Virus record (IMG/VR): IMGVR_UViG_3300020473_000020
Span: 1-64,000 of that record
From: a virus
DNA length: 64,000 nucleotides
Direction: 5' to 3' (one strand)
Shown: one piece after another, positions 1 to 64,000 of the stretch
Position numbering within the stretch: position 1 is the first letter of the stretch
How the letters are laid out: every line of letters starts with the position of its first letter
Translations under genes and position numbers: made by a program
Notes under the pieces: model-generated
Databases searched by the model: none
The model's input: the letters and a program-made list of their open reading frames with translations, nothing else
Told to the model about the DNA's origin: nothing

Positions 1-41
1 TCGGGTACCAGTAACACCACGTCCCTGTACGATCCCGTGTA

Positions 42-566
42 CTACGACGCCGTATAACCCGTTGGGTAGACGTCTTTCTTTCGCGCAGCGCGACAGGCTT
101 TCCATGCAGCTTTACCGCCTAAACGTAGCGCCCAGTAAGCAACAGTATTTAACCATTTCATACCGTTAACGTGGTCGCCGACAGCTTTAAAGACCATGTC
201 CCATACTTCCTGACGTCCCGATGCGTAAGGCCGTATGGCATCTTTAATGTAGGTTCCATCGGGCTGACGAACCCACAGATAATCGTAGTCGTAGCCGAAG
301 TCGTGTAGCAGGCTCTGTACTAGCAGTACACCGTTGGGGCTGATCAGCGAGCGAAAGATACGCGGTACGCTAGCCCCGTTGAAGCGATAGCCTTGTGGTA
401 CAACTATCACCGTGCCGTTAGGCAATGTAAAATGCCAGTCTTCTGCTAAATCCCACTCACGCGTTGAACCCCACCAAACTTTAATTGCTTGAAGCCATGA
501 TAAGCCCTTCGTCTCAATTAACACAGGCACTAGTTTAGGCATCGAAATGCTGGCTTTGTTTTCCAA
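42..566 (-). CDS. DUF1353-like phage protein
   Basis: About 174 aa. The central part has the DUF1353 pattern: a GASVPR motif, then an LHDFGYDY motif, then an Arg and a D..F segment near the C-terminus. DUF1353 proteins are common in tailed phages and their function is unknown. I place the start at a TTG at 566 because it follows AGGAG with 7-nt spacing; an in-frame GTG at 599 has no spaced ribosome site. It lies downstream of the nadV terminator and has two TTGTACAA palindromes upstream (about 628 and 680). Confidence 0.75.
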   Translation of the reverse strand: MENKASISMPKLVPVLIETKGLSWLQAIKVWWGSTREWDLAEDWHFTLPNGTVIVVPQGYRFNGASVPRIFRSLISPNGVLLVQSLLHDFGYDYDYLWVRQPDGTYIKDAIRPYASGRQEVWDMVFKAVGDHVNGMKWLNTVAYWALRLGGKAAWKACRAARKKDVYPTGYTAS

Positions 567-700
567 GGTGATGCTCCTATTGCTTTCGTGGAAAGACACC
601 CCTTACGAGGTAGCAACACAGACACACTTGTACAACTCATTCACATTTCAATGAGTAGTTTAGCAAAAAACGGGGAAGCTTGTACAAAGGATTAGACAAC

Positions 701-727
701 AAAAAGGGCACCTTAGTTGGTGCCCCT
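701..727 (-). terminator. Intrinsic terminator after nadV
   Basis: Read on the minus strand: GGGGCACC, a short loop, GGTGCCC and a T run. It ends the prs-nadV transcript. Confidence 0.8.
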
Positions 728-764
728 TAGCGAGTTAGGCTCAGTGCCTATTTAAGCTGTGGTA

Positions 765-2387
765 TTACAGCTGGCTTGCAATCTTAGCGCGGATCTCAGC
801 AAGTGTCGTTGTACGTAACAGCTTACCGTCTTCAAACACGACGCGAAGCAGTCCGCCTTGCTCTTGTTCTTCGGTGCAGTTATCAGTCATGACTAGCTCG
901 CCATTAACCTCGTCAACACGGATAAGCCCTTTAGCTGACTTCTTCTTTTTATCCGTTTTAGGGTCTTTGAAGATAGCCACTGATTCGCCTGCTTTGATAA
1001 CGTTAGTTGCTTTCACAGCTGAGCCGTGTGTATCACGTGTAACGTACTGGTAGCTGTAAGAACCGATACCTAGTACAACCTTAGAGCAGAAACCTTTATC
1101 CATCAGACGCTGTAAGATAGCACGCTGACGTTCTAGTGTGATAGCATCACCGTAGATTGCACCAATGTGCTCATCCAACATCTTGTAACCTTTATCGGTG
1201 ATAGTTCCGCCGAAAATATCCCACAGGCACTCGATAAGACCTTTTACTTCGCACTCCATAAGTACGGTTGACTGTTCTGCATTGCCAAGACCTTCTACCG
1301 TGTAGAGCTTGCCGTCGAAGCTAAATGCTTCTGAGCCAGCTTTAACAGCACGCATGTGTGCCATCGCAAAGGTCAGCTCGGTGCTCATGAAGATCTCAGG
1401 GTGTAATAGGTAACCCGTTAGGATCTTAACTGGACAGCCTGAGTCTGGTCGGATAATGACCGCGCCGTCACGAGCTAGAATTTCTTCTTTAAGCTCTGGT
1501 AAGTATTCAGTTACTAACTTCCAGAAATCCCATGTGTCGCTAACGACTGACAAGATGCCCGTAGGCGACTGTTCACACATTAGGTAGCGGAAGAACTCAA
1601 TCTCACCCTCAAGCAGCCATGAACAGGTCACTGAGTGCTCAGTTGCATCAACCGACGCACCGACTAACTCGGTCTCAACATTCGCACCGTAGAACTTCTC
1701 AGCAAATAGAACTGCTGGGATCGTGTCGGTACCGACTAGGCCACTTGCTAAGTGTCCAAAACCTGATGCCGCTGCTGCCGCGCGACCAAACATGCCACGG
1801 AATGAAAAGTCATGCCCTTGGAATGGTACAAAATCGAGTGGCACTCCCGTCTTCTCAGCATACTCGCGGAACACCTTAAAATAGGCCGTTGCAGTGGTTG
1901 CGCTTGTCTGAATACCCCAGTTCTCACAGCTCATAACCGTCTCGATCATGTTGGTAAGCCAAGCAAAATCGGGGTGAGTGTTAACAACGGTGATAGGCGG
2001 TACTTGGTAAGGCACTAACGTACCCTCTTCCAATGCTTTGATGCGAAGTGGTAGGTAGCCAAGGTCATGCAAATTACGTAGGTACTCAACGTTAACGCTG
2101 TAGCCCAGCATTGAATCAAGTATGCGTTTGTGTGCGCGGACAGCGGCTTCTTTCGGAGCTTTAAAGAATAGGCTCCACTCGTCCATCAAGTAGTCCATAA
2201 CGAAGTATTGAAGACCCACAAAAGCAACATGTGCATTGTCAGGTACGTTACTTAGCTTACCATTACGCGATGTATAGTTCGCATAAACGCTGGTTACCTG
2301 CGGGTGGTATGCTCTTAAATGAAATTCCTTATACACATCTTTAGCTAATGAGCTGGTTTGTACGGTTGTTGATGTAGTTAAATTCAT
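765..2387 (-). CDS. nadV: Nicotinamide phosphoribosyltransferase-like (NAMPT/NadV)
   Basis: 540 aa, slightly longer than human NAMPT. The catalytic landmarks are present: HDFSFRG (about 192-198), GTDT (about 219-222), SVDATEHS with the catalytic His at about 251, IIRPDSG (about 311-317), a YGDA segment, and a C-terminal IFKDP...KSAKG block. The known family reaction is nicotinamide + PRPP to NMN. It lies 84 bp downstream of prs on the same strand, so prs would supply its phosphoribosyl donor. In the recently described phage NARP1 pathway, homologues of this pair act instead on ADP-ribose (ADPR-PP + nicotinamide to NAD+). Sequence reading alone cannot separate the two, but no NMN adenylyltransferase is seen in this window. 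Annotation as a NAMPT-fold enzyme is secure; the substrate is not. Confidence 0.93.
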   Translation of the reverse strand: MNLTTSTTVQTSSLAKDVYKEFHLRAYHPQVTSVYANYTSRNGKLSNVPDNAHVAFVGLQYFVMDYLMDEWSLFFKAPKEAAVRAHKRILDSMLGYSVNVEYLRNLHDLGYLPLRIKALEEGTLVPYQVPPITVVNTHPDFAWLTNMIETVMSCENWGIQTSATTATAYFKVFREYAEKTGVPLDFVPFQGHDFSFRGMFGRAAAAASGFGHLASGLVGTDTIPAVLFAEKFYGANVETELVGASVDATEHSVTCSWLLEGEIEFFRYLMCEQSPTGILSVVSDTWDFWKLVTEYLPELKEEILARDGAVIIRPDSGCPVKILTGYLLHPEIFMSTELTFAMAHMRAVKAGSEAFSFDGKLYTVEGLGNAEQSTVLMECEVKGLIECLWDIFGGTITDKGYKMLDEHIGAIYGDAITLERQRAILQRLMDKGFCSKVVLGIGSYSYQYVTRDTHGSAVKATNVIKAGESVAIFKDPKTDKKKKSAKGLIRVDEVNGELVMTDNCTEEQEQGGLLRVVFEDGKLLRTTTLAEIRAKIASQL

Positions 2388-2471
2388 TGTCTTTGTCTCT
2401 TTTGTTCAAGTCTTTTTAACTGACTTCTTAATAAGCCAGCACTGGTTTTTGTTCTGTGGACTACGTGAGGC

Positions 2472-3347
2472 TTACAGCTCAACCACAGTCAGGCTTACGT
2501 CTGCACCATTGAGTGCTTGTAACTGTTCACGTGTCTTGAATGAATCAGTTGTGTAGATAGTATCAATTAAGCCCGCGAATACTGACATACCTTGAGAGAA
2601 AATGCCATGGGTAACGTACAAAGAAATCGACTGTGCACCACGGTTTTTCGCAACTTTTGCAAGTTCAAGATACGTACGGCCACCGTCACACAAGTCATCT
2701 ACGATAATGAGGTCTTTACCAGCCACATCGCCATTGATTTCAGTTCGGATTATGTCACCTGTTGCCATATCGCGAAGTTTCTCGCCTTGTACAACGCTTG
2801 TGCAGCCCATGTACTTTGCTAACGTGTGCGTTTTCTTCGCAGCACCTGCATCGGGAGCAACCAATGTGTAGTCGTTTGATTTCAACTTAGCTGTTAGCGT
2901 TGTACAACGGTTGATTACGTTAACCTGTGAAAGATTCACCACGTTATTCAGTAGGGCAGTGGTTACATCGCTGTGCGCATCGGCAATCACAACTTTCGTA
3001 AAGTTCATTGAGTTAATAAGGTCGGCCATGACGCGTACGCTAAGCGCTTCACCTTCGTTACATACACGGTCTTGGCGAGCGTATGGGAAATATAGAGCTT
3101 TTAGCTCTAAGTTTAATGTCCCACCAAAGATGTTGCGAAGGGCATTAACCGCTAGTAATAGTTTCATCACAGCCGATGAGTTAGTTAATCGCGTCTCGAT
3201 TCGTGCGCTGAACTGTGTCTCTGTGTCTAGTTCGTTTAGCGCGTCATCTACGATGCGGATGTTTTCTTCACCACCGTTAAAAGTGATTGTCTCAACTTGT
3301 AATTCGCGTTCTTCTTGGCATCCGCTTTGTTTAATAAAAATTCTCAT
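2472..3347 (-). CDS. prs: Ribose-phosphate pyrophosphokinase family (Prs or ADP-ribose kinase Adps)
   Basis: 291 aa, shorter than the roughly 315 aa of cellular PRPP synthetases. It has the ATP-site YARQDR (about 89-94), the metal-site DAHS (about 123-126) and a PRPP-loop VDDLCDGGRT (216-225). Cellular enzymes usually have D-x-I/V-D-T-G-G-T there, so DGGRT is a divergent loop. It is the first gene of the prs-nadV operon and is read from a sigma70-like promoter overlapping an NrtR-like operator. The likely role is making the activated ribose donor for NadV; the alternative is pyrophosphorylation of ADP-ribose as in NARP1. Confidence 0.9.
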   Translation of the reverse strand: MRIFIKQSGCQEERELQVETITFNGGEENIRIVDDALNELDTETQFSARIETRLTNSSAVMKLLLAVNALRNIFGGTLNLELKALYFPYARQDRVCNEGEALSVRVMADLINSMNFTKVVIADAHSDVTTALLNNVVNLSQVNVINRCTTLTAKLKSNDYTLVAPDAGAAKKTHTLAKYMGCTSVVQGEKLRDMATGDIIRTEINGDVAGKDLIIVDDLCDGGRTYLELAKVAKNRGAQSISLYVTHGIFSQGMSVFAGLIDTIYTTDSFKTREQLQALNGADVSLTVVEL

Positions 3348-3367
3348 TGTATCGTTTTCCGTCTTGT

Positions 3368-3386
3368 AAGTATCAGCTTGGTACTT
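3368..3386. promoter_or_regulatory. Putative NrtR operator O1
   Basis: 19-bp inverted repeat AAGTATCA-GCT-TGGTACTT, extended to GTA...TAC over 3366-3388. It begins immediately downstream of the prs -10 element, so a bound protein would cover the start site. It is one of three copies in this gap. Confidence 0.75.
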
Positions 3387-3415
3387 ACTTTAATGCAACA
3401 TTCGGATGCCGTCAA
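3387..3415 (-). promoter_or_regulatory. prs-nadV promoter
   Basis: Minus-strand TTGACG (3410-3415), 17-bp spacer, TAAAGT (3387-3392). The -10 abuts operator O1. Confidence 0.7.
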
Positions 3416-3431
3416 CCCCTTTTATAATAAA

Positions 3432-3450
3432 AAGTTTCAGGCTGGTACTT
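3432..3450. promoter_or_regulatory. Putative NrtR operator O2
   Basis: AAGTTTCA-GGC-TGGTACTT, same inverted-repeat family as O1. Its centre is 64 bp from O1 and 21 bp from O3, close to whole numbers of helical turns. Confidence 0.7.
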
Positions 3451-3452
3451 TA

Positions 3453-3471
3453 AAGTATCAGGTTGGTACTT
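3453..3471. promoter_or_regulatory. Putative NrtR operator O3
   Basis: AAGTATCA-GGT-TGGTACTT. It ends 3 bp before the -35 of the divergent regulator gene, consistent with autoregulation. Confidence 0.7.
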
Positions 3472-3474
3472 GTA

Positions 3475-3501
3475 TTGACTTTAGAATCAATTAACTATAA
3501 G
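3475..3501 (+). promoter_or_regulatory. Promoter of the Nudix regulator
   Basis: TTGACT (3475-3480), 15-bp spacer, TATAAG (3496-3501). The spacing is short, so the exact -10 is uncertain. Confidence 0.5.
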
Positions 3502-3542
3502 CTCTCACTATAATGAAAATTACAACAAGTAAAGAAGCCATC

Positions 3543-4256
3543 ATGACTGAACAAGAATATTTAGCGTCCTATAATGCAAAGGACTTCGACTCCCCACTAG
3601 TAACTGTCGACAGCGTACTGTTTACTATCCGCGAGGGTGACTTACATGTGCTTCTTGTAAAGCGCGCTAACCATCCTTTCATCAATCACTGGGGCTTAGC
3701 AGGTGGCTTTATTGATCTAGAGGCCGATGCCGAACTAGCTGATTGCGCTATACGTAAGCTTACTGAAAAGACAGGTATTGCGCCGCCATACTTAAAGCAG
3801 CTGTCTACCCGTGGTAATGCAAAGCGTGACCCGCGTGGTTACTCAGTCAGCACTGGCTTCTATGCACTCATCGACCACCAAGAGTGCACAGCATTAAATG
3901 CTGACGTCTCTGATGCGCAGTGGTTTAAGTTCACTGAGCTGCCTGAGCAGTTAGCCTTTGACCACCGTGAGATTATTGAATATGCCTACACGCGTCTGAC
4001 GAACGACGCCCGTTTCCGCTTAGTCGTTGCCCACGCATTGCCTAAGCAGTTTACCTTGGCACAGTTCCAAGCAGCTCACGAAGTGATTTTAGGTCAGCCG
4101 CTCTCTAAAGCATCATTCCGCCGCCGAATTGAACGCGCACAAGTACTGGAAAGCACAGGGGAGTTTTGCAAGAAGCACGCAAGACCCGCTGAATTGTTCC
4201 GCGTTAAACCCGAGCTAGATAATTATGAGTTCGACCAATCTATCGCGATGAACTAA
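3543..4256 (+). CDS. nrtR: NrtR-like Nudix transcriptional regulator of NAD metabolism
   Basis: 237 aa from the ATG at 3543. An ATG at 3513 lies almost at the promoter, and NrtR proteins typically start near the EYL..Y segment. Residues 20-140 form a Nudix domain; residues about 150-237 resemble the NrtR winged-helix domain. The Nudix box is degenerate: the REUxEE core reads RKLTEK, so two of three metal-binding Glu positions are Lys, which predicts a ligand sensor rather than a hydrolase. Known NrtR proteins bind ADP-ribose or NAD metabolites and repress NAD genes. It is divergent from prs-nadV with three inverted repeats between, so it most likely controls that operon and itself. Confidence 0.88.
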   Translation: MTEQEYLASYNAKDFDSPLVTVDSVLFTIREGDLHVLLVKRANHPFINHWGLAGGFIDLEADAELADCAIRKLTEKTGIAPPYLKQLSTRGNAKRDPRGYSVSTGFYALIDHQECTALNADVSDAQWFKFTELPEQLAFDHREIIEYAYTRLTNDARFRLVVAHALPKQFTLAQFQAAHEVILGQPLSKASFRRRIERAQVLESTGEFCKKHARPAELFRVKPELDNYEFDQSIAMN

Positions 4257-4260
4257 AAGA

Positions 4261-4286
4261 AAAGGCTACCAACGGTAGCCTTTTTA
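4261..4286. terminator. Bidirectional terminator
   Basis: AAGGCTACC-aac-GGTAGCCTTTTT with A and T runs on either side, between convergent genes ending at 4256 (+) and 4295 (-). Confidence 0.85.
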
Positions 4287-4294
4287 GTCAGTGC

Positions 4295-4537
4295 TTAGCA
4301 AAAACAAGCAGTGCCGTCTTGGCGGAGCATTCCCCTGTCCAAGCAGTACAGACACTTGTACTCGTCGACCTTAATGATCTTAAAGTCTTCTACTTGGTGC
4401 TGCTTGGCCAGCTTGGTGAGCTGCCTTTTCACAGCAAGAGCCGACTTAACCTCGGCAAAGTCCTTATGACCTGTCACGGTCTTAACACCGTCGATAGTTC
4501 GCGATGTGTACTCAAAGGTTGTAACAAAATTAGCCAT
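4295..4537 (-). CDS. Small protein with C-terminal Cys pairs
   Basis: 80 aa, not recognised. It has a basic helical middle (about 28-50) and a C-terminal CLYC...CFC set of cysteines that could bind zinc. Last gene of a tightly spaced minus-strand run that begins with the HD hydrolase. Confidence 0.65.
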   Translation of the reverse strand: MANFVTTFEYTSRTIDGVKTVTGHKDFAEVKSALAVKRQLTKLAKQHQVEDFKIIKVDEYKCLYCLDRGMLRQDGTACFC

Positions 4538-4540
4538 GCG

Positions 4541-4717
4541 TCATGAACCCCCGTCATTATCGAATGCCTGACACAGCTCCAAATAGAATGTACCTGCGCA
4601 AACGATGAATGTGAGCCATAACCAGCCCTCGACTGATCGTGATGTGTGCATGGCCACTGACCATGTGCTGGCCATGAGAACGAACACGCATAAGTACCAA
4701 GGTAATCTTTTCAGCAT
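4541..4717 (-). CDS. Small two-helix membrane protein
   Basis: 58 aa, ATG at 4717, TGA at 4541. Two hydrophobic segments (about 5-20 and 31-47) suggest a membrane hairpin. It fits exactly between genes ending at 4725 and starting at 4537, which supports it despite its size. Function unknown. Confidence 0.6.
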   Translation of the reverse strand: MLKRLPWYLCVFVLMASTWSVAMHTSRSVEGWLWLTFIVCAGTFYLELCQAFDNDGGS

Positions 4718-4724
4718 GCGTACC

Positions 4725-4976
4725 TCACTGTATGAAAGGGATATAGCGGATTGTGACCCTCTTTAGGTCAGCCGAGCTTTTAATGTCGTCGCGAATGTGT
4801 TTCTGAGCATCCTCAAGCGTCCTAAACGTGACATCATCAGTGCCACCGCCCTGATTACACGTCTTCCAGCTAAACCAGAATGGAAAGAATCTATAGGTAT
4901 ACTGCGGCGTATATCTGTAGCCCAGTTCGTCGCAGCCCTTAACTTTAGTTCTGTAGCGTGGTGCAAATGTCGGCAT
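4725..4976 (-). CDS. Hypothetical protein
   Basis: 83 aa, rich in aromatic and basic residues (YTYRFFPFWFSWK). No family recognised. The start follows the stop of the HD hydrolase gene by 1 nt, indicating co-translation. An overlapping frame at 4763-5011 was judged a shadow. Confidence 0.6.
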   Translation of the reverse strand: MPTFAPRYRTKVKGCDELGYRYTPQYTYRFFPFWFSWKTCNQGGGTDDVTFRTLEDAQKHIRDDIKSSADLKRVTIRYIPFIQ

Positions 4977-4977
4977 C

Positions 4978-5508
4978 CTATACCTCTAACAGTCGATCGA
5001 GTTCTAACCAAAGCTCGGATGGCTGACCCTCGCGGTACACGGCATCTTTGAAAGCAGCGTGCTCCCCACGGTATTTAGTCAGCATCTTGCTATTATCTTC
5101 ATGATGTGATTTACGTACATTCGCTAAACGGTCGCACAGCTTAACCACAAGCGTAATGAACTCACGCGGTAAGCTCGCGTCAAGCGCCTTTAGCTTGGCA
5201 TGTGTCTTTAGCTTGCGCTCGGCACGTGTTGCCCCTTCCTCATCGGAGATCCACTCAACCATTTGCGCGATGTCTTCCCCGAACAGGTGCGCAATATCCT
5301 CACGCGTCTTAGCTGTGTCCTCAACCACGTCATGAAGGTAGCCTAGGGCTTGTGCAAAATGGCCGTAGGGCTTCGCTAGGTAGGCTACAAGGTCTAAGTG
5401 GTAAACATAGTCATGCTCCCCATACTTTTGACCGTGGTGAGCGTCTACGGCGTATTCTCGTGCGGCTTGTACGAGCTTCGATGTGGGTTTAATTTTTGTT
5501 GTGAGCAT
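4978..5508 (-). CDS. HD-domain (p)ppGpp hydrolase-like protein (SpoT/MESH1 type)
   Basis: 176 aa, the size of single-domain MESH1/SAH enzymes. The order of motifs matches: A..YA..AHHGQKYG (14-30), YVYH with His37, LHDVVEDT with His59-Asp60 and Glu63-Asp64, and KLCDRLANV with Asp126. In the family these residues bind Mn2+ and hydrolyse the 3'-diphosphate of (p)ppGpp. There is no synthetase domain. The likely role is lowering alarmone levels in the infected cell; other nucleotide phosphohydrolase substrates are possible. Confidence 0.82.
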   Translation of the reverse strand: MLTTKIKPTSKLVQAAREYAVDAHHGQKYGEHDYVYHLDLVAYLAKPYGHFAQALGYLHDVVEDTAKTREDIAHLFGEDIAQMVEWISDEEGATRAERKLKTHAKLKALDASLPREFITLVVKLCDRLANVRKSHHEDNSKMLTKYRGEHAAFKDAVYREGQPSELWLELDRLLEV

Positions 5509-5560
5509 TCCCAGTTCCTTATTTATTTTATAATTTTCTTGGTTCTGAGCAGGCCAGTGC

Positions 5561-6109
5561 TTAACTGGCCTTTTCTAGAAGTACTTGTGGGAATGTCTCT
5601 TTTTCGTAGCCGTTTTCATCAGGGAAACGTCCCTCATGGTCTGCTAATACGATCTGAACATAGTCAGGCATTTCGATGCGTTCCTGATAGTACTCAGGGT
5701 ATTCCTGATAGAACACTTCATTTTGCACGACCATGGTGCTAAGAAGCTGCTCAGTACGTGCTAGTGGACGTAGTTGAACATCAACAGACATTTGGTCGAA
5801 GTCTAACGTTAATGGCTTTAATGAGTAACCTGAGCGCTCCCAGCTCGTAAGCACACCCTTGATGAACTCTGCACCCACGTTATGTGGCACAGGTAGGGTG
5901 ACAACGAGGTCAGGCAGACCCTTGTTCGCAACGCCAATAGAGTAGATGTGACCTTCGATAACGCCCATCACGGCAAAGCCATACTTCTCAATTAGGGCAC
6001 CGAAGCTAGCGCGCATTTCTTTTAGTCGGCGATGGACTTCTTCTTTACTTAGTACTTCTTCGTGCGTTGGATCTGGTGAACCCACACCATTGTGGTTTTC
6101 ATTCGACAT
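5561..6109 (-). CDS. DUF4262-like protein
   Basis: 182 aa. The segment YSIGVANKGLPDLVVTLPVP (about 56-75) is the signature of DUF4262, a family with no established function found in phages and bacteria. The N-terminal 45 residues are charged and probably helical. The upstream leader has GAGACAAAGAC directly before the ATG. Confidence 0.72.
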   Translation of the reverse strand: MSNENHNGVGSPDPTHEEVLSKEEVHRRLKEMRASFGALIEKYGFAVMGVIEGHIYSIGVANKGLPDLVVTLPVPHNVGAEFIKGVLTSWERSGYSLKPLTLDFDQMSVDVQLRPLARTEQLLSTMVVQNEVFYQEYPEYYQERIEMPDYVQIVLADHEGRFPDENGYEKETFPQVLLEKAS

Positions 6110-6126
6110 GTCTTTGTCTCCATTAG

Positions 6127-6399
6127 TTAGATTTTATTGATTGCCCGATAGCGCTTGGTCTCATTGTCGGTAATATCCGACCACCAACTCGGGTCTAGTG
6201 TCTCAGTAGTGCCATTTAAAAGCTGTGCCTTAACGTTGCCCATGAGTGAGTTCAACTCGCGGCTGCCAGCTGTAAAGGTTCGTTTATGTTGAAGGATTCG
6301 ACCACCCAGCGTCAGTACCTGCACACGGCGGTCATCGGCTGAGCGGGTCACTGACGGGACAGTGATTACATTAATCGCTTTGGTTAGACAGATATTCAT
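6127..6399 (-). CDS. Hypothetical protein
   Basis: 90 aa, no family recognised. Its first 29 bases overlap the end of the upstream gene (6371-7015), so it is probably translationally coupled to it. Confidence 0.65.
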   Translation of the reverse strand: MNICLTKAINVITVPSVTRSADDRRVQVLTLGGRILQHKRTFTAGSRELNSLMGNVKAQLLNGTTETLDPSWWSDITDNETKRYRAINKI

Positions 6400-7015
6400 T
6401 GTAGTGCAGTGTCTTTTGAGAAGCGCGAAGGTTTAGTAAGGCTTTTGGTAGTAAGCACTTTTGTAGGATCCCAATGCGGCGTGCAATGTCAGCCGAGTAG
6501 TGTGGTACTGACTCCCAGTTCTGACCGCCGTTGTAATAAGCCCAAATATCTCGCCACTTGCCCGTACCAACAATACGTTTACCGTCGTCTAGCACTTGCA
6601 TAGCATGACGTGCAGCAAAGGGCATATCATCCATTAAGCGCTGTGCAAGCATGTTCTTTTTAAAGCCACTGGTTACGTTATCGCGGCGTGCTGCATACGT
6701 TAGATTCACATGAAAAACCCCATACGATGGGTCTGTGTAATTTACGTTAACCTTGCCTGCAAGTGATTCTTTCCAAGCTATAGCGGCAAGTGAATAGCCG
6801 TAGCCTCTATCGAGTCCAAGATGGAACGAGTCTAAGAGTGTATGTATTTGACCACTATCAAGCTGGTGGACTTCCTTGCACGACGTAGCGGCCTCAGAGT
6901 TCGTGCTTAACGCAGCTAAGAAAAATAGGATGGCACACGGTACCTTTGCTTTGTGAACGGTACGTTTAAAACGCTGGCGTTGTACGTACTGTTCGCGACT
7001 CAATATAGCGCTCAT
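6371..7015 (-). CDS. Exported SLT-like peptidoglycan transglycosylase
   Basis: 214 aa. An N-terminal basic stretch is followed by a hydrophobic segment (about 25-43) that could be a signal peptide or anchor. Then AAIAWKESLAG gives a candidate catalytic Glu, followed by YGVFHVN, an order seen in lytic transglycosylase (SLT) domains; ..YYNGG.. occurs later, as in SLT proteins. Likely acts on peptidoglycan during lysis or entry. A promoter lies 40 bp upstream. Confidence 0.65.
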   Translation of the reverse strand: MSAILSREQYVQRQRFKRTVHKAKVPCAILFFLAALSTNSEAATSCKEVHQLDSGQIHTLLDSFHLGLDRGYGYSLAAIAWKESLAGKVNVNYTDPSYGVFHVNLTYAARRDNVTSGFKKNMLAQRLMDDMPFAARHAMQVLDDGKRIVGTGKWRDIWAYYNGGQNWESVPHYSADIARRIGILQKCLLPKALLNLRASQKTLHYNEYLSNQSD

Positions 7016-7054
7016 AGTCTCGATGTCTTGTAACTCAGTATCAATATGGCGCGC

Positions 7055-7083
7055 ATCTTAACGCACAAAGGACTGTAGCGCAA
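7055..7083 (-). promoter_or_regulatory. Sigma70-like promoter upstream of 6371-7015
   Basis: Minus-strand TTGCGC (7078-7083), 17-bp spacer beginning TACAG, TAAGAT (7055-7060), then a GATACTGAG leader. TTGTACAA palindromes lie upstream at about 7100 and 7125. Confidence 0.65.
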
Positions 7084-7107
7084 TTCTTTTTGATTTTCGT
7101 TGTACAA

Positions 7108-7138
7108 CAAAAAGGGCTGCACATTGTACAACCCTTTT
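7108..7138 (-). terminator. Intrinsic terminator with a TTGTACAA in the stem-loop
   Basis: Minus strand AAAGGGTTG, loop, CAGCCCTTTTT, just after the gene ending at 7163. Confidence 0.75.
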
Positions 7139-7162
7139 AAATCAAATCAATTTCGCTGTCGC

Positions 7163-8041
7163 TTAAAGATTGCTAGACCAGTCGAGTAAGGCGTCTTCGT
7201 TTTCATTAAAAAACTTGATAAGCTTATCGGCAGCGCCTTGGAAGTCTTTTTGTTTTAGCATGCGAGGTGCTTTAACCAGCTCTTTAGCGCGACGGCTGAA
7301 ACCTGATACGATTTCAAAGCGCATATCTTCACGGGCATTCGGGGCTTCTGGTGTTTGGTGGATCATGAAAATCATGCGGAATAACGCATTGAACTCAATG
7401 CCACGTAGATTCGGGTTTTCCACGATGTCATTAGACGTGTAGCGTACTGTTACAGTACGGCCGCCACCCAATGCTTTTTTGTTAAGCTCAACCGAGAAGT
7501 TTGCCTTTTCTTTTAGCGACTTCGGGATGTTATCTTCGATATAGGCCACAAACTCTTCATCTGTTTTGAACTCGACCTTTGCTTCGTCGATAGACTCTTC
7601 AACAAGCTTTAAGTAGGTGTCCACACCGCGCTCGACTTCAACAGTGATCAAGCCTTTCTTTTCTAGTGCTTGGTAGGCTGACATGATACGGCCATAGTCG
7701 ATACCAATGTTTTCACGACGGCGCGTAATGCTGTTTACAGAGACAACGTCGCCTTTTTCAGCTGCGGCTTTCGCGGCATCTAATAGCATCTTTTGAACTT
7801 TACCTTGCGGCTTAGCTTCACCTAGTACGGTATCTTGACCGATATAGACACGGATGTCCTCTTGTGAGCTTTTTTCTTCGTTTAATGAGGTTGGCTGTGC
7901 CTTACCAAATGATACACCGCCCATTGATTCCATCAATGACGTTGCGCGTGAGTGTGATGCAGGCTGGTGAGTGCCATTACTGTAATTAGTTGGTTCGCTG
8001 AATGTTTCCATTAGGCTACCAAGTCTTGAGGTCTGTCGCAT
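7163..8041 (-). CDS. Putative winged-helix DNA-binding protein
   Basis: 292 aa, no family recognised. Residues about 1-70 are polar and likely disordered. Residues about 83-145 (AAAEKGDVVSVNSITRRREN then YQALEKKGLITVEV) have the spacing of a winged-helix domain. The C-terminal part is mixed alpha/beta. A later ATG (residue 11) is an alternative start. Confidence 0.6.
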   Translation of the reverse strand: MRQTSRLGSLMETFSEPTNYSNGTHQPASHSRATSLMESMGGVSFGKAQPTSLNEEKSSQEDIRVYIGQDTVLGEAKPQGKVQKMLLDAAKAAAEKGDVVSVNSITRRRENIGIDYGRIMSAYQALEKKGLITVEVERGVDTYLKLVEESIDEAKVEFKTDEEFVAYIEDNIPKSLKEKANFSVELNKKALGGGRTVTVRYTSNDIVENPNLRGIEFNALFRMIFMIHQTPEAPNAREDMRFEIVSGFSRRAKELVKAPRMLKQKDFQGAADKLIKFFNENEDALLDWSSNL

Positions 8042-8130
8042 TCTCGCGTCTCCAAAGTCTCATTAAAAAAGTGCACGTACAACGTGCTGTAGGGCAACCA
8101 TTGTACAACACTTTTTCATACTTAGAAAAC

Positions 8131-8769
8131 TTAGGCTTCACCTAGTATCACAGTGCCTTCACTCTCGGCCTTTAGTGCTTCTTCACGAAGCCTCGCGTCG
8201 AGTTCTGCTATAAGGGCATCTATGTGCGCGACAGCATCTAAATAAACCTGATGTCGGTTCACCTCTTGGTTTATCTCGTCGAGGTATCGTTCGTAAACCT
8301 CTTGCGCCTCGTAAACTGTCATAGGTAACATGCCTGCCTCGTTACCGTCGCGGCCTTCCCATGCTGGTGCGAGTACCATTGCGCCAACATTAAGGCCATC
8401 AACGATGATGAGGTCAGCACGTGAGGTCTTCAAGGCAAGGCTGTCACTTAGCATGGCTTGCCAGCTTTCTGTAAGTGTTTCCCATGCTGTCTCATCGATC
8501 ACGATGGAGTCAAAGTGTTCTGGCTTTACGATACCCTGAACCTTTACGCGTGACTCAGGTACCTGCTCATCACCTTCCTTCTCGGCGTAGTACCAGTGCT
8601 CACCCACTTTGATGACGGGTTCAATTGCGCCTGTTGCTTCACGTACAAAATACGAGTACTCCACTCGGTGTGAAAAGCGTCGCAAGATTACTTTAAGTTC
8701 TGGTCGTTCTTCTAGGCGAGCAATGCGCTCGACCATCGCTGTTGCGCTGCCCCAATCTTGTAAACTCAT
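8131..8769 (-). CDS. Hypothetical protein with C-terminal coiled coil
   Basis: 212 aa, acidic, not recognised. The last 60 residues (EINQEVNRH ... LIAELDARLREEAL) are strongly helical and probably coiled coil. Its start lies 2 nt before the end of 8772-9077, suggesting an operon. Confidence 0.6.
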   Translation of the reverse strand: MSLQDWGSATAMVERIARLEERPELKVILRRFSHRVEYSYFVREATGAIEPVIKVGEHWYYAEKEGDEQVPESRVKVQGIVKPEHFDSIVIDETAWETLTESWQAMLSDSLALKTSRADLIIVDGLNVGAMVLAPAWEGRDGNEAGMLPMTVYEAQEVYERYLDEINQEVNRHQVYLDAVAHIDALIAELDARLREEALKAESEGTVILGEA

Positions 8770-8771
8770 TG

Positions 8772-9077
8772 TTATGCCTTAACGACTTTGTAGTTAGCCA
8801 TAGAACCCGTGAAGAACTCCTTTGATACACGCTTGATATGAGCGTCACCCGAGTCCTTTAGTTCAGGATGGAACAGTAATACAATGGCGCGTTTGGCGTC
8901 GAAGTTGCTGTCATGGACGCCGTACTGTTTAGGGTCTGGGATCCACTCTATCTTGGTGCCGTTACTGCTGCCATAAGCACTTGCACGTTTAACCACTTTA
9001 GGTGTGGCCACCGTGTATTTTACACGCTCATTTAACATTACTTCAAAGCGCTTCTGTATTGCTTCTGCTCGGGTCAT
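8772..9077 (-). CDS. Hypothetical protein
   Basis: 101 aa, basic, no family recognised. It follows a leader with GAGAC near the start codon and a TTGTACAA at about 9112. Confidence 0.6.
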   Translation of the reverse strand: MTRAEAIQKRFEVMLNERVKYTVATPKVVKRASAYGSSNGTKIEWIPDPKQYGVHDSNFDAKRAIVLLFHPELKDSGDAHIKRVSKEFFTGSMANYKVVKA

Positions 9078-9133
9078 ACTTGTCTCTGTGTTCCAATTTA
9101 AGTCATTAAATTGTACAACGCCCGTCTATTCCG

Positions 9134-9526
9134 TTACAACAAAGCATCGATCAGGTTTAGCGAACCTCGGTATCGGCCAGCGGGTGCTCGCCAAGCGCGC
9201 TTAGCGTCAGGATTAAATACCGATTCGAAATAGTCTTCTGCTGCCAACTTATTTGTGAACGGCGGAGCGGAGTACACAAGGATATAGTGTTTTAGCGAGC
9301 GTCTATCGCGTAGAGCACCTTTTTTAATTTGCAGGCTGTCTAACTGGCGGTGAAGTAGCTGGTTTGTCTTCAAAGTGTGCTTATGGCCGTGTGTGAAAAT
9401 TACGACGGTCAGTCCGTCATAGTTAGCCGCGTCTTGCAGTTGTTTGCGGCTCGGCATTCCCCAAATTATTCTGTAAGGTACCGTGTGCTTAACCATCAAT
9501 TTGTCGGAGACATTAACTTCATACAT
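9134..9526 (-). CDS. Hypothetical protein
   Basis: 130 aa, alpha/beta, basic; no family recognised. It lies downstream of the terminator that follows the XRE gene. Confidence 0.6.
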   Translation of the reverse strand: MYEVNVSDKLMVKHTVPYRIIWGMPSRKQLQDAANYDGLTVVIFTHGHKHTLKTNQLLHRQLDSLQIKKGALRDRRSLKHYILVYSAPPFTNKLAAEDYFESVFNPDAKRAWRAPAGRYRGSLNLIDALL

Positions 9527-9543
9527 ACTGGGTTTCTCATAGC

Positions 9544-9570
9544 AAAAAGCCCCTTAATAAAGAGGCTTTA
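9544..9570 (-). terminator. Intrinsic terminator after the XRE gene
   Basis: Minus strand AAAGCCTCTT-tatt-AAGGGGCTTTTT stem with T run. Confidence 0.75.
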
Positions 9571-9572
9571 AT

Positions 9573-10052
9573 TTAAAGTTTAGCTAGCGCGGCTCTGACG
9601 GCTTCGTCAGGCTTTACAAGCGTTTGACGGTCTTCGGGGTACTCCCATTCACCGTCGGGTGAAACAAGTAAATTCTCACTGATACCTGTGTCAGGGCAGC
9701 GTGTCATTGCGAGTCCGAGAGGATGCAGGACTTCTCGGTTTATCCGCTCAATGAGGCCAAGATCACTGGCCTTATTCCAATCTATCGTCTTCATATCAAC
9801 CTGCTGTGGCGGTCGCAACGCAATATCTATGCAGACCCCCATGCCTGATGTGAATTTTAGAAGCATTTCGATAGAGAACAAATGATAGTTACCATTCCTC
9901 AATGAGTTAATTCTTGGCTGCGTTGTTTTTAAAGTGCTGGCCAGTTCCTTCTCAGTTTGACCCGACTCATTCATCAGATTGACCAAGTACTCGGCGACTT
10001 TTGATTTTAACGCCTGTAAGTCTTGTCTAACCTCAGTGCTCGCTTCTATCAA
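9573..10052 (-). CDS. XRE/HigA-type helix-turn-helix protein
   Basis: 159 aa. Residues about 30-72 (QTEKELASTLKTTQPRINSL) form an XRE-type helix-turn-helix close to HigA antitoxins. The C-terminal 70 residues, with LGLAMTRCPD and a charged tail, are a second unrecognised domain. The ATG overlaps the stop of the AsnB-like gene (ATGA). No toxin partner is visible beside it, so I treat it as a phage transcription factor and not an antitoxin. Confidence 0.72.
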   Translation of the reverse strand: MIEASTEVRQDLQALKSKVAEYLVNLMNESGQTEKELASTLKTTQPRINSLRNGNYHLFSIEMLLKFTSGMGVCIDIALRPPQQVDMKTIDWNKASDLGLIERINREVLHPLGLAMTRCPDTGISENLLVSPDGEWEYPEDRQTLVKPDEAVRAALAKL

Positions 10053-10915
10053 AGTGTTAATTCCCCCGATACAAGGCCATTGTAAATACCGACGACTGAC
10101 TTAAACCCTTTGGCATTTAGCTCTGAGTTTAGAAGTGTGTCAGCAAAGTGCTGTGCTATGCCGCTGTCACCCAGTTGAAGGTCAGTGTGACGTCTCACGT
10201 TACATTGACTGAACAACTCGGGGAACGCCTCACGCAACAATGCCTTTTCAGGTTTGTTAACGGTGTCCCAGTCTGTCGCATCATGAACCTCAGCCCAAAA
10301 CCGTGTGCTGTCGTACGGGCTATGGTAGAACTTACCAAGTGCCATGGTCTCACTCTTGAAGACACGACGCTGGCTCTTCTCCTGACGCCATGTGTGTGCA
10401 CGGTAGCGGTCAAGGTGTTCACGTAGGTGCATGCAGCCTTTCTTGGTGGTAGCGAAGTAGTCATCAGCGCCGATACCCGTCAAGACAACTGACTGCGTTA
10501 TCTCACCGAAGGCATGCGTCATCGGCCAACAGCATTCAATATCGGCCTTACCTGTCAGGCCAAGCTTACCGATTGCGTAGTTAAGATAACGATACAGGTG
10601 CTCTTTGCTGGTGGGTAAGTCAACGCGTGTGAAAGGTACGCCTAAGACCTCGCAGGTGTTCTCTGCGATTTTAACATCAGTGGATTGATGGCCTTCTAGC
10701 GCGAATGAATAGGCTGCTGGTTGCAGTCCTGCCTCAATACAAGCAAAGAGCACTGCATGTGAGTCAATGCCCGAAGAGAGTAGGACAGCCACATCACCAC
10801 TCGGGTAGCAGCTGACCTCGTCCAGTAGTGCCTGACGTACATCGGGCACTATTTTTTGCTCGTATTGTGCACGGACACGCTCACCGATCTTGTGTGTGAT
10901 TTCGGAGCGTGCCAT
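10049..10915 (-). CDS. AsnB-like ATP-pyrophosphatase (asparagine synthase C-terminal domain)
   Basis: 288 aa. LLSSGIDSHAVLFA (about 45-58) is a PP-loop of the SGG-x-DS type, and TGIGADDYFA (about 145-154) matches the conserved GEGADELFGG segment of asparagine synthetases. The N-terminal glutaminase domain is absent, so the amine source must be free ammonia, another subunit or a different nucleophile. Substrate unknown. It sits between an XRE regulator and a Dam methyltransferase with 2-4-nt junctions, so a role in modifying nucleic acid or a host metabolite is possible. Confidence 0.75.
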   Translation of the reverse strand: MARSEITHKIGERVRAQYEQKIVPDVRQALLDEVSCYPSGDVAVLLSSGIDSHAVLFACIEAGLQPAAYSFALEGHQSTDVKIAENTCEVLGVPFTRVDLPTSKEHLYRYLNYAIGKLGLTGKADIECCWPMTHAFGEITQSVVLTGIGADDYFATTKKGCMHLREHLDRYRAHTWRQEKSQRRVFKSETMALGKFYHSPYDSTRFWAEVHDATDWDTVNKPEKALLREAFPELFSQCNVRRHTDLQLGDSGIAQHFADTLLNSELNAKGFKSVVGIYNGLVSGELTL

Positions 10916-10917
10916 GA

Positions 10918-11511
10918 CTATGCGGCCTCTTCAATTTCTGGGTCTTCCAGCCATACCGTGTTTAATGGCACAGGGATAATTTTGGCGATTGAATTAGGGA
11001 TTTTACCATTACGGAAGATGAATAGAGCCTGTGCCTTTGGTTGGTCGCGTGCTACTTCACCCGTCGTTGGATGTACGAAGCGTACACGGCCTGAGCGCCA
11101 TTGGCCTTTCTCGTTATGGTACCCAGTCAGTAGCCAGATTTCGCTCGCGGCTTCTATTGCTTGGGTGCACCAGTGGCTAGAGTGATCCCAGTTCGCGATG
11201 AGTACCGTGCCGACGTCGTCTTTCGTTTCTGCGATGGCCTGACTGATAAAGCCATCCATATTTGAGAACGGTGGGTTACACCAGACGTTTCGAGAACTGG
11301 CACCGATTGCTTTTAGGCGCTCTGACCATGACTGCGTTAGTGCACTGTCTTCTGCTGTGAAGTAGTTATCACACAGGTGGTGGTCATCTGATGCGGCAGC
11401 ATCTAAGCTGAAATTGAAAATCTTATTAAGTGCATTGAAAAGTTGGTGGGGTGTCTGCCAACAATCCTTAACCGTCTCGTCTGTCGTAGACTTAGGTAAA
11501 CGTCTGCTCAC
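10918..11511 (-). CDS. dam: Phage DNA N6-adenine methyltransferase (Dam family)
   Basis: 197 aa. WQTPHQLFNALNKIF, then FSLDAAASDDHHLC, then WCNPPFSNMDGF show the T1-type phage Dam family, with NPPF as catalytic motif IV. These enzymes methylate adenine, usually at GATC, and protect phage DNA from restriction. The GTG start at 11511 follows GGAG with 6-nt spacing. Confidence 0.88.
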   Translation of the reverse strand: MSRRLPKSTTDETVKDCWQTPHQLFNALNKIFNFSLDAAASDDHHLCDNYFTAEDSALTQSWSERLKAIGASSRNVWCNPPFSNMDGFISQAIAETKDDVGTVLIANWDHSSHWCTQAIEAASEIWLLTGYHNEKGQWRSGRVRFVHPTTGEVARDQPKAQALFIFRNGKIPNSIAKIIPVPLNTVWLEDPEIEEAA

Positions 11512-11714
11512 TAGAAGCTCCTATAATTTTTTTATCTTTGTCTCAATTACTTGGCGCGCAGCCAATTTCAAGGTGAATATTACACGGAACTGCGACCCCT
11601 GTACACGGCTTTATGCAATGGTGCAGAGGCGTAACCGCCGTAATTACCAGCTTGACATCGTTGTACAAAGCCTAATACACTGCACCACAGGTGATTACAC
11701 GAAAAGAAGACGTA

Positions 11715-12344
11715 ATGTATAAAGTTAACGAGGCGGACAGAATACCTGTTCGTACAATTGAAGAAGCTGCGCGATTAGACGCTGAATACGGCGGTTTTAT
11801 CGGTGGTGACGAGAAAGACTACCCAAAGGTTGCGGAGCTTATGGATAAGATTGCAAATATGTACAGCACGAACATACCGCGAAACTTCATGAAGATCATG
11901 AAGCAATCATACCGTGTCGTTGATATGCTTAACACAAAGACCGCTCAATACTCTGTGTGCCAGAAGGGGTGCTCTCACTGCTGCCGTGTGGCAGTGCCAA
12001 TCAGTCGTATGGAAGCTGAGTACATCAGTCGTAAGACGGGTCGTAAGATTAACGAAGAGCCTCGACGTAAGGTCGCAACTGATGACCCGTTCATTGAGTA
12101 TTGCCCCTTTCACGATGATAAGACCGCAAGCTGCACTGTTCATGAACACCGCCCGTTAGCGTGTCGCATCTTTTTCACGTTTGATGACCCTAAGAACTGC
12201 GAAAACAGTTCTACGATGCACACAATCTCTACCGATGAAGGCGCAACAAGGCAGCGTCCAGTCATGCAGCTGACGCAGTGGATGGCCATTGGAAGTGAAA
12301 TGGAAGCTGACGACATCCGTTCATACTTTGCTAATCAGGACTAG
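11715..12344 (+). CDS. YkgJ-family CxxCxxCC protein (paralogue 1)
   Basis: 209 aa. It has the PF03692 signature CQKGCSHCCRVAVPISRMEA (about 76-95), then CPFHD...C.VHEHRPLACR. The cysteines are predicted to bind zinc or an Fe-S cluster; the function is unestablished. ATG at 11715 preferred over an upstream GTG at 11691. A TTGACA (about 11651), TTGTACAA in the spacer and TAATAC form the likely promoter. A shorter paralogue lies at 37201-37593. Confidence 0.82.
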   Translation: MYKVNEADRIPVRTIEEAARLDAEYGGFIGGDEKDYPKVAELMDKIANMYSTNIPRNFMKIMKQSYRVVDMLNTKTAQYSVCQKGCSHCCRVAVPISRMEAEYISRKTGRKINEEPRRKVATDDPFIEYCPFHDDKTASCTVHEHRPLACRIFFTFDDPKNCENSSTMHTISTDEGATRQRPVMQLTQWMAIGSEMEADDIRSYFANQD

Positions 12345-12406
12345 ACATACTCGCCCTAATGCGGTAAAACAGATTTATTGTACAACGATGTTTGTTTTAG
12401 GATGCC

Positions 12407-12613
12407 ATGTTGGGGCTAGAAGTACTGCACAATATCCTATCTGCGTCACTACTTTGGTTAGTGATGATAGGTCTTGCTGTCTTGTACAAAAGTCTACAGG
12501 CACTCATAGCCTGCTGGTACCCACCACCGAATTGTAACCACAATAGAACGAGATACCGAGTAACCTGTTTCAACCAACCGCAGTTCTTTGGGTACTGTAT
12601 GGAGCTTACATAG
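12407..12613 (+). CDS. Small single-pass membrane protein
   Basis: 68 aa. AGGA precedes the ATG by 4 nt. Residues about 9-37 are hydrophobic (LLWLVMIGLAVLY). A bidirectional terminator follows. TTGTACAA sites occur upstream (12379) and within (12482). No homologue recognised; it could be spurious, but context and ribosome site support it. Confidence 0.5.
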   Translation: MLGLEVLHNILSASLLWLVMIGLAVLYKSLQALIACWYPPPNCNHNRTRYRVTCFNQPQFFGYCMELT

Positions 12614-12623
12614 GTTACAAAGA

Positions 12624-12657
12624 AAAGCCCGCTGTCATGCAACATGAGCGGGCTTTT
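12624..12657. terminator. Bidirectional terminator
   Basis: AAAAGCCCGCT, loop, AGCGGGCTTTTT between convergent genes. Confidence 0.85.
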
Positions 12658-12677
12658 TGCTGTCTTGGCGCTGACGC

Positions 12678-13796
12678 CTAGTACTTTTTAGTACGGCTAC
12701 TTGAGCTGCTTTTAGTTTTACTTGAGCTACCGTAGCTGCTGCTTCGGCTACTGCTACCATAGCTGCTTTTAGTTTTACTTGAGCTACCATAACTGCTGCT
12801 TCGGCTACTGCTGCCGTAGCTGCTCTTATTTGAGTTGTAGCCACTGCTGCGGTTGTTATTAGCTTTCTGCTTGTTTTGATTATTGTAGCTAGTGTGTTTA
12901 GAAGATTGTTTCTGGCCTGAGTATGACTTATCTTTTGGCGCGTTACCGTACGCGGTGCGGCGTGCGTTATCACGGCTAAGTGTTAGCCCCTTACTTTGCT
13001 GTGCTTTGGCCTCTTTTTCTTTCTGGGCTTTCTGCTCAGCGACTTTCTTGGCATGGGCAGCTTTATCACGGGCACTTTGCTCTTTACGGCGTTGTAGTTC
13101 TTTTTGTTCAGAAACCTTTTTAGCGTGGGCTGCTTTGTCTTTGGCGCTTTGGGCTGCACGGCGATCAGCTTCTGATTGTGTGATCGTCTTCCCTTTTTTA
13201 TCGGTTGTTAAACCTGTTTTACCTTGGGCTTTGGCCAGCTTCGCCTCGGCTTCGTATTGCTTCTTCTTTGCTTTCCACATATCGCGTTCAGCTTTAGCAG
13301 CCTTTGCGCGTGACTCGTACTCTGATTGTGAAAGGGTACGACCGTCGCGGCCTGTAGCATGCTCTACGACAATAACGTCTTTTTTCCATCCACCACGGTG
13401 CTTACGATCCCAATCGTCGCGTGACAGGGCTACTGCAAGCGCTGAGGCAGCAATGACACCTGTGGCCACTTGATAATCAAGGTACGAACGTGTTTGAGCA
13501 GCTTGTACACTGTCTTCGTTATGCCAGCGCCAGTTACCGAAGGTGTCCCAGTAACCGTACTGTAGGTTACCACGGTAGTCCACGTAGTTACCTGCCGCGA
13601 TAGGGGCAACAGGTCGAGGCTGGCTATAATAAGCAAGCTTTTGCTCGTGTGCCATTTCCTTTTCAGCAAGGTCTTGGCCAGATTGGATTTTGGCTAGTTT
13701 GATTTCATGTTCGCGTTGTAGTTGCTCTTCGCTCTTTCCACAACCTGTCAGTACTAAGGCCGCAGCTAGACCGACTAATGCTAGTAGTCTTTTCAT
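12678..13796 (-). CDS. Repetitive phage lipoprotein
   Basis: 372 aa. LALVGLAAALVLTGC is a signal peptide with lipobox (Cys19). It is followed by a charged helix, an Ala-rich segment (about 112-125), a Lys/Ala/Gln-rich coiled region with two related AHAKKV.EQK blocks (about 215-270), and a Ser/Tyr/Gly tail with two copies of a 19-residue unit. The tail is low-complexity and likely disordered. It should be exported and lipid-anchored; a superinfection-exclusion or envelope role is possible but unproven. Confidence 0.75.
   Translation of the reverse strand: MKRLLALVGLAAALVLTGCGKSEEQLQREHEIKLAKIQSGQDLAEKEMAHEQKLAYYSQPRPVAPIAAGNYVDYRGNLQYGYWDTFGNWRWHNEDSVQAAQTRSYLDYQVATGVIAASALAVALSRDDWDRKHRGGWKKDVIVVEHATGRDGRTLSQSEYESRAKAAKAERDMWKAKKKQYEAEAKLAKAQGKTGLTTDKKGKTITQSEADRRAAQSAKDKAAHAKKVSEQKELQRRKEQSARDKAAHAKKVAEQKAQKEKEAKAQQSKGLTLSRDNARRTAYGNAPKDKSYSGQKQSSKHTSYNNQNKQKANNNRSSGYNSNKSSYGSSSRSSSYGSSSKTKSSYGSSSRSSSYGSSSKTKSSSSSRTKKY
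12714..12827 (-). repeat. 57-bp tandem repeat inside the lipoprotein gene
   Basis: Two nearly identical 57-bp units encode the Ser/Tyr/Gly tail (SSYGSSS ... SKTK). Confidence 0.8.
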
Positions 13797-13923
13797 GTCT
13801 ATGTCTCGATTTGGTTAAATTAATGTGATGCGTTTAAATCACGAGCAGTATGGTAACAACAAAAAGTGCTGCGTGGTAGGGCAGTTTGGAAAAAGATTAG
13901 ATTTTATAAAGGTTGTACAACGG

Positions 13924-14121
13924 TCAGTCGATGATTTTGACTGCTGCTTGATTTCCGTTGGCGTCGATCCCGTTTACTGTGAAATAACCTCGGATCGGGT
14001 TTTGGCTTACTTGGCCATGCAGAGTACATGACAGGCCGTCTTCGAAGGTGACGTGCATTTTGCACATCGTATAAGCTTCTTTTGTGAAGCCTTCAAGCTC
14101 TACGTGCTTAACGCGCCTCAT
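13924..14121 (-). CDS. Hypothetical protein
   Basis: 65 aa, predicted beta-rich, no family recognised. It lies between the tRNA array and the lipoprotein gene; no strong ribosome site is seen. Confidence 0.5.
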   Translation of the reverse strand: MRRVKHVELEGFTKEAYTMCKMHVTFEDGLSCTLHGQVSQNPIRGYFTVNGIDANGNQAAVKIID

Positions 14122-14247
14122 TGGGTCAGCTTTGCGCCTTTTTGCCCAGTGAAGGTCGATTACTTCAAGTTTTATAAGATTCTCCTTGTACTTGATTCAT
14201 TCGTATTGTTGCGCAGTCGTGCGACTAGACAGGCCGCAACCATGCGG

Positions 14248-14325
14248 TACCCCTCTGGGACTCGAACCCTTAACCAGCGCCTCTATCGCAATTAACTTTT
14301 TTGCTGGCGACTACGCAACGGAGTA
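14248..14325 (-). tRNA. Degenerate tRNA-like sequence
   Basis: 78 nt with a T-loop GGGTTCGAGTCCC and six pairable acceptor bases (TACTCC with GGGGTA), but the T-stem has two mismatches and D and anticodon arms do not fold cleanly. It starts the array and may be a decayed tRNA; isotype not assigned. Confidence 0.35.
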
Positions 14326-14367
14326 TAAGCGATACTATCGCTAAATGTCGAGAGAATAAAGAGAAAG

Positions 14368-14445
14368 TGGTCGGCCGCGAAGGATTTGAACCTTCGACCA
14401 ATTGGTTAAAAGCCAACTGCTCTAACCTGACTGAGCTAGCGGCCG
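14368..14445 (-). tRNA. tRNA-Lys(UUU)
   Basis: 78 nt with encoded CCA. Acceptor CGGCCGC/GCGGCCG, anticodon loop CTTTTAA, T-arm GAAGGTTCAAATCCTTC. Confidence 0.9.
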
Positions 14446-14459
14446 ACATAAAAAGAGGT

Positions 14460-14534
14460 TGGACTAGGCGAGGATTTGAACCTCGCGTCCCGACCCTTCA
14501 ACCGAGGGCGGCTCTCACACTGAGCTACTAGTCC
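14460..14534 (-). tRNA. tRNA of uncertain isotype
   Basis: 75 nt without encoded CCA. Acceptor GGACTAG/CTAGTCC and T-loop TTCAAAT are good, but the best anticodon loop is CGGTTGA, which lacks U33, and the D-loop is short. The anticodon would be GUU (Asn) if read normally. It may be unusual or decaying. Confidence 0.6.
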
Positions 14535-14540
14535 ACAAAG

Positions 14541-14616
14541 TGGCGGATCCTACTGGGCTTGAACCAGTGACCTCTGGATTAACAGTCCATTGCTCTACCA
14601 ACTGAGCTAAGGATCC
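14541..14616 (-). tRNA. tRNA-Asn(GUU), copy 1
   Basis: 76 nt with encoded CCA. Acceptor GGATCCT/AGGATCC, anticodon loop CTGTTAA. Confidence 0.9.
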
Positions 14617-14626
14617 TAAATAAGTT

Positions 14627-14703
14627 TGGGGTGGCTCACGGGACTCGAACCCGTGACCGACGCGATCACAACGCGTAGCTCTACCAACTGAGCTAGAGCC
14701 ACC
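14627..14703 (-). tRNA. tRNA-His(GUG)
   Basis: 77 nt with G-1 paired to C73 (the histidine identity pair), anticodon loop TTGTGAT and encoded CCA. Confidence 0.92.
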
Positions 14704-14716
14704 ATACCAAAGAAAG

Positions 14717-14792
14717 TGGCGGATCCTACTGGACTTGAACCAGTGGCCTGATCGTTAACAGCGAACTGCTCTACCAACTGAGCTAAGGATCC
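14717..14792 (-). tRNA. tRNA-Asn(GUU), copy 2
   Basis: 76 nt, same acceptor and T-arm as copy 1 but a different anticodon stem (GTTCG/CGATC). Anticodon loop CTGTTAA. Probably a duplication of copy 1. Confidence 0.88.
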
Positions 14793-14797
14793 TAAAT

Positions 14798-14874
14798 TGG
14801 TCGGTGTTGTAGGATTTGAACCTACGACCCCTTCGCCCCAAACGAAGTGCGCTACCAAACTGCGCTAAACACCG
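14798..14874 (-). tRNA. tRNA-Pro(UGG)
   Basis: 77 nt with encoded CCA; anticodon stem CTTCG/CGAAG with loop TTTGGGG. Confidence 0.92.
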
Positions 14875-14883
14875 ATTTTAAAT

Positions 14884-14958
14884 TGGTAGGGGCGGCAAGA
14901 CTCGAACTTGCGAATGCTGGAATCAAAATCCAGTGCCTTACCACTTGGCTACGCCCCT
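14884..14958 (-). tRNA. tRNA-Gln(UUG)
   Basis: 75 nt with encoded CCA; anticodon stem CTGGA/TCCAG with loop TTTTGAT. Confidence 0.92.
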
Positions 14959-15096
14959 TCCATGTTTTAAATAATTACATACTGATTTTTCTTCGTCAAC
15001 ACTTTTTTATAAAAAACTTCAATTAAAACAGTTACTTACATTATCTCAGGCCGAGCGAACCCGCTTTACTTTTTACTTAGCAAAGTCCTGAAACGA

Positions 15097-15130
15097 CAAA
15101 AGCCCCGAGGCGGAAAACCTTGGGGCTTTA
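15097..15130. terminator. Intrinsic terminator in a 340-bp non-coding stretch
   Basis: AAAGCCCC, loop, GGGGCTTTA. The region 14959-15299 upstream of the tRNAs holds this hairpin and an AT-rich stretch likely containing the tRNA promoter; no gene seen. Confidence 0.75.
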
Positions 15131-15299
15131 TGCAAATCAGATTAACTCTAACTTCTATCGCGTAAACACACCAAGACCCGCCAGTGACAGGTCTCGATGA
15201 CACCTGTCAACTACGGTTGATTATTGGGTTGTTTATGCTGATGATTAAAAGTCATTTGCTAAGTTACTCTAACACTAAATAAAAAATCTGTTCGAGTAA

Positions 15300-15557
15300 T
15301 CATAATAGCGTAGGACTAGGGCGTTGTACAACCTTTTCTGGGTCTGGTGCACAGATTTCTATATCGAAACCGCATGAGCGCAGAAGCTGTGTACGATGCG
15401 CTCGCTCATTTTCATAGAACGTATGTGTCGAAAGATAGTGCTGCTTCTCACCTGTCACTTTGTTAACGACCCAGCCACTGAATCGATCAACCTCTATCGT
15501 ATGCGTTGCCGAGTCGGGGAGCTGCGCTAGCTGCTCCCAGTTCATTACCTTCTGCAT
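15300..15557 (-). CDS. Hypothetical protein
   Basis: 85 aa, no family recognised. The ATG overlaps the stop of the preceding gene (TAATG). A TTGTACAA lies inside the 3' end. Confidence 0.6.
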   Translation of the reverse strand: MQKVMNWEQLAQLPDSATHTIEVDRFSGWVVNKVTGEKQHYLSTHTFYENERAHRTQLLRSCGFDIEICAPDPEKVVQRPSPTLL

Positions 15558-15862
15558 TACGCTTTCTTCTTGCTGAAAAGTCCTTTGGACTTCTTAACAG
15601 GCTTCTCATCTAGCATTAGGTCAATCACGTACGTGTTGTTGACATGGTCGAGCACACTAATCACAGCATCAAGCATCGCATCGTCAAGCTCGTTGATAAT
15701 GCTGTGTATGTTAGCCTCGCGGTCGTCAGTTGCCGTAAGATGTAAGCGCTGGCACACCTCTTCGATAGCATCGTTTGGCAGACGGTTAGTTAATAAGTCA
15801 CTAAGCTCGTTTAGCGCCTTTTCGTGGGTGTAATTGCCGTAAGCTATGTATCGTCTAGTCAT
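15557..15862 (-). CDS. Hypothetical helical protein
   Basis: 101 aa, predicted all-helical and acidic with a basic Lys-rich tail (KKSKGLFSKKKA). It overlaps its neighbours at both ends; part of a five-gene unit down to 15300. Confidence 0.6.
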   Translation of the reverse strand: MTRRYIAYGNYTHEKALNELSDLLTNRLPNDAIEEVCQRLHLTATDDREANIHSIINELDDAMLDAVISVLDHVNNTYVIDLMLDEKPVKKSKGLFSKKKA

Positions 15863-16199
15863 TGTCTGTTTTCCCCTTGTTTAAGAATGCGGCTAGTTCG
15901 TCTTCGCCATTCACCGAGGTTTTAATTACCTTGCCTCGGCCGTCTTCTAACTTACGGTCAAAGTAAGCGGCAACCAGTCTATCGAATGAGTCAAGCTCTT
16001 CCTCTAGCAGGTCTTCCATGTGACTGCATAACTGCGCCATCAGACTCTCATGGTTCGCAGCCTCTGCATGTGGCTCTGCGCCAAAGCCCAGCAAAAGAAA
16101 TGCTTCAAGTTCTTTGTCTGTGCACTCGGCTAGGGCTAGTGCCTTGGCCATGATGTAGCTCGCCATGTCTACTTCGTAATTATCTTTAGTATCAGTCAT
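15855..16199 (-). CDS. Hypothetical acidic protein
   Basis: 114 aa from the ATG at 16199, which follows a GAAGAAG purine run and overlaps the upstream stop. Acidic and helical. A start further upstream at 16271 would overlap a well-formed small gene and is rejected. Confidence 0.6.
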   Translation of the reverse strand: MTDTKDNYEVDMASYIMAKALALAECTDKELEAFLLLGFGAEPHAEAANHESLMAQLCSHMEDLLEEELDSFDRLVAAYFDRKLEDGRGKVIKTSVNGEDELAAFLNKGKTDND

Positions 16200-16363
16200 T
16201 ATTTCTTCTTCACGTGTTTCGTTACCACTTTGCTGATCACTTCTCTCAGCATCTGTGGTGCATTGGGACAAATTCGTTTTACTTCGTCGCGAAGCTCATT
16301 CACCAGCGCCGCTACCTCGTGGTCGGCCAGCTGTGTCGTACGCTTGTTCGTTTCGGCTGCCAT
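16199..16363 (-). CDS. Small basic protein
   Basis: 54 aa, from ATG 16363, ending in VKKK with TAA overlapping the next ATG (TAATG). Helical. Supported by operon spacing only; no family recognised. Confidence 0.5.
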   Translation of the reverse strand: MAAETNKRTTQLADHEVAALVNELRDEVKRICPNAPQMLREVISKVVTKHVKKK

Positions 16364-16371
16364 AAAATACC

Positions 16372-16773
16372 TTAAATCGTGCTATTAGGGTTTCGTTTGT
16401 AGCGCCACATATCCAACCAGTTACCGCAAGTATTCACTAGGTCATAGCGTACGCTCACAAACAGGTCTTTGATGCTATCAAGTTCCCACGGCATTACTTC
16501 ACGTATGATGTAGTAGGGAGCAGGGCGCTCAGTATCAACCCACGTCTCATCGAAAAAGACACCATCATTGCTATTGATAAAGTGGATCATCCCATTATGG
16601 GTACCTGCCCAAACGAGCCATACCTTGTTCGCACGGCCAGCTCTGTAAGCCTGCACCGCATTGTCAAAGCATAACTGATTATTGAAAGCAAACTGACTAT
16701 GACTGAATGACTCTGGGTCGATGGGCTTATAGTTGCGCTTTATGTGTCGAAAGACTTTCTCAGTTAGCTTCAT
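16372..16773 (-). CDS. Hypothetical protein
   Basis: 133 aa, alpha/beta, rich in aromatic residues; not recognised. Its 5' end overlaps the upstream gene by 14 nt, so the two are co-translated. Confidence 0.62.
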   Translation of the reverse strand: MKLTEKVFRHIKRNYKPIDPESFSHSQFAFNNQLCFDNAVQAYRAGRANKVWLVWAGTHNGMIHFINSNDGVFFDETWVDTERPAPYYIIREVMPWELDSIKDLFVSVRYDLVNTCGNWLDMWRYKRNPNSTI

Positions 16774-17218
16774 GGTTCGCTTGTTCCGTCAGGTCTTCAA
16801 GTAAATAGAAGTTATCTGCAATACGCTGGCAAATCGCACGTATTTCTGACTCTTTCTCTGGGTCATTAACCTGTAGTGCTTGGCCGTCACCTGCTGGGTT
16901 GCTAGCCGTCGACTTGTACACGCCGTGCAGACCCGTGTAGCTTAGGTGGTTACTATCAATATGAAGCTCACCACTACGGTAGAACGCTTTTAACCCGCCC
17001 ATAGAGTTTGCTTGACGGGTTTCTAACTCAGTTGCCTTGTTTAGCTCATCTAGAATAAAGGCCATTTCATACAGGATCCACGATGGCCAGCCGCCTACGG
17101 ATTCCTGAAAGGATAGGTGGAAGGTGCCGTCTACTTCACGGTACGCCGTAGTGATAGGTTTGTTGTTGTACAAGATTTCGACGTTATCATCATCGACGTG
17201 GTTAACCATTAATTTCAT
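16760..17218 (-). CDS. Hypothetical protein
   Basis: 152 aa, acidic; not recognised. N-terminal beta-rich part, C-terminal helix. First gene after the terminator at 17251-17283. Confidence 0.62.
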   Translation of the reverse strand: MKLMVNHVDDDNVEILYNNKPITTAYREVDGTFHLSFQESVGGWPSWILYEMAFILDELNKATELETRQANSMGGLKAFYRSGELHIDSNHLSYTGLHGVYKSTASNPAGDGQALQVNDPEKESEIRAICQRIADNFYLLEDLTEQANHEAN

Positions 17219-17250
17219 AGTACTGCCTCGTTTCTCGGTCTCATTTACCG

Positions 17251-17283
17251 AAAAAGCCCCGCACCATTACTGGTAGCAGGGCT
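17251..17283 (-). terminator. Intrinsic terminator ending the yjf-like unit
   Basis: Minus strand AGCCCTGC, loop, GCGGGGCTTTTT, 20 bp after the gene ending at 17303. Confidence 0.8.
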
Positions 17284-17302
17284 GACTGTACTCGGATGAG
17301 CG

Positions 17303-17488
17303 TCAGGTCTTTTTGATGGTATCGACCTTGCGCTTAACTTTGTAGATTGCGACTGCAATGGCCACTACGATGACCAATACAACCGCTTTAAAAATACCAC
17401 TGATGATCGGGAGCAAGAAGTACAGGGCAATCAGCCCTAAAATAATTGCAACCACTACTTTTGGGTTTTTCTTTAAAAATCCAAACAT
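17303..17488 (-). CDS. Small membrane protein
   Basis: 61 aa; two adjoining hydrophobic segments (about 11-30 and 33-50) and a basic C-terminus. Last gene of the long yjf-like transcription unit. Function unknown. Confidence 0.65.
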   Translation of the reverse strand: MFGFLKKNPKVVVAIILGLIALYFLLPIISGIFKAVVLVIVVAIAVAIYKVKRKVDTIKKT

Positions 17489-17503
17489 TGTAATCTCGTT
17501 GTC

Positions 17504-17665
17504 CTAGTTTAGGTTTAACGGCATTTCAGCTTTTACGCCGCGAATACCAATAAGCAGGGCATTAATTGCCCAGCCTATTGATAGAATCACCGCGACAGAA
17601 AAGAAGGTGCAGCCGATAAACACGCCAAAACCACTTGTTACGTATTGGAGTAATTCAAGTACCAT
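17504..17665 (-). CDS. Small membrane protein
   Basis: 53 aa, ATG at 17665. One or two hydrophobic segments (about 12-40). Lies in order between 17303-17488 and 17675-17869 with 9-15-nt gaps. Function unknown. Confidence 0.55.
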   Translation of the reverse strand: MVLELLQYVTSGFGVFIGCTFFSVAVILSIGWAINALLIGIRGVKAEMPLNLN

Positions 17666-17674
17666 GTGGGTGCC

Positions 17675-17869
17675 TCAGTAAATAACCTTTTTAAACACGT
17701 CGCCGTTTGGGAGTACTAGCAAGTCGTCAGCGCCGTTTACAACACGGGCGGCTGATGGAGCCGATGGCTGCATCACATAGCCATGTTTCATCAGGGTCGC
17801 CAGCTTGTAGTGGGCTTTATTGCTAAAGCCCTTTGTGGATTCTTCGTAGTACTCGTCACCGTTCTTCAT
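17675..17869 (-). CDS. Hypothetical protein
   Basis: 64 aa, soluble, not recognised. The C-terminal half (LLVLPNGDVFKKV) is beta-like. Spacing of 8 nt to its neighbour supports it. Confidence 0.5.
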   Translation of the reverse strand: MKNGDEYYEESTKGFSNKAHYKLATLMKHGYVMQPSAPSAARVVNGADDLLVLPNGDVFKKVIY

Positions 17870-17877
17870 TGGGAATG

Positions 17878-18012
17878 TTACGCGTTGTCTGCTGGTGGAA
17901 GTGTTGAGTCGTGCACAATACGCGCGGCGCGCTTACTCACAAGTCCAACAAAATACATGAGTGGATGCGCAAGTACATTGTGTACAAACCAGTTCTTATA
18001 CAGCTTCTTCAT
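17878..18012 (-). CDS. Small basic protein
   Basis: 44 aa, ATG at 18012. Has an HNVLAHPLMYFVGLV amphipathic or membrane segment. Fits the 6-nt gap after the yjfC-like gene. Unrecognised. Confidence 0.5.
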   Translation of the reverse strand: MKKLYKNWFVHNVLAHPLMYFVGLVSKRAARIVHDSTLPPADNA

Positions 18013-18018
18013 CGCGAG

Positions 18019-19194
18019 CTACCCTATGATCACGTGTGGCACAAAGCGTGACGTATCTTTTGTCACAGCGGTATCATCTTCACGGATAGTAAGGCCACAG
18101 GCTTTATCGCCAATGACCCACGAACCGATTAGGGTGTAGTCGTCACCGAATTTAGGCAATGAGTAGAACTTTTGAGCAACCATAGTGTGGTTACCGTAGT
18201 CACCCTCAACGGCTTCGACAACCTCGCCTGAGTCCAAGATCGTGATATTTGCGCCCTCACGGCTGTGTACAGGCTTAGTCACAAAGTGGTCACCTAAATC
18301 CTCTTTCTCTTCGCCCACGAAGTACGCTGGCAGAAGGTTAGGGTGGTTCGGGTAACGCTCCCACAACAACGGTAGGATCCCTTTGTTTAATAGCACTTTC
18401 CATGGCGGCTCGAAGAAGTGCATGTCTACGAGGCTCAGGTATTTACCGTAAGTATCTTCGAATGCGTGTTCCCATGGGTACAGCATGAAAAGGTTACGGA
18501 TAATGTTGTGCTCTAAGTCCGTGAAGCATGTCTCAGGCTCGAAGGCTAGGCCAATATCGTCAACGTAGATAAACGCTGTCTGTAGCCCCGCTTGGTGGGC
18601 ACAATCACGTAAGTAGTCAACGGTGGCCTTATCTTCTGATGAGCCTTTACAGCTTGCAAAGTACATGACGGTCTCTTTGTCTTCCATGTCTTCATAGATG
18701 GCATAGAAACGGTCAATCAACTTCTCTTGGATGCTATTGAATTGGTCAGTTGACGCAGGCAATTTGCCCGCGTCCACCTGCTCTTGAAGCCAGACCCACT
18801 GGAAGTAGGCCGCTTCGTAGATAGAGGTTGGTGTCTGACCATTCATTTCAAGTAGCTTAGGCGGGTTTTTGCCATCATACGCAAAGTCCATACGACCATA
18901 TAGCGTCTTGTCTTGCTTTTTCCAGCTGCGTTTAACCCACGTACGTAGATTGTGTGGAACTTCAAGCTTATCAAGTAGCTCGTCGCTCTGTACCACTTCA
19001 TCAACCAGTTTAAGGAACATTTGATTGATCTCGTTCGTAGCAGCTTCGAGGTGTTCTTCGATCTGCTTTAACGTGAACTGGTAGTAGCGGCTCTCATCCC
19101 AATAGACTTCACCATCAATTGTATGGAAGTTAAAGCCCAGCTTTTTAGCCAATTCGTCTAAATGTGGTCGTACGGTTGAATCTCTGCGTATCAT
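18019..19194 (-). CDS. yjfC: YjfC/YgiC-like ATP-grasp (glutathionylspermidine synthase family)
   Basis: 391 aa, full length. YGRMDFAYDG..PPKLLEMNGQ (about 98-118), PTSIYEAAYFQW (about 121-133), KPVHSREGANI and a C-terminal SRFVPHVI are typical of the YgiC/YjfC branch of the ATP-grasp family (PF03738). Members ligate an amine to a carboxyl with ATP; whether this branch makes glutathionylspermidine is not established. It is the last of six genes that match the enterobacterial yjfIJKLMC order. Confidence 0.9.
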   Translation of the reverse strand: MIRRDSTVRPHLDELAKKLGFNFHTIDGEVYWDESRYYQFTLKQIEEHLEAATNEINQMFLKLVDEVVQSDELLDKLEVPHNLRTWVKRSWKKQDKTLYGRMDFAYDGKNPPKLLEMNGQTPTSIYEAAYFQWVWLQEQVDAGKLPASTDQFNSIQEKLIDRFYAIYEDMEDKETVMYFASCKGSSEDKATVDYLRDCAHQAGLQTAFIYVDDIGLAFEPETCFTDLEHNIIRNLFMLYPWEHAFEDTYGKYLSLVDMHFFEPPWKVLLNKGILPLLWERYPNHPNLLPAYFVGEEKEDLGDHFVTKPVHSREGANITILDSGEVVEAVEGDYGNHTMVAQKFYSLPKFGDDYTLIGSWVIGDKACGLTIREDDTAVTKDTSRFVPHVIIG

Positions 19195-19200
19195 GTCTAA

Positions 19201-19743
19201 TTAGCCCCCGAAGCCACCGCGTGCTGAGAAGCCACCGCGTGATAATGTAACCGCCTTTGATGACGCTGTTGATGGTGCACTTGCGCGCACTGTCGAACGG
19301 CTCATTGTCACTGGGCGGCCTACGTTGTGAACTTTACCGATTGAAGAACCTGCACCCGTGATGAACGTGTAGCGGTCTTTCTTCGTTGTGTAAAGAGGAC
19401 GGTAGGTGTATGACGACGAACGACGACCGTCGCTGTCAAGCATGTTTGCTACCATGAAGCCTGCCATGAATGGCACAAAGCTGTTACTGCTGCTACCTGA
19501 GCCAGATTGGCACTGGCCAACACCGAAGTCGGTTTCGCAGGCTGCTTTGTTTGTGTACTTCACTTCTTTAAGCGCTTCTTGTTCAGCCTTCTTATATGCG
19601 GCCTCACACGTTGAATCAGCGACTTTATCAGACGCCTTACACTGTTCTAACGATTTGAAGGTTAGAACCTCTTCTTGTGATCCGCAGCCAGCTAGTGCTG
19701 AGGTACCCATTAGGGCAAGTGTTAGCTGTAGAGAACGTTTCAT
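19201..19743 (-). CDS. yjfM: YjfM/YgiB-like DUF1190 lipoprotein
   Basis: 180 aa. Lipobox LAGC at about 17-20 after a basic start; then the DUF1190 Cys pattern (C35, C46, C69, C78 area with FGVGQC) and a Ser/Arg/Gly tail ending in RGGFG, as in YgiB/YjfM. Predicted to be lipidated at the envelope. 6 nt before yjfC. Confidence 0.88.
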   Translation of the reverse strand: MKRSLQLTLALMGTSALAGCGSQEEVLTFKSLEQCKASDKVADSTCEAAYKKAEQEALKEVKYTNKAACETDFGVGQCQSGSGSSSNSFVPFMAGFMVANMLDSDGRRSSSYTYRPLYTTKKDRYTFITGAGSSIGKVHNVGRPVTMSRSTVRASAPSTASSKAVTLSRGGFSARGGFGG

Positions 19744-19757
19744 AGCGTTCTACCCCC

Positions 19758-20171
19758 TTACCCGTTCATGCTTGATGCGTTGATCAAACCAATGATTACT
19801 GAGATACCACCAAGGAAGATACCCGCTTGTACTTCTTGGTTCTTGATGCGTTGTACTAGGTCTGGCAGAGGTAAGCGGATCGCTGTGAACACTGCAAGTT
19901 GTACAAGACAGGCTACGATACCCCAAACTACGAAGTCTGCTAAAGCAACTGAGTTGTTCATAGCTGACATAAGTGGAATGGTGAAACCTGCGATAGCACC
20001 TACGTACGCGATTGATGCTGCTGTGTTATGGTTTTTCTTGATCTCTGTCCACTCGCAGTATGGCGTTACGCGTGAGTATACGAACGAGAATACAACGATC
20101 ATGGCAATTGCCACAGAGAAGTAAAGTGCGAAGTGTGGTAAGCCCGCTAGGCTCTTTTGAATTAATTCCAT
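19758..20171 (-). CDS. yjfL: YjfL-like DUF350 membrane protein
   Basis: 137 aa with four hydrophobic segments, including one with AYVGAIAGFTIPL and a final one with GIFLGGISVIIGLINA, as in DUF350. Inner-membrane protein of unknown activity. Third from the end of the yjf-like cluster. Confidence 0.85.
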   Translation of the reverse strand: MELIQKSLAGLPHFALYFSVAIAMIVVFSFVYSRVTPYCEWTEIKKNHNTAASIAYVGAIAGFTIPLMSAMNNSVALADFVVWGIVACLVQLAVFTAIRLPLPDLVQRIKNQEVQAGIFLGGISVIIGLINASSMNG

Positions 20172-20206
20172 TATCTTAGTCTCAATTAGTTTTTAATGGT
20201 TGTGAT

Positions 20207-20902
20207 TTAAAGCTGCTCGGCCAGTTTTGACACGCGCAGGTCGGTTGAATTAACGTGTTTGCCCAATGCGATACTGAATAGCACTTCATTGCTGCCATGG
20301 TCTTCAAGCGCTGTTAATAGCAGCTCGTGGGTACCATCAGACAACTCACGGCTAAATAGCATCATGTGGTTGTACACGTTGTAGTTTTTACCCTCGGAAT
20401 TATCAATGTCCTCGTCAACTTCGGCTAAGGTAGCCAATCCGTTGTGGTCATCTTCAAATACACGATTGTAAACTTGGCCGCCGTATTCATACGTCGTTGC
20501 ACGCATCTTTAACGTCGCTTCTTCAATCGCAGCTTCGCTGTGACAAGGATGTGACGCATCGTATGAGAACAATGTAAGCTCTTCCACGTTATCAACGTGA
20601 GGATTGCCCGTATAAATAACTTGAATAAGAACGTCTGCACTTGCGTAGAAGCGTTCCATTACACGACCGAAGCCTAGTTCAGCTTTTGATACAGCTTGGA
20701 TTGATAGGTGCTCAGGGCAGTTATCAATGTTCAGCTCATCTTTAAGCCACAGGATGTCCGTTGTATTAACGTCAACCTGCTTGCCCAATGCCAAGCCAAA
20801 GAGAGGCGCTGGGACTTCATTTCGCGGCTGTGGTTTATCATCAAAGGACGCCATGGCGGCGTCCTTCTTGATCCCAAGCCAAAGTAGGATCTTTTTCCAC
20901 AT
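20207..20902 (-). CDS. yjfK: YjfK-like DUF2491 protein
   Basis: 231 aa. The pattern PLFGLALGKQVD, FYASADVLIQV, LTLFSYDASHPC and NHMMLFSREL fits DUF2491 (YjfK). Soluble, function unknown. Its start codon overlaps the yjfJ stop by 1 base. Confidence 0.85.
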   Translation of the reverse strand: MWKKILLWLGIKKDAAMASFDDKPQPRNEVPAPLFGLALGKQVDVNTTDILWLKDELNIDNCPEHLSIQAVSKAELGFGRVMERFYASADVLIQVIYTGNPHVDNVEELTLFSYDASHPCHSEAAIEEATLKMRATTYEYGGQVYNRVFEDDHNGLATLAEVDEDIDNSEGKNYNVYNHMMLFSRELSDGTHELLLTALEDHGSNEVLFSIALGKHVNSTDLRVSKLAEQL

Positions 20903-21567
20903 TACGATAGCTCAGCTAGTAAGTCTTTTTGGCTCTTACCACCAGTGCGGTCAAGCTCTGCGAATTGCGCGTCAAGGTCACGTGCTGAGTCTAGCTCTTT
21001 AGACGCATCAAGCTTGTCTTGGCGCTTCTGCTGGATCTCTTTAGCACGACTTAGACTTGAAGCTGCATTAGACGTGTTGTTGTGTACAGCGTGAGAAGCT
21101 GACGCTAGGCTCTCGCGTACATCAAGGATTGCGTCTTGTGCTTTAAGCTCTTCAAGCTCAATGCCACGCGCTTCGATTTGCGCAGTTAGATTGTCGTAGT
21201 CGCGGTCTAGCGTAGCGATAGACTCAGATACAGAATCGAAGATTTTTTGCTGTGCTTCAAGCTGCGTCTGTGCTTTTTGCATTTCGCCCAGTGCTTTCAT
21301 TGCAAGCTCTTCGTTACCTGAATCACGTGCTTGGATTGCGCGTGCTTTGAACTTTGCAGCTGACTCAGTGAACTCAGCTACTTTGCGCTCTGCTTCGCGA
21401 CGTTTAGCACCGAACTCGATACGAGTGCCATCTGTCTTAGCAAGTGCTGCACGGTCATCGCGTAGTGCTTGCTCTGTTTGCGCAATAATCGTTTCTTGGT
21501 CTAACGCGTCTTCTAAATCGTGTTTAGCTTTACGGCCAAGTGTGAAAAGTTTTTTAAGTAATGACAT
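20902..21567 (-). CDS. yjfJ: PspA/IM30-family protein (YjfJ-like)
   Basis: 221 aa, almost wholly helical and coiled coil, starting with an amphipathic helix (MSLLKKLFTLGRKAKHDLED) as in PspA/Vipp1. The family binds stressed inner membrane and assembles into ESCRT-III-like polymers. No PspF-type activator is seen. Confidence 0.9.
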   Translation of the reverse strand: MSLLKKLFTLGRKAKHDLEDALDQETIIAQTEQALRDDRAALAKTDGTRIEFGAKRREAERKVAEFTESAAKFKARAIQARDSGNEELAMKALGEMQKAQTQLEAQQKIFDSVSESIATLDRDYDNLTAQIEARGIELEELKAQDAILDVRESLASASHAVHNNTSNAASSLSRAKEIQQKRQDKLDASKELDSARDLDAQFAELDRTGGKSQKDLLAELS

Positions 21568-21581
21568 ATCAATCCTACCTC

Positions 21582-21989
21582 TTATGCGGAAAGTTCGTCT
21601 TGGATAAGCTCAGCTACATTGAGCGCATTAACAGCAAGTAAGTTGACTTCTAGTGCTACGTTCGACAGCTTTGATGTTGACGAAAGCGCACCGAATACAA
21701 CGTAGTTGTCTTCACCATTGATGGTTTCAATTGCGATTGAGCTTAAAGGGAGTGGCTTCTGTAAGCGCATGAACGCATCGTTAGCTGCATTCACGTCGGC
21801 TACGTTTGCCGTTGGACAAATCACAATCTCAGCTGTGATCTGCTTATCGCCAACAGTGGCAATAACTGATAAGTCACCGTATTGAGGTAAGTTGAATGAA
21901 ATTACACTGCCATGGATGACAACGTCACTACCGATTGTTTCAAGTAGCTCAGCAACTTCTTTTACGGACAACACATTATTCTCAGACAT
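21582..21989 (-). CDS. yjfI: YjfI-like DUF2170 protein
   Basis: 135 aa. LPLSSIAIETINGEDNYVVF and FGALSSTSKLSNVALEVN match DUF2170 (YjfI). Small soluble protein of unknown function. First gene of the cluster; AAGGA precedes the ATG. Confidence 0.85.
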   Translation of the reverse strand: MSENNVLSVKEVAELLETIGSDVVIHGSVISFNLPQYGDLSVIATVGDKQITAEIVICPTANVADVNAANDAFMRLQKPLPLSSIAIETINGEDNYVVFGALSSTSKLSNVALEVNLLAVNALNVAELIQDELSA

Positions 21990-22044
21990 AATGATGTTCC
22001 TTAGTTTTTAATATCTATGTATCGATCAATGCTTCTCATTGAGG

Positions 22045-22080
22045 AAGCGATGCACACTGTACACGCAAAAACGCGTAGTT
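22045..22080 (-). promoter_or_regulatory. Candidate promoter of the yjf-like operon
   Basis: Minus strand TTTACA, 18-bp spacer, TACAGT, about 60-90 bp upstream of yjfI. It does not follow the TTGC/CGCAG pattern of other promoters here. Weak call. Confidence 0.4.
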
Positions 22081-22221
22081 GTAAAGCGCAAAATGTCTCT
22101 GTTGCAGTAATTTTCGTAATTAATTTTTAATCAGTATGATTAGCGTACAGGGTTGTACAATGGCGTGCGTTTGCCCACGCCTTGTGATTGATATGTAAGA
22201 ACTTTAGCGAACTTGCTGGGC

Positions 22222-22830
22222 TTAGTAGTTTGGCGCGCCACAGTGCGAGCATGATGAGTAGTAATCGCTTTCTCTGATGAATTTACCACACGCGATGCAA
22301 TTGAATTTTTGTTTCGGCGGTAGTGGGTCGGGCTTTTTAAGAATGAAGCCATGAGCCTTAAATAGCTCGTCTTGCCTAGCAGGCAGAACTGACACAGTAC
22401 GACGTACTAACGGGAGCAGGTCATCATAGCGATAGCTCGTATAGTACTCATTGGTTGTACAACGCTCGATAGCTTCGTCACGTGTAAACACCTGCGCTAA
22501 GTTAAAATCGTAGGTACGGCCGACATTAGACAAGAATTGCAGGTCGTTTCCATCGTAGTCGTTACCTGTGCGAATTAGGAACCTATCGCCCGCAAGGCTC
22601 TGTTCAGGGGCGCACTGCATATCTATACGCTCGCGACTCGATTCCATTAACGCATCAAGAGGTAAGGGGACGTCTGTTTCACGGCAGCTGTGCTGACGTT
22701 GAGCACGCTCGTGCGTAAAGTGCTCGGCCTCAAGCAGGTTACTTGTGTAGCAGCCGCCTTTTTTCCAGAACATGGCGTTAGTGCCCGTATTGCTGCGGGT
22801 ATCACGTAGTACAAAGATGGCCTCTTTCAT
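22222..22830 (-). CDS. Zinc-ribbon protein
   Basis: 202 aa. The C-terminus has CIACGKFIRESD..SSCSHCG, a two-pair zinc ribbon. The rest is not recognised. Start overlaps the stop of the upstream gene. Confidence 0.65.
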   Translation of the reverse strand: MKEAIFVLRDTRSNTGTNAMFWKKGGCYTSNLLEAEHFTHERAQRQHSCRETDVPLPLDALMESSRERIDMQCAPEQSLAGDRFLIRTGNDYDGNDLQFLSNVGRTYDFNLAQVFTRDEAIERCTTNEYYTSYRYDDLLPLVRRTVSVLPARQDELFKAHGFILKKPDPLPPKQKFNCIACGKFIRESDYYSSCSHCGAPNY

Positions 22831-23324
22831 CAGACGTCACCTACTGGCAGGGTAAACCGTGCGCGGTAGTCTTCAAGTATTCCGCCATAGCGTCTGAGTT
22901 GATCTTGCGTCAAATTATCAAGCACCTGACATTGTAGTGTTCTATCCCAAATGCAGAAGCATAGATAAGGTTTCCCCTCTCGCTCACGGCTGACGACAAG
23001 ATGACTTGTGCTGCGGCTGCCATAGAGTTCAACAGCGCACTCGCTAAGGTCAAGCGTACCAAGGTCTAGCTCCTGTACTTGGTCGTCGAATGTAAGGTCG
23101 GGGATGATCGAGTAGCGCTTACCCGACTTTAGGTATGAGCGCACGGCGGCTGTCGCGCGGACAATGGCTTCTTTCTCGGCGGTGCCGTATGTATGCTCAA
23201 CCGATATGATGGGCATACCGTCAATGTGAATCGTCGGGAAAGTTGTTGCATAGTGTTTACCTGCGCCACTGACTAGCGGGTAGGCCACACTGTCGATAGT
23301 TATTTCGTTCGGGCTTGTGCTCAT
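22830..23324 (-). CDS. Hypothetical protein
   Basis: 164 aa, mixed alpha/beta, not recognised. First gene after a clear promoter (23358-23386). Confidence 0.62.
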   Translation of the reverse strand: MSTSPNEITIDSVAYPLVSGAGKHYATTFPTIHIDGMPIISVEHTYGTAEKEAIVRATAAVRSYLKSGKRYSIIPDLTFDDQVQELDLGTLDLSECAVELYGSRSTSHLVVSREREGKPYLCFCIWDRTLQCQVLDNLTQDQLRRYGGILEDYRARFTLPVGDV

Positions 23325-23357
23325 AACGCACCTCAGTCTCGTTTATTGTACAACGAT

Positions 23358-23386
23358 ACTATACGTTGTATTAGACTGCGGTGCAA
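23358..23386 (-). promoter_or_regulatory. Promoter with TTGTACAA at the start site
   Basis: Minus strand TTGCAC (23381-23386), 17-bp spacer beginning CGCAG, TATAGT (23358-23363). TTGTACAA (23346-23353) follows 4 bp later, then a GAGAC leader. Confidence 0.8.
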
Positions 23387-23397
23387 TCTTTTATGCG

Positions 23398-23685
23398 CTA
23401 TTCTTTGCCGTTGGAGAAGAAGTCCATCAGCTCTGTAAAGCTGGCCAAGCACTCTTCCTTTAACACCACAGGGTGAAGGTTTAGACCAAACTCAGCGGAC
23501 ACCTCATCAACGATAGCTTGCGTGTCTTGCTGGTTGATGCCGTACGAGGAAAGGCCATGGGTGATGGTTACGTGGGCAACGCCTAGACGGCGCATTAACG
23601 CACGGTAGGCTGCTTCCTCAATTGCGTTATACAACGCTTCACCCGCTTCCATATACTCCTGCATCTTCGATTCCATGTACCCCAT
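23398..23685 (-). CDS. Hypothetical helical protein
   Basis: 95 aa, acidic and mostly helical; GAGGT precedes the ATG by 5 nt and the start is 3 nt after the stop of the ACP-like gene. Not recognised. Confidence 0.62.
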   Translation of the reverse strand: MGYMESKMQEYMEAGEALYNAIEEAAYRALMRRLGVAHVTITHGLSSYGINQQDTQAIVDEVSAEFGLNLHPVVLKEECLASFTELMDFFSNGKE

Positions 23686-23688
23686 AGT

Positions 23689-24162
23689 TTACCTCAGCTC
23701 TCGGATTATTTTGACGATGTCGTAGACTGTTTCGGCCTGCTCAGCTGCCTGTTTAGTGATTTCGATATTAAAATGCTCTTCTAGATGGAAAAGTGCTTCG
23801 ATTCTATCAAGAGAGTCCATCCCTAATTGAGTGAAGTTTGTCGTCCCTACGATTAGGTGTGGCTTTAGCTGCGCGTGCTCGCTAAGAATGCTGACGACCT
23901 CGTTGTGAAGCATGCAGGTAGGCGACTTTACAGGTACGATAGGCTTGGCACGTGAACTTACGTAGGCATCGATCAGGCTGTCTGCATAGTTATTCTTAGC
24001 GTCGGCGCTCTGGTAGATCGTGAAAGCACCTAGCTCCCCTTTCTTGTGATAGATATAGCCTGCGCCATCTGTGTTGCTTTCTAAAATTAGTGTCTCTGCC
24101 AATTGCGGTACGACTTGGATCCGCCCATCAACAATGCCACCCATAAATAAAACGTTGTGCAT
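23689..24162 (-). CDS. Protein with C-terminal acyl-carrier-protein domain
   Basis: 157 aa. Residues about 85-157 have the ACP pattern: F.QLGMDSLDRIEALFHLEE with Ser117 in the DSL phosphopantetheine site, then EEHFNIEI and ETVYDIVKII. The N-terminal 80 residues (beta-rich) are not recognised. A carrier domain would need a host 4'-phosphopantetheinyl transferase; its acyl or aminoacyl cargo is unknown and no synthase lies beside it. Confidence 0.8.
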   Translation of the reverse strand: MHNVLFMGGIVDGRIQVVPQLAETLILESNTDGAGYIYHKKGELGAFTIYQSADAKNNYADSLIDAYVSSRAKPIVPVKSPTCMLHNEVVSILSEHAQLKPHLIVGTTNFTQLGMDSLDRIEALFHLEEHFNIEITKQAAEQAETVYDIVKIIRELR

Positions 24163-24259
24163 CGGTTAGTCTCTCTGTCTCAGTTAGTGCTCGCTAAATA
24201 ACGAGCCATCGTTGAGTTTCCATACTAGACCGACTTCTTTGAAATGTTAAGTAAATTCA

Positions 24260-24523
24260 CTAACTTTTGCTGCGGGCTAGGTTTTCTTGACGACGCTTGT
24301 GTCGGTCGTAAACGGTCTTCATTGAATACGGCCAACAGACTGCATGGAAGGCCACGCCTAATGTTACTGTGGTGCTTGACTCATCACGTAAGCGCATAGG
24401 TCGTCCCATGCTGTTTATCACAAACATGAGCAGGGCACACCATGTCAAGCTAACCGTTGTATAACTCACTGCGCCTATTTTAACTGCTATTTCTAATCCA
24501 CTATAGATAAGTTGTAAATCCAT
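24260..24523 (-). CDS. Small membrane protein
   Basis: 87 aa from ATG 24523. Two hydrophobic segments (about 15-40 and 54-66) and a basic tail. Follows a GAGAC leader. Function unknown. Confidence 0.58.
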   Translation of the reverse strand: MDLQLIYSGLEIAVKIGAVSYTTVSLTWCALLMFVINSMGRPMRLRDESSTTVTLGVAFHAVCWPYSMKTVYDRHKRRQENLARSKS

Positions 24524-24719
24524 TGCTAAACCTTGTCTCATTCTTCATTCGGTACCCGCACGTCACTCGGGGCATAATCAGACTCGCTAAAATCGTGTAC
24601 AATGTCAACACCCAATCTTTGACTTTTTCCCTGCATGGTAGTGTGTTACCATCGCTCGCAATTGAACTTCGATGCGCCGACTTAATGTCAATGGTGCGAT
24701 ACAACATGAGTGACTATAG

Positions 24720-25166
24720 ATGACACCTAAATATACCCTTGGGCAAGTGCTCGAACACCGCAACGGCGGCCGTTATAGCATTGTTGAGCTACCCAACGAA
24801 AACAAGCTTTTAGAAGACTGTGCCTTACCTTTCTACGGCTATCAGTGCCTTGAATCAAATACAATCTGGCACCGTCGTATTGACCACATGGAAGACGGGC
24901 GCTTTACACCTGTTGACGTGGCGCTTTACCCGCTTGTGACCTTTAAGGCGCTTGAAAGCGATACTGCACGCTGGGAATGGCTCAAGAACAATCATGACAA
25001 TCGCTTAACGGTTGTACTCAAAGCAGACGAGACCTTTGTTGTCGATGTTGCATGCCATGACCCTGACCATGGTGACGCCACTGCAAGTTTTGACGCATTT
25101 GTTGGCCGTAACGAGGGTATTGCCGCCTTAATTGAAGAGCTTGGCATTCCTTGCAAGTTTGACTAA
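24720..25166 (+). CDS. Hypothetical protein, DUF1653-like N-terminus
   Basis: 148 aa. The first 60 residues (LGQVLEHRNGGRYSIVELPN ... IWHRRIDHM) have the layout of DUF1653; this is a weak call. The second half is acidic. Single plus-strand gene between a promoter-bearing gap and a bidirectional terminator. Confidence 0.6.
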   Translation: MTPKYTLGQVLEHRNGGRYSIVELPNENKLLEDCALPFYGYQCLESNTIWHRRIDHMEDGRFTPVDVALYPLVTFKALESDTARWEWLKNNHDNRLTVVLKADETFVVDVACHDPDHGDATASFDAFVGRNEGIAALIEELGIPCKFD

Positions 25167-25176
25167 TCACCTAATA

Positions 25177-25207
25177 GAAAAGGGAAGCGCTGTGACTTCC
25201 CTTTTCT
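25177..25207. terminator. Bidirectional terminator
   Basis: AAAAGGGAAG, loop, CTTCCCTTTT between convergent genes. Confidence 0.85.
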
Positions 25208-25211
25208 ATTT

Positions 25212-25499
25212 TTAGTACGCGTCGTCGTCTTCACGAATATAGTAGTTATCGAACATCGACCACCGATAAAACGGCTCGTCCAATTTGTCCTCTATCATCG
25301 TATCTGACCAGTTCTCGATCTCACCCAGCGTGATGCCTAATGGTGCCGTCTCGTTAACAAAGTTCTCGACGCTATAGTCATGCTCGCCTGTTGCGTTATC
25401 AAGGTCTCTGTAGCGCTTCTGGCTTAACAGTGCATCAATTTCCAGTATACGTGTTATCGCATCCTGACGTGTGACGTATTGTGTTGATTTTATACCCAT
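25212..25499 (-). CDS. Hypothetical acidic protein
   Basis: 95 aa, acidic, ends in REDDDAY; not recognised. Confidence 0.58.
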   Translation of the reverse strand: MGIKSTQYVTRQDAITRILEIDALLSQKRYRDLDNATGEHDYSVENFVNETAPLGITLGEIENWSDTMIEDKLDEPFYRWSMFDNYYIREDDDAY

Positions 25500-25545
25500 G
25501 AGCAGCCCCTGTGCTTAGCTAGAGCTGCTATTGTTTGGAGTACGG

Positions 25546-26052
25546 TTACTTAATCGCTAAGTACTTACCGTCTTCCATATCAGCAACTAGCTGGTCAATT
25601 TTGTCTTGGTAAACCTTCTTAACGCTCGCTTTCTTTTTATCGTTGCGCTTAAATTTAAGGGCATTGATAACTTTCGTCGTTAATAGTTTAGGATCCATAT
25701 TCTTACCGTTTTCACGGCGTTCAAGGTTGTAAAGAATGTCTTCTACAACTGTGTCGATTTGTGAGCGGGCAGTTGCTTCACTGATTGGGTCATCTTGCAG
25801 CGCTTCGCTTTCTTCTACGCGTAGTAGGATCTTGTCAGCGCGTGACAGCATTGATTCATTTTTAAGAATGTTTTCCATCCACTCACGCCACGTTTTTTCC
25901 GTAACGTCAGGGTTTAGGGTACCCATTGAATCTGGCTCTTGCGCAGCTTTCCACGCTTCTTTCCACTTACCACGGCGGGCAAGGTCTTTTGCTTTTAAGT
26001 GGCTGCTTTGCTTAGTACCTTCTTCAAGGCTTAATAAATTCTCAGTAGTCAT
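25546..26052 (-). CDS. Hypothetical helical protein
   Basis: 168 aa from ATG 26052 (an upstream in-frame start at 26067 lacks support). Charged, mostly helical, not recognised. Two TTGTACAA palindromes lie upstream at about 26074 and 26099. Confidence 0.6.
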   Translation of the reverse strand: MTTENLLSLEEGTKQSSHLKAKDLARRGKWKEAWKAAQEPDSMGTLNPDVTEKTWREWMENILKNESMLSRADKILLRVEESEALQDDPISEATARSQIDTVVEDILYNLERRENGKNMDPKLLTTKVINALKFKRNDKKKASVKKVYQDKIDQLVADMEDGKYLAIK

Positions 26053-26127
26053 GTCACAGTGTCCCAATTAGAGTGTTGTACAAAAGTAAAGAACCCATTG
26101 TACAACACTTAACTCAGTGAGACCAAC

Positions 26128-26601
26128 CTAGGCACCGCAGCACTTTTTGTACTTCTTACCTGAGCGGCATGTGCAGGGTTCGTTACGCCCAATCTTACGG
26201 CCTTGGTGAACAAACGGCTTACGCTCGAACTCGCCCGCAAAATCATCCGTCATACGCTTAGTAAGCTGTGACGGCTCGCCTTTAATCCACTTACCGTCAG
26301 GGTCGTAGGCATGGTAGAAGTCTGGCTCAACGTCGACCATAGGCTGGCCGTCATCCATTGAGTGCGGGTTGTATTTATTCAGCTCATTACCACAGCTTTC
26401 ACAGTACCACGCGAGTGAGCCTCTGTTCCAGCTAGACGCGCCGTTCTTCTGGCATTGGGTAATGTTACAATCACCCCCTTTGCGCCCTTTCATTGGATTA
26501 CGATCAGCTAGTTCGTACATTGCGCTATGACGGTCGCCACTACTCGCAAACTCGATAGTACGTGGGTCGACAAAGGTATCGTTCTTATTAGACTTTGACA
26601 T
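26128..26601 (-). CDS. SEC-C zinc-motif protein
   Basis: 157 aa. The C-terminus [19 protein letters not shown] is a SEC-C motif (as at the SecA C-terminus), which binds zinc. The middle has C..C and YCESCG, a second possible zinc site. Start overlaps the stop of the DUF4419 gene. Role unknown. Confidence 0.8.
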
Positions 26602-27554
26602 TACGCATCGTCCTCTGCTTCTGTTTGAATAAAGCTAAAGGTAGGCCACAAGATGTCACCGTTAACCTCTGAGCTTAGTAAGCCTGAGAATATGCGATAG
26701 TTCTTACTGACGCTTAGGTCTTTGTAGTTAACGACAGCAATGTGACGACTAAAGTTACCGACGTAAGCTGGGCGGGGCTGGTGTACATAAAAATCACGGA
26801 TCCAACCCTCAACCTCTACTTGGTGACCCGAGCCACAACGCTTTAATGCCATGATGTTACTCAAGTAGGCTGTATCAGCTTCTTTGCCTGCATGCAGGTT
26901 ATCGGCAATGTCTTGTAGATTTGCTACAACGGCGGCGACCTTCGCTAGGTATTCAACAAGCACAGCGCTCTTGTCTTTGAAGATGTCTGATAGTGCCGAT
27001 AACTTATTGCGGAACAAGAACCAGTCATCAGGTGTACCACGGAACATGACCGACGGAAATCCACATAACAACATACTGTAGCTGTAGTAAGGTGATACCG
27101 TATCAAGGAACGTAGCAAGGTGTGCGAACGTGGCTGCATCGCTGGTCGTTGTAAACTCAGGGATGAAAGCCGATGTATCTGTCGGTACTAGCTTCTTTAA
27201 TTCAGCTGATACGCCGTAAATTAAGTGATGCGCTTTACAACCGACCACCGTAATTTCTACTGTTTCATCTGACGTACTAAACAGGTCTCGGAAGTGCTCA
27301 GGGTTATCGCGTACAACAATCGCAATCTCAGAGGCCACCATGTTCCACAAGTAGTCTGGCTTTATGACGAAGCCTAGGTGGTTATTCCATGCCTCGGCAA
27401 GATAGCCCAAATAGTTATCATGACCTACGGTGCCTCGTAAGGTGTGGTACACAACAGGTGAATTAGCATCGTATTCGGCTAAGTATTCTGTTAGTGGTCG
27501 AAGTTTCTCTTGGTCACCCAAGCGCTCTAATGTAGGGTCTAATATGACGTGCAT
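26601..27554 (-). CDS. DUF4419-like protein
   Basis: 317 aa. [20 protein letters not shown] (about 52-71), [26 protein letters not shown] and GTPDDWFLF follow the DUF4419 order, a family known mainly from fungi and some bacteria, function unknown. Its promoter at 27603-27631 diverges from the channel operon. Confidence 0.75.
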
Positions 27555-27602
27555 CAGTTAGCTTCCTTTATCGGTTAGTATCAGTGTTTCGTTTGAGCGG
27601 CT

Positions 27603-27631
27603 AATGTACTGCATAAAACCCTGCCGCGCAA
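27603..27631 (-). promoter_or_regulatory. Promoter of the DUF4419/SEC-C unit
   Basis: Minus strand TTGCGC (27626-27631), 17 bp beginning GGCAG, TACATT (27603-27608), then a GAAACACTGATAC leader. TTGTACAA (27646-27653) lies upstream, between the divergent promoters. Confidence 0.7.
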
Positions 27632-27664
27632 CCACTTATAATCCGTTGTACAATGATATTTAAC

Positions 27665-27693
27665 TTGCCCTAAAGACACCCAGCGGTTATATT
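27665..27693 (+). promoter_or_regulatory. Promoter of the zinc-ribbon/potassium channel unit
   Basis: TTGCCC (27665-27670), 17 bp, TATATT (27688-27693), then a TGATACTTGAGATAC leader. Confidence 0.7.
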
Positions 27694-27724
27694 GTCGCCG
27701 AATTTTGATACTTGAGATACAACG

Positions 27725-27934
27725 ATGCAGAAAGATAATCCTCCTGTAGACCGTCGAACGCGCATACCTATTTGCCCTAAGTGTGATGCTGAAATCACAG
27801 GCAAAGGACATGGCTACGGTCAGCAATCATACGTTTGCTCGAACTGTAATAGTTGGGGCGCATGGTCAGACCGTAAAACGATACGCAATCCAGCAAACCC
27901 TAAGAAGAGGGCAGCTAAGCGGGGGAGTGTATGA
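27725..27934 (+). CDS. Small zinc-ribbon protein
   Basis: 69 aa with CPKC and CSNC pairs 17 residues apart and a basic tail. The stop overlaps the start of the channel gene (ATGA), so the two are coupled. Confidence 0.7.
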   Translation: MQKDNPPVDRRTRIPICPKCDAEITGKGHGYGQQSYVCSNCNSWGAWSDRKTIRNPANPKKRAAKRGSV

Positions 27935-29034
27935 ACCTGCTAGCGATACTTAAACGCCGACGCTATAAGCGCCGTGTCGGTCTAAAGTCTATTAAAGACT
28001 CCCTTAGAAATGCGGTATTACAGCTCAGTGTGATGATGTCCATACACTCGATGCTTATTATGCTGATCGAGAAAAAGAGCGTGTTTGAATCAATCTGGTT
28101 CACGATGGTCTCTGTAACGACGGTTGGTTACGGTGGTTTTATACCGCAAACGACGGCGGGTAAAGTGACCACAATGGTACTCGTGTTCTCTGTCGGCATC
28201 TGGCTCGTCGCACACACAGTGAGCTTAATCGTTGAATACGCAACGGAACGAACAAAACAAAAAAGAATAGGTAACTGGAACTGGAAAATGAAAGAAGCAA
28301 TCGTACTGATGGGTGCCCCAAGTCGCGGCGCAGAGGTCTTCCTTAAAAACTTGTTAGAACAAATCCGCGCAACTGAACTACTGGCGCATAAAGATGTCGT
28401 GATAGTCTCAACCAACTTTCCTGATGGCCTACCAGAATCGGTGGCCGACCTTGGCGCTGTCCTTTTGAACTACAACCGTGATGATAAGGCGCTGTATGAA
28501 AAAGACGTCATAAAGAACGCCACAATGTTCTATTTCTTGGCCTCCGATGAAGTAAACAACGTGTCGAACTCAGTTACGTTTAACGCGCTTAGCTTGCTTG
28601 TACACAGTGAGGCTAAGCCTTGGCAAGTCATAGCTGAGACAACCAAAGAGTGTGACCGAGAACGCTTCTTAGGTATGGGCGCTACTGCAATTATACGTCC
28701 TATCCGTGCTTACCCTGAAATGGCCGTACGTGCGATGGTTAACGAACAAAATGCAGCCTTCATCGAAAACATGTTTAGTTCGAAAGGCGATGAGCCACAA
28801 GTCTTTCCCCTTCGCTACGTTGGCACATGGAGCAAGCTGGCTTTGCGTTGCATCGACAATGACCTAGGCAGCCCAGTTGGTTATATCAATGCCGACGACA
28901 AGCTCATAACGAACCCCAAAGGCTCCGATCATATCTATGCAAAGGGTGTTCAGCTGCTCATTAAAGAGGGCGATAAGCGCGCTCTTAAAATCCTTGCGAG
29001 CTGGGCTTACACTGACGAAGACGATGGTTGTTAA
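27931..29034 (+). CDS. Two-TM potassium channel with RCK/TrkA-like domain
   Basis: 367 aa. Residues about 28-48 form TM1, IWFTMVSVTTVGYGG (about 55-69) the pore helix and selectivity filter, and about 78-102 TM2. A cytosolic Rossmann-like region follows (AIVLMGAPSRGAEV, VVIVSTNFPD), matching an RCK/TrkA-N domain as in Kch-type channels, then a TrkA-C-like tail. The intact TVGYG predicts K+ selectivity. The first glycine motif of the RCK domain is GAPSRG, not GxGxxG, so nucleotide binding is uncertain. It would alter the host membrane potential or K+ balance. Confidence 0.87.
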   Translation: MNLLAILKRRRYKRRVGLKSIKDSLRNAVLQLSVMMSIHSMLIMLIEKKSVFESIWFTMVSVTTVGYGGFIPQTTAGKVTTMVLVFSVGIWLVAHTVSLIVEYATERTKQKRIGNWNWKMKEAIVLMGAPSRGAEVFLKNLLEQIRATELLAHKDVVIVSTNFPDGLPESVADLGAVLLNYNRDDKALYEKDVIKNATMFYFLASDEVNNVSNSVTFNALSLLVHSEAKPWQVIAETTKECDRERFLGMGATAIIRPIRAYPEMAVRAMVNEQNAAFIENMFSSKGDEPQVFPLRYVGTWSKLALRCIDNDLGSPVGYINADDKLITNPKGSDHIYAKGVQLLIKEGDKRALKILASWAYTDEDDGC

Positions 29035-29043
29035 GGGGACACT

Positions 29044-29262
29044 ATGAAGAACGGTGAATACAAAGCAACGGCTGACTTCTGTGCCATGGGTTACTGCTCA
29101 ATGATAGATATTCCTAAAGGCGCTGATGTTAGCATAACGGATGGTGACCACGACCATACAATGTTTGTTAAGTACGGGAAAGGTGTGATCGAGACTGACC
29201 GTACTGATGTCATAAAGCAGCTAGAGGCCAAACACCATGTTAGTGAAGCATGCGCACAATAG
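29044..29262 (+). CDS. Hypothetical protein
   Basis: 72 aa, 9 nt after the channel gene. Not recognised. Cys pair near the N-terminus (DFCAMGYCS). Confidence 0.58.
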   Translation: MKNGEYKATADFCAMGYCSMIDIPKGADVSITDGDHDHTMFVKYGKGVIETDRTDVIKQLEAKHHVSEACAQ

Positions 29263-29434
29263 ATACACGCACTTTGTGAACCGCGTGGATATGCTGACGC
29301 TCTGTGACCTCGACCACCCGAATCAGGTCGATACGTCCTTGGAGCATCTTGGTGCTGACGCAAAGCTTACGTGCCCGACGTGTGTGGCCATCGTTAAGGC
29401 CATTCGGGAGAGTGACGTGGAACTCGCTGAATAA
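29237..29434 (+). CDS. Hypothetical protein with CPTC motif
   Basis: 65 aa, overlapping the previous gene by 26 nt. LTLCDLDHP and LTCPTC give a possible zinc site. Last gene of the channel unit; a terminator follows. Confidence 0.5.
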   Translation: MLVKHAHNRYTHFVNRVDMLTLCDLDHPNQVDTSLEHLGADAKLTCPTCVAIVKAIRESDVELAE

Positions 29435-29435
29435 C

Positions 29436-29463
29436 AAAAAGGGAGCGCGATGCTCCCTTTTTC
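29436..29463. terminator. Bidirectional terminator
   Basis: AAAAAGGGAGC-gcgat-GCTCCCTTTTT between convergent genes. Confidence 0.85.
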
Positions 29464-29480
29464 ATGACAACAAAACCGTA

Positions 29481-30311
29481 TTAACGGTGCGCCTTCATCA
29501 TATCAGTAAAGCGTGTGATCTTCGCTTCGTACTCGTCGTACTTATCTGGCCAATGGCTCAGCGCAAAGATTTCCGCAAAACATTCCGAACCGCCCATACC
29601 ATCAGTATGTGAATACTTTGTCGTATAGAACTGGCGCTCGTAGAAGTCACGAGGTAAGCCAAACTGGTGCTCATAGCGATGACCTAGCTCATGCAGCACA
29701 ATGTAAAGAAGATGGCCGTAGAGTTCTGTATCAGCTCTCGAACCCGACTTAATCCAAATTACGTCATCAAGTGACTTATACTGTGCCTTTGAACGAATGT
29801 CTTTCGCAGACTTAAAGTGTATCTCAAGCGGTTTCTCAAGCGTTTTTGCATGGAAGCCTTTAAGCTCGTCTAAGAAGTTAGCGACTTGCTTAACCGTCTT
29901 CTTGAACGTTGCTTCACCCATACCTGATCGGTTTTTAAAGGTGATGTTCTTGTGCTTGATTTCTTCAACGCGTGCCTTAGTCTTCTTCGCAAAGAACACA
30001 TCGGCGATACGATCCATTTCGCCTTCTTCTGCCCACCACCCGAGCATATTGGCTATGTTATCGGATTTAAGCCCGTACTCTCTGTACGAGTCAACCTGAC
30101 GATGCAAAAACTTGATGTTATCAAACAGCTTTTTTCCTCCCGACGGTGCGCGACCACCCTTCGGGAAATAAGCAATCCACTGTAGGAACTTCTCAAACTT
30201 ACTGTCATCATACGGTTGCAGCTCGCGGCCTAGTTTCTTAATGGCTTCTAGGTCGACACCCGCCTCGTACAGCGCGTTGTAAGTATCTAGGATATTCTGT
30301 GCGCGACTCAT
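29481..30311 (-). CDS. Putative zinc metallopeptidase
   Basis: 276 aa. VLHELGHRYE (HExxH at 207-211) followed by SECFAEIFAL about 30 residues later gives a possible third ligand Glu, a gluzincin-like order. The N-terminal 130 residues are helical and basic. No signal peptide, so it would act inside the cell or virion. Substrate unknown. Confidence 0.7.
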   Translation of the reverse strand: MSRAQNILDTYNALYEAGVDLEAIKKLGRELQPYDDSKFEKFLQWIAYFPKGGRAPSGGKKLFDNIKFLHRQVDSYREYGLKSDNIANMLGWWAEEGEMDRIADVFFAKKTKARVEEIKHKNITFKNRSGMGEATFKKTVKQVANFLDELKGFHAKTLEKPLEIHFKSAKDIRSKAQYKSLDDVIWIKSGSRADTELYGHLLYIVLHELGHRYEHQFGLPRDFYERQFYTTKYSHTDGMGGSECFAEIFALSHWPDKYDEYEAKITRFTDMMKAHR

Positions 30312-30604
30312 TAGGCTGCCTGCACTGTGTCTAGATCAGGTTGCTGGTCTACCTTCAAGTAGATGCCTTTACGTGCGTTCTTAGTTAGCAGCACGCCTAA
30401 TGCGTTATAAAATGCAGACACGGTGCCTTCTAGCTCTTTCGCCTTCTTGTACACAAAGGCGATGATTGCCTTGGTAAGCTCTTCACTTGAGCTAGGGTTA
30501 GACTTCTTCACCACATTGGCCTTAGCGTCTAGAAGTAGGTCAAGGATTGTTTGCTGGCGGATGCCAGCCTTTTCGAGAATTAACTCTGCGCGGGATTTGC
30601 TCAT
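30311..30604 (-). CDS. Hypothetical helical protein
   Basis: 97 aa, mostly helical, not recognised. Its stop overlaps the start of the metallopeptidase gene. TTGTACAA (about 30641) and a GAGAC leader lie upstream. Confidence 0.62.
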   Translation of the reverse strand: MSKSRAELILEKAGIRQQTILDLLLDAKANVVKKSNPSSSEELTKAIIAFVYKKAKELEGTVSAFYNALGVLLTKNARKGIYLKVDQQPDLDTVQAA

Positions 30605-30702
30605 ATCAGTGTCTCAATTAGTTCAATTAACGAACTTCATTGTACAACGAATATGAGCCTAATTTAAAGTGTACCGAATAACCGACTATTAACCTCTGTC
30701 TG

Positions 30703-30879
30703 CTAAACCTCGGGCTGGCCAGTGAACTTAAACTGGTCACCGCACTTATCACACATGTACGAGCGGTGGCCTAAGCTATCTTCCAAGCGTGATTGCGGCT
30801 TAATGCTCAGCACGCCTCGGCACTCTTCATTTCCTGCGCCCGTTTTCTTGCGGCAAATAGTATCAGTTTCTTTCTTCAT
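30703..30879 (-). CDS. Small zinc-finger protein
   Basis: 58 aa, ATG at 30879. Cys9, Cys20, Cys43 and Cys46 (CDKCG) suggest a zinc ribbon. Supported by context and a GGAG upstream of the start. Confidence 0.55.
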   Translation of the reverse strand: MKKETDTICRKKTGAGNEECRGVLSIKPQSRLEDSLGHRSYMCDKCGDQFKFTGQPEV

Positions 30880-30904
30880 CACAGTTACTCCATTGTTTGT
30901 ATGT

Positions 30905-31093
30905 TTAGGTGTCTATGCCAAGCGTGCTACGCGTCTCAATTTTTAGCTCGTCATGGCACTGACTAATTTTTTCTAACAGTTGCTGGTCAGCCTCGCACTC
31001 AACGTCAATCGAGTTGCCGATGGCACGCAATGATAAAAGTGTCTTCTTAATTGCGGCCGTTAGTTGGTCAACTTGTTCTTTAGCGTCTGCCAT
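30905..31093 (-). CDS. Small helical protein
   Basis: 62 aa, predicted coiled coil, not recognised. Start overlaps the preceding stop. Confidence 0.55.
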   Translation of the reverse strand: MADAKEQVDQLTAAIKKTLLSLRAIGNSIDVECEADQQLLEKISQCHDELKIETRSTLGIDT

Positions 31094-31446
31094 CAGTCCG
31101 CCTCTGGTTCATACTTGGTTAGTTCTGTGAGGTCGAAGACGGTTACATCTGCGGGCACGTTGCCGCCTGACCACTCAATATCATTCTCTTGGCCAAGCTC
31201 ATAATAGACTGAGCCTACCTCTAACTTAGCGTGGTTAGCCTCGACAAGTGCCATAGCCGACGCTACAGCGTTCTCACGACTGGCAAACCCCGTAGTGTGG
31301 TGGCCTTTTGATTTCCAACGAAGGCCATCCCCTAACTGGCCTGATGGCGGCGGGCACTCCCAATAGAAGGTCGGGTGGTACTTATTTGTCATCGCGTTTT
31401 TAAGCATTAGAATGACAGGGTTAGCCGCCACGGTAGGTACGATCAT
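31093..31446 (-). CDS. Hypothetical protein
   Basis: 117 aa, not recognised. Tightly packed between neighbours (4-nt gap and 1-nt overlap). Confidence 0.6.
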   Translation of the reverse strand: MIVPTVAANPVILMLKNAMTNKYHPTFYWECPPPSGQLGDGLRWKSKGHHTTGFASRENAVASAMALVEANHAKLEVGSVYYELGQENDIEWSGGNVPADVTVFDLTELTKYEPEAD

Positions 31447-31449
31447 GTC

Positions 31450-31998
31450 TCAAACTCCTTGCGGTTGTGCCACAGCGGCAGGGACTTCCCAGCCTAGGGC
31501 TTTTGCTTTATCAGCAATGTAAATTTTGCGTTTAGGGTCGGCACAGCCGCCTACACGCTGTTCTGTTAAAGTGCCTTCGTTCTGGCCAACAAATACGGGC
31601 ATGCCCGTCTTGAGGTCGAGCACATAAGCATTTAGGTTGTAATCCATTGTGCCCAACAACGTCGCACGGTCTTTGAACTCGGCCTTATAGATAATCAAAT
31701 CAAAGTGCAGGTCGGTATTCTTAATGCGAAATCTAAACGCCCTGTAGATACGCAAGTCATGCTTAACCTCGTGCTCTAAAACGAAGTCAAAGCGTGCCTG
31801 TGCATGCGCAATAAGGTGCTCAGTTAACTCAATGTTGTCTGCATCCAAGCCATAAACGCATAAGTCCATGTCTTTCGGCGTACAACCATGCGCGAGGTCA
31901 CGTGGGTAACCTCCCGCAATAACAAACTTGAACTGGCACTTTTGAAGCTGGCCAAGTAGGGCAGAGACCTCGGGTAAGGTATGATGCAACACGCGCAC
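31450..31998 (-). CDS. Nucleotidyltransferase-fold protein
   Basis: 182 aa. FVIAGGYPRDLAHGCTPKDM then DLCVYG gives the GG...RD...DxD order of the pol-beta/CCA-adding nucleotidyltransferase fold. It lacks the C-terminal RNA-binding domains of CCA enzymes, so its substrate may be a small molecule, protein or tRNA end. A later FDLI supplies a possible third carboxylate. Confidence 0.75.
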   Translation of the reverse strand: MRVLHHTLPEVSALLGQLQKCQFKFVIAGGYPRDLAHGCTPKDMDLCVYGLDADNIELTEHLIAHAQARFDFVLEHEVKHDLRIYRAFRFRIKNTDLHFDLIIYKAEFKDRATLLGTMDYNLNAYVLDLKTGMPVFVGQNEGTLTEQRVGGCADPKRKIYIADKAKALGWEVPAAVAQPQGV

Positions 31999-32448
31999 TT
32001 AGTTACCGCCCTTAACTTTTGTATGGTTTACGCCCACAGGTGTGCTCGTTAGGCCAAGCCCATAGTTATCGTGCGTCACTGTACCATCGTCAGTAGCCTC
32101 AGCTGCGACATTTAAACCAACAACATCGGTCATCAGCTTAGCAACGTCTTTGCAGGTTTCTGGGCTATCACACTCAATGATGATTGTGTTCTTTAGGCTA
32201 GCCACATCGTTCTTTGTGACTGCGCGTGAAACAGACCATGCAATCACGTCAAGGATTGTCACGTAGTGTGAGTCAGTTTCGCGGCTGCCCAAACAGCGCT
32301 CAATAACTTCGAAATCCATTGGGCTTCGTGCGTCCTCATCTGATTCTTGACGAACGTCGATTACCTTAAAGTCTGGGAAAGTATTTGTGCCTGTCTCACG
32401 CAAGTACATGGCAAGCAGCTCTTCGTTATAGATTGGCTTAATGCTCAT
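31999..32448 (-). CDS. Hypothetical protein
   Basis: 149 aa, not recognised. Starts within the 3' end of the next upstream gene (10-nt overlap). Confidence 0.6.
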   Translation of the reverse strand: MSIKPIYNEELLAMYLRETGTNTFPDFKVIDVRQESDEDARSPMDFEVIERCLGSRETDSHYVTILDVIAWSVSRAVTKNDVASLKNTIIIECDSPETCKDVAKLMTDVVGLNVAAEATDDGTVTHDNYGLGLTSTPVGVNHTKVKGGN

Positions 32449-32719
32449 TATCGGCCTCTGATTTAATTATTGTTTGCGGTTCCATTGAGTTTAGTAGGTA
32501 TTCGATATTCGCACTTTTAAGCAGCGATAAAGCATCTAGGTGCTGTCGTCCAAGGTGGTCGCTGTCGGCCGCATGGACACGACAAGCTACCGTTAATGTC
32601 ATCTTCTTCTCTTCGAAAGATAATGCTGTTAACGTCTCGTCGTTAAAGTAACGCTGAATTAGTTCGGCGGCCTTCTTCAAGCTGTCGTCTAATGCACTGT
32701 AGCTTATTTTATTATCCAT
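32438..32719 (-). CDS. Hypothetical helical protein
   Basis: 93 aa, not recognised. First gene of a unit read from the promoter at 32751-32778. Confidence 0.6.
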   Translation of the reverse strand: MDNKISYSALDDSLKKAAELIQRYFNDETLTALSFEEKKMTLTVACRVHAADSDHLGRQHLDALSLLKSANIEYLLNSMEPQTIIKSEADNEH

Positions 32720-32750
32720 ACCATCTAGCTCGGGGTTCCAATTAGGCTTA

Positions 32751-32778
32751 ACTATACACCTAAAACGCTGCGACGCAA
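32751..32778 (-). promoter_or_regulatory. Promoter of the 32.7-kb unit
   Basis: Minus strand TTGCGT (32773-32778), 16 bp beginning CGCAG, TATAGT (32751-32756). TTGTACAA lies about 20 bp upstream of the -35. Confidence 0.75.
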
Positions 32779-32837
32779 GGGTTTTAGTTAATTTTATTGT
32801 ACAATGATTTGGGTCTGCACCATTGGGTTCCCATCAC

Positions 32838-32862
32838 AAAAAAGCAGCCCGTAGGCTGCTTT
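32838..32862 (-). terminator. Intrinsic terminator
   Basis: Minus strand AAAGCAGCC-tac-GGGCTGCTTTTTT immediately after the gene ending at 32867. Confidence 0.8.
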
Positions 32863-32866
32863 CATA

Positions 32867-33310
32867 TTAGCGGTCGTAAACAAAGCCATCCGTCGGCTCA
32901 AACAGGTAGATGTACTCAAGCTCGCCCGTCTCGACAGGGTTTATGCCCAGCCATTTCTTACTTGGGTCAGGGTCGTGCACAATGACACCACTGCGATCGA
33001 TAATAACCGCATGAGTGACGCCCTCAAAGTTCTTGCTAGGAACCACAGCGTAGAAGTGCCCCTTTACTGCAAAAAGGCTCTGTAGCGCCTCGTAGGTTAG
33101 TTCCTTTTCATCATGAGCGTTGATGACGCCCCCGTACTGGTACTTAGTGTTCGACTCAACCCAATCCATAAAGGGGATATGCCAGCCCGTCTCTTGGAAG
33201 TCTATTGGATTTATTGTCGAATCAAGGTCAGTCTCAAACAGGCTCGCAAGCACAGCCTGCATACAGGTTCCCTTTCCCTTATCTACGATGGTCTGGTTAA
33301 CAGGTATCAT
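32867..33310 (-). CDS. Putative papain-like fold protein
   Basis: 147 aa. GKGTCMQAVLASLF (Cys16) and THAVIIDRSGVIVHDPDPS match a widespread phage family with a Cys...His...Asp order similar to papain/C39 peptidases. Activity unproven. 3 nt after the methyltransferase gene. Confidence 0.62.
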   Translation of the reverse strand: MIPVNQTIVDKGKGTCMQAVLASLFETDLDSTINPIDFQETGWHIPFMDWVESNTKYQYGGVINAHDEKELTYEALQSLFAVKGHFYAVVPSKNFEGVTHAVIIDRSGVIVHDPDPSKKWLGINPVETGELEYIYLFEPTDGFVYDR

Positions 33311-33313
33311 GGC

Positions 33314-34267
33314 TTACCCCAACTCGGCGACAATAAGCTGGCCAAAGCGCTCTACCTTCGGGAACACGGCCTGTATCTCTTTCATGTAGCCATCAGTAGG
33401 GCGGTTTAGCTGATACTGGTCATCACCTGTAACCTTACCAACCGACGTTTTATCGCCCTCATGAACAGTGATGAACACCTTGCCGTCTTTGGCCAAGTTC
33501 TTCTTCGCATAGTCGAGCAGGTACTTACGGTTACCCAACTCCTTAATAACGTTCAGCACGTTGCTAATAGTGATTGTATTAACACGTTGCTGTGCAAGGC
33601 TCTGCCTTACTTTTTTATTGTGGTCGTCGCTGCGGTTGTATGGGTCTAAGATTAGGTTCGTTACACCGTGGTTCGACTTTAGTGCCTGTGTCAGTGTATC
33701 AAAGCGCCCGCCGCCTAAGTCTAGATTGCGCGTACCACGTTGCCAGCCGTACTTATTGGCCACAAGTGTGTAAACCTTTGGCGTATTCGCTGAGTTTATC
33801 GACGTGGCCGCTGACGTGTATTTCTGTGCCTCTTCCAACTCAGCTGCTTTTAGTTTCGAACGAAGGTCATTAATCGTTAGTTCGCGGAGTGAGCTGCGCG
33901 GCACTTTTAGAAGTCTTGCTAGCTTAGCAACAAGCTTATTGTACTCTGCAAGGTCTTGGGTTGCTGTCATCCCTCGGTCACCAAATCGGGCTTTCTGCTT
34001 GATGCTATCTACCTTTGCCGCAAGCTTTCGCTGCATGTCGATTTCGTCGGCGCTAAGGAACCCTTGATTGGCTCCCATCAATACAAAATGTGGATTTTTA
34101 TCTTGGAACTTTTCTATGCGGCGTTTTTCGATCTGTCTTAGTCGGTCTAGTATGCGCTCCATACGTTCAAGGTCGGCCTTACCAAGCTTACTTACATCAA
34201 TCTTACGTGAGAGTTCACATAGCGGTAGGTCTGCTGTACTTTCAAGCAGGTCTCGAATAATAGTCAT
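33314..34267 (-). CDS. SAM-dependent methyltransferase-like protein
   Basis: 317 aa. The C-terminal half has NLDLGGGRFDT (motif I), LILDPYNR (motif II) and ISNVLNVI (motif IV region), a class I methyltransferase layout. The N-terminal 160 residues are helical and charged. Target unknown; the family often sits in phage accessory regions. Confidence 0.72.
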   Translation of the reverse strand: MTIIRDLLESTADLPLCELSRKIDVSKLGKADLERMERILDRLRQIEKRRIEKFQDKNPHFVLMGANQGFLSADEIDMQRKLAAKVDSIKQKARFGDRGMTATQDLAEYNKLVAKLARLLKVPRSSLRELTINDLRSKLKAAELEEAQKYTSAATSINSANTPKVYTLVANKYGWQRGTRNLDLGGGRFDTLTQALKSNHGVTNLILDPYNRSDDHNKKVRQSLAQQRVNTITISNVLNVIKELGNRKYLLDYAKKNLAKDGKVFITVHEGDKTSVGKVTGDDQYQLNRPTDGYMKEIQAVFPKVERFGQLIVAELG

Positions 34268-34417
34268 ATCATGGTCTCAAAAAGTCTCGTTAGGTTACAA
34301 TTGTACAATGTTTCATTGGTGCGTTAAAAGTCACCGTGATATGATGCTTTTGTTGCGGCTAGTACCCGTAGCTTTAATAGACACATAGATATTTAGTTAG
34401 ATAGAAGGTAGTACCTT

Positions 34418-34744
34418 ATGAACCAAGTTAATTTCACATTGAAAACGCGCCGATCTTTACCTGATGGCGTCTCTGAACGAAAAGTCTACGCATGCCGTAG
34501 CTTCGAAATATCTCACGACCTTAACGATAACATTACGCTGGTGGCTCGTGGCCTGTCTGGTACTAATGAAAACGCCGTTATGCGTTTAAGAAGTCATGAC
34601 CACCCAAGTAAAGAAAACTACGAAGAGCTGATCCTTGAGAATATGGCGGGGAAGACCACTGAACGCTTCGTCGCATCACCTTCAATCGACGTAGACCTGC
34701 GTAACAGCCAGAAAGATGCAGACAGGTTACAGCTTAATAGCTAG
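34418..34744 (+). CDS. Hypothetical protein
   Basis: 108 aa, not recognised. Predicted beta then alpha. A TTGCGG...TAATAG promoter-like pair precedes it at about 34353-34380. Confidence 0.6.
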   Translation: MNQVNFTLKTRRSLPDGVSERKVYACRSFEISHDLNDNITLVARGLSGTNENAVMRLRSHDHPSKENYEELILENMAGKTTERFVASPSIDVDLRNSQKDADRLQLNS

Positions 34745-34751
34745 GCTTGAG

Positions 34752-34776
34752 AAAAGGCGTCTTCTGACGCCTTTTT
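34752..34776. terminator. Bidirectional terminator
   Basis: AAAAGGCGTC-ttct-GACGCCTTTTT between convergent genes. Confidence 0.85.
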
Positions 34777-34777
34777 A

Positions 34778-35215
34778 TTAGACTTCAATGTCTCGAACTT
34801 CCATAATTTTTGCGGGGTATATGAAGTGCTCAACCTCCCAAACAAGGTAGTCAGCAAACGACGGTTTAGGTGCTAAGAAATAACTAATCGTTTCTTGCAG
34901 GTCGCTTTGCCATCTTAGCAATTCTTTTTCTTTGCCAAATAGCCTGCCTTCGACTTGCTTCTCTGCTAAAATGCGTGCGATGCGGTTCGGTGCATGAATG
35001 AAGTATTTACTCTTGAAGCACGTGTCACTAAAGTAACGCAGGTCATGTCGGTCTCTTACCTGTTTTAACAGGGGCACTATGACCGCGTAGTAATAGTTCG
35101 CGTAGTGCTCAGACGGATCCCAATCATTCTTAATTCTTCCTTGGTACAACAACTCGAAGTCGAGCACGTTGCCCGACATGAACTTAACTATTGTTGGATT
35201 CACTCGGGTTGTCAT
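34778..35215 (-). CDS. Hypothetical protein
   Basis: 145 aa from ATG 35215, overlapping the stop of the GNAT gene (ATGA). Rich in Tyr/Phe. Not recognised. Confidence 0.6.
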   Translation of the reverse strand: MTTRVNPTIVKFMSGNVLDFELLYQGRIKNDWDPSEHYANYYYAVIVPLLKQVRDRHDLRYFSDTCFKSKYFIHAPNRIARILAEKQVEGRLFGKEKELLRWQSDLQETISYFLAPKPSFADYLVWEVEHFIYPAKIMEVRDIEV

Positions 35216-35514
35216 AATAGCTTCACCTCGCACTCGTAGTATTCGTCGATAGTCTCACCGACTATATTAAAGCCTTTGCCAGCCCAAAACTTCTTACCAA
35301 CCTTGTTAAACTTAAACACCTCTAGCACAACTAATGGTATCTGCTGCTCTTTGACAATACCTAGAAACTGCTCATATAGCCTCGTACCTACACCTTTCCT
35401 GCGATGACTTGAATTAACAATCAGGTTTTGTACGCGCGCAACGTTGCATTGTTTATCATAGTAACCCCTTAGATAGCTACCGTTCTCCCTCAGCACAATT
35501 TCATGTCGTTTCAT
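35212..35514 (-). CDS. GNAT-family acetyltransferase
   Basis: 100 aa, short for the family. NLIVNSSHRRKGVGTRLYEQ contains the acetyl-CoA loop RRxGxG, and FWAGKGFN matches the later (Y/F)..GF segment. Substrate unknown. Confidence 0.8.
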   Translation of the reverse strand: MKRHEIVLRENGSYLRGYYDKQCNVARVQNLIVNSSHRRKGVGTRLYEQFLGIVKEQQIPLVVLEVFKFNKVGKKFWAGKGFNIVGETIDEYYECEVKLL

Positions 35515-35900
35515 AGATTACGGCCTCTTACGCTGGCAGTGCGTAAGTACATTCTAAATGGGTCGGTCTTTACTTTCCGCGTTCTTATATTCTTTGATTT
35601 CTCATGTGCTTCGGCCAGCACAGCTTCGATGTCGGGTGTCTTGCTCACAAAGTGTTGAGCAATCGTTTTACGCCGTACTAGTGTATTCGAATGATGTTTT
35701 GCGAGGTCAGTTCCGTAGCGCGCCTTGGCTGCGACACTTTGCTCGTATAGAGTTCGAAGTTCATCGGTTACTACGTTGTTACCTTCTTGAAGAGTGAGAA
35801 GCATACGCGTACAGCGCGTGATCTTGGCTATTTGATTTTTATTAAAACCAAACGTGGCCTTTATGTGGTATATGGCACGTCGTGCACTTATTTCTGACAT
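35511..35900 (-). CDS. Hypothetical basic protein
   Basis: 129 aa, basic. NKNQIAKITRCTRMLLTLQE could form a helix-turn-helix. Stop overlaps the GNAT start. Confidence 0.58.
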   Translation of the reverse strand: MSEISARRAIYHIKATFGFNKNQIAKITRCTRMLLTLQEGNNVVTDELRTLYEQSVAAKARYGTDLAKHHSNTLVRRKTIAQHFVSKTPDIEAVLAEAHEKSKNIRTRKVKTDPFRMYLRTASVRGRNL

Positions 35901-35961
35901 GGTTGTTCACTTTATCTTAGTATCAATTGTGCGAGCCAGTATACCCGCTTAGTTTGCAGTG

Positions 35962-36414
35962 CTACAAGGCGTGACGGCCTTCCGCCATAGCAGTCCTAAA
36001 CTGCTTTTTAAGCCAAAGTGTAAAGGCCGTATCATCACCCCGACGATTGTACGTAGCATTAAGAAAGCTGCGCATCGCCTTTGGGTCGATTGGTGCATTA
36101 AACTGCTCGACTAGGTCAGCTCCTTCTAACTCGTCGCTTTTTACGACTTCAATAGTTAGGGTCATCCCAACGGCGCTAAAGCACCAGCGTACTATGTTCG
36201 GGATTGATTTGAACCAGTTTTGCTGTAGGTTACATTCGTACTGACCACTGTACTTTAGGCAGCTATATATCTTAGGTATAGCGGGTCGATAAGTCCCAAA
36301 CAGATCGAGTAAGTCCTCAGTAACCTCGTATGAGGGCATGGCCTCCTGTCGCGTAATCTTAACTTTCACGTATTCGTCAGCCCATATACCGTAGGGTTGT
36401 TTAAGAGCCAGCAT
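35962..36414 (-). CDS. Hypothetical protein
   Basis: 150 aa, not recognised. Overlaps the upstream membrane-protein gene by 14 nt. Confidence 0.6.
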   Translation of the reverse strand: MLALKQPYGIWADEYVKVKITRQEAMPSYEVTEDLLDLFGTYRPAIPKIYSCLKYSGQYECNLQQNWFKSIPNIVRWCFSAVGMTLTIEVVKSDELEGADLVEQFNAPIDPKAMRSFLNATYNRRGDDTAFTLWLKKQFRTAMAEGRHAL

Positions 36415-36655
36415 TGATTCGCGCCTTCTGGTCGTGAGCAGCCTTTATAAGCTTTAGAACTGGGTAACCTGCTACAACGAACAGAATGAAGCCAAGAAGT
36501 AAGGTTACGGTGTACCATGGGTTATTGTTTTGGTACCACTGCAAGACGGCCACAGTCCCCAAGCTCATAAAACCTATAATGCCTAGCGGGAACACTAGTA
36601 GGAATATGTTTTCTGGGTTATCGCGCCAGTTAAAAAGCTTTCTTATCAGACTCAT
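36401..36655 (-). CDS. Small membrane protein
   Basis: 84 aa from ATG 36655, with two hydrophobic segments (about 18-36 and 45-68). Read from the promoter at 36758-36786. Confidence 0.62.
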   Translation of the reverse strand: MSLIRKLFNWRDNPENIFLLVFPLGIIGFMSLGTVAVLQWYQNNNPWYTVTLLLGFILFVVAGYPVLKLIKAAHDQKARINAGS

Positions 36656-36757
36656 GTTATCGACCACCCATAGTTAAAAGTTGCCCAATCGAGTAGGTTG
36701 CATCTAGTATCATTGAAATTACCTTGTATAGGTTATCAGTGTCTCGTTACATACCAG

Positions 36758-36786
36758 ATTGTACAAGCTACACAGCTGCGCCGCAA
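36758..36786 (-). promoter_or_regulatory. Promoter with TTGTACAA over the -10
   Basis: Minus strand TTGCGG (36781-36786), 17 bp beginning CGCAG, TACAAT (36758-36763), then a GAGACACTGATA leader. TTGTACAA (36759-36766) overlaps the -10. Confidence 0.8.
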
Positions 36787-36806
36787 CGGTTTACGTAAAA
36801 TAGTTC

Positions 36807-36844
36807 TTGCATTGTAATGACAGTCCCTCTAACATGTTGTACAA
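36807..36844 (+). promoter_or_regulatory. Divergent plus-strand promoter with TTGTACAA at the start site
   Basis: TTGCAT (36807-36812), 17 bp, TAACAT (36830-36835), then TTGTACAA (36837-36844). Confidence 0.75.
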
Positions 36845-36872
36845 CGTTTTGACCGATAGACATGGAATAACT

Positions 36873-37160
36873 ATGACCCCAAAGACTTTTTTGGCGTTAA
36901 AGAATAACCCAAAGGTTGATGACCTTAGCTATGAACCTGATAACAGCTCGAAAGAGATTAACCCTGAGACAGGGCACGAGTTCGAAGTAGGATCAATTTA
37001 CTGGGTGTATCTAGCTACGGGCTGGTACCACGATGACGAAGGCAAGCACCTTGTCACAGGTTCAAACTTAGCTGATATTCATGAACAAATGCGTGAGATC
37101 CAGCCTTGTGAGTGTGACCAGTGCCTTAGTCAAAAAGAGCAAAATAAAGACACCCCATGA
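36873..37160 (+). CDS. Hypothetical protein
   Basis: 95 aa from ATG 36873, with GGA upstream. An upstream in-frame start lies within the -35 and is rejected. C-terminal CECDQC is a possible metal site. Confidence 0.6.
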   Translation: MTPKTFLALKNNPKVDDLSYEPDNSSKEINPETGHEFEVGSIYWVYLATGWYHDDEGKHLVTGSNLADIHEQMREIQPCECDQCLSQKEQNKDTP

Positions 37161-37200
37161 GGGGCGTGAATCTAACCGATAAGAGAGCGTTGTACTACTG

Positions 37201-37593
37201 ATGTCAAAGAAAGACCACCGTAAGCTGGCCGAGCTATATGAGGCCATCCCTGAATTTAATTGCAAAGAGGGTTGTAACGATTGCTGCGGCTGTGTGCCCG
37301 TCACTAATGTGGAAGCTGAGAACGCTGGTATCAGTGCTGGCTTGACGGCAACTAAACTAGGTACCATGGATTGCGTGCACTCGACGCCGAATGGTTGCGC
37401 TATTTATGATGACCGACCATTTATGTGCCGATTATTCGGTACGACTGAAAAAATGAAATGCCCACACGGTTGTAAGCCTGACAAGATGCTGAATGATAAG
37501 CGGGCAGCGAAGCTAACCGAGCGTTACCAAAGCTTAAAGATACCCGCCATTGACGTCAGTGGCGCAATAACTTCATTAGCCAAACAGGCATAA
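37201..37593 (+). CDS. YkgJ-family CxxCxxCC protein (paralogue 2)
   Basis: 130 aa. CKEGCNDCCGCVPVTNVEAE (about 21-40), then GCAIYDDRPFMCRLFG and CPHGC match PF03692. Predicted metal or Fe-S binding. Shorter than the paralogue at 11715-12344; low identity outside the motif. Confidence 0.82.
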   Translation: MSKKDHRKLAELYEAIPEFNCKEGCNDCCGCVPVTNVEAENAGISAGLTATKLGTMDCVHSTPNGCAIYDDRPFMCRLFGTTEKMKCPHGCKPDKMLNDKRAAKLTERYQSLKIPAIDVSGAITSLAKQA

Positions 37594-37595
37594 CG

Positions 37596-37620
37596 AAAAG
37601 GGAGCGCTAGGCTCCCTTTC
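37596..37620. terminator. Bidirectional terminator
   Basis: AAAAGGGAGCgctagGCTCCCTTTC between convergent genes. Confidence 0.8.
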
Positions 37621-37923
37621 TTAATCTACAGCACTACAGGCCGATATAATTATCTCGGCTTTTTCGTCACCGAAGCGAAAACGTATGGTTTCTATTGCTT
37701 CGCGCCAGCGTGACTGGCCATCACCTTTAATTTGATGCTTCCAAGGCTCCCAGTCTTCAACACCTGCTTGTACCTTCTGCTTAGCACCGTGCTCTGACAG
37801 GCCGTAGCCAGTGGCTAGCGCTTCGGCCTCAAATTCAGATAGGTCTGTATAGCGAAAGTCGTCAATTTCTTCATCAAACAGTGCAAGTTTTCCGTTTGGT
37901 TGTTTTACGTAGCGCCAAGGCAT
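37621..37923 (-). CDS. Hypothetical protein
   Basis: 100 aa, acidic, not recognised. 10 nt downstream of the next gene. Confidence 0.6.
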   Translation of the reverse strand: MPWRYVKQPNGKLALFDEEIDDFRYTDLSEFEAEALATGYGLSEHGAKQKVQAGVEDWEPWKHQIKGDGQSRWREAIETIRFRFGDEKAEIIISACSAVD

Positions 37924-37933
37924 AATACTGCTC

Positions 37934-38563
37934 CTAATTCTTACCGATTGTTCTGTATTTACTCTGCCAAAAGCACACGAGAGTGCCGCTGATACCTTTT
38001 ACGTAGCTAACGTCGTAGTCTTGGCCAAACGTGTCTGAGAAGTCCTCAGAGTGCCCTGTAGCATAGTAACCAGCCTGACGTTCCCATTGACCAGTATCAA
38101 CCTCTAAGAATGAGAGTGATGCGACTCTGAGCACGTTTTTATTTTCGCGGTTCACGACATGGATCTCAACACGTACGTTTTCAGCGCCGCGCTCTTCGAC
38201 GTGCTTATCGACTAACGTTTTTAAGAAGTCGATGTGTAACTGGCTCTTACGATAGTCGCCACAACGGCCGCACCACGCATTTTCCATATCACCAAGGCTA
38301 TAACTCTTTATGAGACATTTAGGGCAGGCCGTGTGTCTAGGTTCTTGTGCCATAGAAGGGTTCTCATCTTTCTTTAGTTGAAACTTAACAAGATTATTAA
38401 GCTCAGGGTTAGTTAATCCTGTCGCACTATGGATAAGCTCGCCTATGTGCTCTGGGTCTAATTTATAGCCCATTGTAAGGGTGCCAATGCACATGTTTGA
38501 AATATCGGTTAAGGCGGCTAACAATTCGGTTTGGCAGAATTGTCCGTTTACGTGGTCGGTCAT
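37934..38563 (-). CDS. Hypothetical protein with zinc ribbon
   Basis: 209 aa. CPKC...WCGRCGDY (about 80-105) forms a two-pair zinc ribbon. The flanking regions are not recognised. Confidence 0.62.
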   Translation of the reverse strand: MTDHVNGQFCQTELLAALTDISNMCIGTLTMGYKLDPEHIGELIHSATGLTNPELNNLVKFQLKKDENPSMAQEPRHTACPKCLIKSYSLGDMENAWCGRCGDYRKSQLHIDFLKTLVDKHVEERGAENVRVEIHVVNRENKNVLRVASLSFLEVDTGQWERQAGYYATGHSEDFSDTFGQDYDVSYVKGISGTLVCFWQSKYRTIGKN

Positions 38564-38619
38564 CTTTAGTCTCTATTAATTTATACAATTCAGTAGCTAG
38601 CTTTAGTCTAACTCACAAT

Positions 38620-38645
38620 AAAAAAGCCTGCAATGCAGACTTTTA
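38620..38645 (-). terminator. Intrinsic terminator
   Basis: Minus strand AAGTCTGCATTGCAGGCTTTTTT just after the gene ending at 38649. Confidence 0.8.
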
Positions 38646-38648
38646 TGA

Positions 38649-38951
38649 CTAGACGATACTGTCTTCCAAGGGCAGCACATCAATGAGGTGTACCTCTCGT
38701 ACTGGGCTGTTCCAAAACCCAAGGCTACAGTCCGCCGTCAGGTGCGGTATGCCATTGTTCTCATAGACGTAGATATAACCATCTTGGTTGCGTGAGATTT
38801 GATGCTCTTCACCCCACGGGTAGTGACCTACGCGGCCAGCCCACGTACCGCCCAGCTCGCCAAAGACAAAGTCATAGAACTGGTCAAGCTCCTTCGATTC
38901 TTTCTCAGGCAACTTGATCTTAAAGGGCAACGTTAAGTCGATACTAGACAT
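38649..38951 (-). CDS. Hypothetical protein
   Basis: 100 aa, acidic, aromatic-rich; not recognised. Overlaps the upstream gene by 8 nt. Confidence 0.6.
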   Translation of the reverse strand: MSSIDLTLPFKIKLPEKESKELDQFYDFVFGELGGTWAGRVGHYPWGEEHQISRNQDGYIYVYENNGIPHLTADCSLGFWNSPVREVHLIDVLPLEDSIV

Positions 38952-39165
38952 ACATATCCTTAAATTGGCTGATTGTCATTACACAGCCCGAGCCAACGTC
39001 ATTAGTAAATGAGACGGCACCTGCCTTAATCTCGTTCCCCTCGTCGTCTAAGACGGGCGGTGTTACCGCAGTGACTTTGGCGGTCGGTGTCTTCTTACGC
39101 GTGAAGTCTGTCTTACCCAGAAGCTCTATAAGCTGGTCTTCTTGTTGAATTGGTTCGTTACTCAT
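38944..39165 (-). CDS. Hypothetical protein
   Basis: 73 aa, not recognised. Confidence 0.57.
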   Translation of the reverse strand: MSNEPIQQEDQLIELLGKTDFTRKKTPTAKVTAVTPPVLDDEGNEIKAGAVSFTNDVGSGCVMTISQFKDMYV

Positions 39166-39184
39166 CGTTACTACCTATTTAGCT

Positions 39185-39439
39185 TTAATCGTTGTACATG
39201 ATGTACTCGCCTACACGGCAAGAAACTGGTTTACCATCTTCTGTCAGGGCATTTACGGCCATACCTTTGCGTGAGTAATTAGCGCGGTACACTAGCTGAT
39301 CATGAACGCAGACGGGCTTCCAATCTTCGCTACTTGAACCCAGCTCTGAAAGCTCTTTCTCATAATGTAATCCATAGGCACACGCTGCAACACCTACGGC
39401 AATAAACAACAGCACTCGTCCGCTCATATAAATACTCAT
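39185..39439 (-). CDS. Membrane-anchored small protein
   Basis: 84 aa from ATG 39439 (a GTG at 39460 is also in frame). One N-terminal hydrophobic segment (VLLFIAVGVAACAYGL) then a soluble part with two Cys that could pair in the periplasm. Confidence 0.6.
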   Translation of the reverse strand: MSIYMSGRVLLFIAVGVAACAYGLHYEKELSELGSSSEDWKPVCVHDQLVYRANYSRKGMAVNALTEDGKPVSCRVGEYIMYND

Positions 39440-39543
39440 CTTAGTTCGATTAGAAGCCACACTTTACCTGATGAGGTTTGCAGCCACAATGCTTAGGTCG
39501 TTGTACAAAGAACTTATCTAACGTCTTTGTATCGAAAAAGGGG

Positions 39544-39634
39544 TGGGCACATGCTGGATTTGAACCAGCGACCTCCTACCGTAGTAGACGCTCCTTCCAC
39601 ATGGTTGATCAAGCCAATCTGAGCTAATGCACCC
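39544..39634 (-). tRNA. tRNA-like gene with irregular arms
   Basis: 91 nt. Acceptor GGGTGCA/TGTGCCC and a perfect T-arm GCTGGTTCAAATCCAGC are clear, but no normal anticodon arm forms. Either the D-loop carries about 17 extra bases around TTGATCAA, or it is a type II tRNA with variable arm CTAC-TACG-GTAG. No CCA is encoded. Isotype not assigned. A strong promoter lies 14 bp upstream. Confidence 0.55.
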
Positions 39635-39647
39635 TTTGTTTCGTTGT

Positions 39648-39676
39648 ACAATACTTTATAAGTTGCTGCGGTGCAA
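39648..39676 (-). promoter_or_regulatory. Promoter of the tRNA-like gene
   Basis: Minus strand TTGCAC (39671-39676), 17 bp beginning CGCAG, TATTGT (39648-39653), with TTGTACAA overlapping the -10. Confidence 0.8.
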
Positions 39677-39756
39677 CTACTTTAGTAAATTTTTTTACGT
39701 AGTTTGTATATGAGCGCTTTATGACTGTTTTATCCATCGCTCATAATCGGTAATCA

Positions 39757-40200
39757 TTAATCTTTTACTGATTTAACTCGGGGCACAAAGCGTTCAGAGT
39801 CATCCTCTAAGCCATCATAATCAACCCAGTCAATAAGCAGCTGCTCGTTACGATCAATAAACAGTCGGGCAGCCTTTAGGTATTTCGCAGGCACATCAGA
39901 CTCGGCCTTGTAAAAGCTACCCTTAACACGGAACCACTTACCCTTCGTTGAGCCTTTTATACCCATTGAGAAAGCTTTATCACTGGCACCCCAAGCTTTG
40001 CCTACTGAGACCTTTATGCGATAGGGGCTGTGCTTGCCACGGTCGTCGGCTCTACCTGCATAAATAACAACGCCGTCTATACCAGTACGCTTTGGCGACA
40101 AATTTGCCATTTCTGACATGTCGTAGACTTCAATTGAATCTAGGCAAACTGGCTCGTCTACATTGGCCAACAATTTACCTGCTCTTGATTCCGTACTCAT
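39757..40200 (-). CDS. Hypothetical protein
   Basis: 147 aa, mixed alpha/beta, not recognised. Read from the promoter at 40235-40263. Confidence 0.6.
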   Translation of the reverse strand: MSTESRAGKLLANVDEPVCLDSIEVYDMSEMANLSPKRTGIDGVVIYAGRADDRGKHSPYRIKVSVGKAWGASDKAFSMGIKGSTKGKWFRVKGSFYKAESDVPAKYLKAARLFIDRNEQLLIDWVDYDGLEDDSERFVPRVKSVKD

Positions 40201-40234
40201 AACAAAACCATCCTATATCTCTGTACTTCGTTGT

Positions 40235-40263
40235 ACAATACTTTGTAATCGGCTGCAATGCAA
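40235..40263 (-). promoter_or_regulatory. Promoter with TTGTACAA over the -10
   Basis: Minus strand TTGCAT (40258-40263), 17 bp beginning TGCAG, TATTGT (40235-40240), nearly identical to the tRNA-like promoter at 39648-39676. Confidence 0.8.
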
Positions 40264-40273
40264 CCGATTTTGA

Positions 40274-42160
40274 TTATTTCTTAACTTCTAGCTGCCACAC
40301 TTGGCGTTTAACGCCCCATACTCGGTCGGCACCCACTTCTTTAAGGCGTGAATCGTGTAGCGTTGTATTCGCATTGAATGCTGGATCTATTAATGAAGCT
40401 CGCGCTACGAGTTCTTTACGTGGTAGACGGTTGCCATACTTACATGGTTTCATTAGAAACCACCCCTGACAGTCAATTTCTTTTTGATACTCAAACCCAG
40501 CCTCACCGTATGGAGTAGGATCATCGAAGGATGGATCTATCTCAACCGTGAACAATTTAGTGCCCCTTACGCGTGCGGCTGCTTCGGAGAGTAGACGCTT
40601 AAACCCTTTGGGAACTTGGTACCCGTTAATTACAGAGTACCTAAGTGCAGCCTTACCTACGGCGTCACCCCGTCTACGAGGGCGTTGCGCAACTTGAAGA
40701 ACGGCAGCTGCTTGGCCTTGGTATTTAAGGACGTAGCTAGTAACTACACCAGTCAGAGTGCCGTCGCGGTGATATAGCTCTAAGTCGTCACCGAACTCAG
40801 CTCCCGTCACAATCTCGCATTCATCAGCATCAATGACAGTGCCATGACCACAAGCTTCCATTATTGCCTGTTTAATGGCTGTAGGGCGGTTATAAAGCTC
40901 GTCTTCCCACACATAAATAAGTCGATAGCCTTGCTGGTTGGTAGCTTCTAACTTTGACTGATGGTAGTCTTTATCTTTCCCGCCTGCGTAGGCACTGTGC
41001 CAATAAATGCCGTTGTACTCAATTGCTAGCTTTAAGCTAGGGATCACGATGTCAAGCTCTCGGCCGCTAAGTAGCTCCCGATCCCCATGCTCGATATGTG
41101 TCCCGTCTGGGCAGGCCATCTTGACTACATCTAATATCTCACGCTCGCCTTGGCTAACTTCTTTAGGGAAGCAGCTAGGGCATCGTGGTTTACTCCCACT
41201 GATAGACCCATCATTCTCTAACCCACCCATAAATTCAGTACCACAGGCAAGACATTCCCAAGGGTAGCGGTGTGGCATTCCAGATTCGCGGTCAGCCATC
41301 ACACCGAAGTACTCGTCTTCTGCAAAAAGTGGTTTTATATCACCTACACGGTCAGTTTTATGAAGTTGTGCGTAGGCATGTTTACGCTTACCATTGCCTG
41401 CCTTATGCGCAAATTCTTGCACGCCCATAGGATTCTCACAGCCATACTTTCTAAGGTTTGTTACCTTAACCTTTTCTAAGGTCTGTTTGCTCGCGAAGGC
41501 ACTTGTTGATGCTGTCCCATACTTTGCTTTATTTGTGGCACGATGTTTAGTCCGAATAGCTTCCGAGTGGATTGGCGAAGTGACCCCATGGTTTTTTTGA
41601 AGCGTAGCTTGCATCTTATCACGAACCTCCTTTGACTTGGCTGGTACGTCGACACCGCGTCGCTCAATATTTGTATCTCGGCGCTGCTGTATAACTTCTG
41701 GGTCAGAAGACCCACACTTGATGTCGCAGTATGTTCCGTAGCCTGCCTTAGTCGCTTTAGAGTCCGTCATGCGGAAGCGCTTCTTAGGCTTGAGCTGCTT
41801 ACCGCAGGTCTTGCAGTTCGGTATTGCGGACAGATCATTGTAAAAAAGGTAATAGCGTTCTACCAGCTGAGCATCATCGGGTAGGAATGACGTTGCGGCT
41901 ACTAAGTCGTCCTCGACACTGGGTTTAAAAGCAATCAACGAGTTCATGCGTGATGAAAAGTCGGCTACAGGTATGTCAGTGATATGTGACAAGCCCGCGT
42001 TGATTAGCTCTGTCCACGGAGCCTTTGCGCGCTGGCTAGGTCGCTGGTTACGGTAGGCTGGTATAAGTTTTACAATCTGTTCTGAAAGCTGTAGGTACTT
42101 CTGCTTTATGTCACACATATCATTCGTCTCTGGCATTTGATGGAGCCAGTCTATGTGCAC
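40274..42160 (-). CDS. Vsr-fold homing endonuclease (I-Bth0305I-like)
   Basis: Up to 628 aa. It has an N-terminal helical region, CKTCG zinc residues, four spaced motifs of the type TN..KYG..(N)P (about 150-255, DNA-binding modules), a zinc ribbon CLACG...CPSC, and a Vsr/EDxHD-type nuclease core with ELDIVIPSLKLAIEYNGIYW, YHQSKLEATNQQGYRLI and YVWEDE. Free-standing homing endonucleases of this type cut conserved phage genes. It lies directly downstream of the capsid gene, whose 3' region has partial copies in the gap. Start unclear: GTG 42160, ATG 42136 or ATG 42118. Confidence 0.85.
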   Translation of the reverse strand: MHIDWLHQMPETNDMCDIKQKYLQLSEQIVKLIPAYRNQRPSQRAKAPWTELINAGLSHITDIPVADFSSRMNSLIAFKPSVEDDLVAATSFLPDDAQLVERYYLFYNDLSAIPNCKTCGKQLKPKKRFRMTDSKATKAGYGTYCDIKCGSSDPEVIQQRRDTNIERRGVDVPAKSKEVRDKMQATLQKNHGVTSPIHSEAIRTKHRATNKAKYGTASTSAFASKQTLEKVKVTNLRKYGCENPMGVQEFAHKAGNGKRKHAYAQLHKTDRVGDIKPLFAEDEYFGVMADRESGMPHRYPWECLACGTEFMGGLENDGSISGSKPRCPSCFPKEVSQGEREILDVVKMACPDGTHIEHGDRELLSGRELDIVIPSLKLAIEYNGIYWHSAYAGGKDKDYHQSKLEATNQQGYRLIYVWEDELYNRPTAIKQAIMEACGHGTVIDADECEIVTGAEFGDDLELYHRDGTLTGVVTSYVLKYQGQAAAVLQVAQRPRRRGDAVGKAALRYSVINGYQVPKGFKRLLSEAAARVRGTKLFTVEIDPSFDDPTPYGEAGFEYQKEIDCQGWFLMKPCKYGNRLPRKELVARASLIDPAFNANTTLHDSRLKEVGADRVWGVKRQVWQLEVKK

Positions 42161-42200
42161 ATTTTAGTGATGTCAACTAAATGTATATAAAAATATGATA

Positions 42201-42240
42201 CCGTGCGGTAGTGCTTTTGTTACGACTAAAGGCATGTATG
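42201..42240 (-). repeat. Diverged copy of a capsid-gene segment
   Basis: 40 bp matching 42521-42560 inside the capsid gene at 34 of 40 positions. In frame it reads YMPLVVTKALPHG against YMPLVVTSALPHG in the capsid protein. Flanks are unrelated. A weaker second copy (GGCATGTATGG, encoding PYMPLV) lies at about 42326-42336. Confidence 0.75.
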
Positions 42241-42379
42241 ATGGTAGATTTTTAGCGTGTAGGCCACCATACTCAAGGGCTTAATGGGGGTCTTAGCGAC
42301 GAGTGGTGTACAGAATGCCACCAACGGCATGTATGGCAAATAAGCTACGAGTAGCATATAAATAAAATTTTAGGCAACA

Positions 42380-42405
42380 AAAAAGGCGACTTAGGTCGCC
42401 TTTTT
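42380..42405. terminator. Terminator after the capsid gene
   Basis: AAAAGGCGACTTAGGTCGCC with T runs on both sides, 22 bp after the capsid stop. Confidence 0.88.
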
Positions 42406-42426
42406 AGTGTCAAATCTAGGACTAGA

Positions 42427-43827
42427 TTAAACTAACTTGATCTTAGTGATGAAGTTAGGAACTAGTACGTCGATTGCACCCCAAACAGCCGCAGCCTTTT
42501 GATTCATAAGAGGATTTGAACCGTGCGGTAGGGCTGATGTAACAACTAAAGGCATATATGGGGCTGATACAAGTGCACTTTCAAAGTTAGATTTACCTTT
42601 GTAAAGAGCAACAGCTTCGTCTGGGTGCATCACGTGTTGGTTAGGAACACGGATTACTAAGATACCGTCTAAAGTACCGAAGATGTGTGGACCGATTGCC
42701 GCGCCGTCAGAAAGCTTGTTGAAGCCTTGTAGAGTACCGATTAGGGCACAAACGTTACGACCAGCTACTAGAGCTGAGATAGTACCACGACCAGCGTTAC
42801 CAAGGATTACAGCTTCTGCTTGTGCAAGAGCGTCTTTGAAGCCTTGCTTGTGCTCAGCGTAAGAGATACCGCTTGGCGCAGCTTTTTGGAACGTAGTCTC
42901 ACCTTGAGCTTTAGCTAGAAGCATGCGAGTAGCAGCGTTCATTTGCTCAGAGTTGATAGCAGCAACTAAGTCTTGTGCAACTTCGTCTTCTGCAACCATA
43001 CCGAAACGACGACGTAGCGCGTATGACTGTTGCATACCGATAGTGTCTTTCAGTGCCCATAGACGAGCGTTAACAGTCTTAGAAGTGAACTTCATTAGGA
43101 TCTTAGGAATGTCTTCCGCAGACTCGTAATCAGACTGGTAAGAAGCTGTGATCGTGTGACCGTCAGCTGGGTTGTTCTTCAACGTGATAGTTACAGCACC
43201 AGTGTTGTAGTCAACTGTACCTTGGATGTCGAAACCGATTAACTGGCCAGCGCCGTTATCAGTAGCAACTAGACCAAGCTGTGCAAGTTCGATGCGAACT
43301 GAACCAGCGCGTAGTGGAGTGTTAACTAGTACGAAAGAGTACTCAGTTGTACCGTCAACAGTGTCACCGTGAGCTTCGCCAACAACAGCAGAAGAAGCGT
43401 AACCGTCAGCTGCGTAGTTGTCACCACCCATAGGACCTGATAGTACGTCACCTGCGTTAACGCCGCCTTTAGTTGAAGCAGCAACAACGTTTTTGTAGTA
43501 GATAGTGCCTTGCTCTTCGTCAATCGGTTGGATTGAAGCGATAGCAGAAAGCGGAGAAGTACCGTAAGCAACAGTTAATACGTCGAATGCAACGTCAGGG
43601 ATCTTGCCTAATTGGCCGATTGAACCGTCTTCTTCACAAAGCTCTTTGTAGATTTCAAAGTTTTCTAACTGCTTACCAAGAGCGTAAACGTCGTTAGAAG
43701 TGATAGAGCGTACTTTTGAAAGTAGTGACTGGCTTTGTAACGCTTCCATGAATGGTGCGTATTTTTCAGCGTACTGACTTGCGCCGCTGTCGATGCGTGC
43801 GCCGATTGCATTTTCATTGATAGACAT
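42427..43827 (-). CDS. Major capsid protein (HK97-fold, large-phage type)
   Basis: 466 aa from ATG 43827, which follows GAGGATAACTACC (good spacing); an upstream in-frame start lacks support. The position after the protease/scaffold, the length and the run of Ala/Gly-rich strands support a capsid. ALRRRFGMVAEDEVAQDLVA and a C-terminal PYMPLVVTSALPHGSNPL block resemble capsid proteins of large myoviruses. The N-terminal part up to a protease site is probably removed in maturation. Very high expression is expected: a strong terminator follows, and the leader carries GAGAC. Confidence 0.85.
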   Translation of the reverse strand: MSINENAIGARIDSGASQYAEKYAPFMEALQSQSLLSKVRSITSNDVYALGKQLENFEIYKELCEEDGSIGQLGKIPDVAFDVLTVAYGTSPLSAIASIQPIDEEQGTIYYKNVVAASTKGGVNAGDVLSGPMGGDNYAADGYASSAVVGEAHGDTVDGTTEYSFVLVNTPLRAGSVRIELAQLGLVATDNGAGQLIGFDIQGTVDYNTGAVTITLKNNPADGHTITASYQSDYESAEDIPKILMKFTSKTVNARLWALKDTIGMQQSYALRRRFGMVAEDEVAQDLVAAINSEQMNAATRMLLAKAQGETTFQKAAPSGISYAEHKQGFKDALAQAEAVILGNAGRGTISALVAGRNVCALIGTLQGFNKLSDGAAIGPHIFGTLDGILVIRVPNQHVMHPDEAVALYKGKSNFESALVSAPYMPLVVTSALPHGSNPLMNQKAAAVWGAIDVLVPNFITKIKLV

Positions 43828-43957
43828 GGTAGTTATCCTCATTTGTCTCAATCACACCGTTGTACAATTATTTCTGTGTAGTACAACTACAGTGGTGTTT
43901 TTAAATTTGTAAACTTTGCAGCCACTCTCAATAGCGACTGCTAATCATGTTCGAGTA

Positions 43958-45049
43958 TTAGTTGCAGCTCTCGAATAAGCCACCAACAGTAAGTTTCTTA
44001 CCGCTGTGACGTGCACTAACGTCTTCTTCTGACAGCTCAACCGAGTCAGTAGTAACTTGGCCGAATTGCTTCATAAGAGTTTCAGTTAAAGAACCAGCAC
44101 GTGAACGAGTTGGTGCAGACTCAGAAACCTTTGCTTTAGCAGCAGCTTCGTCTACAGAATCGTCTTCATCGCTGTCGTCGTTGTCGATACCGTCAACGTC
44201 GTCTTCATCTTCGTCGTCATCGCAGTCTTTACCTTCAACCACTGTGTGTTCAGTAGTTGCAGTAGTTGCTGTAGTTGCAGCAGACTCAGCTACAGTGCCA
44301 CCCGATAGACGAGTTAACATTGCGCGAGCTTGGTCTTCGCCGAATGACTCAAGCATTTCTGCTACGATGTCGTTCGGTGCATTAGTTTCAGCAGCTAGTA
44401 CTGCAACTTCCGCTTCGAATTTTTGCTGACGTAGAGACTCAGCCATGTGCTCAGTACGCTCGATTAGTGCTTCAACTTGAGAAACAGTACCTAGTTCTAG
44501 GTAAGCTTCTAATAGGTCAGTTGCTTGCTCTAATTCAACAGGCGTAGCTACAGCTTGGTAAGCTTCTAATAGGTCAAGGGCAGCGTTGATTTCTTCAACA
44601 GTACCTAGCTCTGCGTAAGCTTCTGAAACGTTCGATGCTTCTGCGATAGCGTTCTCGCCGCCATCAAGTAGCTTTTCTGCAACGTCCATAACGCCTTCGA
44701 TAGCTTCAACAGTACCTAGTGCTTGGTAAGCAGCTAGTTGCTCTTGTACAGACTCTAAAGAACCCGCTTTTTCAGTTAAGTCGCCGTGTGCTGTTTTCAT
44801 GCTGTTGAACTGTTCGAAAACAGTTGAAATTGCTTCAACAGAACCAAGCTTCTTGTACTTAGTAAGTTCTTCATTAACTGCATTGAAGTTTTCTACTTTA
44901 GCTGTAAGTTCAGCTACAGTAGCTGTCAATGTTTCGTTAGTGCCACTTAGTGCCTCATTCTCTGCGTAAGAAGCAGTTAAGTCGTTTTCAACTTGTGCTT
45001 TTTGACGCGCAAGAGCTGAGATAGTAGCAGCAGTATCAGTTGCGCTCAT
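43958..45049 (-). CDS. Nested scaffold protein from an internal start
   Basis: GAGGA lies 7 nt before an in-frame ATG (45047-45049) at residue 230 of the protease-scaffold gene, exactly at the domain boundary. It would give a 363-aa scaffold alone, as in the lambda C/Nu3 arrangement. Confidence 0.65.
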   Translation of the reverse strand: MSATDTAATISALARQKAQVENDLTASYAENEALSGTNETLTATVAELTAKVENFNAVNEELTKYKKLGSVEAISTVFEQFNSMKTAHGDLTEKAGSLESVQEQLAAYQALGTVEAIEGVMDVAEKLLDGGENAIAEASNVSEAYAELGTVEEINAALDLLEAYQAVATPVELEQATDLLEAYLELGTVSQVEALIERTEHMAESLRQQKFEAEVAVLAAETNAPNDIVAEMLESFGEDQARAMLTRLSGGTVAESAATTATTATTEHTVVEGKDCDDDEDEDDVDGIDNDDSDEDDSVDEAAAKAKVSESAPTRSRAGSLTETLMKQFGQVTTDSVELSEEDVSARHSGKKLTVGGLFESCN

Positions 45050-45736
45050 TTCTCTTTCCTCAGAAGTGTTTTTTGGGTCAGTGGTTACCTGTTCAGAGTC
45101 CGCACCTTCACCGAGCAGTGATGTGTGGATCTTAGAGGCTTCCATATCTAAACTTTCGACTAATTTTGGAATAGCAATAGCCACGCCCTGCACGCGAACA
45201 AAGTCAAAGGTCTCTAATTCAAAAGACTCTTCGTCGATGATTGGTGCGCCGTCACGTTTTTCATTGCGGAAACCGCCGTAGCCTCGGCTAGATACAGGAA
45301 ACTGTACCCCGCCTCGAAGGTAAGCGTTTAATGCCCGTCCAGATGGAGTGTTCAAGACAAGGATTTCGCCCATGCCAACACCTTGATCTTCATCGATCCA
45401 CAGACGAGCCACGCGGTGACTTGCTAGACCTTGAAGAAGTGCTTCATCGTCAAGCTTCTGGGAGTGACCAATGGTACCCAGCATAGTGCCGTTTGCCATT
45501 GCTTCACTGGTACGCTCGATAGCCTTTTCCCAAAGTTTGCGAGTGTAGAAGCGGCCGTTACGGGATTTCCCGTCGACTAAAAAGAAAGGACCAACCACGC
45601 GGGCTAGTATATTCTCACCATCAACCACACCAGCATTTGGAGAATCATCAGGGATAGAAATATCTTTCGCCTCATGAATCTCGTACTTTGCTACAGGCAT
45701 TTCAAACGCATCAACGAATAAATCTCGTTGTGACAT
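43958..45736 (-). CDS. Prohead protease fused to scaffold
   Basis: 592 aa. Residues 1-200 are a gp21-like (S80/U9) protease: NGRFYTRKLWEKA, GTIGHSQ with catalytic His91 and FPVSSRGYGG with Ser149/150. Residues 230-590 are an acidic scaffold with coiled coil and four repeats starting Y..LG[ST]V (about 293-440), then a Ser/Asp-rich acidic stretch and a conserved C-terminus. An internal start with its own ribosome site makes a second product (see 43958-45049). Confidence 0.87.
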   Translation of the reverse strand: MSQRDLFVDAFEMPVAKYEIHEAKDISIPDDSPNAGVVDGENILARVVGPFFLVDGKSRNGRFYTRKLWEKAIERTSEAMANGTMLGTIGHSQKLDDEALLQGLASHRVARLWIDEDQGVGMGEILVLNTPSGRALNAYLRGGVQFPVSSRGYGGFRNEKRDGAPIIDEESFELETFDFVRVQGVAIAIPKLVESLDMEASKIHTSLLGEGADSEQVTTDPKNTSEEREMSATDTAATISALARQKAQVENDLTASYAENEALSGTNETLTATVAELTAKVENFNAVNEELTKYKKLGSVEAISTVFEQFNSMKTAHGDLTEKAGSLESVQEQLAAYQALGTVEAIEGVMDVAEKLLDGGENAIAEASNVSEAYAELGTVEEINAALDLLEAYQAVATPVELEQATDLLEAYLELGTVSQVEALIERTEHMAESLRQQKFEAEVAVLAAETNAPNDIVAEMLESFGEDQARAMLTRLSGGTVAESAATTATTATTEHTVVEGKDCDDDEDEDDVDGIDNDDSDEDDSVDEAAAKAKVSESAPTRSRAGSLTETLMKQFGQVTTDSVELSEEDVSARHSGKKLTVGGLFESCN

Positions 45737-45764
45737 GCGTTACCTCATTAGTTCAATTAAAAAT

Positions 45765-46475
45765 CTAAGCCTTGCTTAGTCGAGTTTCAAACTCTTGTAC
45801 AAAACTTAACTCATTTTCATCCATTGTACAATGGTGCAGTGTGCTTTGTACAACATTAATGTAATTTTCTGAACAGCCTGCTTCAAAAAATGCTGAGTTA
45901 AGCGCATTCGGATGTGTCAGGCAAAGAAGCATTTCTAGCTCATCTTCGCTGAGTGACACGGCATTAGTCTCAACAAGCATTTCACCGTCGCTTTCGTTCC
46001 ACCAACGTTGCTCGATCTCAAGCAGGGCAGGTACCACGTGATCCATCATGATACCCAAGTCACGTTGGTCTGCCATCGGCTGGTACGTTTCGTTCTCGAT
46101 GTACAGGTGCGTACGCATGCTGGCCACTGCTTTAAGTAGTGTCTCGCGTAGCATCTTAGATGACTTGGTACCGCTCGACGTAATACGAGAAGCTAGGAAG
46201 CGTCCCATTTGACGGTGCATGCGCTTACCTTTAGTCGACTTGTGGTACTTAGATAAACCTTTCTTGTACGACTTACGGTTTTTACGCCAGCCTTTCTTTG
46301 CGTTCTTAGCTACCTTGGCGCTTTTGGCACCACGGATAAGACCTGAACGGCGCTTAATAAACTCATGTACTTCCTCTTCTGGAATTGAGTCCATCGGTGT
46401 ACTAATGGAGTAGCCTAGCTCACTTAGGAAACTAATGCGGTCTGCTTCTTCGTTAATACGCATCATAGTGGTCAT
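45765..46475 (-). CDS. Head-region protein of unknown function
   Basis: 236 aa. Residues about 45-95 are highly basic (Lys/Arg-rich), the rest acidic and helical. It starts at ATG 46475, overlapping the portal stop, so is co-translated with it. It may be a head-morphogenesis or DNA-interacting protein; not recognised. Confidence 0.65.
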   Translation of the reverse strand: MTTMMRINEEADRISFLSELGYSISTPMDSIPEEEVHEFIKRRSGLIRGAKSAKVAKNAKKGWRKNRKSYKKGLSKYHKSTKGKRMHRQMGRFLASRITSSGTKSSKMLRETLLKAVASMRTHLYIENETYQPMADQRDLGIMMDHVVPALLEIEQRWWNESDGEMLVETNAVSLSEDELEMLLCLTHPNALNSAFFEAGCSENYINVVQSTLHHCTMDENELSFVQEFETRLSKA

Positions 46476-48349
46476 TGTGGGGTGTCCTCGCTTTCTTCGG
46501 TACTATTGGCAACTGGTGCCGTTGCTTCTTGGTTTTTAGCAGCAATCGTGTCGGACTCATCGAAAACTTGCATATCTTTAGGTGCAATGTCTTCTTTGAT
46601 AGATTCACCCGCTTTTTCTTCGCTGTTAGTTCGAACTTCGTCGTAATTGATTTCATCGCCCACGTCGGCCGCAGCTTCTTGGAGCTTAGCTGCTAGTAGA
46701 CCAAAGGCTTCTTGCATGATCGCATCTTGTGGGACGTCGGCGTTTGTAGCGTCACGACCTTTCTTTTCCGAAGTAGGGCGTTTCTTCTTGCCGTCTGACC
46801 TCGGGTCAGGCTCATCCTCGTTAAGGTCTTCTGACAATGGAAGGATGAATGAACGGTTACTACCAAATAGAGCCATTTGGCGACGCATCCAGTCCGATAG
46901 TGCTTCAAAGTCAATACGGCCATTGAACTGTTCACTGTCGTTAAGTTCAGTCATGAACATCCAAAGGTCAGATACCATCGCGTTTACTTGGTCAGCAAAT
47001 TCAAGCTTATCTAACTCATCAATGTTTACTACTTCATTACGGAATACGACGTGAATATCTTGCGGTAGTGCTTCAATGCCTTTCGTTAGAAGGTGAGCCA
47101 TAGCCAGCTGTTTAGCACCTGATGCTAATGCAGCTTGAATAGACTTGATCTTGCGAAGGTAACGCGCGTGGCGCTTCAAGAACTCGCCTTTAGATTCGGC
47201 TGACTCGCTGCCGAATAGTAACTCTGGTGGAACCCCGATAGTTGCACAGATTGTTGCGCGGTTATCACGGATGTTGCTGAGCATGTCGTCAGCTGTACGG
47301 TTTTCTTTTACGTCGACTGTTTGCAGGTTGCCTTTATCACCCATAACAGGCACACACTTAGTACGGCCAGCGGTTGATAAGATCGAGCCTACGTCTGACA
47401 AGTCACCTGAGCGCTTATCTAATGCAGTTTTATTGTTTAATAGTTGCTCGTAGCGACGTGAAATTGCAAAAGCTTCTTTAGGGTCTGTTTGCGCAGGCAC
47501 TGTCACGCCTACGATAGAACCTGTGCTAAGCTGATGTAGCTTACTAGCAGGTACTAGCGACTCTAACAGCTGTAATTCTTTCAGTTTTGACTGTACGCCA
47601 TATAGCAAAGGACGACCAACACGTATGTAGTTCGGCAGCTTCTTCTTTAGGGCTTCAAGGTCTTTGTCGTTTACGCCGAACTCTTCACCAAGGTCAATAC
47701 GCAGTTTACTTCGGCCAAGGGCAAAGTGAAGGTGCGAACTCGCTGGCTTAATAAGAATACGGTTAGTCTCGCGGACAAGATACTTTTCAGGAAGACCATG
47801 GCGGTATAGCGCTACAATGTTCTCTTGCTTAACATCATCGCTGATAGCCACTACACCTTCTTCTGGGTCTAACTCCATTGATAACGTGTAGTCCCCGTTA
47901 CTGAGTAAGTCGAGGGTAATGTCTTCGAAGATTTGGTCAATGTTCAAGCGGCGTTGAAGTACTTTAAGCTCTTCGTCAATCTCTTTGACTGGGCTTTGTA
48001 GATGTACGATCTCACCCGTCATAATATCGGCGACAAGTGTCTCGTCGGCGATAAGGTTTAACAGTGCATCAACTAGGTAATACTTCTGAACATCCTTTAG
48101 TGACTGCGAATAAGCCCGTTTAGTATCGGCCGCTTTTGTAAAGGCTGATACCATGGCCATTGCAGCTGAACCGCCGAGTGAAGCACGGTCAGCTTCTTTA
48201 TCGACCATTTGGTCACGGACGGCATCACGGAACTTGCTCAGGTGCTGGTTTACGAGGTCACCAGCTTGGTCGTTTGTGCTCGCGAATGCGTTACTCTCAT
48301 TAATAGAGTCAAACGTCGGCACATTTTTGGATGAATACAACTCAGGCAT
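46472..48349 (-). CDS. Portal protein
   Basis: 625 aa. Position between terminase and protease, length, and a central region with ATICATIGVPPELLFGSES followed by EFLKRHARYLRKIKS fit portals of large myoviruses. The C-terminal 130 residues are acidic and low complexity. It forms the dodecameric DNA channel and head-tail vertex. Confidence 0.8.
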   Translation of the reverse strand: MPELYSSKNVPTFDSINESNAFASTNDQAGDLVNQHLSKFRDAVRDQMVDKEADRASLGGSAAMAMVSAFTKAADTKRAYSQSLKDVQKYYLVDALLNLIADETLVADIMTGEIVHLQSPVKEIDEELKVLQRRLNIDQIFEDITLDLLSNGDYTLSMELDPEEGVVAISDDVKQENIVALYRHGLPEKYLVRETNRILIKPASSHLHFALGRSKLRIDLGEEFGVNDKDLEALKKKLPNYIRVGRPLLYGVQSKLKELQLLESLVPASKLHQLSTGSIVGVTVPAQTDPKEAFAISRRYEQLLNNKTALDKRSGDLSDVGSILSTAGRTKCVPVMGDKGNLQTVDVKENRTADDMLSNIRDNRATICATIGVPPELLFGSESAESKGEFLKRHARYLRKIKSIQAALASGAKQLAMAHLLTKGIEALPQDIHVVFRNEVVNIDELDKLEFADQVNAMVSDLWMFMTELNDSEQFNGRIDFEALSDWMRRQMALFGSNRSFILPLSEDLNEDEPDPRSDGKKKRPTSEKKGRDATNADVPQDAIMQEAFGLLAAKLQEAAADVGDEINYDEVRTNSEEKAGESIKEDIAPKDMQVFDESDTIAAKNQEATAPVANSTEESEDTPQ

Positions 48350-48612
48350 GATCGCCCCCTGTATTTAGTCCTAATAACAGCATAGTCATACTGTAGTGTC
48401 TCCTAACAAGTGTTTAGGCTGACTGTCTCAATTCAGCGTCTCAATCAGTGTGGGTTAAACATCGCAATGGTGCGACGCCACTGGGGGAGTTTATCAACAG
48501 ATTCGTTGTACAACAAGCTGCAACGTAAAGTTTTTAGGCTCGTCAGGCCGCGTGAATACTGGGTTTGCTAGGCTTTTGCAGGTAGGTGAAAATTAAATCA
48601 TTGTACAATGTA

Positions 48613-48641
48613 TTGCGCCGCAGGGGTTTTCGTGGTTTAAT
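48613..48641 (+). promoter_or_regulatory. Plus-strand promoter
   Basis: TTGCGC (48613-48618), 17 bp beginning CGCAG, TTTAAT (48636-48641). TTGTACAA (48601-48608) lies just upstream. The 334-bp gap 48350-48683 holds this and a second TTGTACAA (about 48507) with no gene. Confidence 0.75.
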
Positions 48642-48683
48642 AGCTTCAACTTAACCGATTAGCAACCTCCCACGGAGAACTTA

Positions 48684-48908
48684 ATGACCGCACAAACTGA
48701 AATTCAAGATAACCGTTATACTTATGGTTCTGACTGGCCTGCTGGCTCTGTAATTGAAATGTTCGGTACGCAGTATCGAATCCGTGAGAACAACGGCACT
48801 TCGGGTGAGGTCGAATACTTAGATGGTACCTTTGCAACAAGTAACTTCTCATGGTGGTACGCCGATGAGAAGGCTGTATTGGTCTCTCGCCCTGAGCAGG
48901 CTAAATGA
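48684..48908 (+). CDS. Hypothetical protein
   Basis: 74 aa, not recognised; predicted beta-rich (YRIRENNG ... WWYADEKAVLV). Stop overlaps the next ATG. Confidence 0.6.
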   Translation: MTAQTEIQDNRYTYGSDWPAGSVIEMFGTQYRIRENNGTSGEVEYLDGTFATSNFSWWYADEKAVLVSRPEQAK

Positions 48909-49111
48909 CCATGTCTGAGAAAGAAGTGTCAATTATCACGGGTACTCTGCGCGGTGATTTGTATGCTGTTTGGTACTACATTGCTGGGAACGGTTCGCAC
49001 GTTCATCCTTGTGTGCGGTTACTGTTCGCACCGTTTGTCGCTTATACGGTGCTGACCATTGGGTTTGCTACTATCCTAGACCACCTCTTTAAAGGTCGAC
49101 CTGAAAACTAG
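48905..49111 (+). CDS. Small membrane protein
   Basis: 68 aa, ATG overlapping the previous stop (ATGA). One hydrophobic segment (FAPFVAYTVLTIGFATIL). Function unknown. Confidence 0.58.
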   Translation: MTMSEKEVSIITGTLRGDLYAVWYYIAGNGSHVHPCVRLLFAPFVAYTVLTIGFATILDHLFKGRPEN

Positions 49112-49171
49112 ATGCGCCCGCACCTAGGCGCGGACGACTTTACTCTGGCGAGCTGCTAGGCAGCTCCGACA

Positions 49172-49471
49172 CTACCTAGCTACTAAAGCGTAGCACTTGT
49201 TATTACTTTTCGAGCACATATAGCGCATGCCGTTGCTATATTCTTCTAGCCATAGCTGTTCGTTGTTCCGTGCCGACATAAGTTTACTAACGTAAAAGGT
49301 TCCTTCTGTTGTGATGACTTTGGCTCGTGCATTGCCATACTCATCAGTGATACCTTCGGAGCTTACAAACGTACCGATGCTCTCTTGCCCCATGTAATGT
49401 GGCGGTGGTTCACTGCACCCAGTTAATGCTAACGTTGTTGCGATGGCTAAGATTGTTGCAAGTTTTCTCAT
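49172..49471 (-). CDS. Small lipoprotein
   Basis: 99 aa with signal peptide and lipobox LALTGC (Cys at about 19). Two later Cys. Located at the end of the symporter unit. Role unknown. Confidence 0.72.
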   Translation of the reverse strand: MRKLATILAIATTLALTGCSEPPPHYMGQESIGTFVSSEGITDEYGNARAKVITTEGTFYVSKLMSARNNEQLWLEEYSNGMRYMCSKSNNKCYALVAR

Positions 49472-49494
49472 TCTTTTATGTCTCTATGTCTCGT

Positions 49495-49806
49495 TTAGTT
49501 GATATACGGTTTGCTGCTTTGTTCTTCTAGGACTTTACGTGCGTAAGCAGTTGCCTCTTGTATGTCCTCAATCGCGTGAGATTGCAGGTCAAAGCTAATA
49601 ACAGGTATTCCGTTGACTTCACCACGTTGGTAAGCGTGATAGAGGTAAACAATACCTGCCTCGTCGCTGTCGTCGAAACCTTCTAGTTGCTCGATAACAT
49701 GCGTTAAGCTCCTAAAGTTTCCCTTTTGCTCGAAGTGCTGGCCGTGGCTGTTCGATACCTCGTAGCATTCTTTTAGTACAGCAATGATGCGTTCGATACA
49801 TTTCAT
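49495..49806 (-). CDS. Hypothetical protein
   Basis: 103 aa, acidic, helical, not recognised. 3 nt after the symporter gene. Confidence 0.6.
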   Translation of the reverse strand: MKCIERIIAVLKECYEVSNSHGQHFEQKGNFRSLTHVIEQLEGFDDSDEAGIVYLYHAYQRGEVNGIPVISFDLQSHAIEDIQEATAYARKVLEEQSSKPYIN

Positions 49807-49809
49807 TGT

Positions 49810-51102
49810 TTAAGCCTTAGCTGTTGCGTTTGGGTCGTTATAGACATCACGGTCTAGCTTACCTTCTGAGTGAGCCACAACCATCGTCACGGCGCTATCA
49901 CCCGTTAAGTTTACGGCTGTTCGGATCATGTCTAAGATAGCGTCCACAGCCATGATCATAAGGATCCCTTCTACAGGTAAACCTACTTGTGAGAAGACCA
50001 TTACGAGTGTCACGGTACCAGCGCCTCGAACCGCTGCTGTGCCCATGCTAGCAAGCGTGGCGGTTAGGACTACCATGCCAAGCTGCTCGAACGTTAGCGT
50101 TATACCAAACGCTTGCGCTACAAAAATCGTGGCAACACCCTGCATAATACTGGTGCCGTCCATGTTTAAGGTTGCACCGAGTGGTACGTTAAACGAGGTT
50201 ACCGACTTACAGACACCCATACCTTTTTCTAGAACGCGTTGCGTCACTGGGATCGTAGCTGAGCTTGATGCAGTCGAGAAACCGAAGAGCCAGACTTGCG
50301 GCATTTTCTTAAAAAAGTTGATTGGATTGATGCGCGCAAAGACAGCCATATAAGCAGGGTAGACAACTAGCATTTGGATAGCGAGTGCAGCGACAACGAC
50401 AAAGAAGTAGCCCATTAATGGTGCAAGCGCGTCGACGCCTTTATCAGCTATTGTTTTTGTCATCATCATGAATAGGCCATACGGGGCTAATCCCATGACA
50501 GTTTTTACAACAGACAGTGTAATATCGTTGGCGTCTTTAGCTAAGTTCTTTACGTTTTGATTGCCTGTCGCAGCCGCGTGGCCTAATACGGCAATACCTA
50601 TGAAAACTGCAAATACCATAACAGCAATCATGTTTCCCTCTACCATGGATTGTATCGGGTTGGCAGGTATCATGTTCAAAAATGTTTCAACCATCGGCGG
50701 TGCTTGTACAACCTCGACGGTCTTACCTGTAACCTCAGCGTTAACACCCTCACCAACGCCAAAGGCCAGCGCAAGTGCAAGACCCAATGTGATAGCAATG
50801 ACCGTCGTGAGGACGTAACTGGCCATCGCTTTAACTCCCATGCGGCCAGCTTGGCCTACGTCATCATTATCGGCGACTGCGAGCATGATGCCTAGAAAAA
50901 CGAGAGGTATAACCATCATCTTCATCAGGCCAATGAAGCCCTGACCCCCAACATAGAACAAGCCGTCAAGAATGTATGTTCGGAATACTGAACCCTCTGC
51001 GGCTAGACCTGTTGCTTGAAGGAAAACACCCACTACCACTGCGGCTAGTAAGGCTATAAGTATTTGTGCGGTTAAGTTACCGCGTATCTGGATCCCACTC
51101 AT
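49810..51102 (-). CDS. Dicarboxylate/amino-acid:cation symporter (DAACS, GltP/DctA fold)
   Basis: 430 aa, full length with about eight TM segments plus two hairpins. The signatures are intact: HP1 serine-rich TASSSATIP (277-285), TM7 NMDGT (313-317) and TM8 DAILDMIRTAVNLTGD (387-402). These bind Na+ or H+ and substrate; the Asp and Arg in TM8 suggest an acidic substrate such as glutamate, aspartate or a C4-dicarboxylate. Base composition and codons look like its neighbours. It lies between terminase and portal blocks and is very unusual in a phage. Confidence 0.9.
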   Translation of the reverse strand: MSGIQIRGNLTAQILIALLAAVVVGVFLQATGLAAEGSVFRTYILDGLFYVGGQGFIGLMKMMVIPLVFLGIMLAVADNDDVGQAGRMGVKAMASYVLTTVIAITLGLALALAFGVGEGVNAEVTGKTVEVVQAPPMVETFLNMIPANPIQSMVEGNMIAVMVFAVFIGIAVLGHAAATGNQNVKNLAKDANDITLSVVKTVMGLAPYGLFMMMTKTIADKGVDALAPLMGYFFVVVAALAIQMLVVYPAYMAVFARINPINFFKKMPQVWLFGFSTASSSATIPVTQRVLEKGMGVCKSVTSFNVPLGATLNMDGTSIMQGVATIFVAQAFGITLTFEQLGMVVLTATLASMGTAAVRGAGTVTLVMVFSQVGLPVEGILMIMAVDAILDMIRTAVNLTGDSAVTMVVAHSEGKLDRDVYNDPNATAKA

Positions 51103-51425
51103 TAGTGTAGTACCTTATTTTTGTTATCATCGTTCGATTGATTATGTTGTTCGTCGGTTTGGCTTTCGGCCTGTTCTTTTGCACGTTCTCTCGATTCTTC
51201 AAGGTCAGCTAAGCGCTTTAAGCGCTTCATTGCAGCCACCTCGCGTTTTATCCACTTAGGCGTAGGCACTGCATCAACAGCGCTTGCAATAAGACCCGTG
51301 ATGAAGTTAAGTGCTGCGCAAAGAAAGATAATGGCGAAGATTGGAAGTAGTATTGTGCACGATGCCGTTAGGAATAGCGCAAGGTTACGTGCGCGCCTGT
51401 GCTGATAGCGGCGTCTATAGTTCAT
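51102..51425 (-). CDS. Single-pass membrane protein with charged tail
   Basis: 107 aa from ATG 51425, overlapping the preceding gene by 11 nt. Basic N-terminus, one hydrophobic segment (about 15-45), then a highly charged coil. Stop overlaps the symporter start, so it may be an accessory of the transporter; no evidence beyond linkage. Confidence 0.6.
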   Translation of the reverse strand: MNYRRRYQHRRARNLALFLTASCTILLPIFAIIFLCAALNFITGLIASAVDAVPTPKWIKREVAAMKRLKRLADLEESRERAKEQAESQTDEQHNQSNDDNKNKVLH

Positions 51426-51753
51426 CTTTGGCCTTTGCTTTAGGGTAATCGGTTTTGACCTTTGGAGAGTGACCCTGTAGCACCTGTGAAGCACCCGTCG
51501 TCATCTTAAAGCCTTCGCTTTGTGCCTCGATCCATTCTGGTGTGGCCAGCTCTCGGTGAAACTCGTTGTGCCATGTTCCACCTTTACGATTAGGACTACC
51601 GTCTGCAAAAAGAGCAGGGGTGCAAGCTGAACACAACTTCTCGCCTTCTTCTATGGCGTCGCCGAACCAGCGCTTATGGGCGCTAGCACGGTTGAACATC
51701 CCCAGCGCTGTATTTTCAATCGTGTGACAACGGTCGCAAATATAAAGGCTCAT
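51415..51753 (-). CDS. Zinc-binding hypothetical protein
   Basis: 112 aa. CDRC (6-9) and CSAC (about 41-44) form a likely zinc site. Not recognised otherwise. First gene of the symporter unit. Confidence 0.65.
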   Translation of the reverse strand: MSLYICDRCHTIENTALGMFNRASAHKRWFGDAIEEGEKLCSACTPALFADGSPNRKGGTWHNEFHRELATPEWIEAQSEGFKMTTGASQVLQGHSPKVKTDYPKAKAKDEL

Positions 51754-51772
51754 TTAAGTCTCTCTGTAGATC

Positions 51773-51798
51773 AGAAAAGGGCACAGTGCGTGCCCTTG
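51773..51798 (-). terminator. Intrinsic terminator
   Basis: Minus strand AAGGGCAC-gcact-GTGCCCTTTTC just after the gene ending at 51805. Confidence 0.78.
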
Positions 51799-51804
51799 TA
51801 GTGT

Positions 51805-52488
51805 TTAAAGTTTGGTTACATCACCAGCGATACGGTCACGTAGGCCAGTGAAGAGACCTGCACAAGCGTTGTATAAGCCCTCAAACAATGAGACTAGCGG
51901 GTCATACGCCGTGTAGAAGATTGCGAATGGCCACATACCCCACCAGTTCATGATATAGGCAGGCATAACTTTTGGCTTAACAACATTCACAGTCTTGCCC
52001 TCAACAAGTTGGCTCTCTTGGAAGACTTGTGGTAGGCGACCACCTTTAAGTTCTGACTTGTACATAGTTGAGAATTTTGAATAGATGTACTCATTCAGCT
52101 CGGCAACGTAATCATGTGTCGCCGCATTAAATTTTGTTTGTTTATCGAAGTCGGCCTTGAACTCTCGCGCTTTCGCTTTATAACGCGACATCATGAAGCC
52201 CCAATTTATGAGCGCAACAAAGAACCCGACAAGAATGTAGGCACCCAGTGTTAAGAGTCCTCTAAACATAAGGTTTTCAGCGTACCACGCATTAAGGGTA
52301 GGGTTGCCATAGGCAAATATACCGAAGGCCAGCACTACAACGAGTACGCCCCAGCTTTTTGTTAAGGCTTTAACATCGTCGGAATACAAGGCAAATAGGA
52401 TAACGAGTGATATAGCCATATACACCCAAAAAGCTATACCCGTCGCGAAGAAGCTTACGCCCGTCAATAGAAGGTCTAATACTATCAT
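51805..52488 (-). CDS. Multi-pass membrane protein
   Basis: 227 aa from ATG 52488. Three or four TM segments in the first 105 residues, a soluble middle, and hydrophobic aromatic segments near 180-205. Not recognised. Its leader has GAGAC. Confidence 0.65.
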   Translation of the reverse strand: MIVLDLLLTGVSFFATGIAFWVYMAISLVILFALYSDDVKALTKSWGVLVVVLAFGIFAYGNPTLNAWYAENLMFRGLLTLGAYILVGFFVALINWGFMMSRYKAKAREFKADFDKQTKFNAATHDYVAELNEYIYSKFSTMYKSELKGGRLPQVFQESQLVEGKTVNVVKPKVMPAYIMNWWGMWPFAIFYTAYDPLVSLFEGLYNACAGLFTGLRDRIAGDVTKL

Positions 52489-52519
52489 TATCTCAAGTCT
52501 CAATTAATTTTAATATTGT

Positions 52520-52546
52520 GTTGTACAAGGTAATGCCTTGTACAAC
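52520..52546. repeat. Perfect inverted repeat of two TTGTACAA palindromes
   Basis: GTTGTACAAGG-taatg-CCTTGTACAAC with 11-bp arms, between terL and the membrane-protein gene. No T run follows, so it looks like an operator pair or a processing hairpin, not a terminator. Confidence 0.75.
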
Positions 52547-52569
52547 TTATTAAGACTTGGGCTAGCTGA

Positions 52570-54483
52570 CTACCAAGGGCTATGGCCAGAATCTGATAAG
52601 AAACCGCCAAAGTCATCCATAAATCGGTCGTCTCGGTTTTGCAGGAACGATGCGTAGGTAGACTCATTGTCCACGTCACTCGTATCACCTAGCATGCCTA
52701 GTATGTCACGGCTAGTTACGCCACCATCTTTGGCAAGAGCTTGATAGGCATTCCAAGCAGCACCACAGCAAGCATCGGCTAAATCTTTTGAGCCTCGTGA
52801 GCCATCAGGGTTTTCCATGGGGTGGTCAATTTTATTGCCCAAATCCATGATATTCTTTAACTCGGTCTCAAGTAGCGTATGCTTCGGTAGGTTTAAGCGT
52901 CCTGCCAGTAGTGCCATCTTAAAGCTATCGTATGGGTCGCGGAATCTATCTACTGATTCTATCGTCGCTTCAAAACCTGCTAGCTCCAAATCTTGTCTCA
53001 AGTTTCGCGATTGGTAACCATCGGCAGAAACCTTGGCGATAGGATAACCGAATTGAGAGCGTAATAAAAACAAAAATTCCTTAATTTTATAAAACGGAAT
53101 CTCCTGCCCCGCTTTGGCTTCCACACAAATCAACCAGTCGAACATGTACACTGGTTCCCGTGTTTCTTGCACGGTACCATCCAGTACGTTTGTGTGCTTA
53201 CGCGTGACATAACCAGCAACGTAGCAGCTAGCTATGCCGAGCTTATCTTTAGTTAAGCCGACGTCGATGTGAATGTAGCGTGGTTCGCGTACAGTCAGTT
53301 TAAGCGCCGACTGGTCAAGATAGTTGATAAGCTGGTCGTGCGTCTCGTAGAAATCAAGCTGAACCACTTCACGGCGAACAGGGTTTACCTTCGTCATGGC
53401 TTGCCCAATACGTTCGGTTGATGGGATAAACTTATGTGCCGACCATGTGCCTTTACCCGCCAAATCCTGTAGTGACTTGTAGATGTCAGACTCGAAGTTC
53501 TGTTTAAGCTCGACAGGTACGTCAATGATGAGTGTTTCATCAAGGCCAATGATTTGCTTAGGCTCTGTTAAGATAAACGGGTCTCGTGTCGATGAGCCGA
53601 TGAATACCTTGAATGTTTCACCTGAGTAACGGCCACGGAATGCGTGTACTTCCCACTGAGCGTAATCGAATACGCGCACGTCTCTACGGTTGCGGCCTTT
53701 GTCAATCTGAACGTCTAGGAATGAGTCAGAGTCTTTACGAGATGAATCCAACCATATACGCCCAGCCCATGAACCTGTTTTAGAGTATGCAGTACCAAAA
53801 CGTGAGTCTTGACGTGAGAGCACACCGTTATAGTTGTCTTCGGCTTGACCTTTAATTGCTTTTTGGTCGTTAAGCTCCGATAGCAGTGCGCCCGCCACAG
53901 CCTTACCTAGCAAGTCATTCTTACGTGACGCTGCAATTGCTGTGATCTTCTTCGGGAACATGATGCCTTTGTCTTTCGCTTTTTCCATTTGGCCAAGGAA
54001 GTAGGGCGATGCTTCCGCAAGCTCTTTAAACTGTGACAGTAAGTTCTTTTCAGCAAGGTCTTTCGTCGCTGATACCATGGCAAATACAATCGGGTCGGTC
54101 TTTAGTATACCGAACGTCTTATGGGGGTTCTTCAAATGAAGCATTCGACAGGCATCGTACATATTGCCTGCTAATGAGAATGTAGATTTACCTAGACCGA
54201 TTGCCCCCGTGATCATTATCTCACGGTACGGTGAATAGAACGGGTTTGCGTAGATTTCTTCTAACGCTGCACGCCAAACGGGGAACAAGTTCTCACCTAG
54301 AACCTCACCCAAGTAGTCGTGGTTAAAGATAAACTCAAGGATGGTCGGTGGCATGGATTCATACCCCGACATTTGAGCCAGTGCGTTCATGGCTTGTTTA
54401 TACCCGAAGCCATCAACTAGCTGCCGAGCCAGTTGTTCGCGCTGCCTGTCTACAACAGGATCCAGCTTATTTGCATGTAGCAT
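52570..54483 (-). CDS. terL: Terminase large subunit
   Basis: 637 aa. Walker A GAIGLGKST (93-101), and a C-terminal RNase-H-like nuclease with HIDVGLTKDKLG, SADGYQSRNL and DLADACCGAAW. It pumps DNA into the prohead and cuts it. Of the type seen in large myoviruses. Confidence 0.88.
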   Translation of the reverse strand: MLHANKLDPVVDRQREQLARQLVDGFGYKQAMNALAQMSGYESMPPTILEFIFNHDYLGEVLGENLFPVWRAALEEIYANPFYSPYREIMITGAIGLGKSTFSLAGNMYDACRMLHLKNPHKTFGILKTDPIVFAMVSATKDLAEKNLLSQFKELAEASPYFLGQMEKAKDKGIMFPKKITAIAASRKNDLLGKAVAGALLSELNDQKAIKGQAEDNYNGVLSRQDSRFGTAYSKTGSWAGRIWLDSSRKDSDSFLDVQIDKGRNRRDVRVFDYAQWEVHAFRGRYSGETFKVFIGSSTRDPFILTEPKQIIGLDETLIIDVPVELKQNFESDIYKSLQDLAGKGTWSAHKFIPSTERIGQAMTKVNPVRREVVQLDFYETHDQLINYLDQSALKLTVREPRYIHIDVGLTKDKLGIASCYVAGYVTRKHTNVLDGTVQETREPVYMFDWLICVEAKAGQEIPFYKIKEFLFLLRSQFGYPIAKVSADGYQSRNLRQDLELAGFEATIESVDRFRDPYDSFKMALLAGRLNLPKHTLLETELKNIMDLGNKIDHPMENPDGSRGSKDLADACCGAAWNAYQALAKDGGVTSRDILGMLGDTSDVDNESTYASFLQNRDDRFMDDFGGFLSDSGHSPW

Positions 54484-54546
54484 GTAGTCTCACTCTCATT
54501 ATTGCCCTACGGCAAAAGTGCCGCCCAAAGGCAGCACCAGTCTCAA

Positions 54547-54744
54547 TTACTTTTGCTTTGGCATCCCAGCTGGACGCCTTGGCTTACGTGGCTTGCGATT
54601 TTGCATGGCCTTTCGGGCACCTTCTCGGCGGCGCTGCATTTCAATGTCAGACATCTTCACGCAGGTGCCACGGAAAAGCTTAAACCCCTTCGGGCACGAC
54701 TTTTTCACTTCACCACGCTTACTTACTTTTATCATCGGATCCAT
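54547..54744 (-). CDS. Small basic protein
   Basis: 65 aa, strongly basic with CPKGFKLFRGTC near the centre (possible metal or disulfide pair). Between terL and the acidic 345-aa gene. Confidence 0.58.
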   Translation of the reverse strand: MDPMIKVSKRGEVKKSCPKGFKLFRGTCVKMSDIEMQRRREGARKAMQNRKPRKPRRPAGMPKQK

Positions 54745-54788
54745 AACGAATACCTCTAGTTAGATAAATAACTCAGTCAGCTCAGTCT

Positions 54789-55826
54789 CTAAACATCAAA
54801 TTCCATATCAAAATCAGCTAGCGGGTCGTCCTTACCACCTAGCGTATCGTCGCCCCACAAGGCACTTTCTTCATCGGATAACGGAGCATCCGCTATCAAT
54901 TCAATTTCATCAGGGTCTATGCGTTCTACGTCGTCATCTGTTGGGTTTTTTGGTGCAAGAAAGTCACTCAGATCAAGCGAGCCACTTTCTCCCATTTCCT
55001 CGGCCATGACGAGTTCCCATTGGTCTTCATCTAAGCCCGCACATGGTACCCCATTCGTGGTATCGTCATCAGGAAGTGCCAACGTGGCTGACTCCTGCTT
55101 TTGTTCTAGTTTCGGAGTTGATGCAGACTGCTGCTTTCGGTGTTCTTCACGGGCTTCCTCTACAACGGCCTTGTTAGATTCAACGCGAGCCTTTTCGGCT
55201 TCCTTACGTCCTTCTTCATCTAGCAGGTCATTCGGAAGATGCTGTGGGTTAACCTCTGGCACTTCCACGTCTTTATTCGTTGGTATAGTTTGACCAAGCG
55301 TTGATACACGGCGGAAGATGTCAGTAACAACTTCGCGTGTGCTGTGGTCGCCTTCATCACCGTCAGAATTGCTGCCACCTGACACAAGGTCTGTGATTTG
55401 CTCTTGCAACTCGCCAACGTTAACAGACCACATAGACTCTTTAACGTACTTCTGAGACACCTCAAGCGATGTACCGAGCAACTTATACATGTTAGTTAGC
55501 TCTTTCGTCGTCATCTGCGCCAAACGGTCAGGCGTTGCAAGCTGCTGCTCGATCATGTTCATTGCACGGTCTAATCTGCCTAGTCGCTTAATGTGCGACT
55601 CAGACATACCAAGAATTGAGAGTTTAATAGCAAGGTCTTTAAGGTCATTGGCGGGCAATGCCTCTTCACGTCCTCGATCAATGATGTCTACCGCGTCGGT
55701 TAGCGCATGACCACTGAACTTATGGTCATGAAGGTCAACCGTTTTGTATAGCTGTGCCTGTTCATCGGCTGGCGCTTCAAGGTCATTGTTGATAACGACT
55801 TTTAGGTGTGAATTGTCATCACTCAT
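54789..55826 (-). CDS. Acidic protein of the packaging region
   Basis: 345 aa, strongly acidic. A helical region (about 45-140) may oligomerise; the C-terminal 120 residues are acidic and likely disordered. Position before terL is where small terminases occur, but no DNA-binding motif is recognised, so this is only a guess. Confidence 0.6.
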   Translation of the reverse strand: MSDDNSHLKVVINNDLEAPADEQAQLYKTVDLHDHKFSGHALTDAVDIIDRGREEALPANDLKDLAIKLSILGMSESHIKRLGRLDRAMNMIEQQLATPDRLAQMTTKELTNMYKLLGTSLEVSQKYVKESMWSVNVGELQEQITDLVSGGSNSDGDEGDHSTREVVTDIFRRVSTLGQTIPTNKDVEVPEVNPQHLPNDLLDEEGRKEAEKARVESNKAVVEEAREEHRKQQSASTPKLEQKQESATLALPDDDTTNGVPCAGLDEDQWELVMAEEMGESGSLDLSDFLAPKNPTDDDVERIDPDEIELIADAPLSDEESALWGDDTLGGKDDPLADFDMEFDV

Positions 55827-55843
55827 AAATCAATCTCTCGATA

Positions 55844-56185
55844 CTATTCAGCCCCAGCTGACAACGTCGGCTGAGTCTTAGAATTAGGGTTAGCGTAAAA
55901 GGCTGGCATATCTTCGGCAAAGAACGGTTCTTGTTCCTCTGCAAAGTAGGGTTGGTTCTCTTCCTTCGGGCTAGGTGAGACTAAGTCTCCCTCGGCCAAA
56001 AGTGCTTCTGCTTCACTTAATGCACGTCGAATGGTTAAGAACTCGCGGCTGTGTAGGCCATGCACCGTTCTATTCTGGGAGCAGGTACTACGACCTGCCT
56101 CAGTAACAGCTCCACTAGTTGATTGCCAAGGTTTCGCCTTGGTTACCACAGCTTGTCGTTTTTTAGAGACGATAGAATAGGCCAT
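55844..56185 (-). CDS. Hypothetical protein
   Basis: 113 aa, not recognised. C-terminal half has repeated acidic PYFAEEQ/PFFAED units. 6 nt before the next gene. Confidence 0.58.
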   Translation of the reverse strand: MAYSIVSKKRQAVVTKAKPWQSTSGAVTEAGRSTCSQNRTVHGLHSREFLTIRRALSEAEALLAEGDLVSPSPKEENQPYFAEEQEPFFAEDMPAFYANPNSKTQPTLSAGAE

Positions 56186-56191
56186 TGGTGC

Positions 56192-56611
56192 TTAGCCTGT
56201 TTTTTGCTGTTGATGCGGTACGGAAGATAGCTTAGGCTTCGCTTTAGGTTTCGCTTTCTCAGCAATATCAGCCATTGACTCCATTGTTTGGCGTGACGCA
56301 TTCTGAGCGCGCAAGGCGACCGTCATCATTGTACTAAATGCTTTTGGGTTATTTTGCTGTAGCCCTTGCTCTACGCATAGCTGGAACACTTGGTCGAGAA
56401 CCAATGATTGTGTTGCAAGCACTTCTTTGAGCTTTTCTGGGTCGTCTTTTAACCCTTTGATCTCGGCCGTTACTTGAGATAGGACGTCGCCGAGTGAGGC
56501 GTTAGCCCCATAGCGCTTTGCTATCAGCGCTTGCACAGTTTTACTACCATTTGCGACTGATGACGTCGATAGCTGTATAGCAGCTTTTGTAAATTGGTCA
56601 TTCGTTGACAT
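56192..56611 (-). CDS. Hypothetical helical protein
   Basis: 139 aa from ATG 56611, mostly helical with a basic Pro/Lys tail (KAKPKAKPK). Not recognised. First gene after the ligase terminator. Confidence 0.62.
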   Translation of the reverse strand: MSTNDQFTKAAIQLSTSSVANGSKTVQALIAKRYGANASLGDVLSQVTAEIKGLKDDPEKLKEVLATQSLVLDQVFQLCVEQGLQQNNPKAFSTMMTVALRAQNASRQTMESMADIAEKAKPKAKPKLSSVPHQQQKTG

Positions 56612-56628
56612 AATACTGCCTCTCATAA

Positions 56629-56661
56629 CAAAAAACGGGTCACCCTAAGACGACCCGTTCT
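56629..56661 (-). terminator. Intrinsic terminator after the ligase gene
   Basis: Minus strand AACGGGTC, loop, GACCCGTTTTTT. Confidence 0.85.
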
Positions 56662-56686
56662 AAACTTGAAGCAGTTAACGTATATG

Positions 56687-58675
56687 TTAACCCCAGCGCA
56701 ATTGGTACTTCTCAGCGAAGTCCTTTGGTAGCATTATGGGTAGCCCCATTTCGCGCGCTTTTTTAAGTTTAGTCGTCGAGCCTTCTGGATTTAGCGTGAC
56801 AACCATTGTGGTTTTCTTTGTAACACTGCTGCCGACCTTACCGCCTTCTAATTCGATAATGTCTTGCAAATCAGCGTCTCTAAATTCAGTGAATACAATC
56901 ACTTCATTGTCTAGTACACCTGATGAAGCTGTCATGTCTGTTAACACCTTCACGCTCTTCACGTCTTCAAGGAATGACAGGAACTCTGACCAGCATTGTA
57001 CAAAGTTTTCGGCTGACTCTAGTGTAAAGTCTTCACCGTTAGCAATTCGTTGTACAATTGTGGCATTATAGGCCATCGGCTGCAAGTCTAATAGCTCTGG
57101 GACAGAGGTTAGCGCTGACTTAGACTTCGTTTCACCGAAACCACGTCCGAACACTGCTGAGGCTGCCATAAGCTTGTACAATGGCACGCCATTGTCCTGC
57201 ACGTTCTTGATTTGACCATAAATGCTTTCCGCAGAACGTTCTTTAATACCTTGGATGTCTACAAGCGCTCGTACGTCTAGCGATAGGAAATCTTTAAGCG
57301 TTGTGTAGCCTTCTTGGTAGATTTTCTTAACGGTACCAATCTTCATACCTGCCATGCCCATTGCTGTCAGGATGTGAGAGATTTGCTTGATGTCTGCTGT
57401 TTCTGAGGTCTTACCCGCAGGAAGAACTAGGTCTACCTCAGTCTTGCCCCACTCGTAGGCATCATCAGGGAACTGTGGCTCAGCACGCTCAAGTACCTCA
57501 TAGATGTCTGGGATAACATCACCTGAGCGAAGTAATACAACTTTCGCACCAATGCCGATACCATCACGGATGATTGCACGGGCGTTTTCACCATGACACC
57601 AGTTATAAGTCGCACCACCGATAACAACAGGTTTGATTTTGATGCGCGGGATCCAAACATTGTAACGTGATAGGTTCCACTCGATGTACTCAACCTCAGT
57701 CTCGGCCATCTGTTCAGGCAATGGCATCTTGAAGGCTGCCATGTGTGTAGGGTTACCACTTGTGATCAGCTCGTGCTTAACATCGGCTGTAACGATGAGG
57801 CCGTCAATTTGGAACGGGCTATTTTCGCGGCGGTCGGCATAGATTTCTTCAAGGTCGGCCATGAAGTGTTCTTTGGTCTCATCGGTTACTGCAACCGTTG
57901 CATACCAAGCCATGTGGAAGCCACGCTGTTCAAGCTTATATAATTGCGTAGAAGGTAGTCCACCTTCGCTTGGGAAGCCAAACGCAATAAAATTAAGTAG
58001 GCTCTTATTAGCGTCGGCTTCTAGCTTGCCCGCAAGACCTGTTGCTACGTGACGAGCTGACGTGCGTTTACCATCAGTGAAATGTGAGTCAGGAATAGCT
58101 GCAAAGCTTTCTTCTGATATGATGACTTCGCCTTTAACCACATCGCCAACGTTCAATGGTGGTAGCTGCATGAACGGCATCAAGTGATCCCAGTTGGTAC
58201 CCTCGGCACCGTCACCACGGCTTGCTAGGTGGTGGCCATTTTCGTCACGCCAGTAAGTACCGCTCAAACCATCAAGTTTATCACCTAGGGTGAAGGTCAC
58301 TTCACCGCCTTTAGGAATAAATTTATTTGTGAAGCGTTCAAGCTCCTTTGTACGTGCTTTGATTTTATCGGCACTACCGCTGTAGTATGGCAGTTTAACT
58401 GTCTCACCTGTTGCCACAGCGCCCGTATGGTGGTCTAGTGCGATACCTTGGCTAACTGATAGCTCGCGTAGTAAGTCGTATGTGCCATCGGCAAGGATTG
58501 GCTCAGAAGTATTGTAATAGAAGTCATCTAGGGTGGTGATGATTTTAAGTAGGTCATCTTTAGGCGTAGACGCAACCGTGTCAGTTGGATTGCCTATGAA
58601 AACGTTTAGCCAGTCAGCCACTTCTGGACTGTCAGCAAGTAATGTTTTCGCTAATGGCGAAATCTTATCAGTCAT
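56687..58675 (-). CDS. ligA: NAD-dependent DNA ligase
   Basis: 662 aa from ATG 58675. Nucleotidyltransferase motif I KLDG with Lys133, motif-like LSRYNVWIPRIKIKPVVIGG into the OB domain, helix-hairpin-helix segments (about 445-545) and a C-terminal BRCT domain (about 585-662). The four-Cys zinc finger of cellular LigA is absent. It seals nicks using NAD+. It is read from a strong promoter (58760-58787). The phage also carries an NAD salvage cassette. Confidence 0.92.
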   Translation of the reverse strand: MTDKISPLAKTLLADSPEVADWLNVFIGNPTDTVASTPKDDLLKIITTLDDFYYNTSEPILADGTYDLLRELSVSQGIALDHHTGAVATGETVKLPYYSGSADKIKARTKELERFTNKFIPKGGEVTFTLGDKLDGLSGTYWRDENGHHLASRGDGAEGTNWDHLMPFMQLPPLNVGDVVKGEVIISEESFAAIPDSHFTDGKRTSARHVATGLAGKLEADANKSLLNFIAFGFPSEGGLPSTQLYKLEQRGFHMAWYATVAVTDETKEHFMADLEEIYADRRENSPFQIDGLIVTADVKHELITSGNPTHMAAFKMPLPEQMAETEVEYIEWNLSRYNVWIPRIKIKPVVIGGATYNWCHGENARAIIRDGIGIGAKVVLLRSGDVIPDIYEVLERAEPQFPDDAYEWGKTEVDLVLPAGKTSETADIKQISHILTAMGMAGMKIGTVKKIYQEGYTTLKDFLSLDVRALVDIQGIKERSAESIYGQIKNVQDNGVPLYKLMAASAVFGRGFGETKSKSALTSVPELLDLQPMAYNATIVQRIANGEDFTLESAENFVQCWSEFLSFLEDVKSVKVLTDMTASSGVLDNEVIVFTEFRDADLQDIIELEGGKVGSSVTKKTTMVVTLNPEGSTTKLKKAREMGLPIMLPKDFAEKYQLRWG

Positions 58676-58735
58676 AATTTTTTCTTCTAGTAAATTCGTT
58701 GTACAACGAATTGTTAGTCTCAATTGATTTTTTCA

Positions 58736-58764
58736 TTGCTTAGTCAAGCAATCGCCGTTATTAT
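58736..58764 (+). promoter_or_regulatory. Promoter of the primase unit
   Basis: TTGCTT (58736-58741), 17 bp, TATTAT (58759-58764). It overlaps the divergent ligase promoter, so the two may compete. An inverted repeat GATTGCTTGACTAAGCAATG is contained here. Confidence 0.7.
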
Positions 58765-58787
58765 ACCCATCTAAAATTGATACGCAA
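58760..58787 (-). promoter_or_regulatory. Promoter of the ligase gene
   Basis: Minus strand TTGCGT (58782-58787), 16 bp, TATAAT (58760-58765). TTGTACAA (about 58700) follows in the leader, with GAGAC between. Confidence 0.8.
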
Positions 58788-58842
58788 TCCCCTCTGGGGC
58801 AGTGATTTACTAACCGATACAAGCCTATAGAAGAGCACCGAT

Positions 58843-59073
58843 ATGAGCACTAAATTTTACGCTGTGCGCCGCGATAATGGCGAACGCTGGACACCTGTTA
58901 AAAAGAAATATGGCAGCGACTGTAAGCAATATTTAATGATGTGGGATAGTGGCTATTTAGCTGTTGTCACCGAGACTAAAGGGTATGACGCATCCGTCTC
59001 TATAGACCCTTTATGCACTAAGACGTGGAAAACCGTCATACCTAAACCAATTGAACAAAGAGAGCCTAAGTAA
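58843..59073 (+). CDS. Hypothetical protein
   Basis: 76 aa, basic, not recognised. First gene of the primase unit, 2 nt before the primase ATG. Confidence 0.6.
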   Translation: MSTKFYAVRRDNGERWTPVKKKYGSDCKQYLMMWDSGYLAVVTETKGYDASVSIDPLCTKTWKTVIPKPIEQREPK

Positions 59074-59075
59074 CA

Positions 59076-60107
59076 ATGGCACGTAAACTTAAATTTGATA
59101 TTTTAGCATTCCTTCAACTGCATGGTATTGAGTACCGTACATCTGGTAAAAACTGTGCAAAGGGGCATGCCGTCGTCTCTTGCCCATTTTGTGAGGATGA
59201 GGGTGACCCTGACCCGTCGATGCACATGGGTATCGAGCTTAAAAGCGGTAACTGGGGTTGCTGGCGTTCAAGTCACCACCGTGGTAAGAAACTCGCAAAT
59301 CTCATGGCTAAGTTGACGGGTATTAGCTACAAAGAGGCCGCCGAATTAGTGGGCGATGCCTCAGCTTCCGTTGATAAGGAAGAATTTGATTCACTTGCAG
59401 CTTGGTTGCGAGGTATTGAGGACGAGAGCGGCGACCCTCTTGAGGTTAAGCCACCTAAGACTATCCCTATGCCTAGTAGCTTTCGTCCTATTACGGATAG
59501 CCGATTCTCTCAGCCTTATAGAACCTATTTAAAGAAAAAGCGTGGCTTCCTGAGCCGTGATATAGATAAGGTTATCGAGACCTACGACTTACGTTACTGC
59601 TCGCAGTCTGGGAGCTGGAACAAGCGTCTTATCCTACCTATCTATCGTGATAAGAAGCTCGGCACCTACACTGGCCGCTCCATCGACCCTAACGAAGAAC
59701 TTCGTTATAACTCGCTAGGTAAGGAAAAGTCACCTGTCAACATTAAAGAAACTATCTACGACTTTGATGGCTTACTGAATACAACGGGGCGTGCACTGTT
59801 CGTCGTGGAAGGTCCACTAGACATGCTCAAGATGGATTTCTATGGAAGACCCTATAACTGCCGTACTACGTGCTTATTCTCAAAGACTGCAACCCCTGAG
59901 CAAATCGCGGACTTATACCTCGTACACAAGAACTTTGCCTTTGTGATCGTATTACTCGATGCGGGTGAGTCCAAATCAGCTAGCGTTCTACTCGATGAGC
60001 TATCGCTTATACCGAACCTTCGTTCTATGGAAATCCCATTTGAAGGCGTAGACGACCCCGCAGACCTTTATCCTAGTGAAATCGCAGAAATGTGCGCAGA
60101 AATCTAA
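59076..60107 (+). CDS. DnaG-like primase
   Basis: 343 aa, about half of bacterial DnaG. N-terminal CHC2-type zinc finger (CPFCEDEGDPDPSMH then GCWRSSHHRG) and a TOPRIM domain with LFVVEGPLDMLKMD and VIVLLDAGES. No helicase-binding domain. Synthesises RNA primers for replication. Confidence 0.85.
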   Translation: MARKLKFDILAFLQLHGIEYRTSGKNCAKGHAVVSCPFCEDEGDPDPSMHMGIELKSGNWGCWRSSHHRGKKLANLMAKLTGISYKEAAELVGDASASVDKEEFDSLAAWLRGIEDESGDPLEVKPPKTIPMPSSFRPITDSRFSQPYRTYLKKKRGFLSRDIDKVIETYDLRYCSQSGSWNKRLILPIYRDKKLGTYTGRSIDPNEELRYNSLGKEKSPVNIKETIYDFDGLLNTTGRALFVVEGPLDMLKMDFYGRPYNCRTTCLFSKTATPEQIADLYLVHKNFAFVIVLLDAGESKSASVLLDELSLIPNLRSMEIPFEGVDDPADLYPSEIAEMCAEI

Positions 60108-60120
60108 TGAGACAATCACC

Positions 60121-60738
60121 ATGTCAGATATGAATATTTTTATGATGGGCGGTTTTGCTGGCCATGACCGCAGCCCCCGTTATAGCACGACAGTGCATAC
60201 CGAGTTAAAGTCGACAACCTTTAGCTTTCTAGGATCAACGTACTGCGTACACTGTGGCGATCCTGCCAAGGCCATACAAGCAAACATCCAAACACTTAAT
60301 TGCTATAAAACCACTGGCCACCGATGTACGTGTGAGGGTGCGCTAGACGAAATGGCAGAGCGTCTTGCATACGAGCTAGGTAGCTTTTCACGGTGTAGTC
60401 TTATTGATAAGCCTGAAACGAAGAAGCCTAATACCTTTATGCTGAAAAAGCTGGTCGAGAAACGCGAAAGAGTTCGCCTTAGTGACTTTGAGCGCCCGAG
60501 TACTATTACAGAGGGCTGTGCTTCACGTCGATTTATCACGTCGCAGCGCACAGAAATCAAGTACAACCTCCACCATGAACGCTGCAAGGACTACCCATTT
60601 ACCAAGTTCATGCACCGTGTAAAAGAGCATTACGAAGCCTACCAGACGGCACTCGACAGCGCCATTGCATCACTGAAAGAGACAAGCGTTAATGAGTTCC
60701 AAAAAGTCTTTGACCCCGTTAAGGCGCGAGAACTGTGA
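60121..60738 (+). CDS. Hypothetical protein with Cys pairs
   Basis: 205 aa from ATG 60121. YCVHCGDPAK (about 39-48) and CTCEG suggest a zinc site. Otherwise helical and basic; not recognised. Confidence 0.62.
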   Translation: MSDMNIFMMGGFAGHDRSPRYSTTVHTELKSTTFSFLGSTYCVHCGDPAKAIQANIQTLNCYKTTGHRCTCEGALDEMAERLAYELGSFSRCSLIDKPETKKPNTFMLKKLVEKRERVRLSDFERPSTITEGCASRRFITSQRTEIKYNLHHERCKDYPFTKFMHRVKEHYEAYQTALDSAIASLKETSVNEFQKVFDPVKAREL

Positions 60739-61046
60739 CAATTGATTGGAAGGCATTCCCTGAGCACAAACCACCTGTTGGTAAGCTCATACTTGTTGAG
60801 ATTACCAAGACCCCTTTGCGCTTTACACAAGAATACACGGCACTTTGTGACGGGACAGACCGCACGGCAAGTGAGCTTAGGTTTCGTGAGCTGACAGCCA
60901 CGTTTTACCGTGAGAACCCCTTACAGTTGGCCAAGACATACAAGTCCTTCATGCACGATGTAAAAATCATGGTTAGGGCTAATCATGACAGCCGTCAGGG
61001 CTTCATCGTTTGTGATGAGGTCAGCCGCTGGGCTTTAGTCGAATAA
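60735..61046 (+). CDS. Hypothetical protein
   Basis: 103 aa, GTG start overlapping the previous stop (GTGA). Not recognised. Confidence 0.58.
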   Translation: MTIDWKAFPEHKPPVGKLILVEITKTPLRFTQEYTALCDGTDRTASELRFRELTATFYRENPLQLAKTYKSFMHDVKIMVRANHDSRQGFIVCDEVSRWALVE

Positions 61047-61071
61047 GCACGTCTATCACTTAATTAGGCAC

Positions 61072-61099
61072 AAAAAAGCCAGCGCTATGCTGGCTTTTT
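61072..61099. terminator. Bidirectional terminator
   Basis: AAAAAAGCCAGCgctatGCTGGCTTTTTC between convergent genes. Confidence 0.85.
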
Positions 61100-61333
61100 C
61101 TTTCCATACCTCTTGTAGCTGGCAAGAAGCTGTCGTTGATTCATCGTGGATGGGACTATCTTATCTATGACACTATCGGCTAACCTTAGCCTTTCCTCTA
61201 ACTGCGTGATGTAGTCGGCCGCAGCTACGCATTCATCGTATGGGTCGCCATCACAACCTTCCTGCGCTGCGATGTCGCGGAGAACCTGTACTATCGGCGC
61301 GTTTCGACCTGTTAGTGGATGTTTTATTTGCAT
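61085..61333 (-). CDS. Hypothetical protein
   Basis: 82 aa from ATG 61333, preceded by AGGAG with 6-nt spacing. Not recognised. Its stop is inside the terminator. Confidence 0.6.
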   Translation of the reverse strand: MQIKHPLTGRNAPIVQVLRDIAAQEGCDGDPYDECVAAADYITQLEERLRLADSVIDKIVPSTMNQRQLLASYKRYGKKKPA

Positions 61334-61436
61334 GATAGGCTCCTGTTTCCATACAGACCTCACAGACCTTTCCGTCGCGAGTATTGTAGTACGGTGTGTT
61401 AAATAGCTGATTTTTGCATTCGGGACACTTATACAT
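61251..61436 (-). CDS. Small zinc-ribbon protein
   Basis: 61 aa. CPEC (4-7) and CEVC (about 25-28) form a zinc ribbon. It overlaps 61085-61333 by 83 bp in another frame; the overlap is long, so the true 3' end is uncertain. Confidence 0.5.
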   Translation of the reverse strand: MYKCPECKNQLFNTPYYNTRDGKVCEVCMETGAYHANKTSTNRSKRADSTGSPRHRSAGRL

Positions 61437-61842
61437 CGTTTTGTTTACCAGACTTTTTAGTAATTAAGTCACTAAAAAAGTTCTCTATAGTGTCTTCGTA
61501 TAGTATGAAAAACAAGGTCTTATCAACCGACCGTTTTTCGTGAACCTTGAAATCATTGTACAAACTGATATGTTCGGCTCCCACCACACCGTGAGGGGCG
61601 CTATCGCCACACCACATACGCGCTCGGTAATCAAAAATAGCGTGGTCAACCTTTAGGCAGAAGTGTGGAAGGGAACCGTTACCAGTATCGAGCATCCCGA
61701 ATAGAACTTGGTGCTCAATACCTGCATAGGTTAGGGCACAGGTTGCTAAGTTAGCAAAGCCGTCACACTCCACGCGAGCGTTGTCTAACGCGGAGAGTAT
61801 GTCATACGCTTTTAAGCCATGGCCATCAAATAAAGAACTCAT
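61429..61842 (-). CDS. Possible transglutaminase/papain-fold protein
   Basis: 137 aa. VECDGFANLATCALTYAGI, SLPHFCLKV and FDYRARMW give a Cys...His...Asp order with typical spacing of small papain-fold proteins. Weak call. Start overlaps the upstream stop. Confidence 0.5.
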   Translation of the reverse strand: MSSLFDGHGLKAYDILSALDNARVECDGFANLATCALTYAGIEHQVLFGMLDTGNGSLPHFCLKVDHAIFDYRARMWCGDSAPHGVVGAEHISLYNDFKVHEKRSVDKTLFFILYEDTIENFFSDLITKKSGKQNDV

Positions 61843-62327
61843 TACTTATGCAACCATTCTTTAAGCTGCACAACGAGGTTGTCATGCTTTGTACGCGCCT
61901 CTTTGCTGCTGTAAGGTCGGTAACCGCCACTTTCCCATGAGCTATCAACAATCGAGTTTGATGTAAGCGAGCCTGTCTCTATGAGCTGTTTAGCCAGCAT
62001 ATAGAGGTTACTCGCATCGGGTGACCCGAACATGTCCTCTTCATCGTCGAACGCTGGGTCAAAGTCTGCATTCATTTCGGCATGGACTAGCAGAAAGTTA
62101 AGCACTTTGTTCGCAAGCAGATTTGGCTCCGCAGCTGACTGCCCGTTGTACATCGCCATAATGCCCGCTTTAACACTACCATACTCATTTGTAAGGTGCT
62201 CTTTTAAGGCATCCCACGCTTGAGGGTCATCACTTGCAGCTAGGTTAACTTTAATGATGGTTTTGCCACGGCCAGTCGACTCGTACTTACGTCTGGCTTT
62301 GGTTTGGCTATCTACATGATCGGTCAT
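61842..62327 (-). CDS. Hypothetical protein
   Basis: 161 aa from ATG 62327 with GAGAC in its leader. Basic N-terminus, acidic middle. Not recognised. Confidence 0.6.
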   Translation of the reverse strand: MTDHVDSQTKARRKYESTGRGKTIIKVNLAASDDPQAWDALKEHLTNEYGSVKAGIMAMYNGQSAAEPNLLANKVLNFLLVHAEMNADFDPAFDDEEDMFGSPDASNLYMLAKQLIETGSLTSNSIVDSSWESGGYRPYSSKEARTKHDNLVVQLKEWLHK

Positions 62328-62395
62328 GATTGTCTCGTTTTCTTGTTCTAGTTCGCCTAGTGTATGTCGTGGTACACGATAAATCAAGCCCTTAT

Positions 62396-62884
62396 TTAGA
62401 CCTTACTCACTGTAGGGTAGTGCTTTTCGAGAAGCGTGCGTACAGCCTGCCAATCTGGGCATTGAACCGTCGCAAAGTGCAACAGGATGCCCTCAAACTT
62501 GTCTTGGCCATGTGAGTCACACTTATCATCAATTAAGACAGCGCCTTTCAGCTTTGACTTGTCATAACAAATGATTGTCTTCTTCGCCATTTCGCGGCCA
62601 AAGTGCTTGAGAACCCACACGATTTTTTCAGTGTAGCTAAGTGGGTTGTCGACTGATGGCGCAGTCAGAAACCATACATCAAACTTGCCTTGAGCTATGA
62701 TCTCCTTGATTGTTTCCACAGCATCACGTACTGGTTCTAGGTTGGCGTAAAAGCCATAGGCCGCGTGAGGATAGGCTTGCTCAGGGCACTCGCCAAGCGC
62801 ATGCTGCTTTGCCGCAGAGAAGGCGCAGGCCGTATCGTCCATGTCAATGTATAGGACTGGTTTTTCTTCACTCATATCAATCAT
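62396..62884 (-). CDS. HAD-family 5'-nucleotidase
   Basis: 162 aa from ATG 62884 (ATGA with the upstream stop). LYIDMDDTACAF carries motif I DxDxT; LTAPS is motif II; a Lys then IDDKCDS is motif III-IV. Resembles 5'(3')-deoxyribonucleotidases, which dephosphorylate dNMPs. Confidence 0.78.
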   Translation of the reverse strand: MIDMSEEKPVLYIDMDDTACAFSAAKQHALGECPEQAYPHAAYGFYANLEPVRDAVETIKEIIAQGKFDVWFLTAPSVDNPLSYTEKIVWVLKHFGREMAKKTIICYDKSKLKGAVLIDDKCDSHGQDKFEGILLHFATVQCPDWQAVRTLLEKHYPTVSKV

Positions 62885-63138
62885 TCCGTTGGGTTCCAAA
62901 TATAGAGAGTTCGCTTTTTGCTAGCCTTAAACTCTGTATAGCCGTCAGGTATTGCACCTTGTCTGCCAGCCTGTCTGGCTTTCGAGGTTGATGGGTACGC
63001 ACCGACTTCAACCATTAAGTTCGGTAAGTCTTGGGCGTCACAGTACAGCACTTCTTCACCTTCGAAAAGTGTAGGGATGTCCGACTCTAACCAAGGTGCA
63101 TGGCTGATCACAATGTTGTTAATCTGTTCTTTTTTCAT
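62881..63138 (-). CDS. Hypothetical protein
   Basis: 85 aa. The C-terminal SKARQAGRQGAIPDGYTEF...YIWNP pattern recurs in phage small proteins of unknown function. Overlaps the nucleotidase start. Confidence 0.62.
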   Translation of the reverse strand: MKKEQINNIVISHAPWLESDIPTLFEGEEVLYCDAQDLPNLMVEVGAYPSTSKARQAGRQGAIPDGYTEFKASKKRTLYIWNPTE

Positions 63139-63350
63139 TACATCGTTACCGCTGGCAATAAGCCGTAGTGGCGGGCAAGTGCTGCTACGTCTTCTTTGCT
63201 TAAATTAATCGTGGCCTCGTCGCCGTCTTCGTTATCAGGCTCAGGACGGTACAAGCTTAGCTCGTCACCTTCCTGCGGGCTTAGGGTATTCAGTTCCCAC
63301 TGCGCGTCGCTAAACTCGTGATGGACGATGTCAGATACTTCTCTGGCCAT
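63138..63350 (-). CDS. Hypothetical protein
   Basis: 70 aa, acidic, not recognised. Overlaps the next ATG by 1 base. Confidence 0.58.
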   Translation of the reverse strand: MAREVSDIVHHEFSDAQWELNTLSPQEGDELSLYRPEPDNEDGDEATINLSKEDVAALARHYGLLPAVTM

Positions 63351-63355
63351 AATCG

Positions 63356-64000
63356 TTACTTGTACTGTTGTCGACGTGCCGCATTGGCTGCGTCGCGGTT
63401 TCGGCGATACTTGTGGGCACGCTTGCTGACTTGCTTAGCTTCTTGCGTTTTGCCTTCTTTCACGTGACCTGCCTTGCCTTTGACACGCTTTTGAAGCGTC
63501 GCAAATACGACCATGTGGAGAAGCCCTGATTTGATGTATGACGGGAACTCTCGGTCGAAGAGTACAGGGGCTTTATCAAGCCAGTTTAGCATCGTACTCA
63601 TCGTAAACACGACTTTCATGTCTTTAAGAGCTGCCCCTATAAGGTTCGCTGCAATTGTGTAGAATTTCAAGCGCTCAGCAATAGTCAGCTCGTGCTTCCC
63701 CGTGGCCTCATCAAGGAACTTGTCAAACTCTTTAGCTTTGGCCACTGCCAGCTTTGCAGTATTATCCTGCGAAGCCAGTAGAATTTGGAAAGGTTTAACG
63801 CGCTGCCGAGTCTCGGTGTACATGTAGTCTGCCATAGCTGTGTACAACGACTCTGCCTGACTATGCTGACCACCTGTGTCGACCTTAGTAACTTTATCAC
63901 TTACGACAAATTTACCGCCTGTCATACTGGCCACGAGCTTACCGACGGCTTCAAGCTCAGCGCTACTTAGGGATGCAAGTTCGGCCTTGAGTGCCTGCGG
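63356..64000 (-). CDS. Hypothetical protein, 5' end beyond the window
   Basis: At least 214 aa. An internal ATG at 63934 is in frame, but the frame stays open upstream to the window edge and reads a helical LKAELASLSSAELEAVGKLV, so the gene probably begins outside. C-terminus is Lys/Arg-rich. Not recognised. Confidence 0.6.
   Translation of the reverse strand, partial: PQALKAELASLSSAELEAVGKLVASMTGGKFVVSDKVTKVDTGGQHSQAESLYTAMADYMYTETRQRVKPFQILLASQDNTAKLAVAKAKEFDKFLDEATGKHELTIAERLKFYTIAANLIGAALKDMKVVFTMSTMLNWLDKAPVLFDREFPSYIKSGLLHMVVFATLQKRVKGKAGHVKEGKTQEAKQVSKRAHKYRRNRDAANAARRQQYK

What the first reader, a model, noticed from the sequence alone, without database searches (positions are those of the whole stretch)
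765..4256. Phage NAD cassette: prs and nadV divergent from an NrtR-like regulator
The sequence shows PRPP-synthetase and NAMPT family enzymes in one operon facing an NrtR-like gene. A published phage pathway (NARP1) uses homologues of this pair to rebuild NAD+ from ADP-ribose and nicotinamide after NAD+-depleting defences; the short Prs with a divergent DGGRT loop and the absence of an NMN adenylyltransferase here are compatible with that. The classical PRPP to NMN route is the alternative. A dedicated regulator in the same cassette is the less familiar part.
Basis: partly seen in the sequence, partly recalled or inferred. Interest (0 to 1): 0.8.

Follow-up and report, generated by a model that had tools for sequence, protein, structure and literature searches.

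The report
Sensor-controlled phage NAD+ repair cassette
A bacterial virus carries two enzymes that probably rebuild the essential molecule NAD+ after a host defence destroys it, next to a repressor that very probably senses the debris of that destruction (ADP-ribose), so the repair genes would stay on only when needed.

Summary
Window 765-4256 of a 138-kb T4-like phage record holds adps/prs and nadV/namat on the minus strand, divergent from an NrtR regulator. The NARP1 reading is supported. The 'NadV' has the published Namat signature (GSYSYQYVTRD), scores 434 bits against phage Namat structures versus 183 against mammalian Nampt, and falls in the Namat clade with ICP1. No NMN adenylyltransferase is in the record. 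The regulator is the new part. It is an SoNrtR-type repressor with a dead Nudix box that keeps all six ADP-ribose contacts of Shewanella NrtR. Three near-identical 19-bp palindromes occur in the divergent intergenic region and nowhere else in the record, and terminators bound the cassette. Nineteen of 22 bacterial relatives of this NrtR also sit beside Adps+Namat (Shewanella, Acinetobacter, Serratia, an alphaproteobacterial MAG). None of the 160 nearest viral Adps/Namat loci examined has one. Best explanation: a NARP1 counter-defence module under a repressor released by ADP-ribose, which is both NARP1's substrate and the waste of NADase defences. Enzyme specificity and ADP-ribose release are inferred, not shown. 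New variant of a known kind: enzymes and regulator type are known separately; their combination in a phage appears undescribed.

The parts
765..2387 (-). namat (nadV-like): nicotinamide ADP-ribose transferase, 540 aa, SCH motif GSYSYQYVTRD (residues 442-452)
2472..3347 (-). adps (prs-like): predicted ADP-ribose pyrophosphate synthetase, 291 aa, loop DDLCDGGRT; 84 bp upstream of namat, no terminator between
3513..4256 (+). nrtR: degenerate Nudix domain + NrtR winged helix; likely start ATG 3543; six SoNrtR ADP-ribose contacts kept (Y20 F25 R51 N53 K86 R108)
3368..3386 (.). operator-like palindrome 1, AAGTATC-AGCTT-GGTACTT, directly downstream of the putative adps -10
3432..3450 (.). operator-like palindrome 2, AAGTTTC-AGGCT-GGTACTT
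3453..3471 (.). operator-like palindrome 3, AAGTATC-AGGTT-GGTACTT, directly upstream of a TTGACT/TATAAG element before nrtR
3387..3415 (-). putative sigma-70-like adps promoter (TTGACG-17-TAAAGT); weak, scan not above shuffles
703..728 (-). intrinsic-terminator-like hairpin after namat
4260..4284 (.). terminator-like hairpin directly after nrtR (T run on + strand visible in sequence)

Best explanation
A NARP1 counter-defence module with its own ADP-ribose-sensing repressor. Adps pyrophosphorylates ADP-ribose to ADPR-PP. Namat joins nicotinamide to ADPR-PP, giving NAD+ in two steps from the two products of NAD+ hydrolysis. NrtR binds the three palindromes between the divergent genes and holds down adps-namat (and probably itself). 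When a host NADase defence (SIR2, TIR or similar) turns NAD+ into ADP-ribose and nicotinamide, ADP-ribose binds the dead Nudix domain and releases NrtR. The pathway runs, uses up the inducer, and shuts off. Because repressor must be made after injection, in a lytic infection this probably acts as 'on at first, then switched off unless ADP-ribose is present'. Shown by sequence: gene layout, Namat signature and placement, conserved ligand residues, repeated palindromes. Inferred: enzyme specificity of these two proteins, repressor binding, ADP-ribose release, benefit during infection.
For: Namat: SCH motif matches the published consensus GSX-phi-X-phi-X-phi-TRD and all catalytic-core positions are kept (PMC12774641). 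Best PDB matches are phage Namat: 9w5w 434 bits (the 311-residue stretch taken from it is identical to SPbetaL1), against 183 for Nampt. A control phage NadV shows the reverse, 376 against 226. Tree: Namat clade 98, and with ICP1/Slickus 100. Motif tracks adps neighbours, 114/127 v 4/52. No NMNAT. Regulator: 48% identical to SoNrtR over full length; all six ADP-ribose contacts listed in PMC4666351 are kept and the Nudix box is broken (RKLTEKT), whereas other viral NrtR-like proteins keep the active-type glutamate. ADP-ribose suppresses DNA binding of SoNrtR (PMC4666351). Tree: with Shewanella/Serratia NrtR 97/96. 19/22 bacterial relatives lie beside Adps+Namat. Operators: three near-identical copies, 0.04 expected, none elsewhere at <=4 mismatches; same 7-5-7 geometry upstream of bacterial adps. 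Rationale: ICP1 NrsAB (Adps/Namat) costs fitness when the NADase defence is absent (PMC11559045).
Against: No biochemistry on these proteins. Adps loop is not diagnostic and the Adps tree has long branches. The Namat SCL position is Lys44-Leu45 without the usual fourth-position stacking residue. Namat of SPbetaL1 also makes NMN from PRPP (PMC12774641), so dual use is possible. The phage half-site AAGTAYC differs from bacterial TAGTGKC. The putative adps promoter is weak. A phage-made repressor is absent at injection. The host is unknown.
Confidence: 0.72

Rival explanations
1. Classical nicotinamide salvage: Prs makes PRPP, NadV makes NMN, and a host NMN adenylyltransferase finishes NAD+.
For: Both proteins are homologous to Prs and Nampt. 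Namat keeps PRPP activity in vitro (PMC12774641). Bacterial genomes with this NrtR encode PF01467 proteins, so a host could supply the last step.
Against: Namat SCH signature, tree and structure scores. All Nampt-type controls have G-G-x-L at the same place. No NMNAT on the record.
Confidence: 0.1
2. NARP1 enzymes are real, but the NrtR answers to another signal (NAD+, another nucleotide, cyclic ADP-ribose or ADPR-1P) or is not a repressor of this operon.
For: NrtR-family ligands vary: NdnR responds to NAD and AraR to arabinose (PMC4666351). In Moraxella, Methylomonas, Providencia and a Pseudomonadales MAG close NrtR relatives lie beside an SPFH gene instead.
Against: All six ADP-ribose contacts of SoNrtR are conserved. 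The palindromes are confined to the nrtR/adps intergenic region.
Confidence: 0.13
3. The whole nrtR-adps-namat operon was captured intact from a bacterium and is incidental metabolic cargo.
For: The gene trio exists in bacteria, divergent as here in Serratia. The NrtR is of bacterial type.
Against: Namat belongs to a phage lineage: 62% to Slickus01 and 100-supported with ICP1, not with the NrtR-linked bacterial Namats. So the module looks assembled from two sources. GC matches the genome (46.1% v 46.5%).
Confidence: 0.08
4. The regulator acts in trans on the host's own NrtR regulon to raise host NAD+ salvage.
For: Related NrtR proteins and operators occur in Shewanella-like bacteria.
Against: The phage half-sites (AAGTAYC) differ from the bacterial ones (TAGTGKC), and the operators sit in cis.
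Confidence: 0.04

Closest known systems
NARP1 (Adps + Namat) of phages SPbetaL1, Bas63, DyoEdafos; NrsAB of ICP1
   Same: Adjacent Adps- and Namat-type genes, Namat selectivity motif, no NMNAT needed; Namat clusters with ICP1
   Different: No dedicated regulator lies in the ICP1, SPbetaL1, DyoEdafos or Bas62 loci examined, nor is one mentioned in the papers read
SoNrtR of Shewanella oneidensis (PDB 3gz5, 3gz6, 3gz8)
   Same: 48% identity over full length, same ADP-ribose contacts, dead Nudix box; in Shewanella relatives palindromic sites near a prs/nadV-type pair
   Different: Bacterial and chromosomal; half-site TAGTGTC instead of AAGTAYC
Acinetobacter prs-nadV-nrtR operon (NCBIfam NF050029, 'ADPR responsive transcriptional repressor NtrR')
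   Same: Same three gene families; its NadV also carries a Namat motif, GSFTYNYLTRD
   Different: Co-directional chromosomal operon; phage NrtR is below that model's equivalog cut-off, as are Shewanella and Serratia NrtR
NARP2 and jumbo-phage NadV loci with NadM-Nudix or active-box NrtR-like genes
   Same: Phage NAD+ salvage beside a Nudix-containing gene
   Different: Nampt-type NadV without adps; the Nudix-containing regulators keep catalytic-type residues

Membership tests
NARP1 | Adps-like gene beside a Namat-like gene | tested here: met
NARP1 | Namat SCH motif GSX-phi-X-phi-X-phi-TRD | tested here: met
   GSYSYQYVTRD, residues 442-452 (PMC12774641)
NARP1 | Namat SCL adenine-stacking residue | tested here: inconclusive
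   Lys44 at the third position is allowed, but the following residue is Leu45
NARP1 | Conserved NAM/ribose core residues | tested here: met
   D17 Y19 F194 R197 D221 R313 D315 all kept
NARP1 | Namat groups with Namat, not Nampt | tested here: met
NARP1 | Adps distinct from cellular Prs | tested here: inconclusive
   CDGGRT loop shared with Bas62 and (as CDGGGT) DyoEdafos, but long branches and exceptions
NARP1 | ADP-ribose + ATP + nicotinamide to NAD+ | not testable with these tools
   needs purified enzymes
NARP1 | Protects against NAD+-depleting defence | not testable with these tools
   needs infection or toxicity assays
NrtR (SoNrtR type) | Nudix-like domain + NrtR winged helix | tested here: met
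   PF00293 53 bits, PF21906 63.9 bits, both above cut-off
NrtR (SoNrtR type) | Impaired Nudix catalytic box | tested here: met
   RKLTEKT in place of REUxEEx
NrtR (SoNrtR type) | ADP-ribose contact residues | tested here: met
   Y, F, R, N, K, R all identical to SoNrtR
NrtR (SoNrtR type) | Palindromic operators by NAD genes | tested here: met
   three sites; binding itself not tested
NF050029 NtrR equivalog (Acinetobacter) | Score at or above 400 bits | tested here: not met
   235.9 bits; Shewanella 237 also fails, so no claim of orthology to Acinetobacter NtrR

The most novel reading that the evidence does not exclude
The phage runs a feedback circuit in which the direct product of a host immune NADase (ADP-ribose) induces, through a phage-encoded sensor, the enzymes that consume that product and restore NAD+: a counter-defence induced by the defence reaction itself. 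It was assembled by joining a bacterial ADP-ribose sensor to a phage NARP1 pair. The same pairing in Shewanella and Acinetobacter would recast their NrtR-prs-nadV operons as ADP-ribose-induced NARP1.
Probability: 0.6. Interest if true: 0.78.

Novelty: new variant of a known kind. Interest (0 to 1): 0.66.

Why it matters
Phage anti-defence genes are usually thought of as simply expressed early in infection. Here the anti-defence pathway seems to carry its own sensor for the molecule that the defence produces. That would explain how a phage avoids the measured fitness cost of NARP1 in hosts without a NADase defence (ICP1 NrsAB, PMC11559045). It also offers a simple reason why Shewanella NrtR senses ADP-ribose: ADP-ribose would be the substrate of the enzymes it controls. 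Both ideas can be tested with a few purified proteins, one DNA fragment and a reporter. The phage also encodes an NAD+-dependent DNA ligase (window 56687-58675), so its own replication would suffer directly from NAD+ loss.

Tried and rejected
(1) CDGG loop, or KxR[DN]xx[TS]G, as a strict Adps signature: DDxxDG-type loop 94/115, KxR motif 80/115, with exceptions including ICP1 and SPbetaL1 for the loop; not used as proof. (2) 'Acinetobacter phage MD-2021a' as a second phage with the trio: flanks (fepC, emrB) and gene order equal Acinetobacter chromosomes, so judged misfiled bacterial contigs. (3) Single-sequence NrtR scan of viral contigs gave nothing; alignment scans found only distant active-box Nudix/NrtR or NadM. 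(4) Other ADP-ribose genes in the record (macro, NADAR, second Nudix): none; the RyR search had no positive control. (5) Integrase and HTH_3 repressor: none, so no sign of lysogeny. (6) Close phage relative for synteny: Slickus01 matches only 10 of 139 ORFs. (7) Key papers (Osterman 2024; Rodionov 2008; Huang 2009) are not held, so their content rests on citing papers or memory. (8) No paper found that links NrtR with NARP1. A report on Acinetobacter NtrR was not found in the library, so the bacterial half may already be published. (9) No structure was predicted: a 48%-identical solved structure exists for NrtR, and a fold would not separate Namat from Nampt.
Full report
Observation. They match NAMPT, Prs and NrtR families. 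The record is a 138,059-bp virus contig without end repeats, possibly incomplete. It has a portal related to the portal vertex protein of Rhizobium phages, a head protease, a terminase and an NAD+-dependent DNA ligase. No integrase or HTH_3 repressor was found.

Which enzymes? Lan et al. (PMC12774641) solved SPbetaL1 Namat and gave a motif that separates Namat (ADPR-PP donor) from Nampt (PRPP donor). The window protein has GSYSYQYVTRD, a full match, and keeps the catalytic-core residues. Mammalian Nampt and three phage NadV controls have G-G-x-L at that place. By sequence it scores 434 bits to the Namat structure 9w5w and 183 to Nampt; a control jumbo-phage NadV does the reverse, 376 to Nampt and 226 to Namat. 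The tree puts it in the Namat clade (support 98), within a 100-supported group holding ICP1 and Slickus. Across fetched loci the motif occurs in 114 of 127 NadV-like proteins that have an adps neighbour and 4 of 52 without. One of those four is the window itself; the other three loci showed no adps in the DNA held. One clamp position (SCL) is Lys-Leu rather than the usual stacking residue, so that part is inconclusive.

Adps. It is clearly Prs-like (TIGR01251 143 bits) with a CDGGRT loop in place of the DTGGT of E. coli Prs. The loop is shared by Bas62, and as CDGGGT by DyoEdafos, but ICP1 has CDGA and SPbetaL1 SSFGG. The tree is poorly resolved with long branches. I treat Adps identity as inferred mainly from its Namat partner.

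NMNAT. None in the record. This is weak evidence, because a host could supply the step.

Regulator. It is 48% identical to Shewanella oneidensis NrtR (3gz5) over full length. PMC4666351 lists SoNrtR residues that touch ADP-ribose: Tyr10, Phe15, Arg41, Asn43, Lys76, Arg98. The phage has the same residue at all six. Lys76/Lys86 replaces a catalytic glutamate, so the Nudix site should be dead. Other viral NrtR-like proteins examined (nine from IMG/VR, phage G and a jumbo phage) keep the glutamate and lack Asn43. Trees group the window NrtR with Shewanella, Serratia and SPFH-linked bacterial regulators (97/96) and away from the other viral ones.

Operators. Three copies of AAGTWTC-N5-GGTACTT lie in the 165-bp divergent region. 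Expected number 0.04. No other copy exists in 138 kb at up to four mismatches. Bacterial adps operons have palindromes of the same 7-5-7 form: TAGTGTC-N5-GACACTA in Shewanella, TAGTGGC-N5-GCCACTA in Acinetobacter. TAGTGTC palindromes also occur upstream of SPFH operons divergent from related NrtR genes. The outer phage sites are 85 bp apart; the Shewanella pairs are 86 bp apart in three species. This may be coincidence. Per locus, the 7-5-7 palindrome counts alone are only mildly above shuffles; the strength lies in the repeated copies.

Linkage. Of 22 bacterial loci with this NrtR type, 19 have Adps and a motif-positive Namat next to it (12 Acinetobacter, 5 Shewanella, 1 Serratia, 1 alphaproteobacterial MAG). 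The sample is taxonomically clumped. The others sit near NAD synthetase (L030), macro/ADP-ribosylglycohydrolase genes (L040) and an SPFH pair (L015). In phages the combination is rare. 1,476 phage records have an Adps/Prs-like match and 1,907 a Namat/NadV-like match, but only 23 have an NrtR/Nudix-like match. The only two records in which such an NrtR sits beside adps and/or namat are contigs that look chromosomal. None of the 80 nearest viral Namat loci and 80 nearest viral Adps loci has a comparable regulator in the flanks. These scans are pattern-limited, so 'unique' is not claimed.

Origin. Namat is 62% identical to Slickus01, while other shared genes are at most about 33%, so Namat probably moved between phages. 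NrtR is of bacterial type. GC shows no contrast (46.1% against 46.5%). The cassette ends in terminator-like hairpins on both sides. It looks like a self-contained module built from two sources.

Mechanism. ADP-ribose suppresses DNA binding of SoNrtR (PMC4666351, citing Rodionov 2008). In P. aeruginosa an NAD-degrading toxin derepresses an NrtR-controlled NAD pathway (PMC11535050). NARP1 uses ADP-ribose and nicotinamide (PMC12774641). ICP1 NrsAB costs fitness when the NADase defence is absent (PMC11559045). Together these make an ADP-ribose-induced NARP1 the most economical reading. A caveat is timing: the repressor is absent at injection, so in a lytic cycle it would mostly switch the operon off when ADP-ribose stays low.

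Novelty. NARP1 in phages and bacteria is known, as are ADP-ribose-responsive NrtR proteins. I found no paper joining the two, although NCBIfam already names the Acinetobacter protein an ADPR-responsive repressor, so the bacterial half may be published in a paper not held here.

Noticed in passing
window 56687-58675 (-): NAD+-dependent DNA ligase (PHROG 3869, 333 bits): the phage's own replication would need NAD+.
   Followed up: partly
L002, L017-L025, L027-L029; L011-L014, L031; L016; L026: Bacterial NrtR-adps-namat operons whose 'NadV' carries the Namat motif; Shewanella and Acinetobacter prs-nadV, usually described as nicotinamide salvage, look like NARP1.
   Followed up: partly
L313, L314, L315, L316, L015: Close NrtR relatives divergent from an SPFH-domain gene plus a gene with NAD-kinase-like motifs (NDLFxGPKTHTSARY, GSTGW; my reading, no Pfam hit); palindromes like the Shewanella operator precede some of them. 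An uncharacterised NrtR-linked pair.
   Followed up: partly
L040 (Pleionea) 544-8366: NrtR flanked by KptA, a macro domain and an ADP-ribosylglycohydrolase: an ADP-ribose metabolism cluster.
   Followed up: partly
L041-L051, L293: Viral NrtR-like proteins with intact Nudix residues; some (L043, L045-L047, L049) lie beside Nampt-type nadV. Possibly a second, enzymatically active kind of phage regulator.
   Followed up: partly
window 4978-5508 (-): Short RelA/SpoT-like HD domain gene (TIGR00691 52.8 bits, Pfam HD_4), possible stand-alone ppGpp hydrolase.
   Followed up: no
CAKLQF020000015.1, CAKLQH020000024.1: Records labelled 'Acinetobacter phage MD-2021a' appear to be Acinetobacter chromosome contigs.
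   Followed up: partly
window 14368-14958 (-): Cluster of seven tRNA genes with three tRNA-Asn(GTT).
   Followed up: no

What the first reader, a model, noticed from the sequence alone, without database searches (positions are those of the whole stretch)
17303..21989. Complete yjfI-J-K-L-M-C envelope-stress operon on a phage genome
Six adjacent minus-strand genes match, in conserved order, DUF2170 (YjfI), PspA/IM30 (YjfJ), DUF2491 (YjfK), DUF350 (YjfL), DUF1190 lipoprotein (YjfM) and the YgiC/YjfC ATP-grasp. The order and full lengths are seen in the sequence; the E. coli operon order is established. A whole bacterial operon of this kind in a lytic phage is unexpected. Inference: it remodels or protects the host membrane during infection or blocks a rival phage or membrane-acting defence. 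Four small genes downstream, two of them membrane proteins, are in the same unit and may be new partners.
Basis: partly seen in the sequence, partly recalled or inferred. Interest (0 to 1): 0.88.

Follow-up and report, generated by a model that had tools for sequence, protein, structure and literature searches.

The report
Whole bacterial membrane-stress operon in phage
A bacterial virus carries, intact and in the bacterial order, a six-gene membrane-maintenance set (yjfI-J-K-L-M-C) so far known from bacteria; two of its genes, an enzyme that joins spermidine to peptides and a lipoprotein ending in Gly-Gly, are found side by side in many phages, which suggests that the enzyme acts on that protein tail.

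Summary
Confirmed: window 18019-21989 (-) holds six intact, tightly packed genes matching DUF2170, PspA/IM30, DUF2491, DUF350, DUF1190 and GSP_synth above Pfam cut-offs, in E. coli yjfIJKLMC order. The contig (138 kb) has terminase, capsid, protease, polymerase and nucleotide-reductase genes; the operon's codon usage equals the phage's, so it is not a contaminant. The YjfC tree places it in the bacterial yjf-operon clade, apart from other phage YjfCs, on a long branch; no donor was found. No other phage found has YjfI, J or K, but YjfC with DUF1190 (± DUF350) recurs in large phages, T4-like ones included. New: the lipoprotein tail GGFG...GG-COOH or a close form occurs beside 53 of 71 distinct phage YjfC genes (26 without a recognisable DUF1190 body), in 24 of 26 bacterial YjfM, and in almost no other ORF. 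YjfC/YgiC are reported peptide-spermidine ligases of a family that amidates a C-terminal glycine, so I propose this tail as substrate. The phage role, keeping the infected cell's inner membrane working and perhaps altering its envelope, is inferred. 'Lytic' is not shown (a ParA homologue is present). One otherwise invariant Asp of YjfC is Gln here.

The parts
21582..21989 (-). yjfI: DUF2170 (CesT/Tir-like chaperone fold)
   Evidence: PF09938 E 2.8e-29; profile of the family matches PDB 8q8o, DUF2170 protein
20902..21567 (-). yjfJ: PspA/IM30 (bacterial ESCRT-III-like membrane protein)
   Evidence: PF04012 E 1.5e-23; family profile matches Vipp1/PspA structures
20207..20902 (-). yjfK: DUF2491, beta-rich
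   Evidence: PF10679 E 7.2e-34; AlphaFold2 pLDDT 86; no confident fold match
19758..20171 (-). yjfL: DUF350 membrane protein
   Evidence: PF03994 E 3.3e-38
19201..19743 (-). yjfM: DUF1190 lipoprotein with lipobox LAGC and C-terminal tail SRGGFSARGGFGG
   Evidence: PF06693 E 8.5e-30; lipobox, conserved Cys and tail
18019..19194 (-). yjfC: ATP-grasp peptide-spermidine ligase homologue
   Evidence: PF03738 E 2.2e-142; matches 7uk8 YgiC and 7uk6 YjfC structures; ATP-grasp residues kept, one invariant Asp replaced by Gln
17878..18012 (-). small ORF, 44 aa, same unit
   Evidence: read from the sequence; spacing
17675..17869 (-). small ORF, 64 aa, same unit
   Evidence: no family
17504..17665 (-). 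small membrane ORF, 53 aa, same unit
   Evidence: hydrophobic, max KD19 2.2; no family
17303..17488 (-). small membrane ORF, 61 aa, same unit
   Evidence: hydrophobic, max KD19 3.0; no family
17240..17300 (-). hairpin followed by U tract, probable terminator of the unit
   Evidence: fold -27 kcal/mol, z -5.3

Best explanation
The phage carries a complete, intact copy of the gammaproteobacterial yjfIJKLMC operon, acquired as a block long ago and kept. Proposed working: YjfJ (PspA, ESCRT-III-like), guided by the chaperone-like YjfI, assembles on the inner membrane of the infected cell and keeps it sealed and energised, with YjfK and the membrane protein YjfL. YjfC, a cytoplasmic ATP-grasp ligase, joins spermidine (or a similar polyamine) to the C-terminal glycine of the lipoprotein YjfM through its RGGFG...GG tail, before or during export, giving a positively charged tail at the envelope. 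Shown here: gene content, order, intact ATP-binding residues, residence in the phage, and the tight linkage of tail to ligase in phages and bacteria. Reported elsewhere: peptide-spermidine ligase activity of E. coli YgiC/YjfC. Inferred: the tail as substrate (about 0.45) and the benefit to the phage (about 0.4).
For: Six Pfam matches in order; virus record with structural and replication genes; codon usage correlation to phage genes 0.926 against a mean of 0.926 for random phage gene sets; YjfC inside the bacterial yjf-operon clade, SH-aLRT 100, apart from 64 other phage YjfCs; operon on a long branch. Tail: C-terminal GG in 17/18 distinct bacterial, 17/27 phage and 8/8 lone-phage DUF1190 proteins, against permutation means 0.7, 1.6 and 0.2; tail motif next to 53 of 71 distinct phage YjfC genes and in 3 of 2796 other ORFs, those three also directly upstream of the YjfC match; in 24 of 26 bacterial YjfM and 0 of 2631 other ORFs. 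Peptide-spermidine ligase activity: Pederick 2023, cited in PMC10948618. Gene-neighbourhood link of PspA, chaperone and polyamine genes: PMC11237479.
Against: The tail belongs to a lipoprotein that is exported while YjfC has no apparent export signal, so modification would have to precede export. Glycine at the end is kept in most but not all phage copies. The window's YjfC has Gln where all 26 bacterial and 82 phage copies and GspSA have Asp, so activity or specificity may differ. The tail could serve another purpose, such as partner binding. No expression or phenotype data exist.
Confidence: 0.5

Rival explanations
1. The operon works mainly as a superinfection-exclusion or counter-defence module: the modified lipoprotein and membrane proteins block DNA entry of rival phages or offset a membrane-attacking host defence.
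For: Lipoprotein plus membrane proteins in a phage accessory region; the phage also carries a NAMPT and PRPP-synthetase-like pair that would fit NAD restoration against host defence.
Against: No PADLOC match; the same genes serve bacteria themselves, where a general envelope role is proposed (PMC11237479).
Confidence: 0.2
2. The YjfM-YjfC(-YjfL) part is the useful phage function and YjfI-J-K are passengers from the block acquisition.
For: M-C, often with L, recurs in dozens of unrelated phages while I-J-K appear only here.
Against: All six genes are intact, tightly spaced and codon-adapted after a long residence; unused genes are usually lost from phages.
Confidence: 0.2
3. The segment is a host contaminant or assembly chimera.
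For: A whole bacterial operon in a phage record is unusual.
Against: It is embedded among small unassigned genes and a tRNA cluster on the same contig as the phage genes; codon use equals that of the phage and is unlike the bacterial operons sampled; no bacterial relative above 53% for YjfC or about 30% for YjfJ and YjfK.
Confidence: 0.03

Closest known systems
yjfIJKLMC operon of E. coli and relatives (PSP group with CesT/Tir-PspA dyad and glutathionylspermidine-synthase-like ligase, Ravi et al. 2024, PMC11237479)
   Same: The six families, order, strand and tight spacing
   Different: On a phage; best identities 28-53% by gene; no channel gene between J and K (as in E. coli, unlike Salmonella and Vibrio); four extra small genes and a terminator
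Phage glutathionylspermidine-synthase-like genes (phrog_6215; Acinetobacter and Aeromonas T4-like phages, Motura, vB_OspM_OC, Phosso, DSS3_VP1)
   Same: YjfC homologue, commonly beside a lipoprotein with the GGFG...GG tail, sometimes DUF350 or a channel
   Different: No YjfI, YjfJ or YjfK; their YjfCs lie outside the bacterial yjf-operon clade that holds the window copy
E. coli ygiB-ygiC
   Same: DUF1190 lipoprotein ending in GG close to a YjfC-type ligase
   Different: Only the two-gene core of this six-gene set
P. aeruginosa bacA-F (PMC10948618)
   Same: DUF2170 followed by PspA at the head of a six-gene operon
   Different: No ligase/lipoprotein end was found in the passages read

Membership tests
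yjfIJKLMC operon | DUF2170-PspA-DUF2491-DUF350-DUF1190-ATP-grasp in this order on one strand | tested here: met
yjfIJKLMC operon | ion channel gene between J and K (optional: present in Salmonella, Vibrio and many Alteromonadales, absent from many E. coli) | tested here: not met
   absent between J and K (for the bacterial versions); a distantly similar channel lies apart at 27931-29034 (+)
yjfIJKLMC operon | induction by envelope stress | not testable with these tools
   no sigma-54-like site upstream of yjfI at up to 2 mismatches; expression unknown
PspA/IM30 | full-length PF04012 helical domain | tested here: met
   residues 3-220, 84 bits, cut-off 33.9; family profile hits Vipp1/PspA structures
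PspA/IM30 | membrane remodelling and oligomerisation | not testable with these tools
   needs biochemistry
YjfC/YgiC peptide-spermidine ligase | ATP-grasp residues equivalent to GspSA R316, D318, E330, N332, E392, K498, K533, R538, R598 (numbers and roles recalled from memory, positions verified in the alignment) | tested here: met
   all identical in the window copy
YjfC/YgiC peptide-spermidine ligase | Asp two residues after N332, invariant in 26 bacterial and 82 phage copies (role unknown to me; not a formal defining feature) | tested here: not met
   Gln in the window copy
YjfC/YgiC peptide-spermidine ligase | ligase activity | not testable with these tools
   reported for the E. coli enzymes (Pederick 2023, seen)
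DUF1190 lipoprotein | signal peptide with lipobox Cys, conserved Cys, GGF motif, C-terminal Gly-Gly | tested here: met
known anti-phage defence systems (PADLOC) | match to a listed defence protein | tested here: not met

The most novel reading that the evidence does not exclude
The C-terminal GGFG...Gly-Gly tail of DUF1190-type lipoproteins is the substrate of the neighbouring YjfC/YgiC ligase, so that bacteria and many large phages make polyamine-tailed envelope lipoproteins; this phage has taken the whole PspA-linked system to control the infected cell's membrane.
Probability: 0.42. Interest if true: 0.85.

Novelty: new variant of a known kind. Interest (0 to 1): 0.66.

Why it matters
It is the only phage I could find with a complete PspA-containing yjf operon, and it puts an ESCRT-III-like membrane system under phage control. 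The comparison it prompted gives a concrete, cheaply testable candidate for the unknown substrate of YgiC/YjfC, conserved enzymes for which I found no report of a physiological target, in both E. coli and many phages.

Tried and rejected
The ion channel at 27931-29034 (+) looked like the missing seventh gene; it shares only the pore region with the operon channel (31% over 48 residues; profile match to positions 24-145), so it is not called its orthologue. A supposed sister phage record (L130, capsid protein 72% identical) aligns only over about 67-89 kb and lacks the two operon families searched; it could not be used to define insertion ends. Fold searches for YjfK gave no confident match. 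No sigma-54 site and no promoter above chance. A repeated ATTAAAAACTAA upstream of yjfI and yjfL (22001, 20186) is weak. Viral scans with YjfI, YjfJ and YjfK alignments gave no relative, but those scans confirm hits with the diverged window protein and could miss remote ones. The donor search in 369 gammaproteobacterial genomes gave matches of 30% at most for YjfK. The papers on YgiC/YjfC activity and on amidoligase gene neighbourhoods were not held, so prior proposals about the tail cannot be excluded.

Full report
Observation. The six minus-strand genes at 18019-21989 match DUF2170, PspA/IM30, DUF2491, DUF350, DUF1190 and GSP_synth, each over its curated cut-off and over most of its length. 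The order is that of yjfI-J-K-L-M-C. The annotated Salmonella genes have one more, an ion channel between J and K; most E. coli, Kosakonia and some marine bacteria lack it, as here. Genes are 14, -1, 35, 14 and 6 nt apart, and four small genes follow with gaps of 6 to 15 nt, two of them hydrophobic. A strong hairpin with a U tract closes the unit within 17240-17300.

Is it a phage? The record is a 138,059-bp virus contig with terminase, major capsid protein, head protease, DNA ligase, DNA polymerase, helicases, recombinase and ribonucleotide reductase. Capsid and terminase are 58% and 45% identical to those of Rhizobium phage RHph_Y65 and relatives, Kleczkowskaviridae. Codon usage of the six genes correlates with the phage's large genes at 0.926, the same as random sets of phage genes (mean 0.926), and much less with the bacterial operons sampled. 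Contamination is therefore unlikely. Whether the phage is lytic is open: a ParA-like partition gene is present.

Origin. In a tree of 86 YjfC proteins the window copy falls within the bacterial clade of yjf-operon and YgiC proteins (SH-aLRT 100), next to Enterobacteriaceae (93), while the 64 other viral copies lie outside. The six-gene tree puts it on a long branch outside both the Enterobacteriaceae and the marine gammaproteobacterial groups; long-branch effects make the exact place unsure. Identities to the best bacterial copies are 53% (C), 47% (L), 40% (M), 37% (I), 30% (K) and 28% (J). A search of 369 gammaproteobacterial genomes found no closer YjfK than 30%, and the seven matches each lay beside other yjf genes.

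How unusual is it? 130 records of the phage collection carry a YjfC homologue and 60 a DUF1190 protein (both counts include a few bacterial contigs deposited there). Of 85 viral YjfC loci, 39 have a DUF1190 and 21 a DUF350 gene nearby. None has YjfI, J or K, and separate scans for these found nothing in IMG/VR or in phage records apart from a Salmonella contig. The scans confirm hits with the diverged window proteins, so remote relatives could be missed; near relatives of the window's own record may also be hidden by the tools.

A linked tail. The last residues of the DUF1190 proteins are strikingly kept. C-terminal Gly-Gly is found in 17 of 18 distinct bacterial, 17 of 27 phage and 8 of 8 'lone' phage copies; composition alone predicts 0.7, 1.6 and 0.2. 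The lone set was picked as phages without a listed full-length ligase; one of the eight, DSS3_PM1, has a truncated gsp annotation next door, and most of the others infect enterobacteria, which can supply YgiC. E. coli YgiB also ends in GG, and so do five of six further bacterial copies fetched later. A motif test ([RKST][GSD]GF[GS] in the last 50 residues, ending in G, S or A) finds such a neighbour for 53 of 71 distinct phage YjfC genes. In 26 of these the DUF1190 body profile is silent, for example in Acinetobacter T4-like phages and Motura. Among 2796 other ORFs it appears three times, and those three also lie directly upstream of the YjfC match. In bacterial loci, 24 of 26 YjfM and 0 of 2631 other ORFs have a stricter tail ending in GG. 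The motif was chosen after seeing the sequences and related loci are not independent, but the contrast is large.

Mechanism. E. coli YgiC and YjfC are reported to have peptide-spermidine ligase activity (Pederick 2023; title seen through the reference list of PMC10948618; the paper itself was not held). The related glutathionylspermidine synthetase joins spermidine to the glycine end of glutathione (established knowledge). A conserved Gly-Gly end on the protein encoded next door is thus the natural candidate substrate. Export of the lipoprotein is the main difficulty: modification would have to come first. The phage YjfC keeps all nine ATP-grasp residues checked, but has Gln at a position that is Asp in every other copy examined, which leaves its activity or specificity open. 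PspA-type proteins remodel membranes, and Ravi et al. (PMC11237479) propose that PspA-chaperone-polyamine operons link envelope sensing with membrane dynamics. I infer that the phage uses the set to keep the infected cell's membrane working, and perhaps to change its envelope. There is no direct test of this.

Verdict. The whole operon in a phage appears new in the collections searched, while its terminal part is a common phage module. The tail-ligase link is the more general and more testable result.

Noticed in passing
window 765-3347 (-): Nicotinamide phosphoribosyltransferase (765-2387) beside a PRPP-synthetase-like gene (2472-3347): fits a phage NAD-restoration pair.
   Followed up: no
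window 27931-29034 (+): Ion channel protein with a TVGYGG filter; its pore is only distantly similar to the channel of the bacterial yjf operon.
   Followed up: partly
window 23689-24162 (-): Acyl/peptidyl-carrier-protein domain (PP-binding) a short way upstream of the operon.
   Followed up: no
window 14368-14958 (-): Seven tRNA genes, three of them for Asn.
   Followed up: no
G000:C1 132554-133732 (L011:8554-9732): ParA-like partition protein, so the phage may be able to persist outside a purely lytic cycle.
   Followed up: no
window 40274-42160 (-): Large homing/HNH endonuclease-like gene next to the major capsid gene.
   Followed up: no
L002:2255-3949: Achromobacter phage Motura has a homospermidine synthase gene and a tail-bearing lipoprotein directly before its YjfC, followed by DUF350.
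   Followed up: partly
L130 (IMGVR_UViG_2885280279_000001), about 67-89 kb: Only about 22 kb of this 127-kb record aligns with the phage (capsid 72%), with the matching genes close together; nature unclear.
   Followed up: partly
window 18835-18837 (YjfC residue 120): Gln replaces an Asp invariant in all other YjfC/YgiC/Gsp sequences examined.
   Followed up: partly

What the first reader, a model, noticed from the sequence alone, without database searches (positions are those of the whole stretch)
27931..29034. Intact two-TM potassium channel with a cytosolic RCK-like domain in a phage
The selectivity filter TVGYG, both TM helices and a Rossmann-like C-terminal domain are present in one 367-aa gene. 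Viral K+ channels are known mainly from algal viruses and are very small; a channel with a regulatory domain in a tailed phage is unusual. As I recall, bacterial yjfI/pspA-type loci sometimes include such channels, so this gene may share an origin with the yjf cluster 6 kb away.
Basis: partly seen in the sequence, partly recalled or inferred. Interest (0 to 1): 0.74.

Follow-up and report, generated by a model that had tools for sequence, protein, structure and literature searches.

The report
MthK-like potassium channel in a phage
A large bacterial virus carries a complete gene for a potassium channel with an internal sensor domain; it is not the channel that normally belongs to the membrane-stress gene cluster lying 6 kb away, but other phages repeatedly place a potassium channel beside the same spermidine-attaching type of enzyme, so the two may work together.

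Summary
Window 27931-29034 (+) is an intact 367-aa gene in a genuine tailed-phage contig. It has two TM helices, a pore helix, a filter TVGYG (then G instead of the usual D) and a full RCK-type C-terminal half. The AlphaFold2 model (pLDDT 86) matches MthK end to end.

Pore-only phage K+ channels are already published. RCK-bearing ones are rare, but I found three more viral ones, one in cultured roseophage DSS3_VP1. Bacterial yjf clusters do usually contain a 2TM/RCK channel (18 of 27 sampled; already published). That channel is a different clade, and placing the phage protein in it is rejected (p-AU 0.0076). The phage's yjf cluster derives from bacterial yjf operons, but its channel slot is empty. 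Shared origin is therefore not supported.

A functional link remains plausible. In 7 of 48 viral GSPS (YjfC-type ligase) lineages a K+ channel gene lies within 262 bp of GSPS on the same strand, with three channel architectures, and was never elsewhere in the flanks.

Best reading: an RCK-gated K+ channel acquired by the phage, probably serving the same K+/polyamine/membrane function. No activity was tested.

The parts
27931..29034 (+). 2TM/RCK potassium channel gene, 367 aa (P0001)
27991..28071 (+). TM1 helix (residues 21-47)
   Evidence: DSSP on AlphaFold2 model
28081..28116 (+). pore helix (residues 51-62)
28120..28137 (+). selectivity filter TVGYG followed by G (residues 64-69); the other 13 family members and all 55 viral pores scanned have D at the last position
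28153..28269 (+). TM2 / inner helix (residues 75-113)
28291..28710 (+). RCK N-lobe, Rossmann-like (about residues 121-260); MthK Ca2+-site residues D184/E210/E212 align with N209/E236/T238
28789..28965 (+). RCK C-lobe (about residues 287-345)
27725..27934 (+). 69-aa zinc-ribbon-like ORF (weak Lar-like match) whose stop overlaps the channel start (ATGA), so probably translated together with it
21582..21989 (-). DUF2170 (YjfI/CesT-like), first gene of the yjf cluster
20902..21567 (-). PspA/IM30 (YjfJ)
20207..20902 (-). DUF2491 (YjfK); overlaps PspA at 20902, so the channel gene present here in 18 of 27 sampled bacterial loci is absent
19758..20171 (-). DUF350 (YjfL)
19201..19743 (-). DUF1190 lipoprotein-like (YjfM)
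18019..19194 (-). GSP_synth ATP-grasp ligase (GSPS/YjfC-type)

Best explanation
The gene encodes a tetrameric, K+-selective, MthK-type channel whose cytosolic RCK domains form a gating ring and open or close the pore on binding an unidentified small ligand or ion. The fold is shown by prediction; tetramerisation, conduction and gating are inferred from the family. It is a phage acquisition from a family of mostly stand-alone proteobacterial RCK channels, not the yjf cluster's own channel (shown). The phage separately acquired a bacterial yjf cluster that lacks a channel gene in its usual slot (shown). Inferred: the channel acts in trans with that cluster during infection. It would let K+ leave, or set membrane potential, as polyamine chemistry (GSPS peptide-polyamine ligase) and PspA-type membrane maintenance change the cell's cation and envelope state. 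That would be the same partnership that other phages build by putting a K+ channel gene directly beside GSPS.
For: Channel identity and fold. Phage contig. Family placement: 279 versus 41 bits; trees and AU test. Empty channel slot. Phage GSPS nests among bacterial yjf-operon GSPS, sister to two channel-bearing operons, support 0.83. Functional pairing: in 80 viral GSPS loci (48 clusters at 70% identity), 7 clusters have a K+ channel gene within 262 bp of GSPS on the same strand and none has one elsewhere in the flanks. The near zone is 8.2% of the flank bases, so seven of seven by chance is about 2e-8 if placement is uniform. These channels are pore-only, multi-TM and 2TM/RCK, so the pairing recurs with unrelated channels. 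Five of 36 other GSPS phages carry a channel elsewhere. 0 of 18 terminase relatives have either gene.
Against: In this phage the channel is 6 kb from the cluster, on the opposite strand, with a zinc-ribbon gene. Most viral GSPS lineages (41 of 48) have no channel nearby, and 31 of 36 such records tested have none detected. Nine of 27 bacterial DUF2491 loci also lack a channel, so the empty slot may be ancestral. Ten phage-type relatives in bacteria are not linked to yjf genes. The filter is followed by G rather than D. No ligand, conductance or expression data exist; 18 terminase relatives, many of them fragments, is a small control.
Confidence: 0.5

Rival explanations
1. A stand-alone phage accessory gene: the channel depolarises the host membrane or drains K+ (for example to exclude other phages, help lysis timing or blunt membrane-based defences) and has nothing to do with the yjf cluster.
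For: Separate transcription unit and strand; 103 of 105 channel-found viral loci have no GSPS near; phage relative L132 has no yjf genes or GSPS. Chlorovirus channels matter for infection and prevent hyperinfection (PMC6163359).
Against: Both the channel and GSPS are absent from all 18 terminase relatives, yet both are in this phage; channel/GSPS adjacency recurs in 7 other viral lineages. A pore-only protein would suffice for depolarisation; here a full RCK domain is retained.
Confidence: 0.35
2. One reading: the channel is the yjf cluster's own channel, moved 6 kb away inside the phage.
For: Bacterial yjf clusters usually carry a 2TM/RCK channel; the phage's slot is empty; Indioceanicola links a phage-type channel to a yjf-like cluster.
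Against: Different clade from all 18 yjf-operon channels; AU test p 0.0076 against joining them.
Confidence: 0.05
3. The protein folds as a channel but no longer conducts K+ selectively, because the conserved Asp after the filter is Gly; it may be a decaying or repurposed gene.
For: G69 is unique among 14 family members and 55 viral pores; long branch in trees.
Against: Open frame, ordinary phage GC and GC3 (0.47/0.52), confident pore model. From general knowledge, hERG and Kir channels work without Asp at this position.
Confidence: 0.08
4. Host DNA wrongly joined to a phage contig.
For: A cluster of bacterial-type genes in a metagenomic virus record.
Against: Channel and cluster lie in one contig with phage genes and even GC.
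Confidence: 0.02

Closest known systems
MthK (Ca2+-gated K+ channel, Methanothermobacter) and GsuK
   Same: 2TM pore plus RCK gating domains; MthK is the top fold match over the full length
   Different: About 20% identity; MthK Ca2+-site residues D184/E210/E212 are N209/E236/T238 here, so the same Ca2+ site is not expected; filter followed by G; phage-encoded
K+ channel of the bacterial yjf operon (DUF2170-PspA-channel-DUF2491-DUF350-DUF1190-GSPS; Ravi et al. 2024, PMC11237479)
   Same: Same domain architecture; belongs to the cluster type that this phage also carries
   Different: Separate clade; profile score 41 versus 279 bits; AU p 0.0076
Phage K+ channels (Greiner et al. 2018, PMC6163359; PHROGs 7872 and 14690)
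   Same: K+ channel genes in tailed phages
   Different: Those are pore-only or multi-TM, 119-259 aa in the passages read; no RCK domain is mentioned; only the pore is similar
L132 phage channel (IMG/VR 3300035698_035316) and Indioceanicola profundi channel
   Same: Same family over the full length (223 and 375 bits with the core profile)
   Different: 28.5% and 27% identity; filter TVGYGD; L132 sits beside a DHH-family gene, Indioceanicola in a yjf-like operon
DSS3_VP1 gp028 (YP_010105401.1, annotated hypothetical)
   Same: 2TM/RCK channel in a cultured phage, 12 bp before GSPS
   Different: Belongs to the yjf-operon-type clade, not to this protein's clade

Membership tests
K+ channel (Ion_trans_2) | Two TM helices, pore helix and TVGYG-type filter | tested here: met
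   Pfam above cut-off; model and MthK pore superposition 1.6 A over 81 residues
K+ channel (Ion_trans_2) | Asp directly after the filter (common, not universal) | tested here: not met
   TVGYGG; other family members and viral pores have D
K+ channel (Ion_trans_2) | Conducts K+ as a tetramer | not testable with these tools
   Monomer model only
RCK-regulated (MthK-type) channel | C-terminal RCK N- and C-lobes | tested here: met
   Family profile to MthK E 1.3e-23; Foldseek/VIA matches; relatives pass TrkA_N or Slo-like_RCK cut-offs
RCK-regulated (MthK-type) channel | MthK primary Ca2+ site (D184, E210, E212); specific to MthK, not to all RCK channels | tested here: not met
   N209, E236, T238 by alignment
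Channel of the bacterial yjf operon | Groups with channels located between PspA and DUF2491 | tested here: not met
   AU test p 0.0076
Channel of the bacterial yjf operon | Located inside the yjf cluster | tested here: not met
   6 kb away, opposite strand; PspA and DUF2491 overlap
yjf cluster (Ravi et al. group 3) | DUF2170, PspA, DUF2491, DUF350, DUF1190, GSPS in order | tested here: met
   same order as sampled bacterial operons except for the channel
Phage GSPS-K+ channel pair | Channel gene immediately beside GSPS, same strand | tested here: not met
   Met in 7 other viral lineages, not in this window

The most novel reading that the evidence does not exclude
K+ channel plus peptide-polyamine ligase (GSPS) is an undescribed phage module: different phages independently pair GSPS with unrelated K+ channels, and this phage replaced the missing channel of its captured yjf cluster with an RCK channel from another clade. 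The module would control K+/polyamine charge balance and membrane state in infected cells.
Probability: 0.35. Interest if true: 0.72.

Novelty: new variant of a known kind. Interest (0 to 1): 0.52.

Why it matters
Phage K+ channels have been listed without a known function. Finding that channels of three architectures repeatedly sit next to the same spermidine-type ligase gives a testable functional context. It also extends to phages a proposed bacterial operon linking PspA, polyamines and a K+ channel, for which a 2024 paper found no experimental data (PMC10948618). DSS3_VP1 is a named phage with a complete genome record in which the pair could be tested.

Tried and rejected
Single-sequence scans of IMG/VR and GTDB contigs with the channel found no relatives, and tblastn in GenBank phages found none at 1e-5; family profiles were needed. 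Scans with the yjf-operon channel profile and with the window PspA found no viral relatives; these depend on short peptide patterns, and the channel scan missed DSS3_VP1 and L189, so absence is weak evidence. PADLOC gave no defence family for the channel or cluster. Promoter/terminator scans gave no more sites than shuffles. A first AU test held an ill-chosen clade and was replaced by the test. Neighbours of bacterial phage-type channels showed no recurrent partner gene, except that L116 and L117 share the same upstream gene. L133 (545-kb 'virus' record) has a partial RCK channel but carries histidine-kinase-like and HD-GYP-like genes, so I did not count it as a phage case.

Full report
Observation. 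The ORF at 27931-29034 (+) is intact, 367 aa, starting with ATG. Pfam recognises the pore (Ion_trans_2, E 2.1e-12). Two helices, a pore helix and TVGYG are present; the residue after the filter is Gly, where the other 13 members of the aligned family and all 55 viral pores examined have Asp. Pfam does not recognise the C-terminal half in this sequence. A 14-member family profile aligns with MthK through the RCK domain (E 1.3e-23), and several relatives pass TrkA_N or Slo-like RCK cut-offs. The AlphaFold2 model has mean pLDDT 86.3 and pTM 0.65. MthK is the top PDB match over 340 columns; VIA-align gives MthK Z 16.4 (rmsd 11.4 A over 285 residues), GsuK Z 16.2 (6.1 A over 230), and the isolated MthK pore Z 13.4 (1.6 A over 81). 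The RCK orientation is not fixed by the model. MthK's Ca2+-site residues (D184, E210, E212; the site is known to me from the literature, the alignment is) are N209, E236 and T238 here, so gating by that site is not expected.

The phage. Head protein, head maturation protease, terminase and primase are recognised. The terminase is 45% identical to that of Rhizobium phage RHph_Y65 (Kleczkowskaviridae) and about 40% to those of E. coli phage IME392 and Thermus phage phiLo. The window lies in a 138,059-base virus record. GC of the channel (0.47) equals that of the window. None of 18 terminase relatives has a K+ channel or GSPS, although many records are fragments; both therefore look like lineage-specific acquisitions.

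The yjf cluster. On the minus strand, 18019-21989 holds DUF2170, PspA, DUF2491, DUF350, DUF1190 and GSPS in the order of the bacterial operon. Ravi et al. [quoted passage not shown] In 27 sampled Pseudomonadota DUF2491 loci, 18 have a full-length 2TM/RCK channel immediately upstream of DUF2491. In the phage, PspA and DUF2491 overlap at base 20902, so that gene is missing. The phage GSPS nests within bacterial yjf-operon GSPS, nearest to two channel-bearing operons (support 0.83). Six bacterial clusters with the other genes also lack a channel, so loss in the phage is likely but not proven.

Is the phage channel that missing channel? No. All 18 operon channels score 174-694 bits with their own profile and 20-72 with the phage-type profile. 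The phage protein, left out of the core profile, scores 279 against 41. The two clades are split with full support, and forcing the phage protein into the operon clade costs 12.8 log-likelihood units, p-AU 0.0076. Long branches are present, so its exact place inside its own clade is unsure. Eleven of 398 sampled Pseudomonadota genomes carry the phage-type channel at E below 1e-90. The ten with fetched flanks (loci of 3.6 to 19 kb, three cut by contig ends) show no yjf genes by HMM. One relative, in Indioceanicola profundi, does follow DUF350-PspA-DUF1190-GSPS directly, so the association can arise for this clade too.

Other phages. I found 105 viral loci with a K+ channel pore; in the first 55 checked, all but one have at most 114 residues from the filter to the end, hence no RCK domain. 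Greiner et al. 2018 (PMC6163359) had already reported phage K+ channels; that text does not mention RCK domains. Full-length RCK channels were found in L132 (a phage contig; same clade, 28.5% identity), L189 and DSS3_VP1 gp028 (yjf-operon-type clade).

Channel beside GSPS. Among 80 viral GSPS loci (48 clusters at 70% identity), nine loci in seven clusters have a K+ channel gene 0-262 bp from GSPS, or overlapping it, on the same strand; no channel was found elsewhere in the 1.37 Mb of flanks. With 8.2% of the flank bases counted as near, seven of seven is about 2e-8 under uniform placement; this simple model ignores operon structure. The channels differ: pore-only (L183, L242/243, L254, L255), longer multi-TM (L240/241) and 2TM/RCK (L189, DSS3_VP1). 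L254/L180 has channel, DUF1190-like, GSPS and DUF350 in a row, in a contig whose first ORF looks like a portal protein. This pairing was not found in the papers searched, but the held library is partial.

Mechanism. Shown: sequence, fold by prediction, family placement, neighbourhoods. Inferred: tetramer, K+ selectivity, RCK gating, function with the yjf genes. The proposal is that the channel adjusts K+ flux or membrane potential while the ligase and its partners alter polyamine conjugates and the envelope. The main rival is an independent accessory channel, for example for membrane depolarisation or superinfection exclusion; the present data do not decide between them.

Verdict. A real, intact, rare variant of a known kind. 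The recurrent GSPS/K+ channel pairing in phages is the more interesting result.

Noticed in passing
L183, L189, L206, L240-L243, L254, L255 (viral GSPS loci): K+ channel genes of several unrelated architectures lie directly beside GSPS on the same strand.
   Followed up: partly
window 49810-51102 (-): Sodium:dicarboxylate symporter (SDF, E 2e-113) lies between head-region genes and the terminase; PHROG 16930 is a phage family of it.
   Followed up: no
window 765-3347 (-): Nicotinamide phosphoribosyltransferase plus ribose-phosphate pyrophosphokinase, a NAD+ salvage pair; DSS3_VP1 also has NAMPT shortly before its channel/GSPS pair.
   Followed up: no
L132:7787-8737 (+): In the second phage with this channel family, a DHH-family phosphoesterase-like gene (just under the Pfam cut-off) ends about 16 bp before the channel; a possible hint at a nucleotide ligand.
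   Followed up: no
L228:8442-9236: The only other viral GSPS locus in the scan with a PspA gene, followed by DUF1190 and GSPS.
   Followed up: no
L199, L207, L208, L210: Phage records of 416-465 kb share a DUF1190-GSPS-DUF350 cluster and carry a K+ channel elsewhere in the genome.
   Followed up: no
L003:8167-9999 (NZ_CP062152.1): On 880-kb Vibrio plasmids a distant RCK channel directly follows an RNA ligase gene.
   Followed up: no
window 14368-14958 (-): Seven tRNA genes in a row, three of them tRNA-Asn.
   Followed up: no
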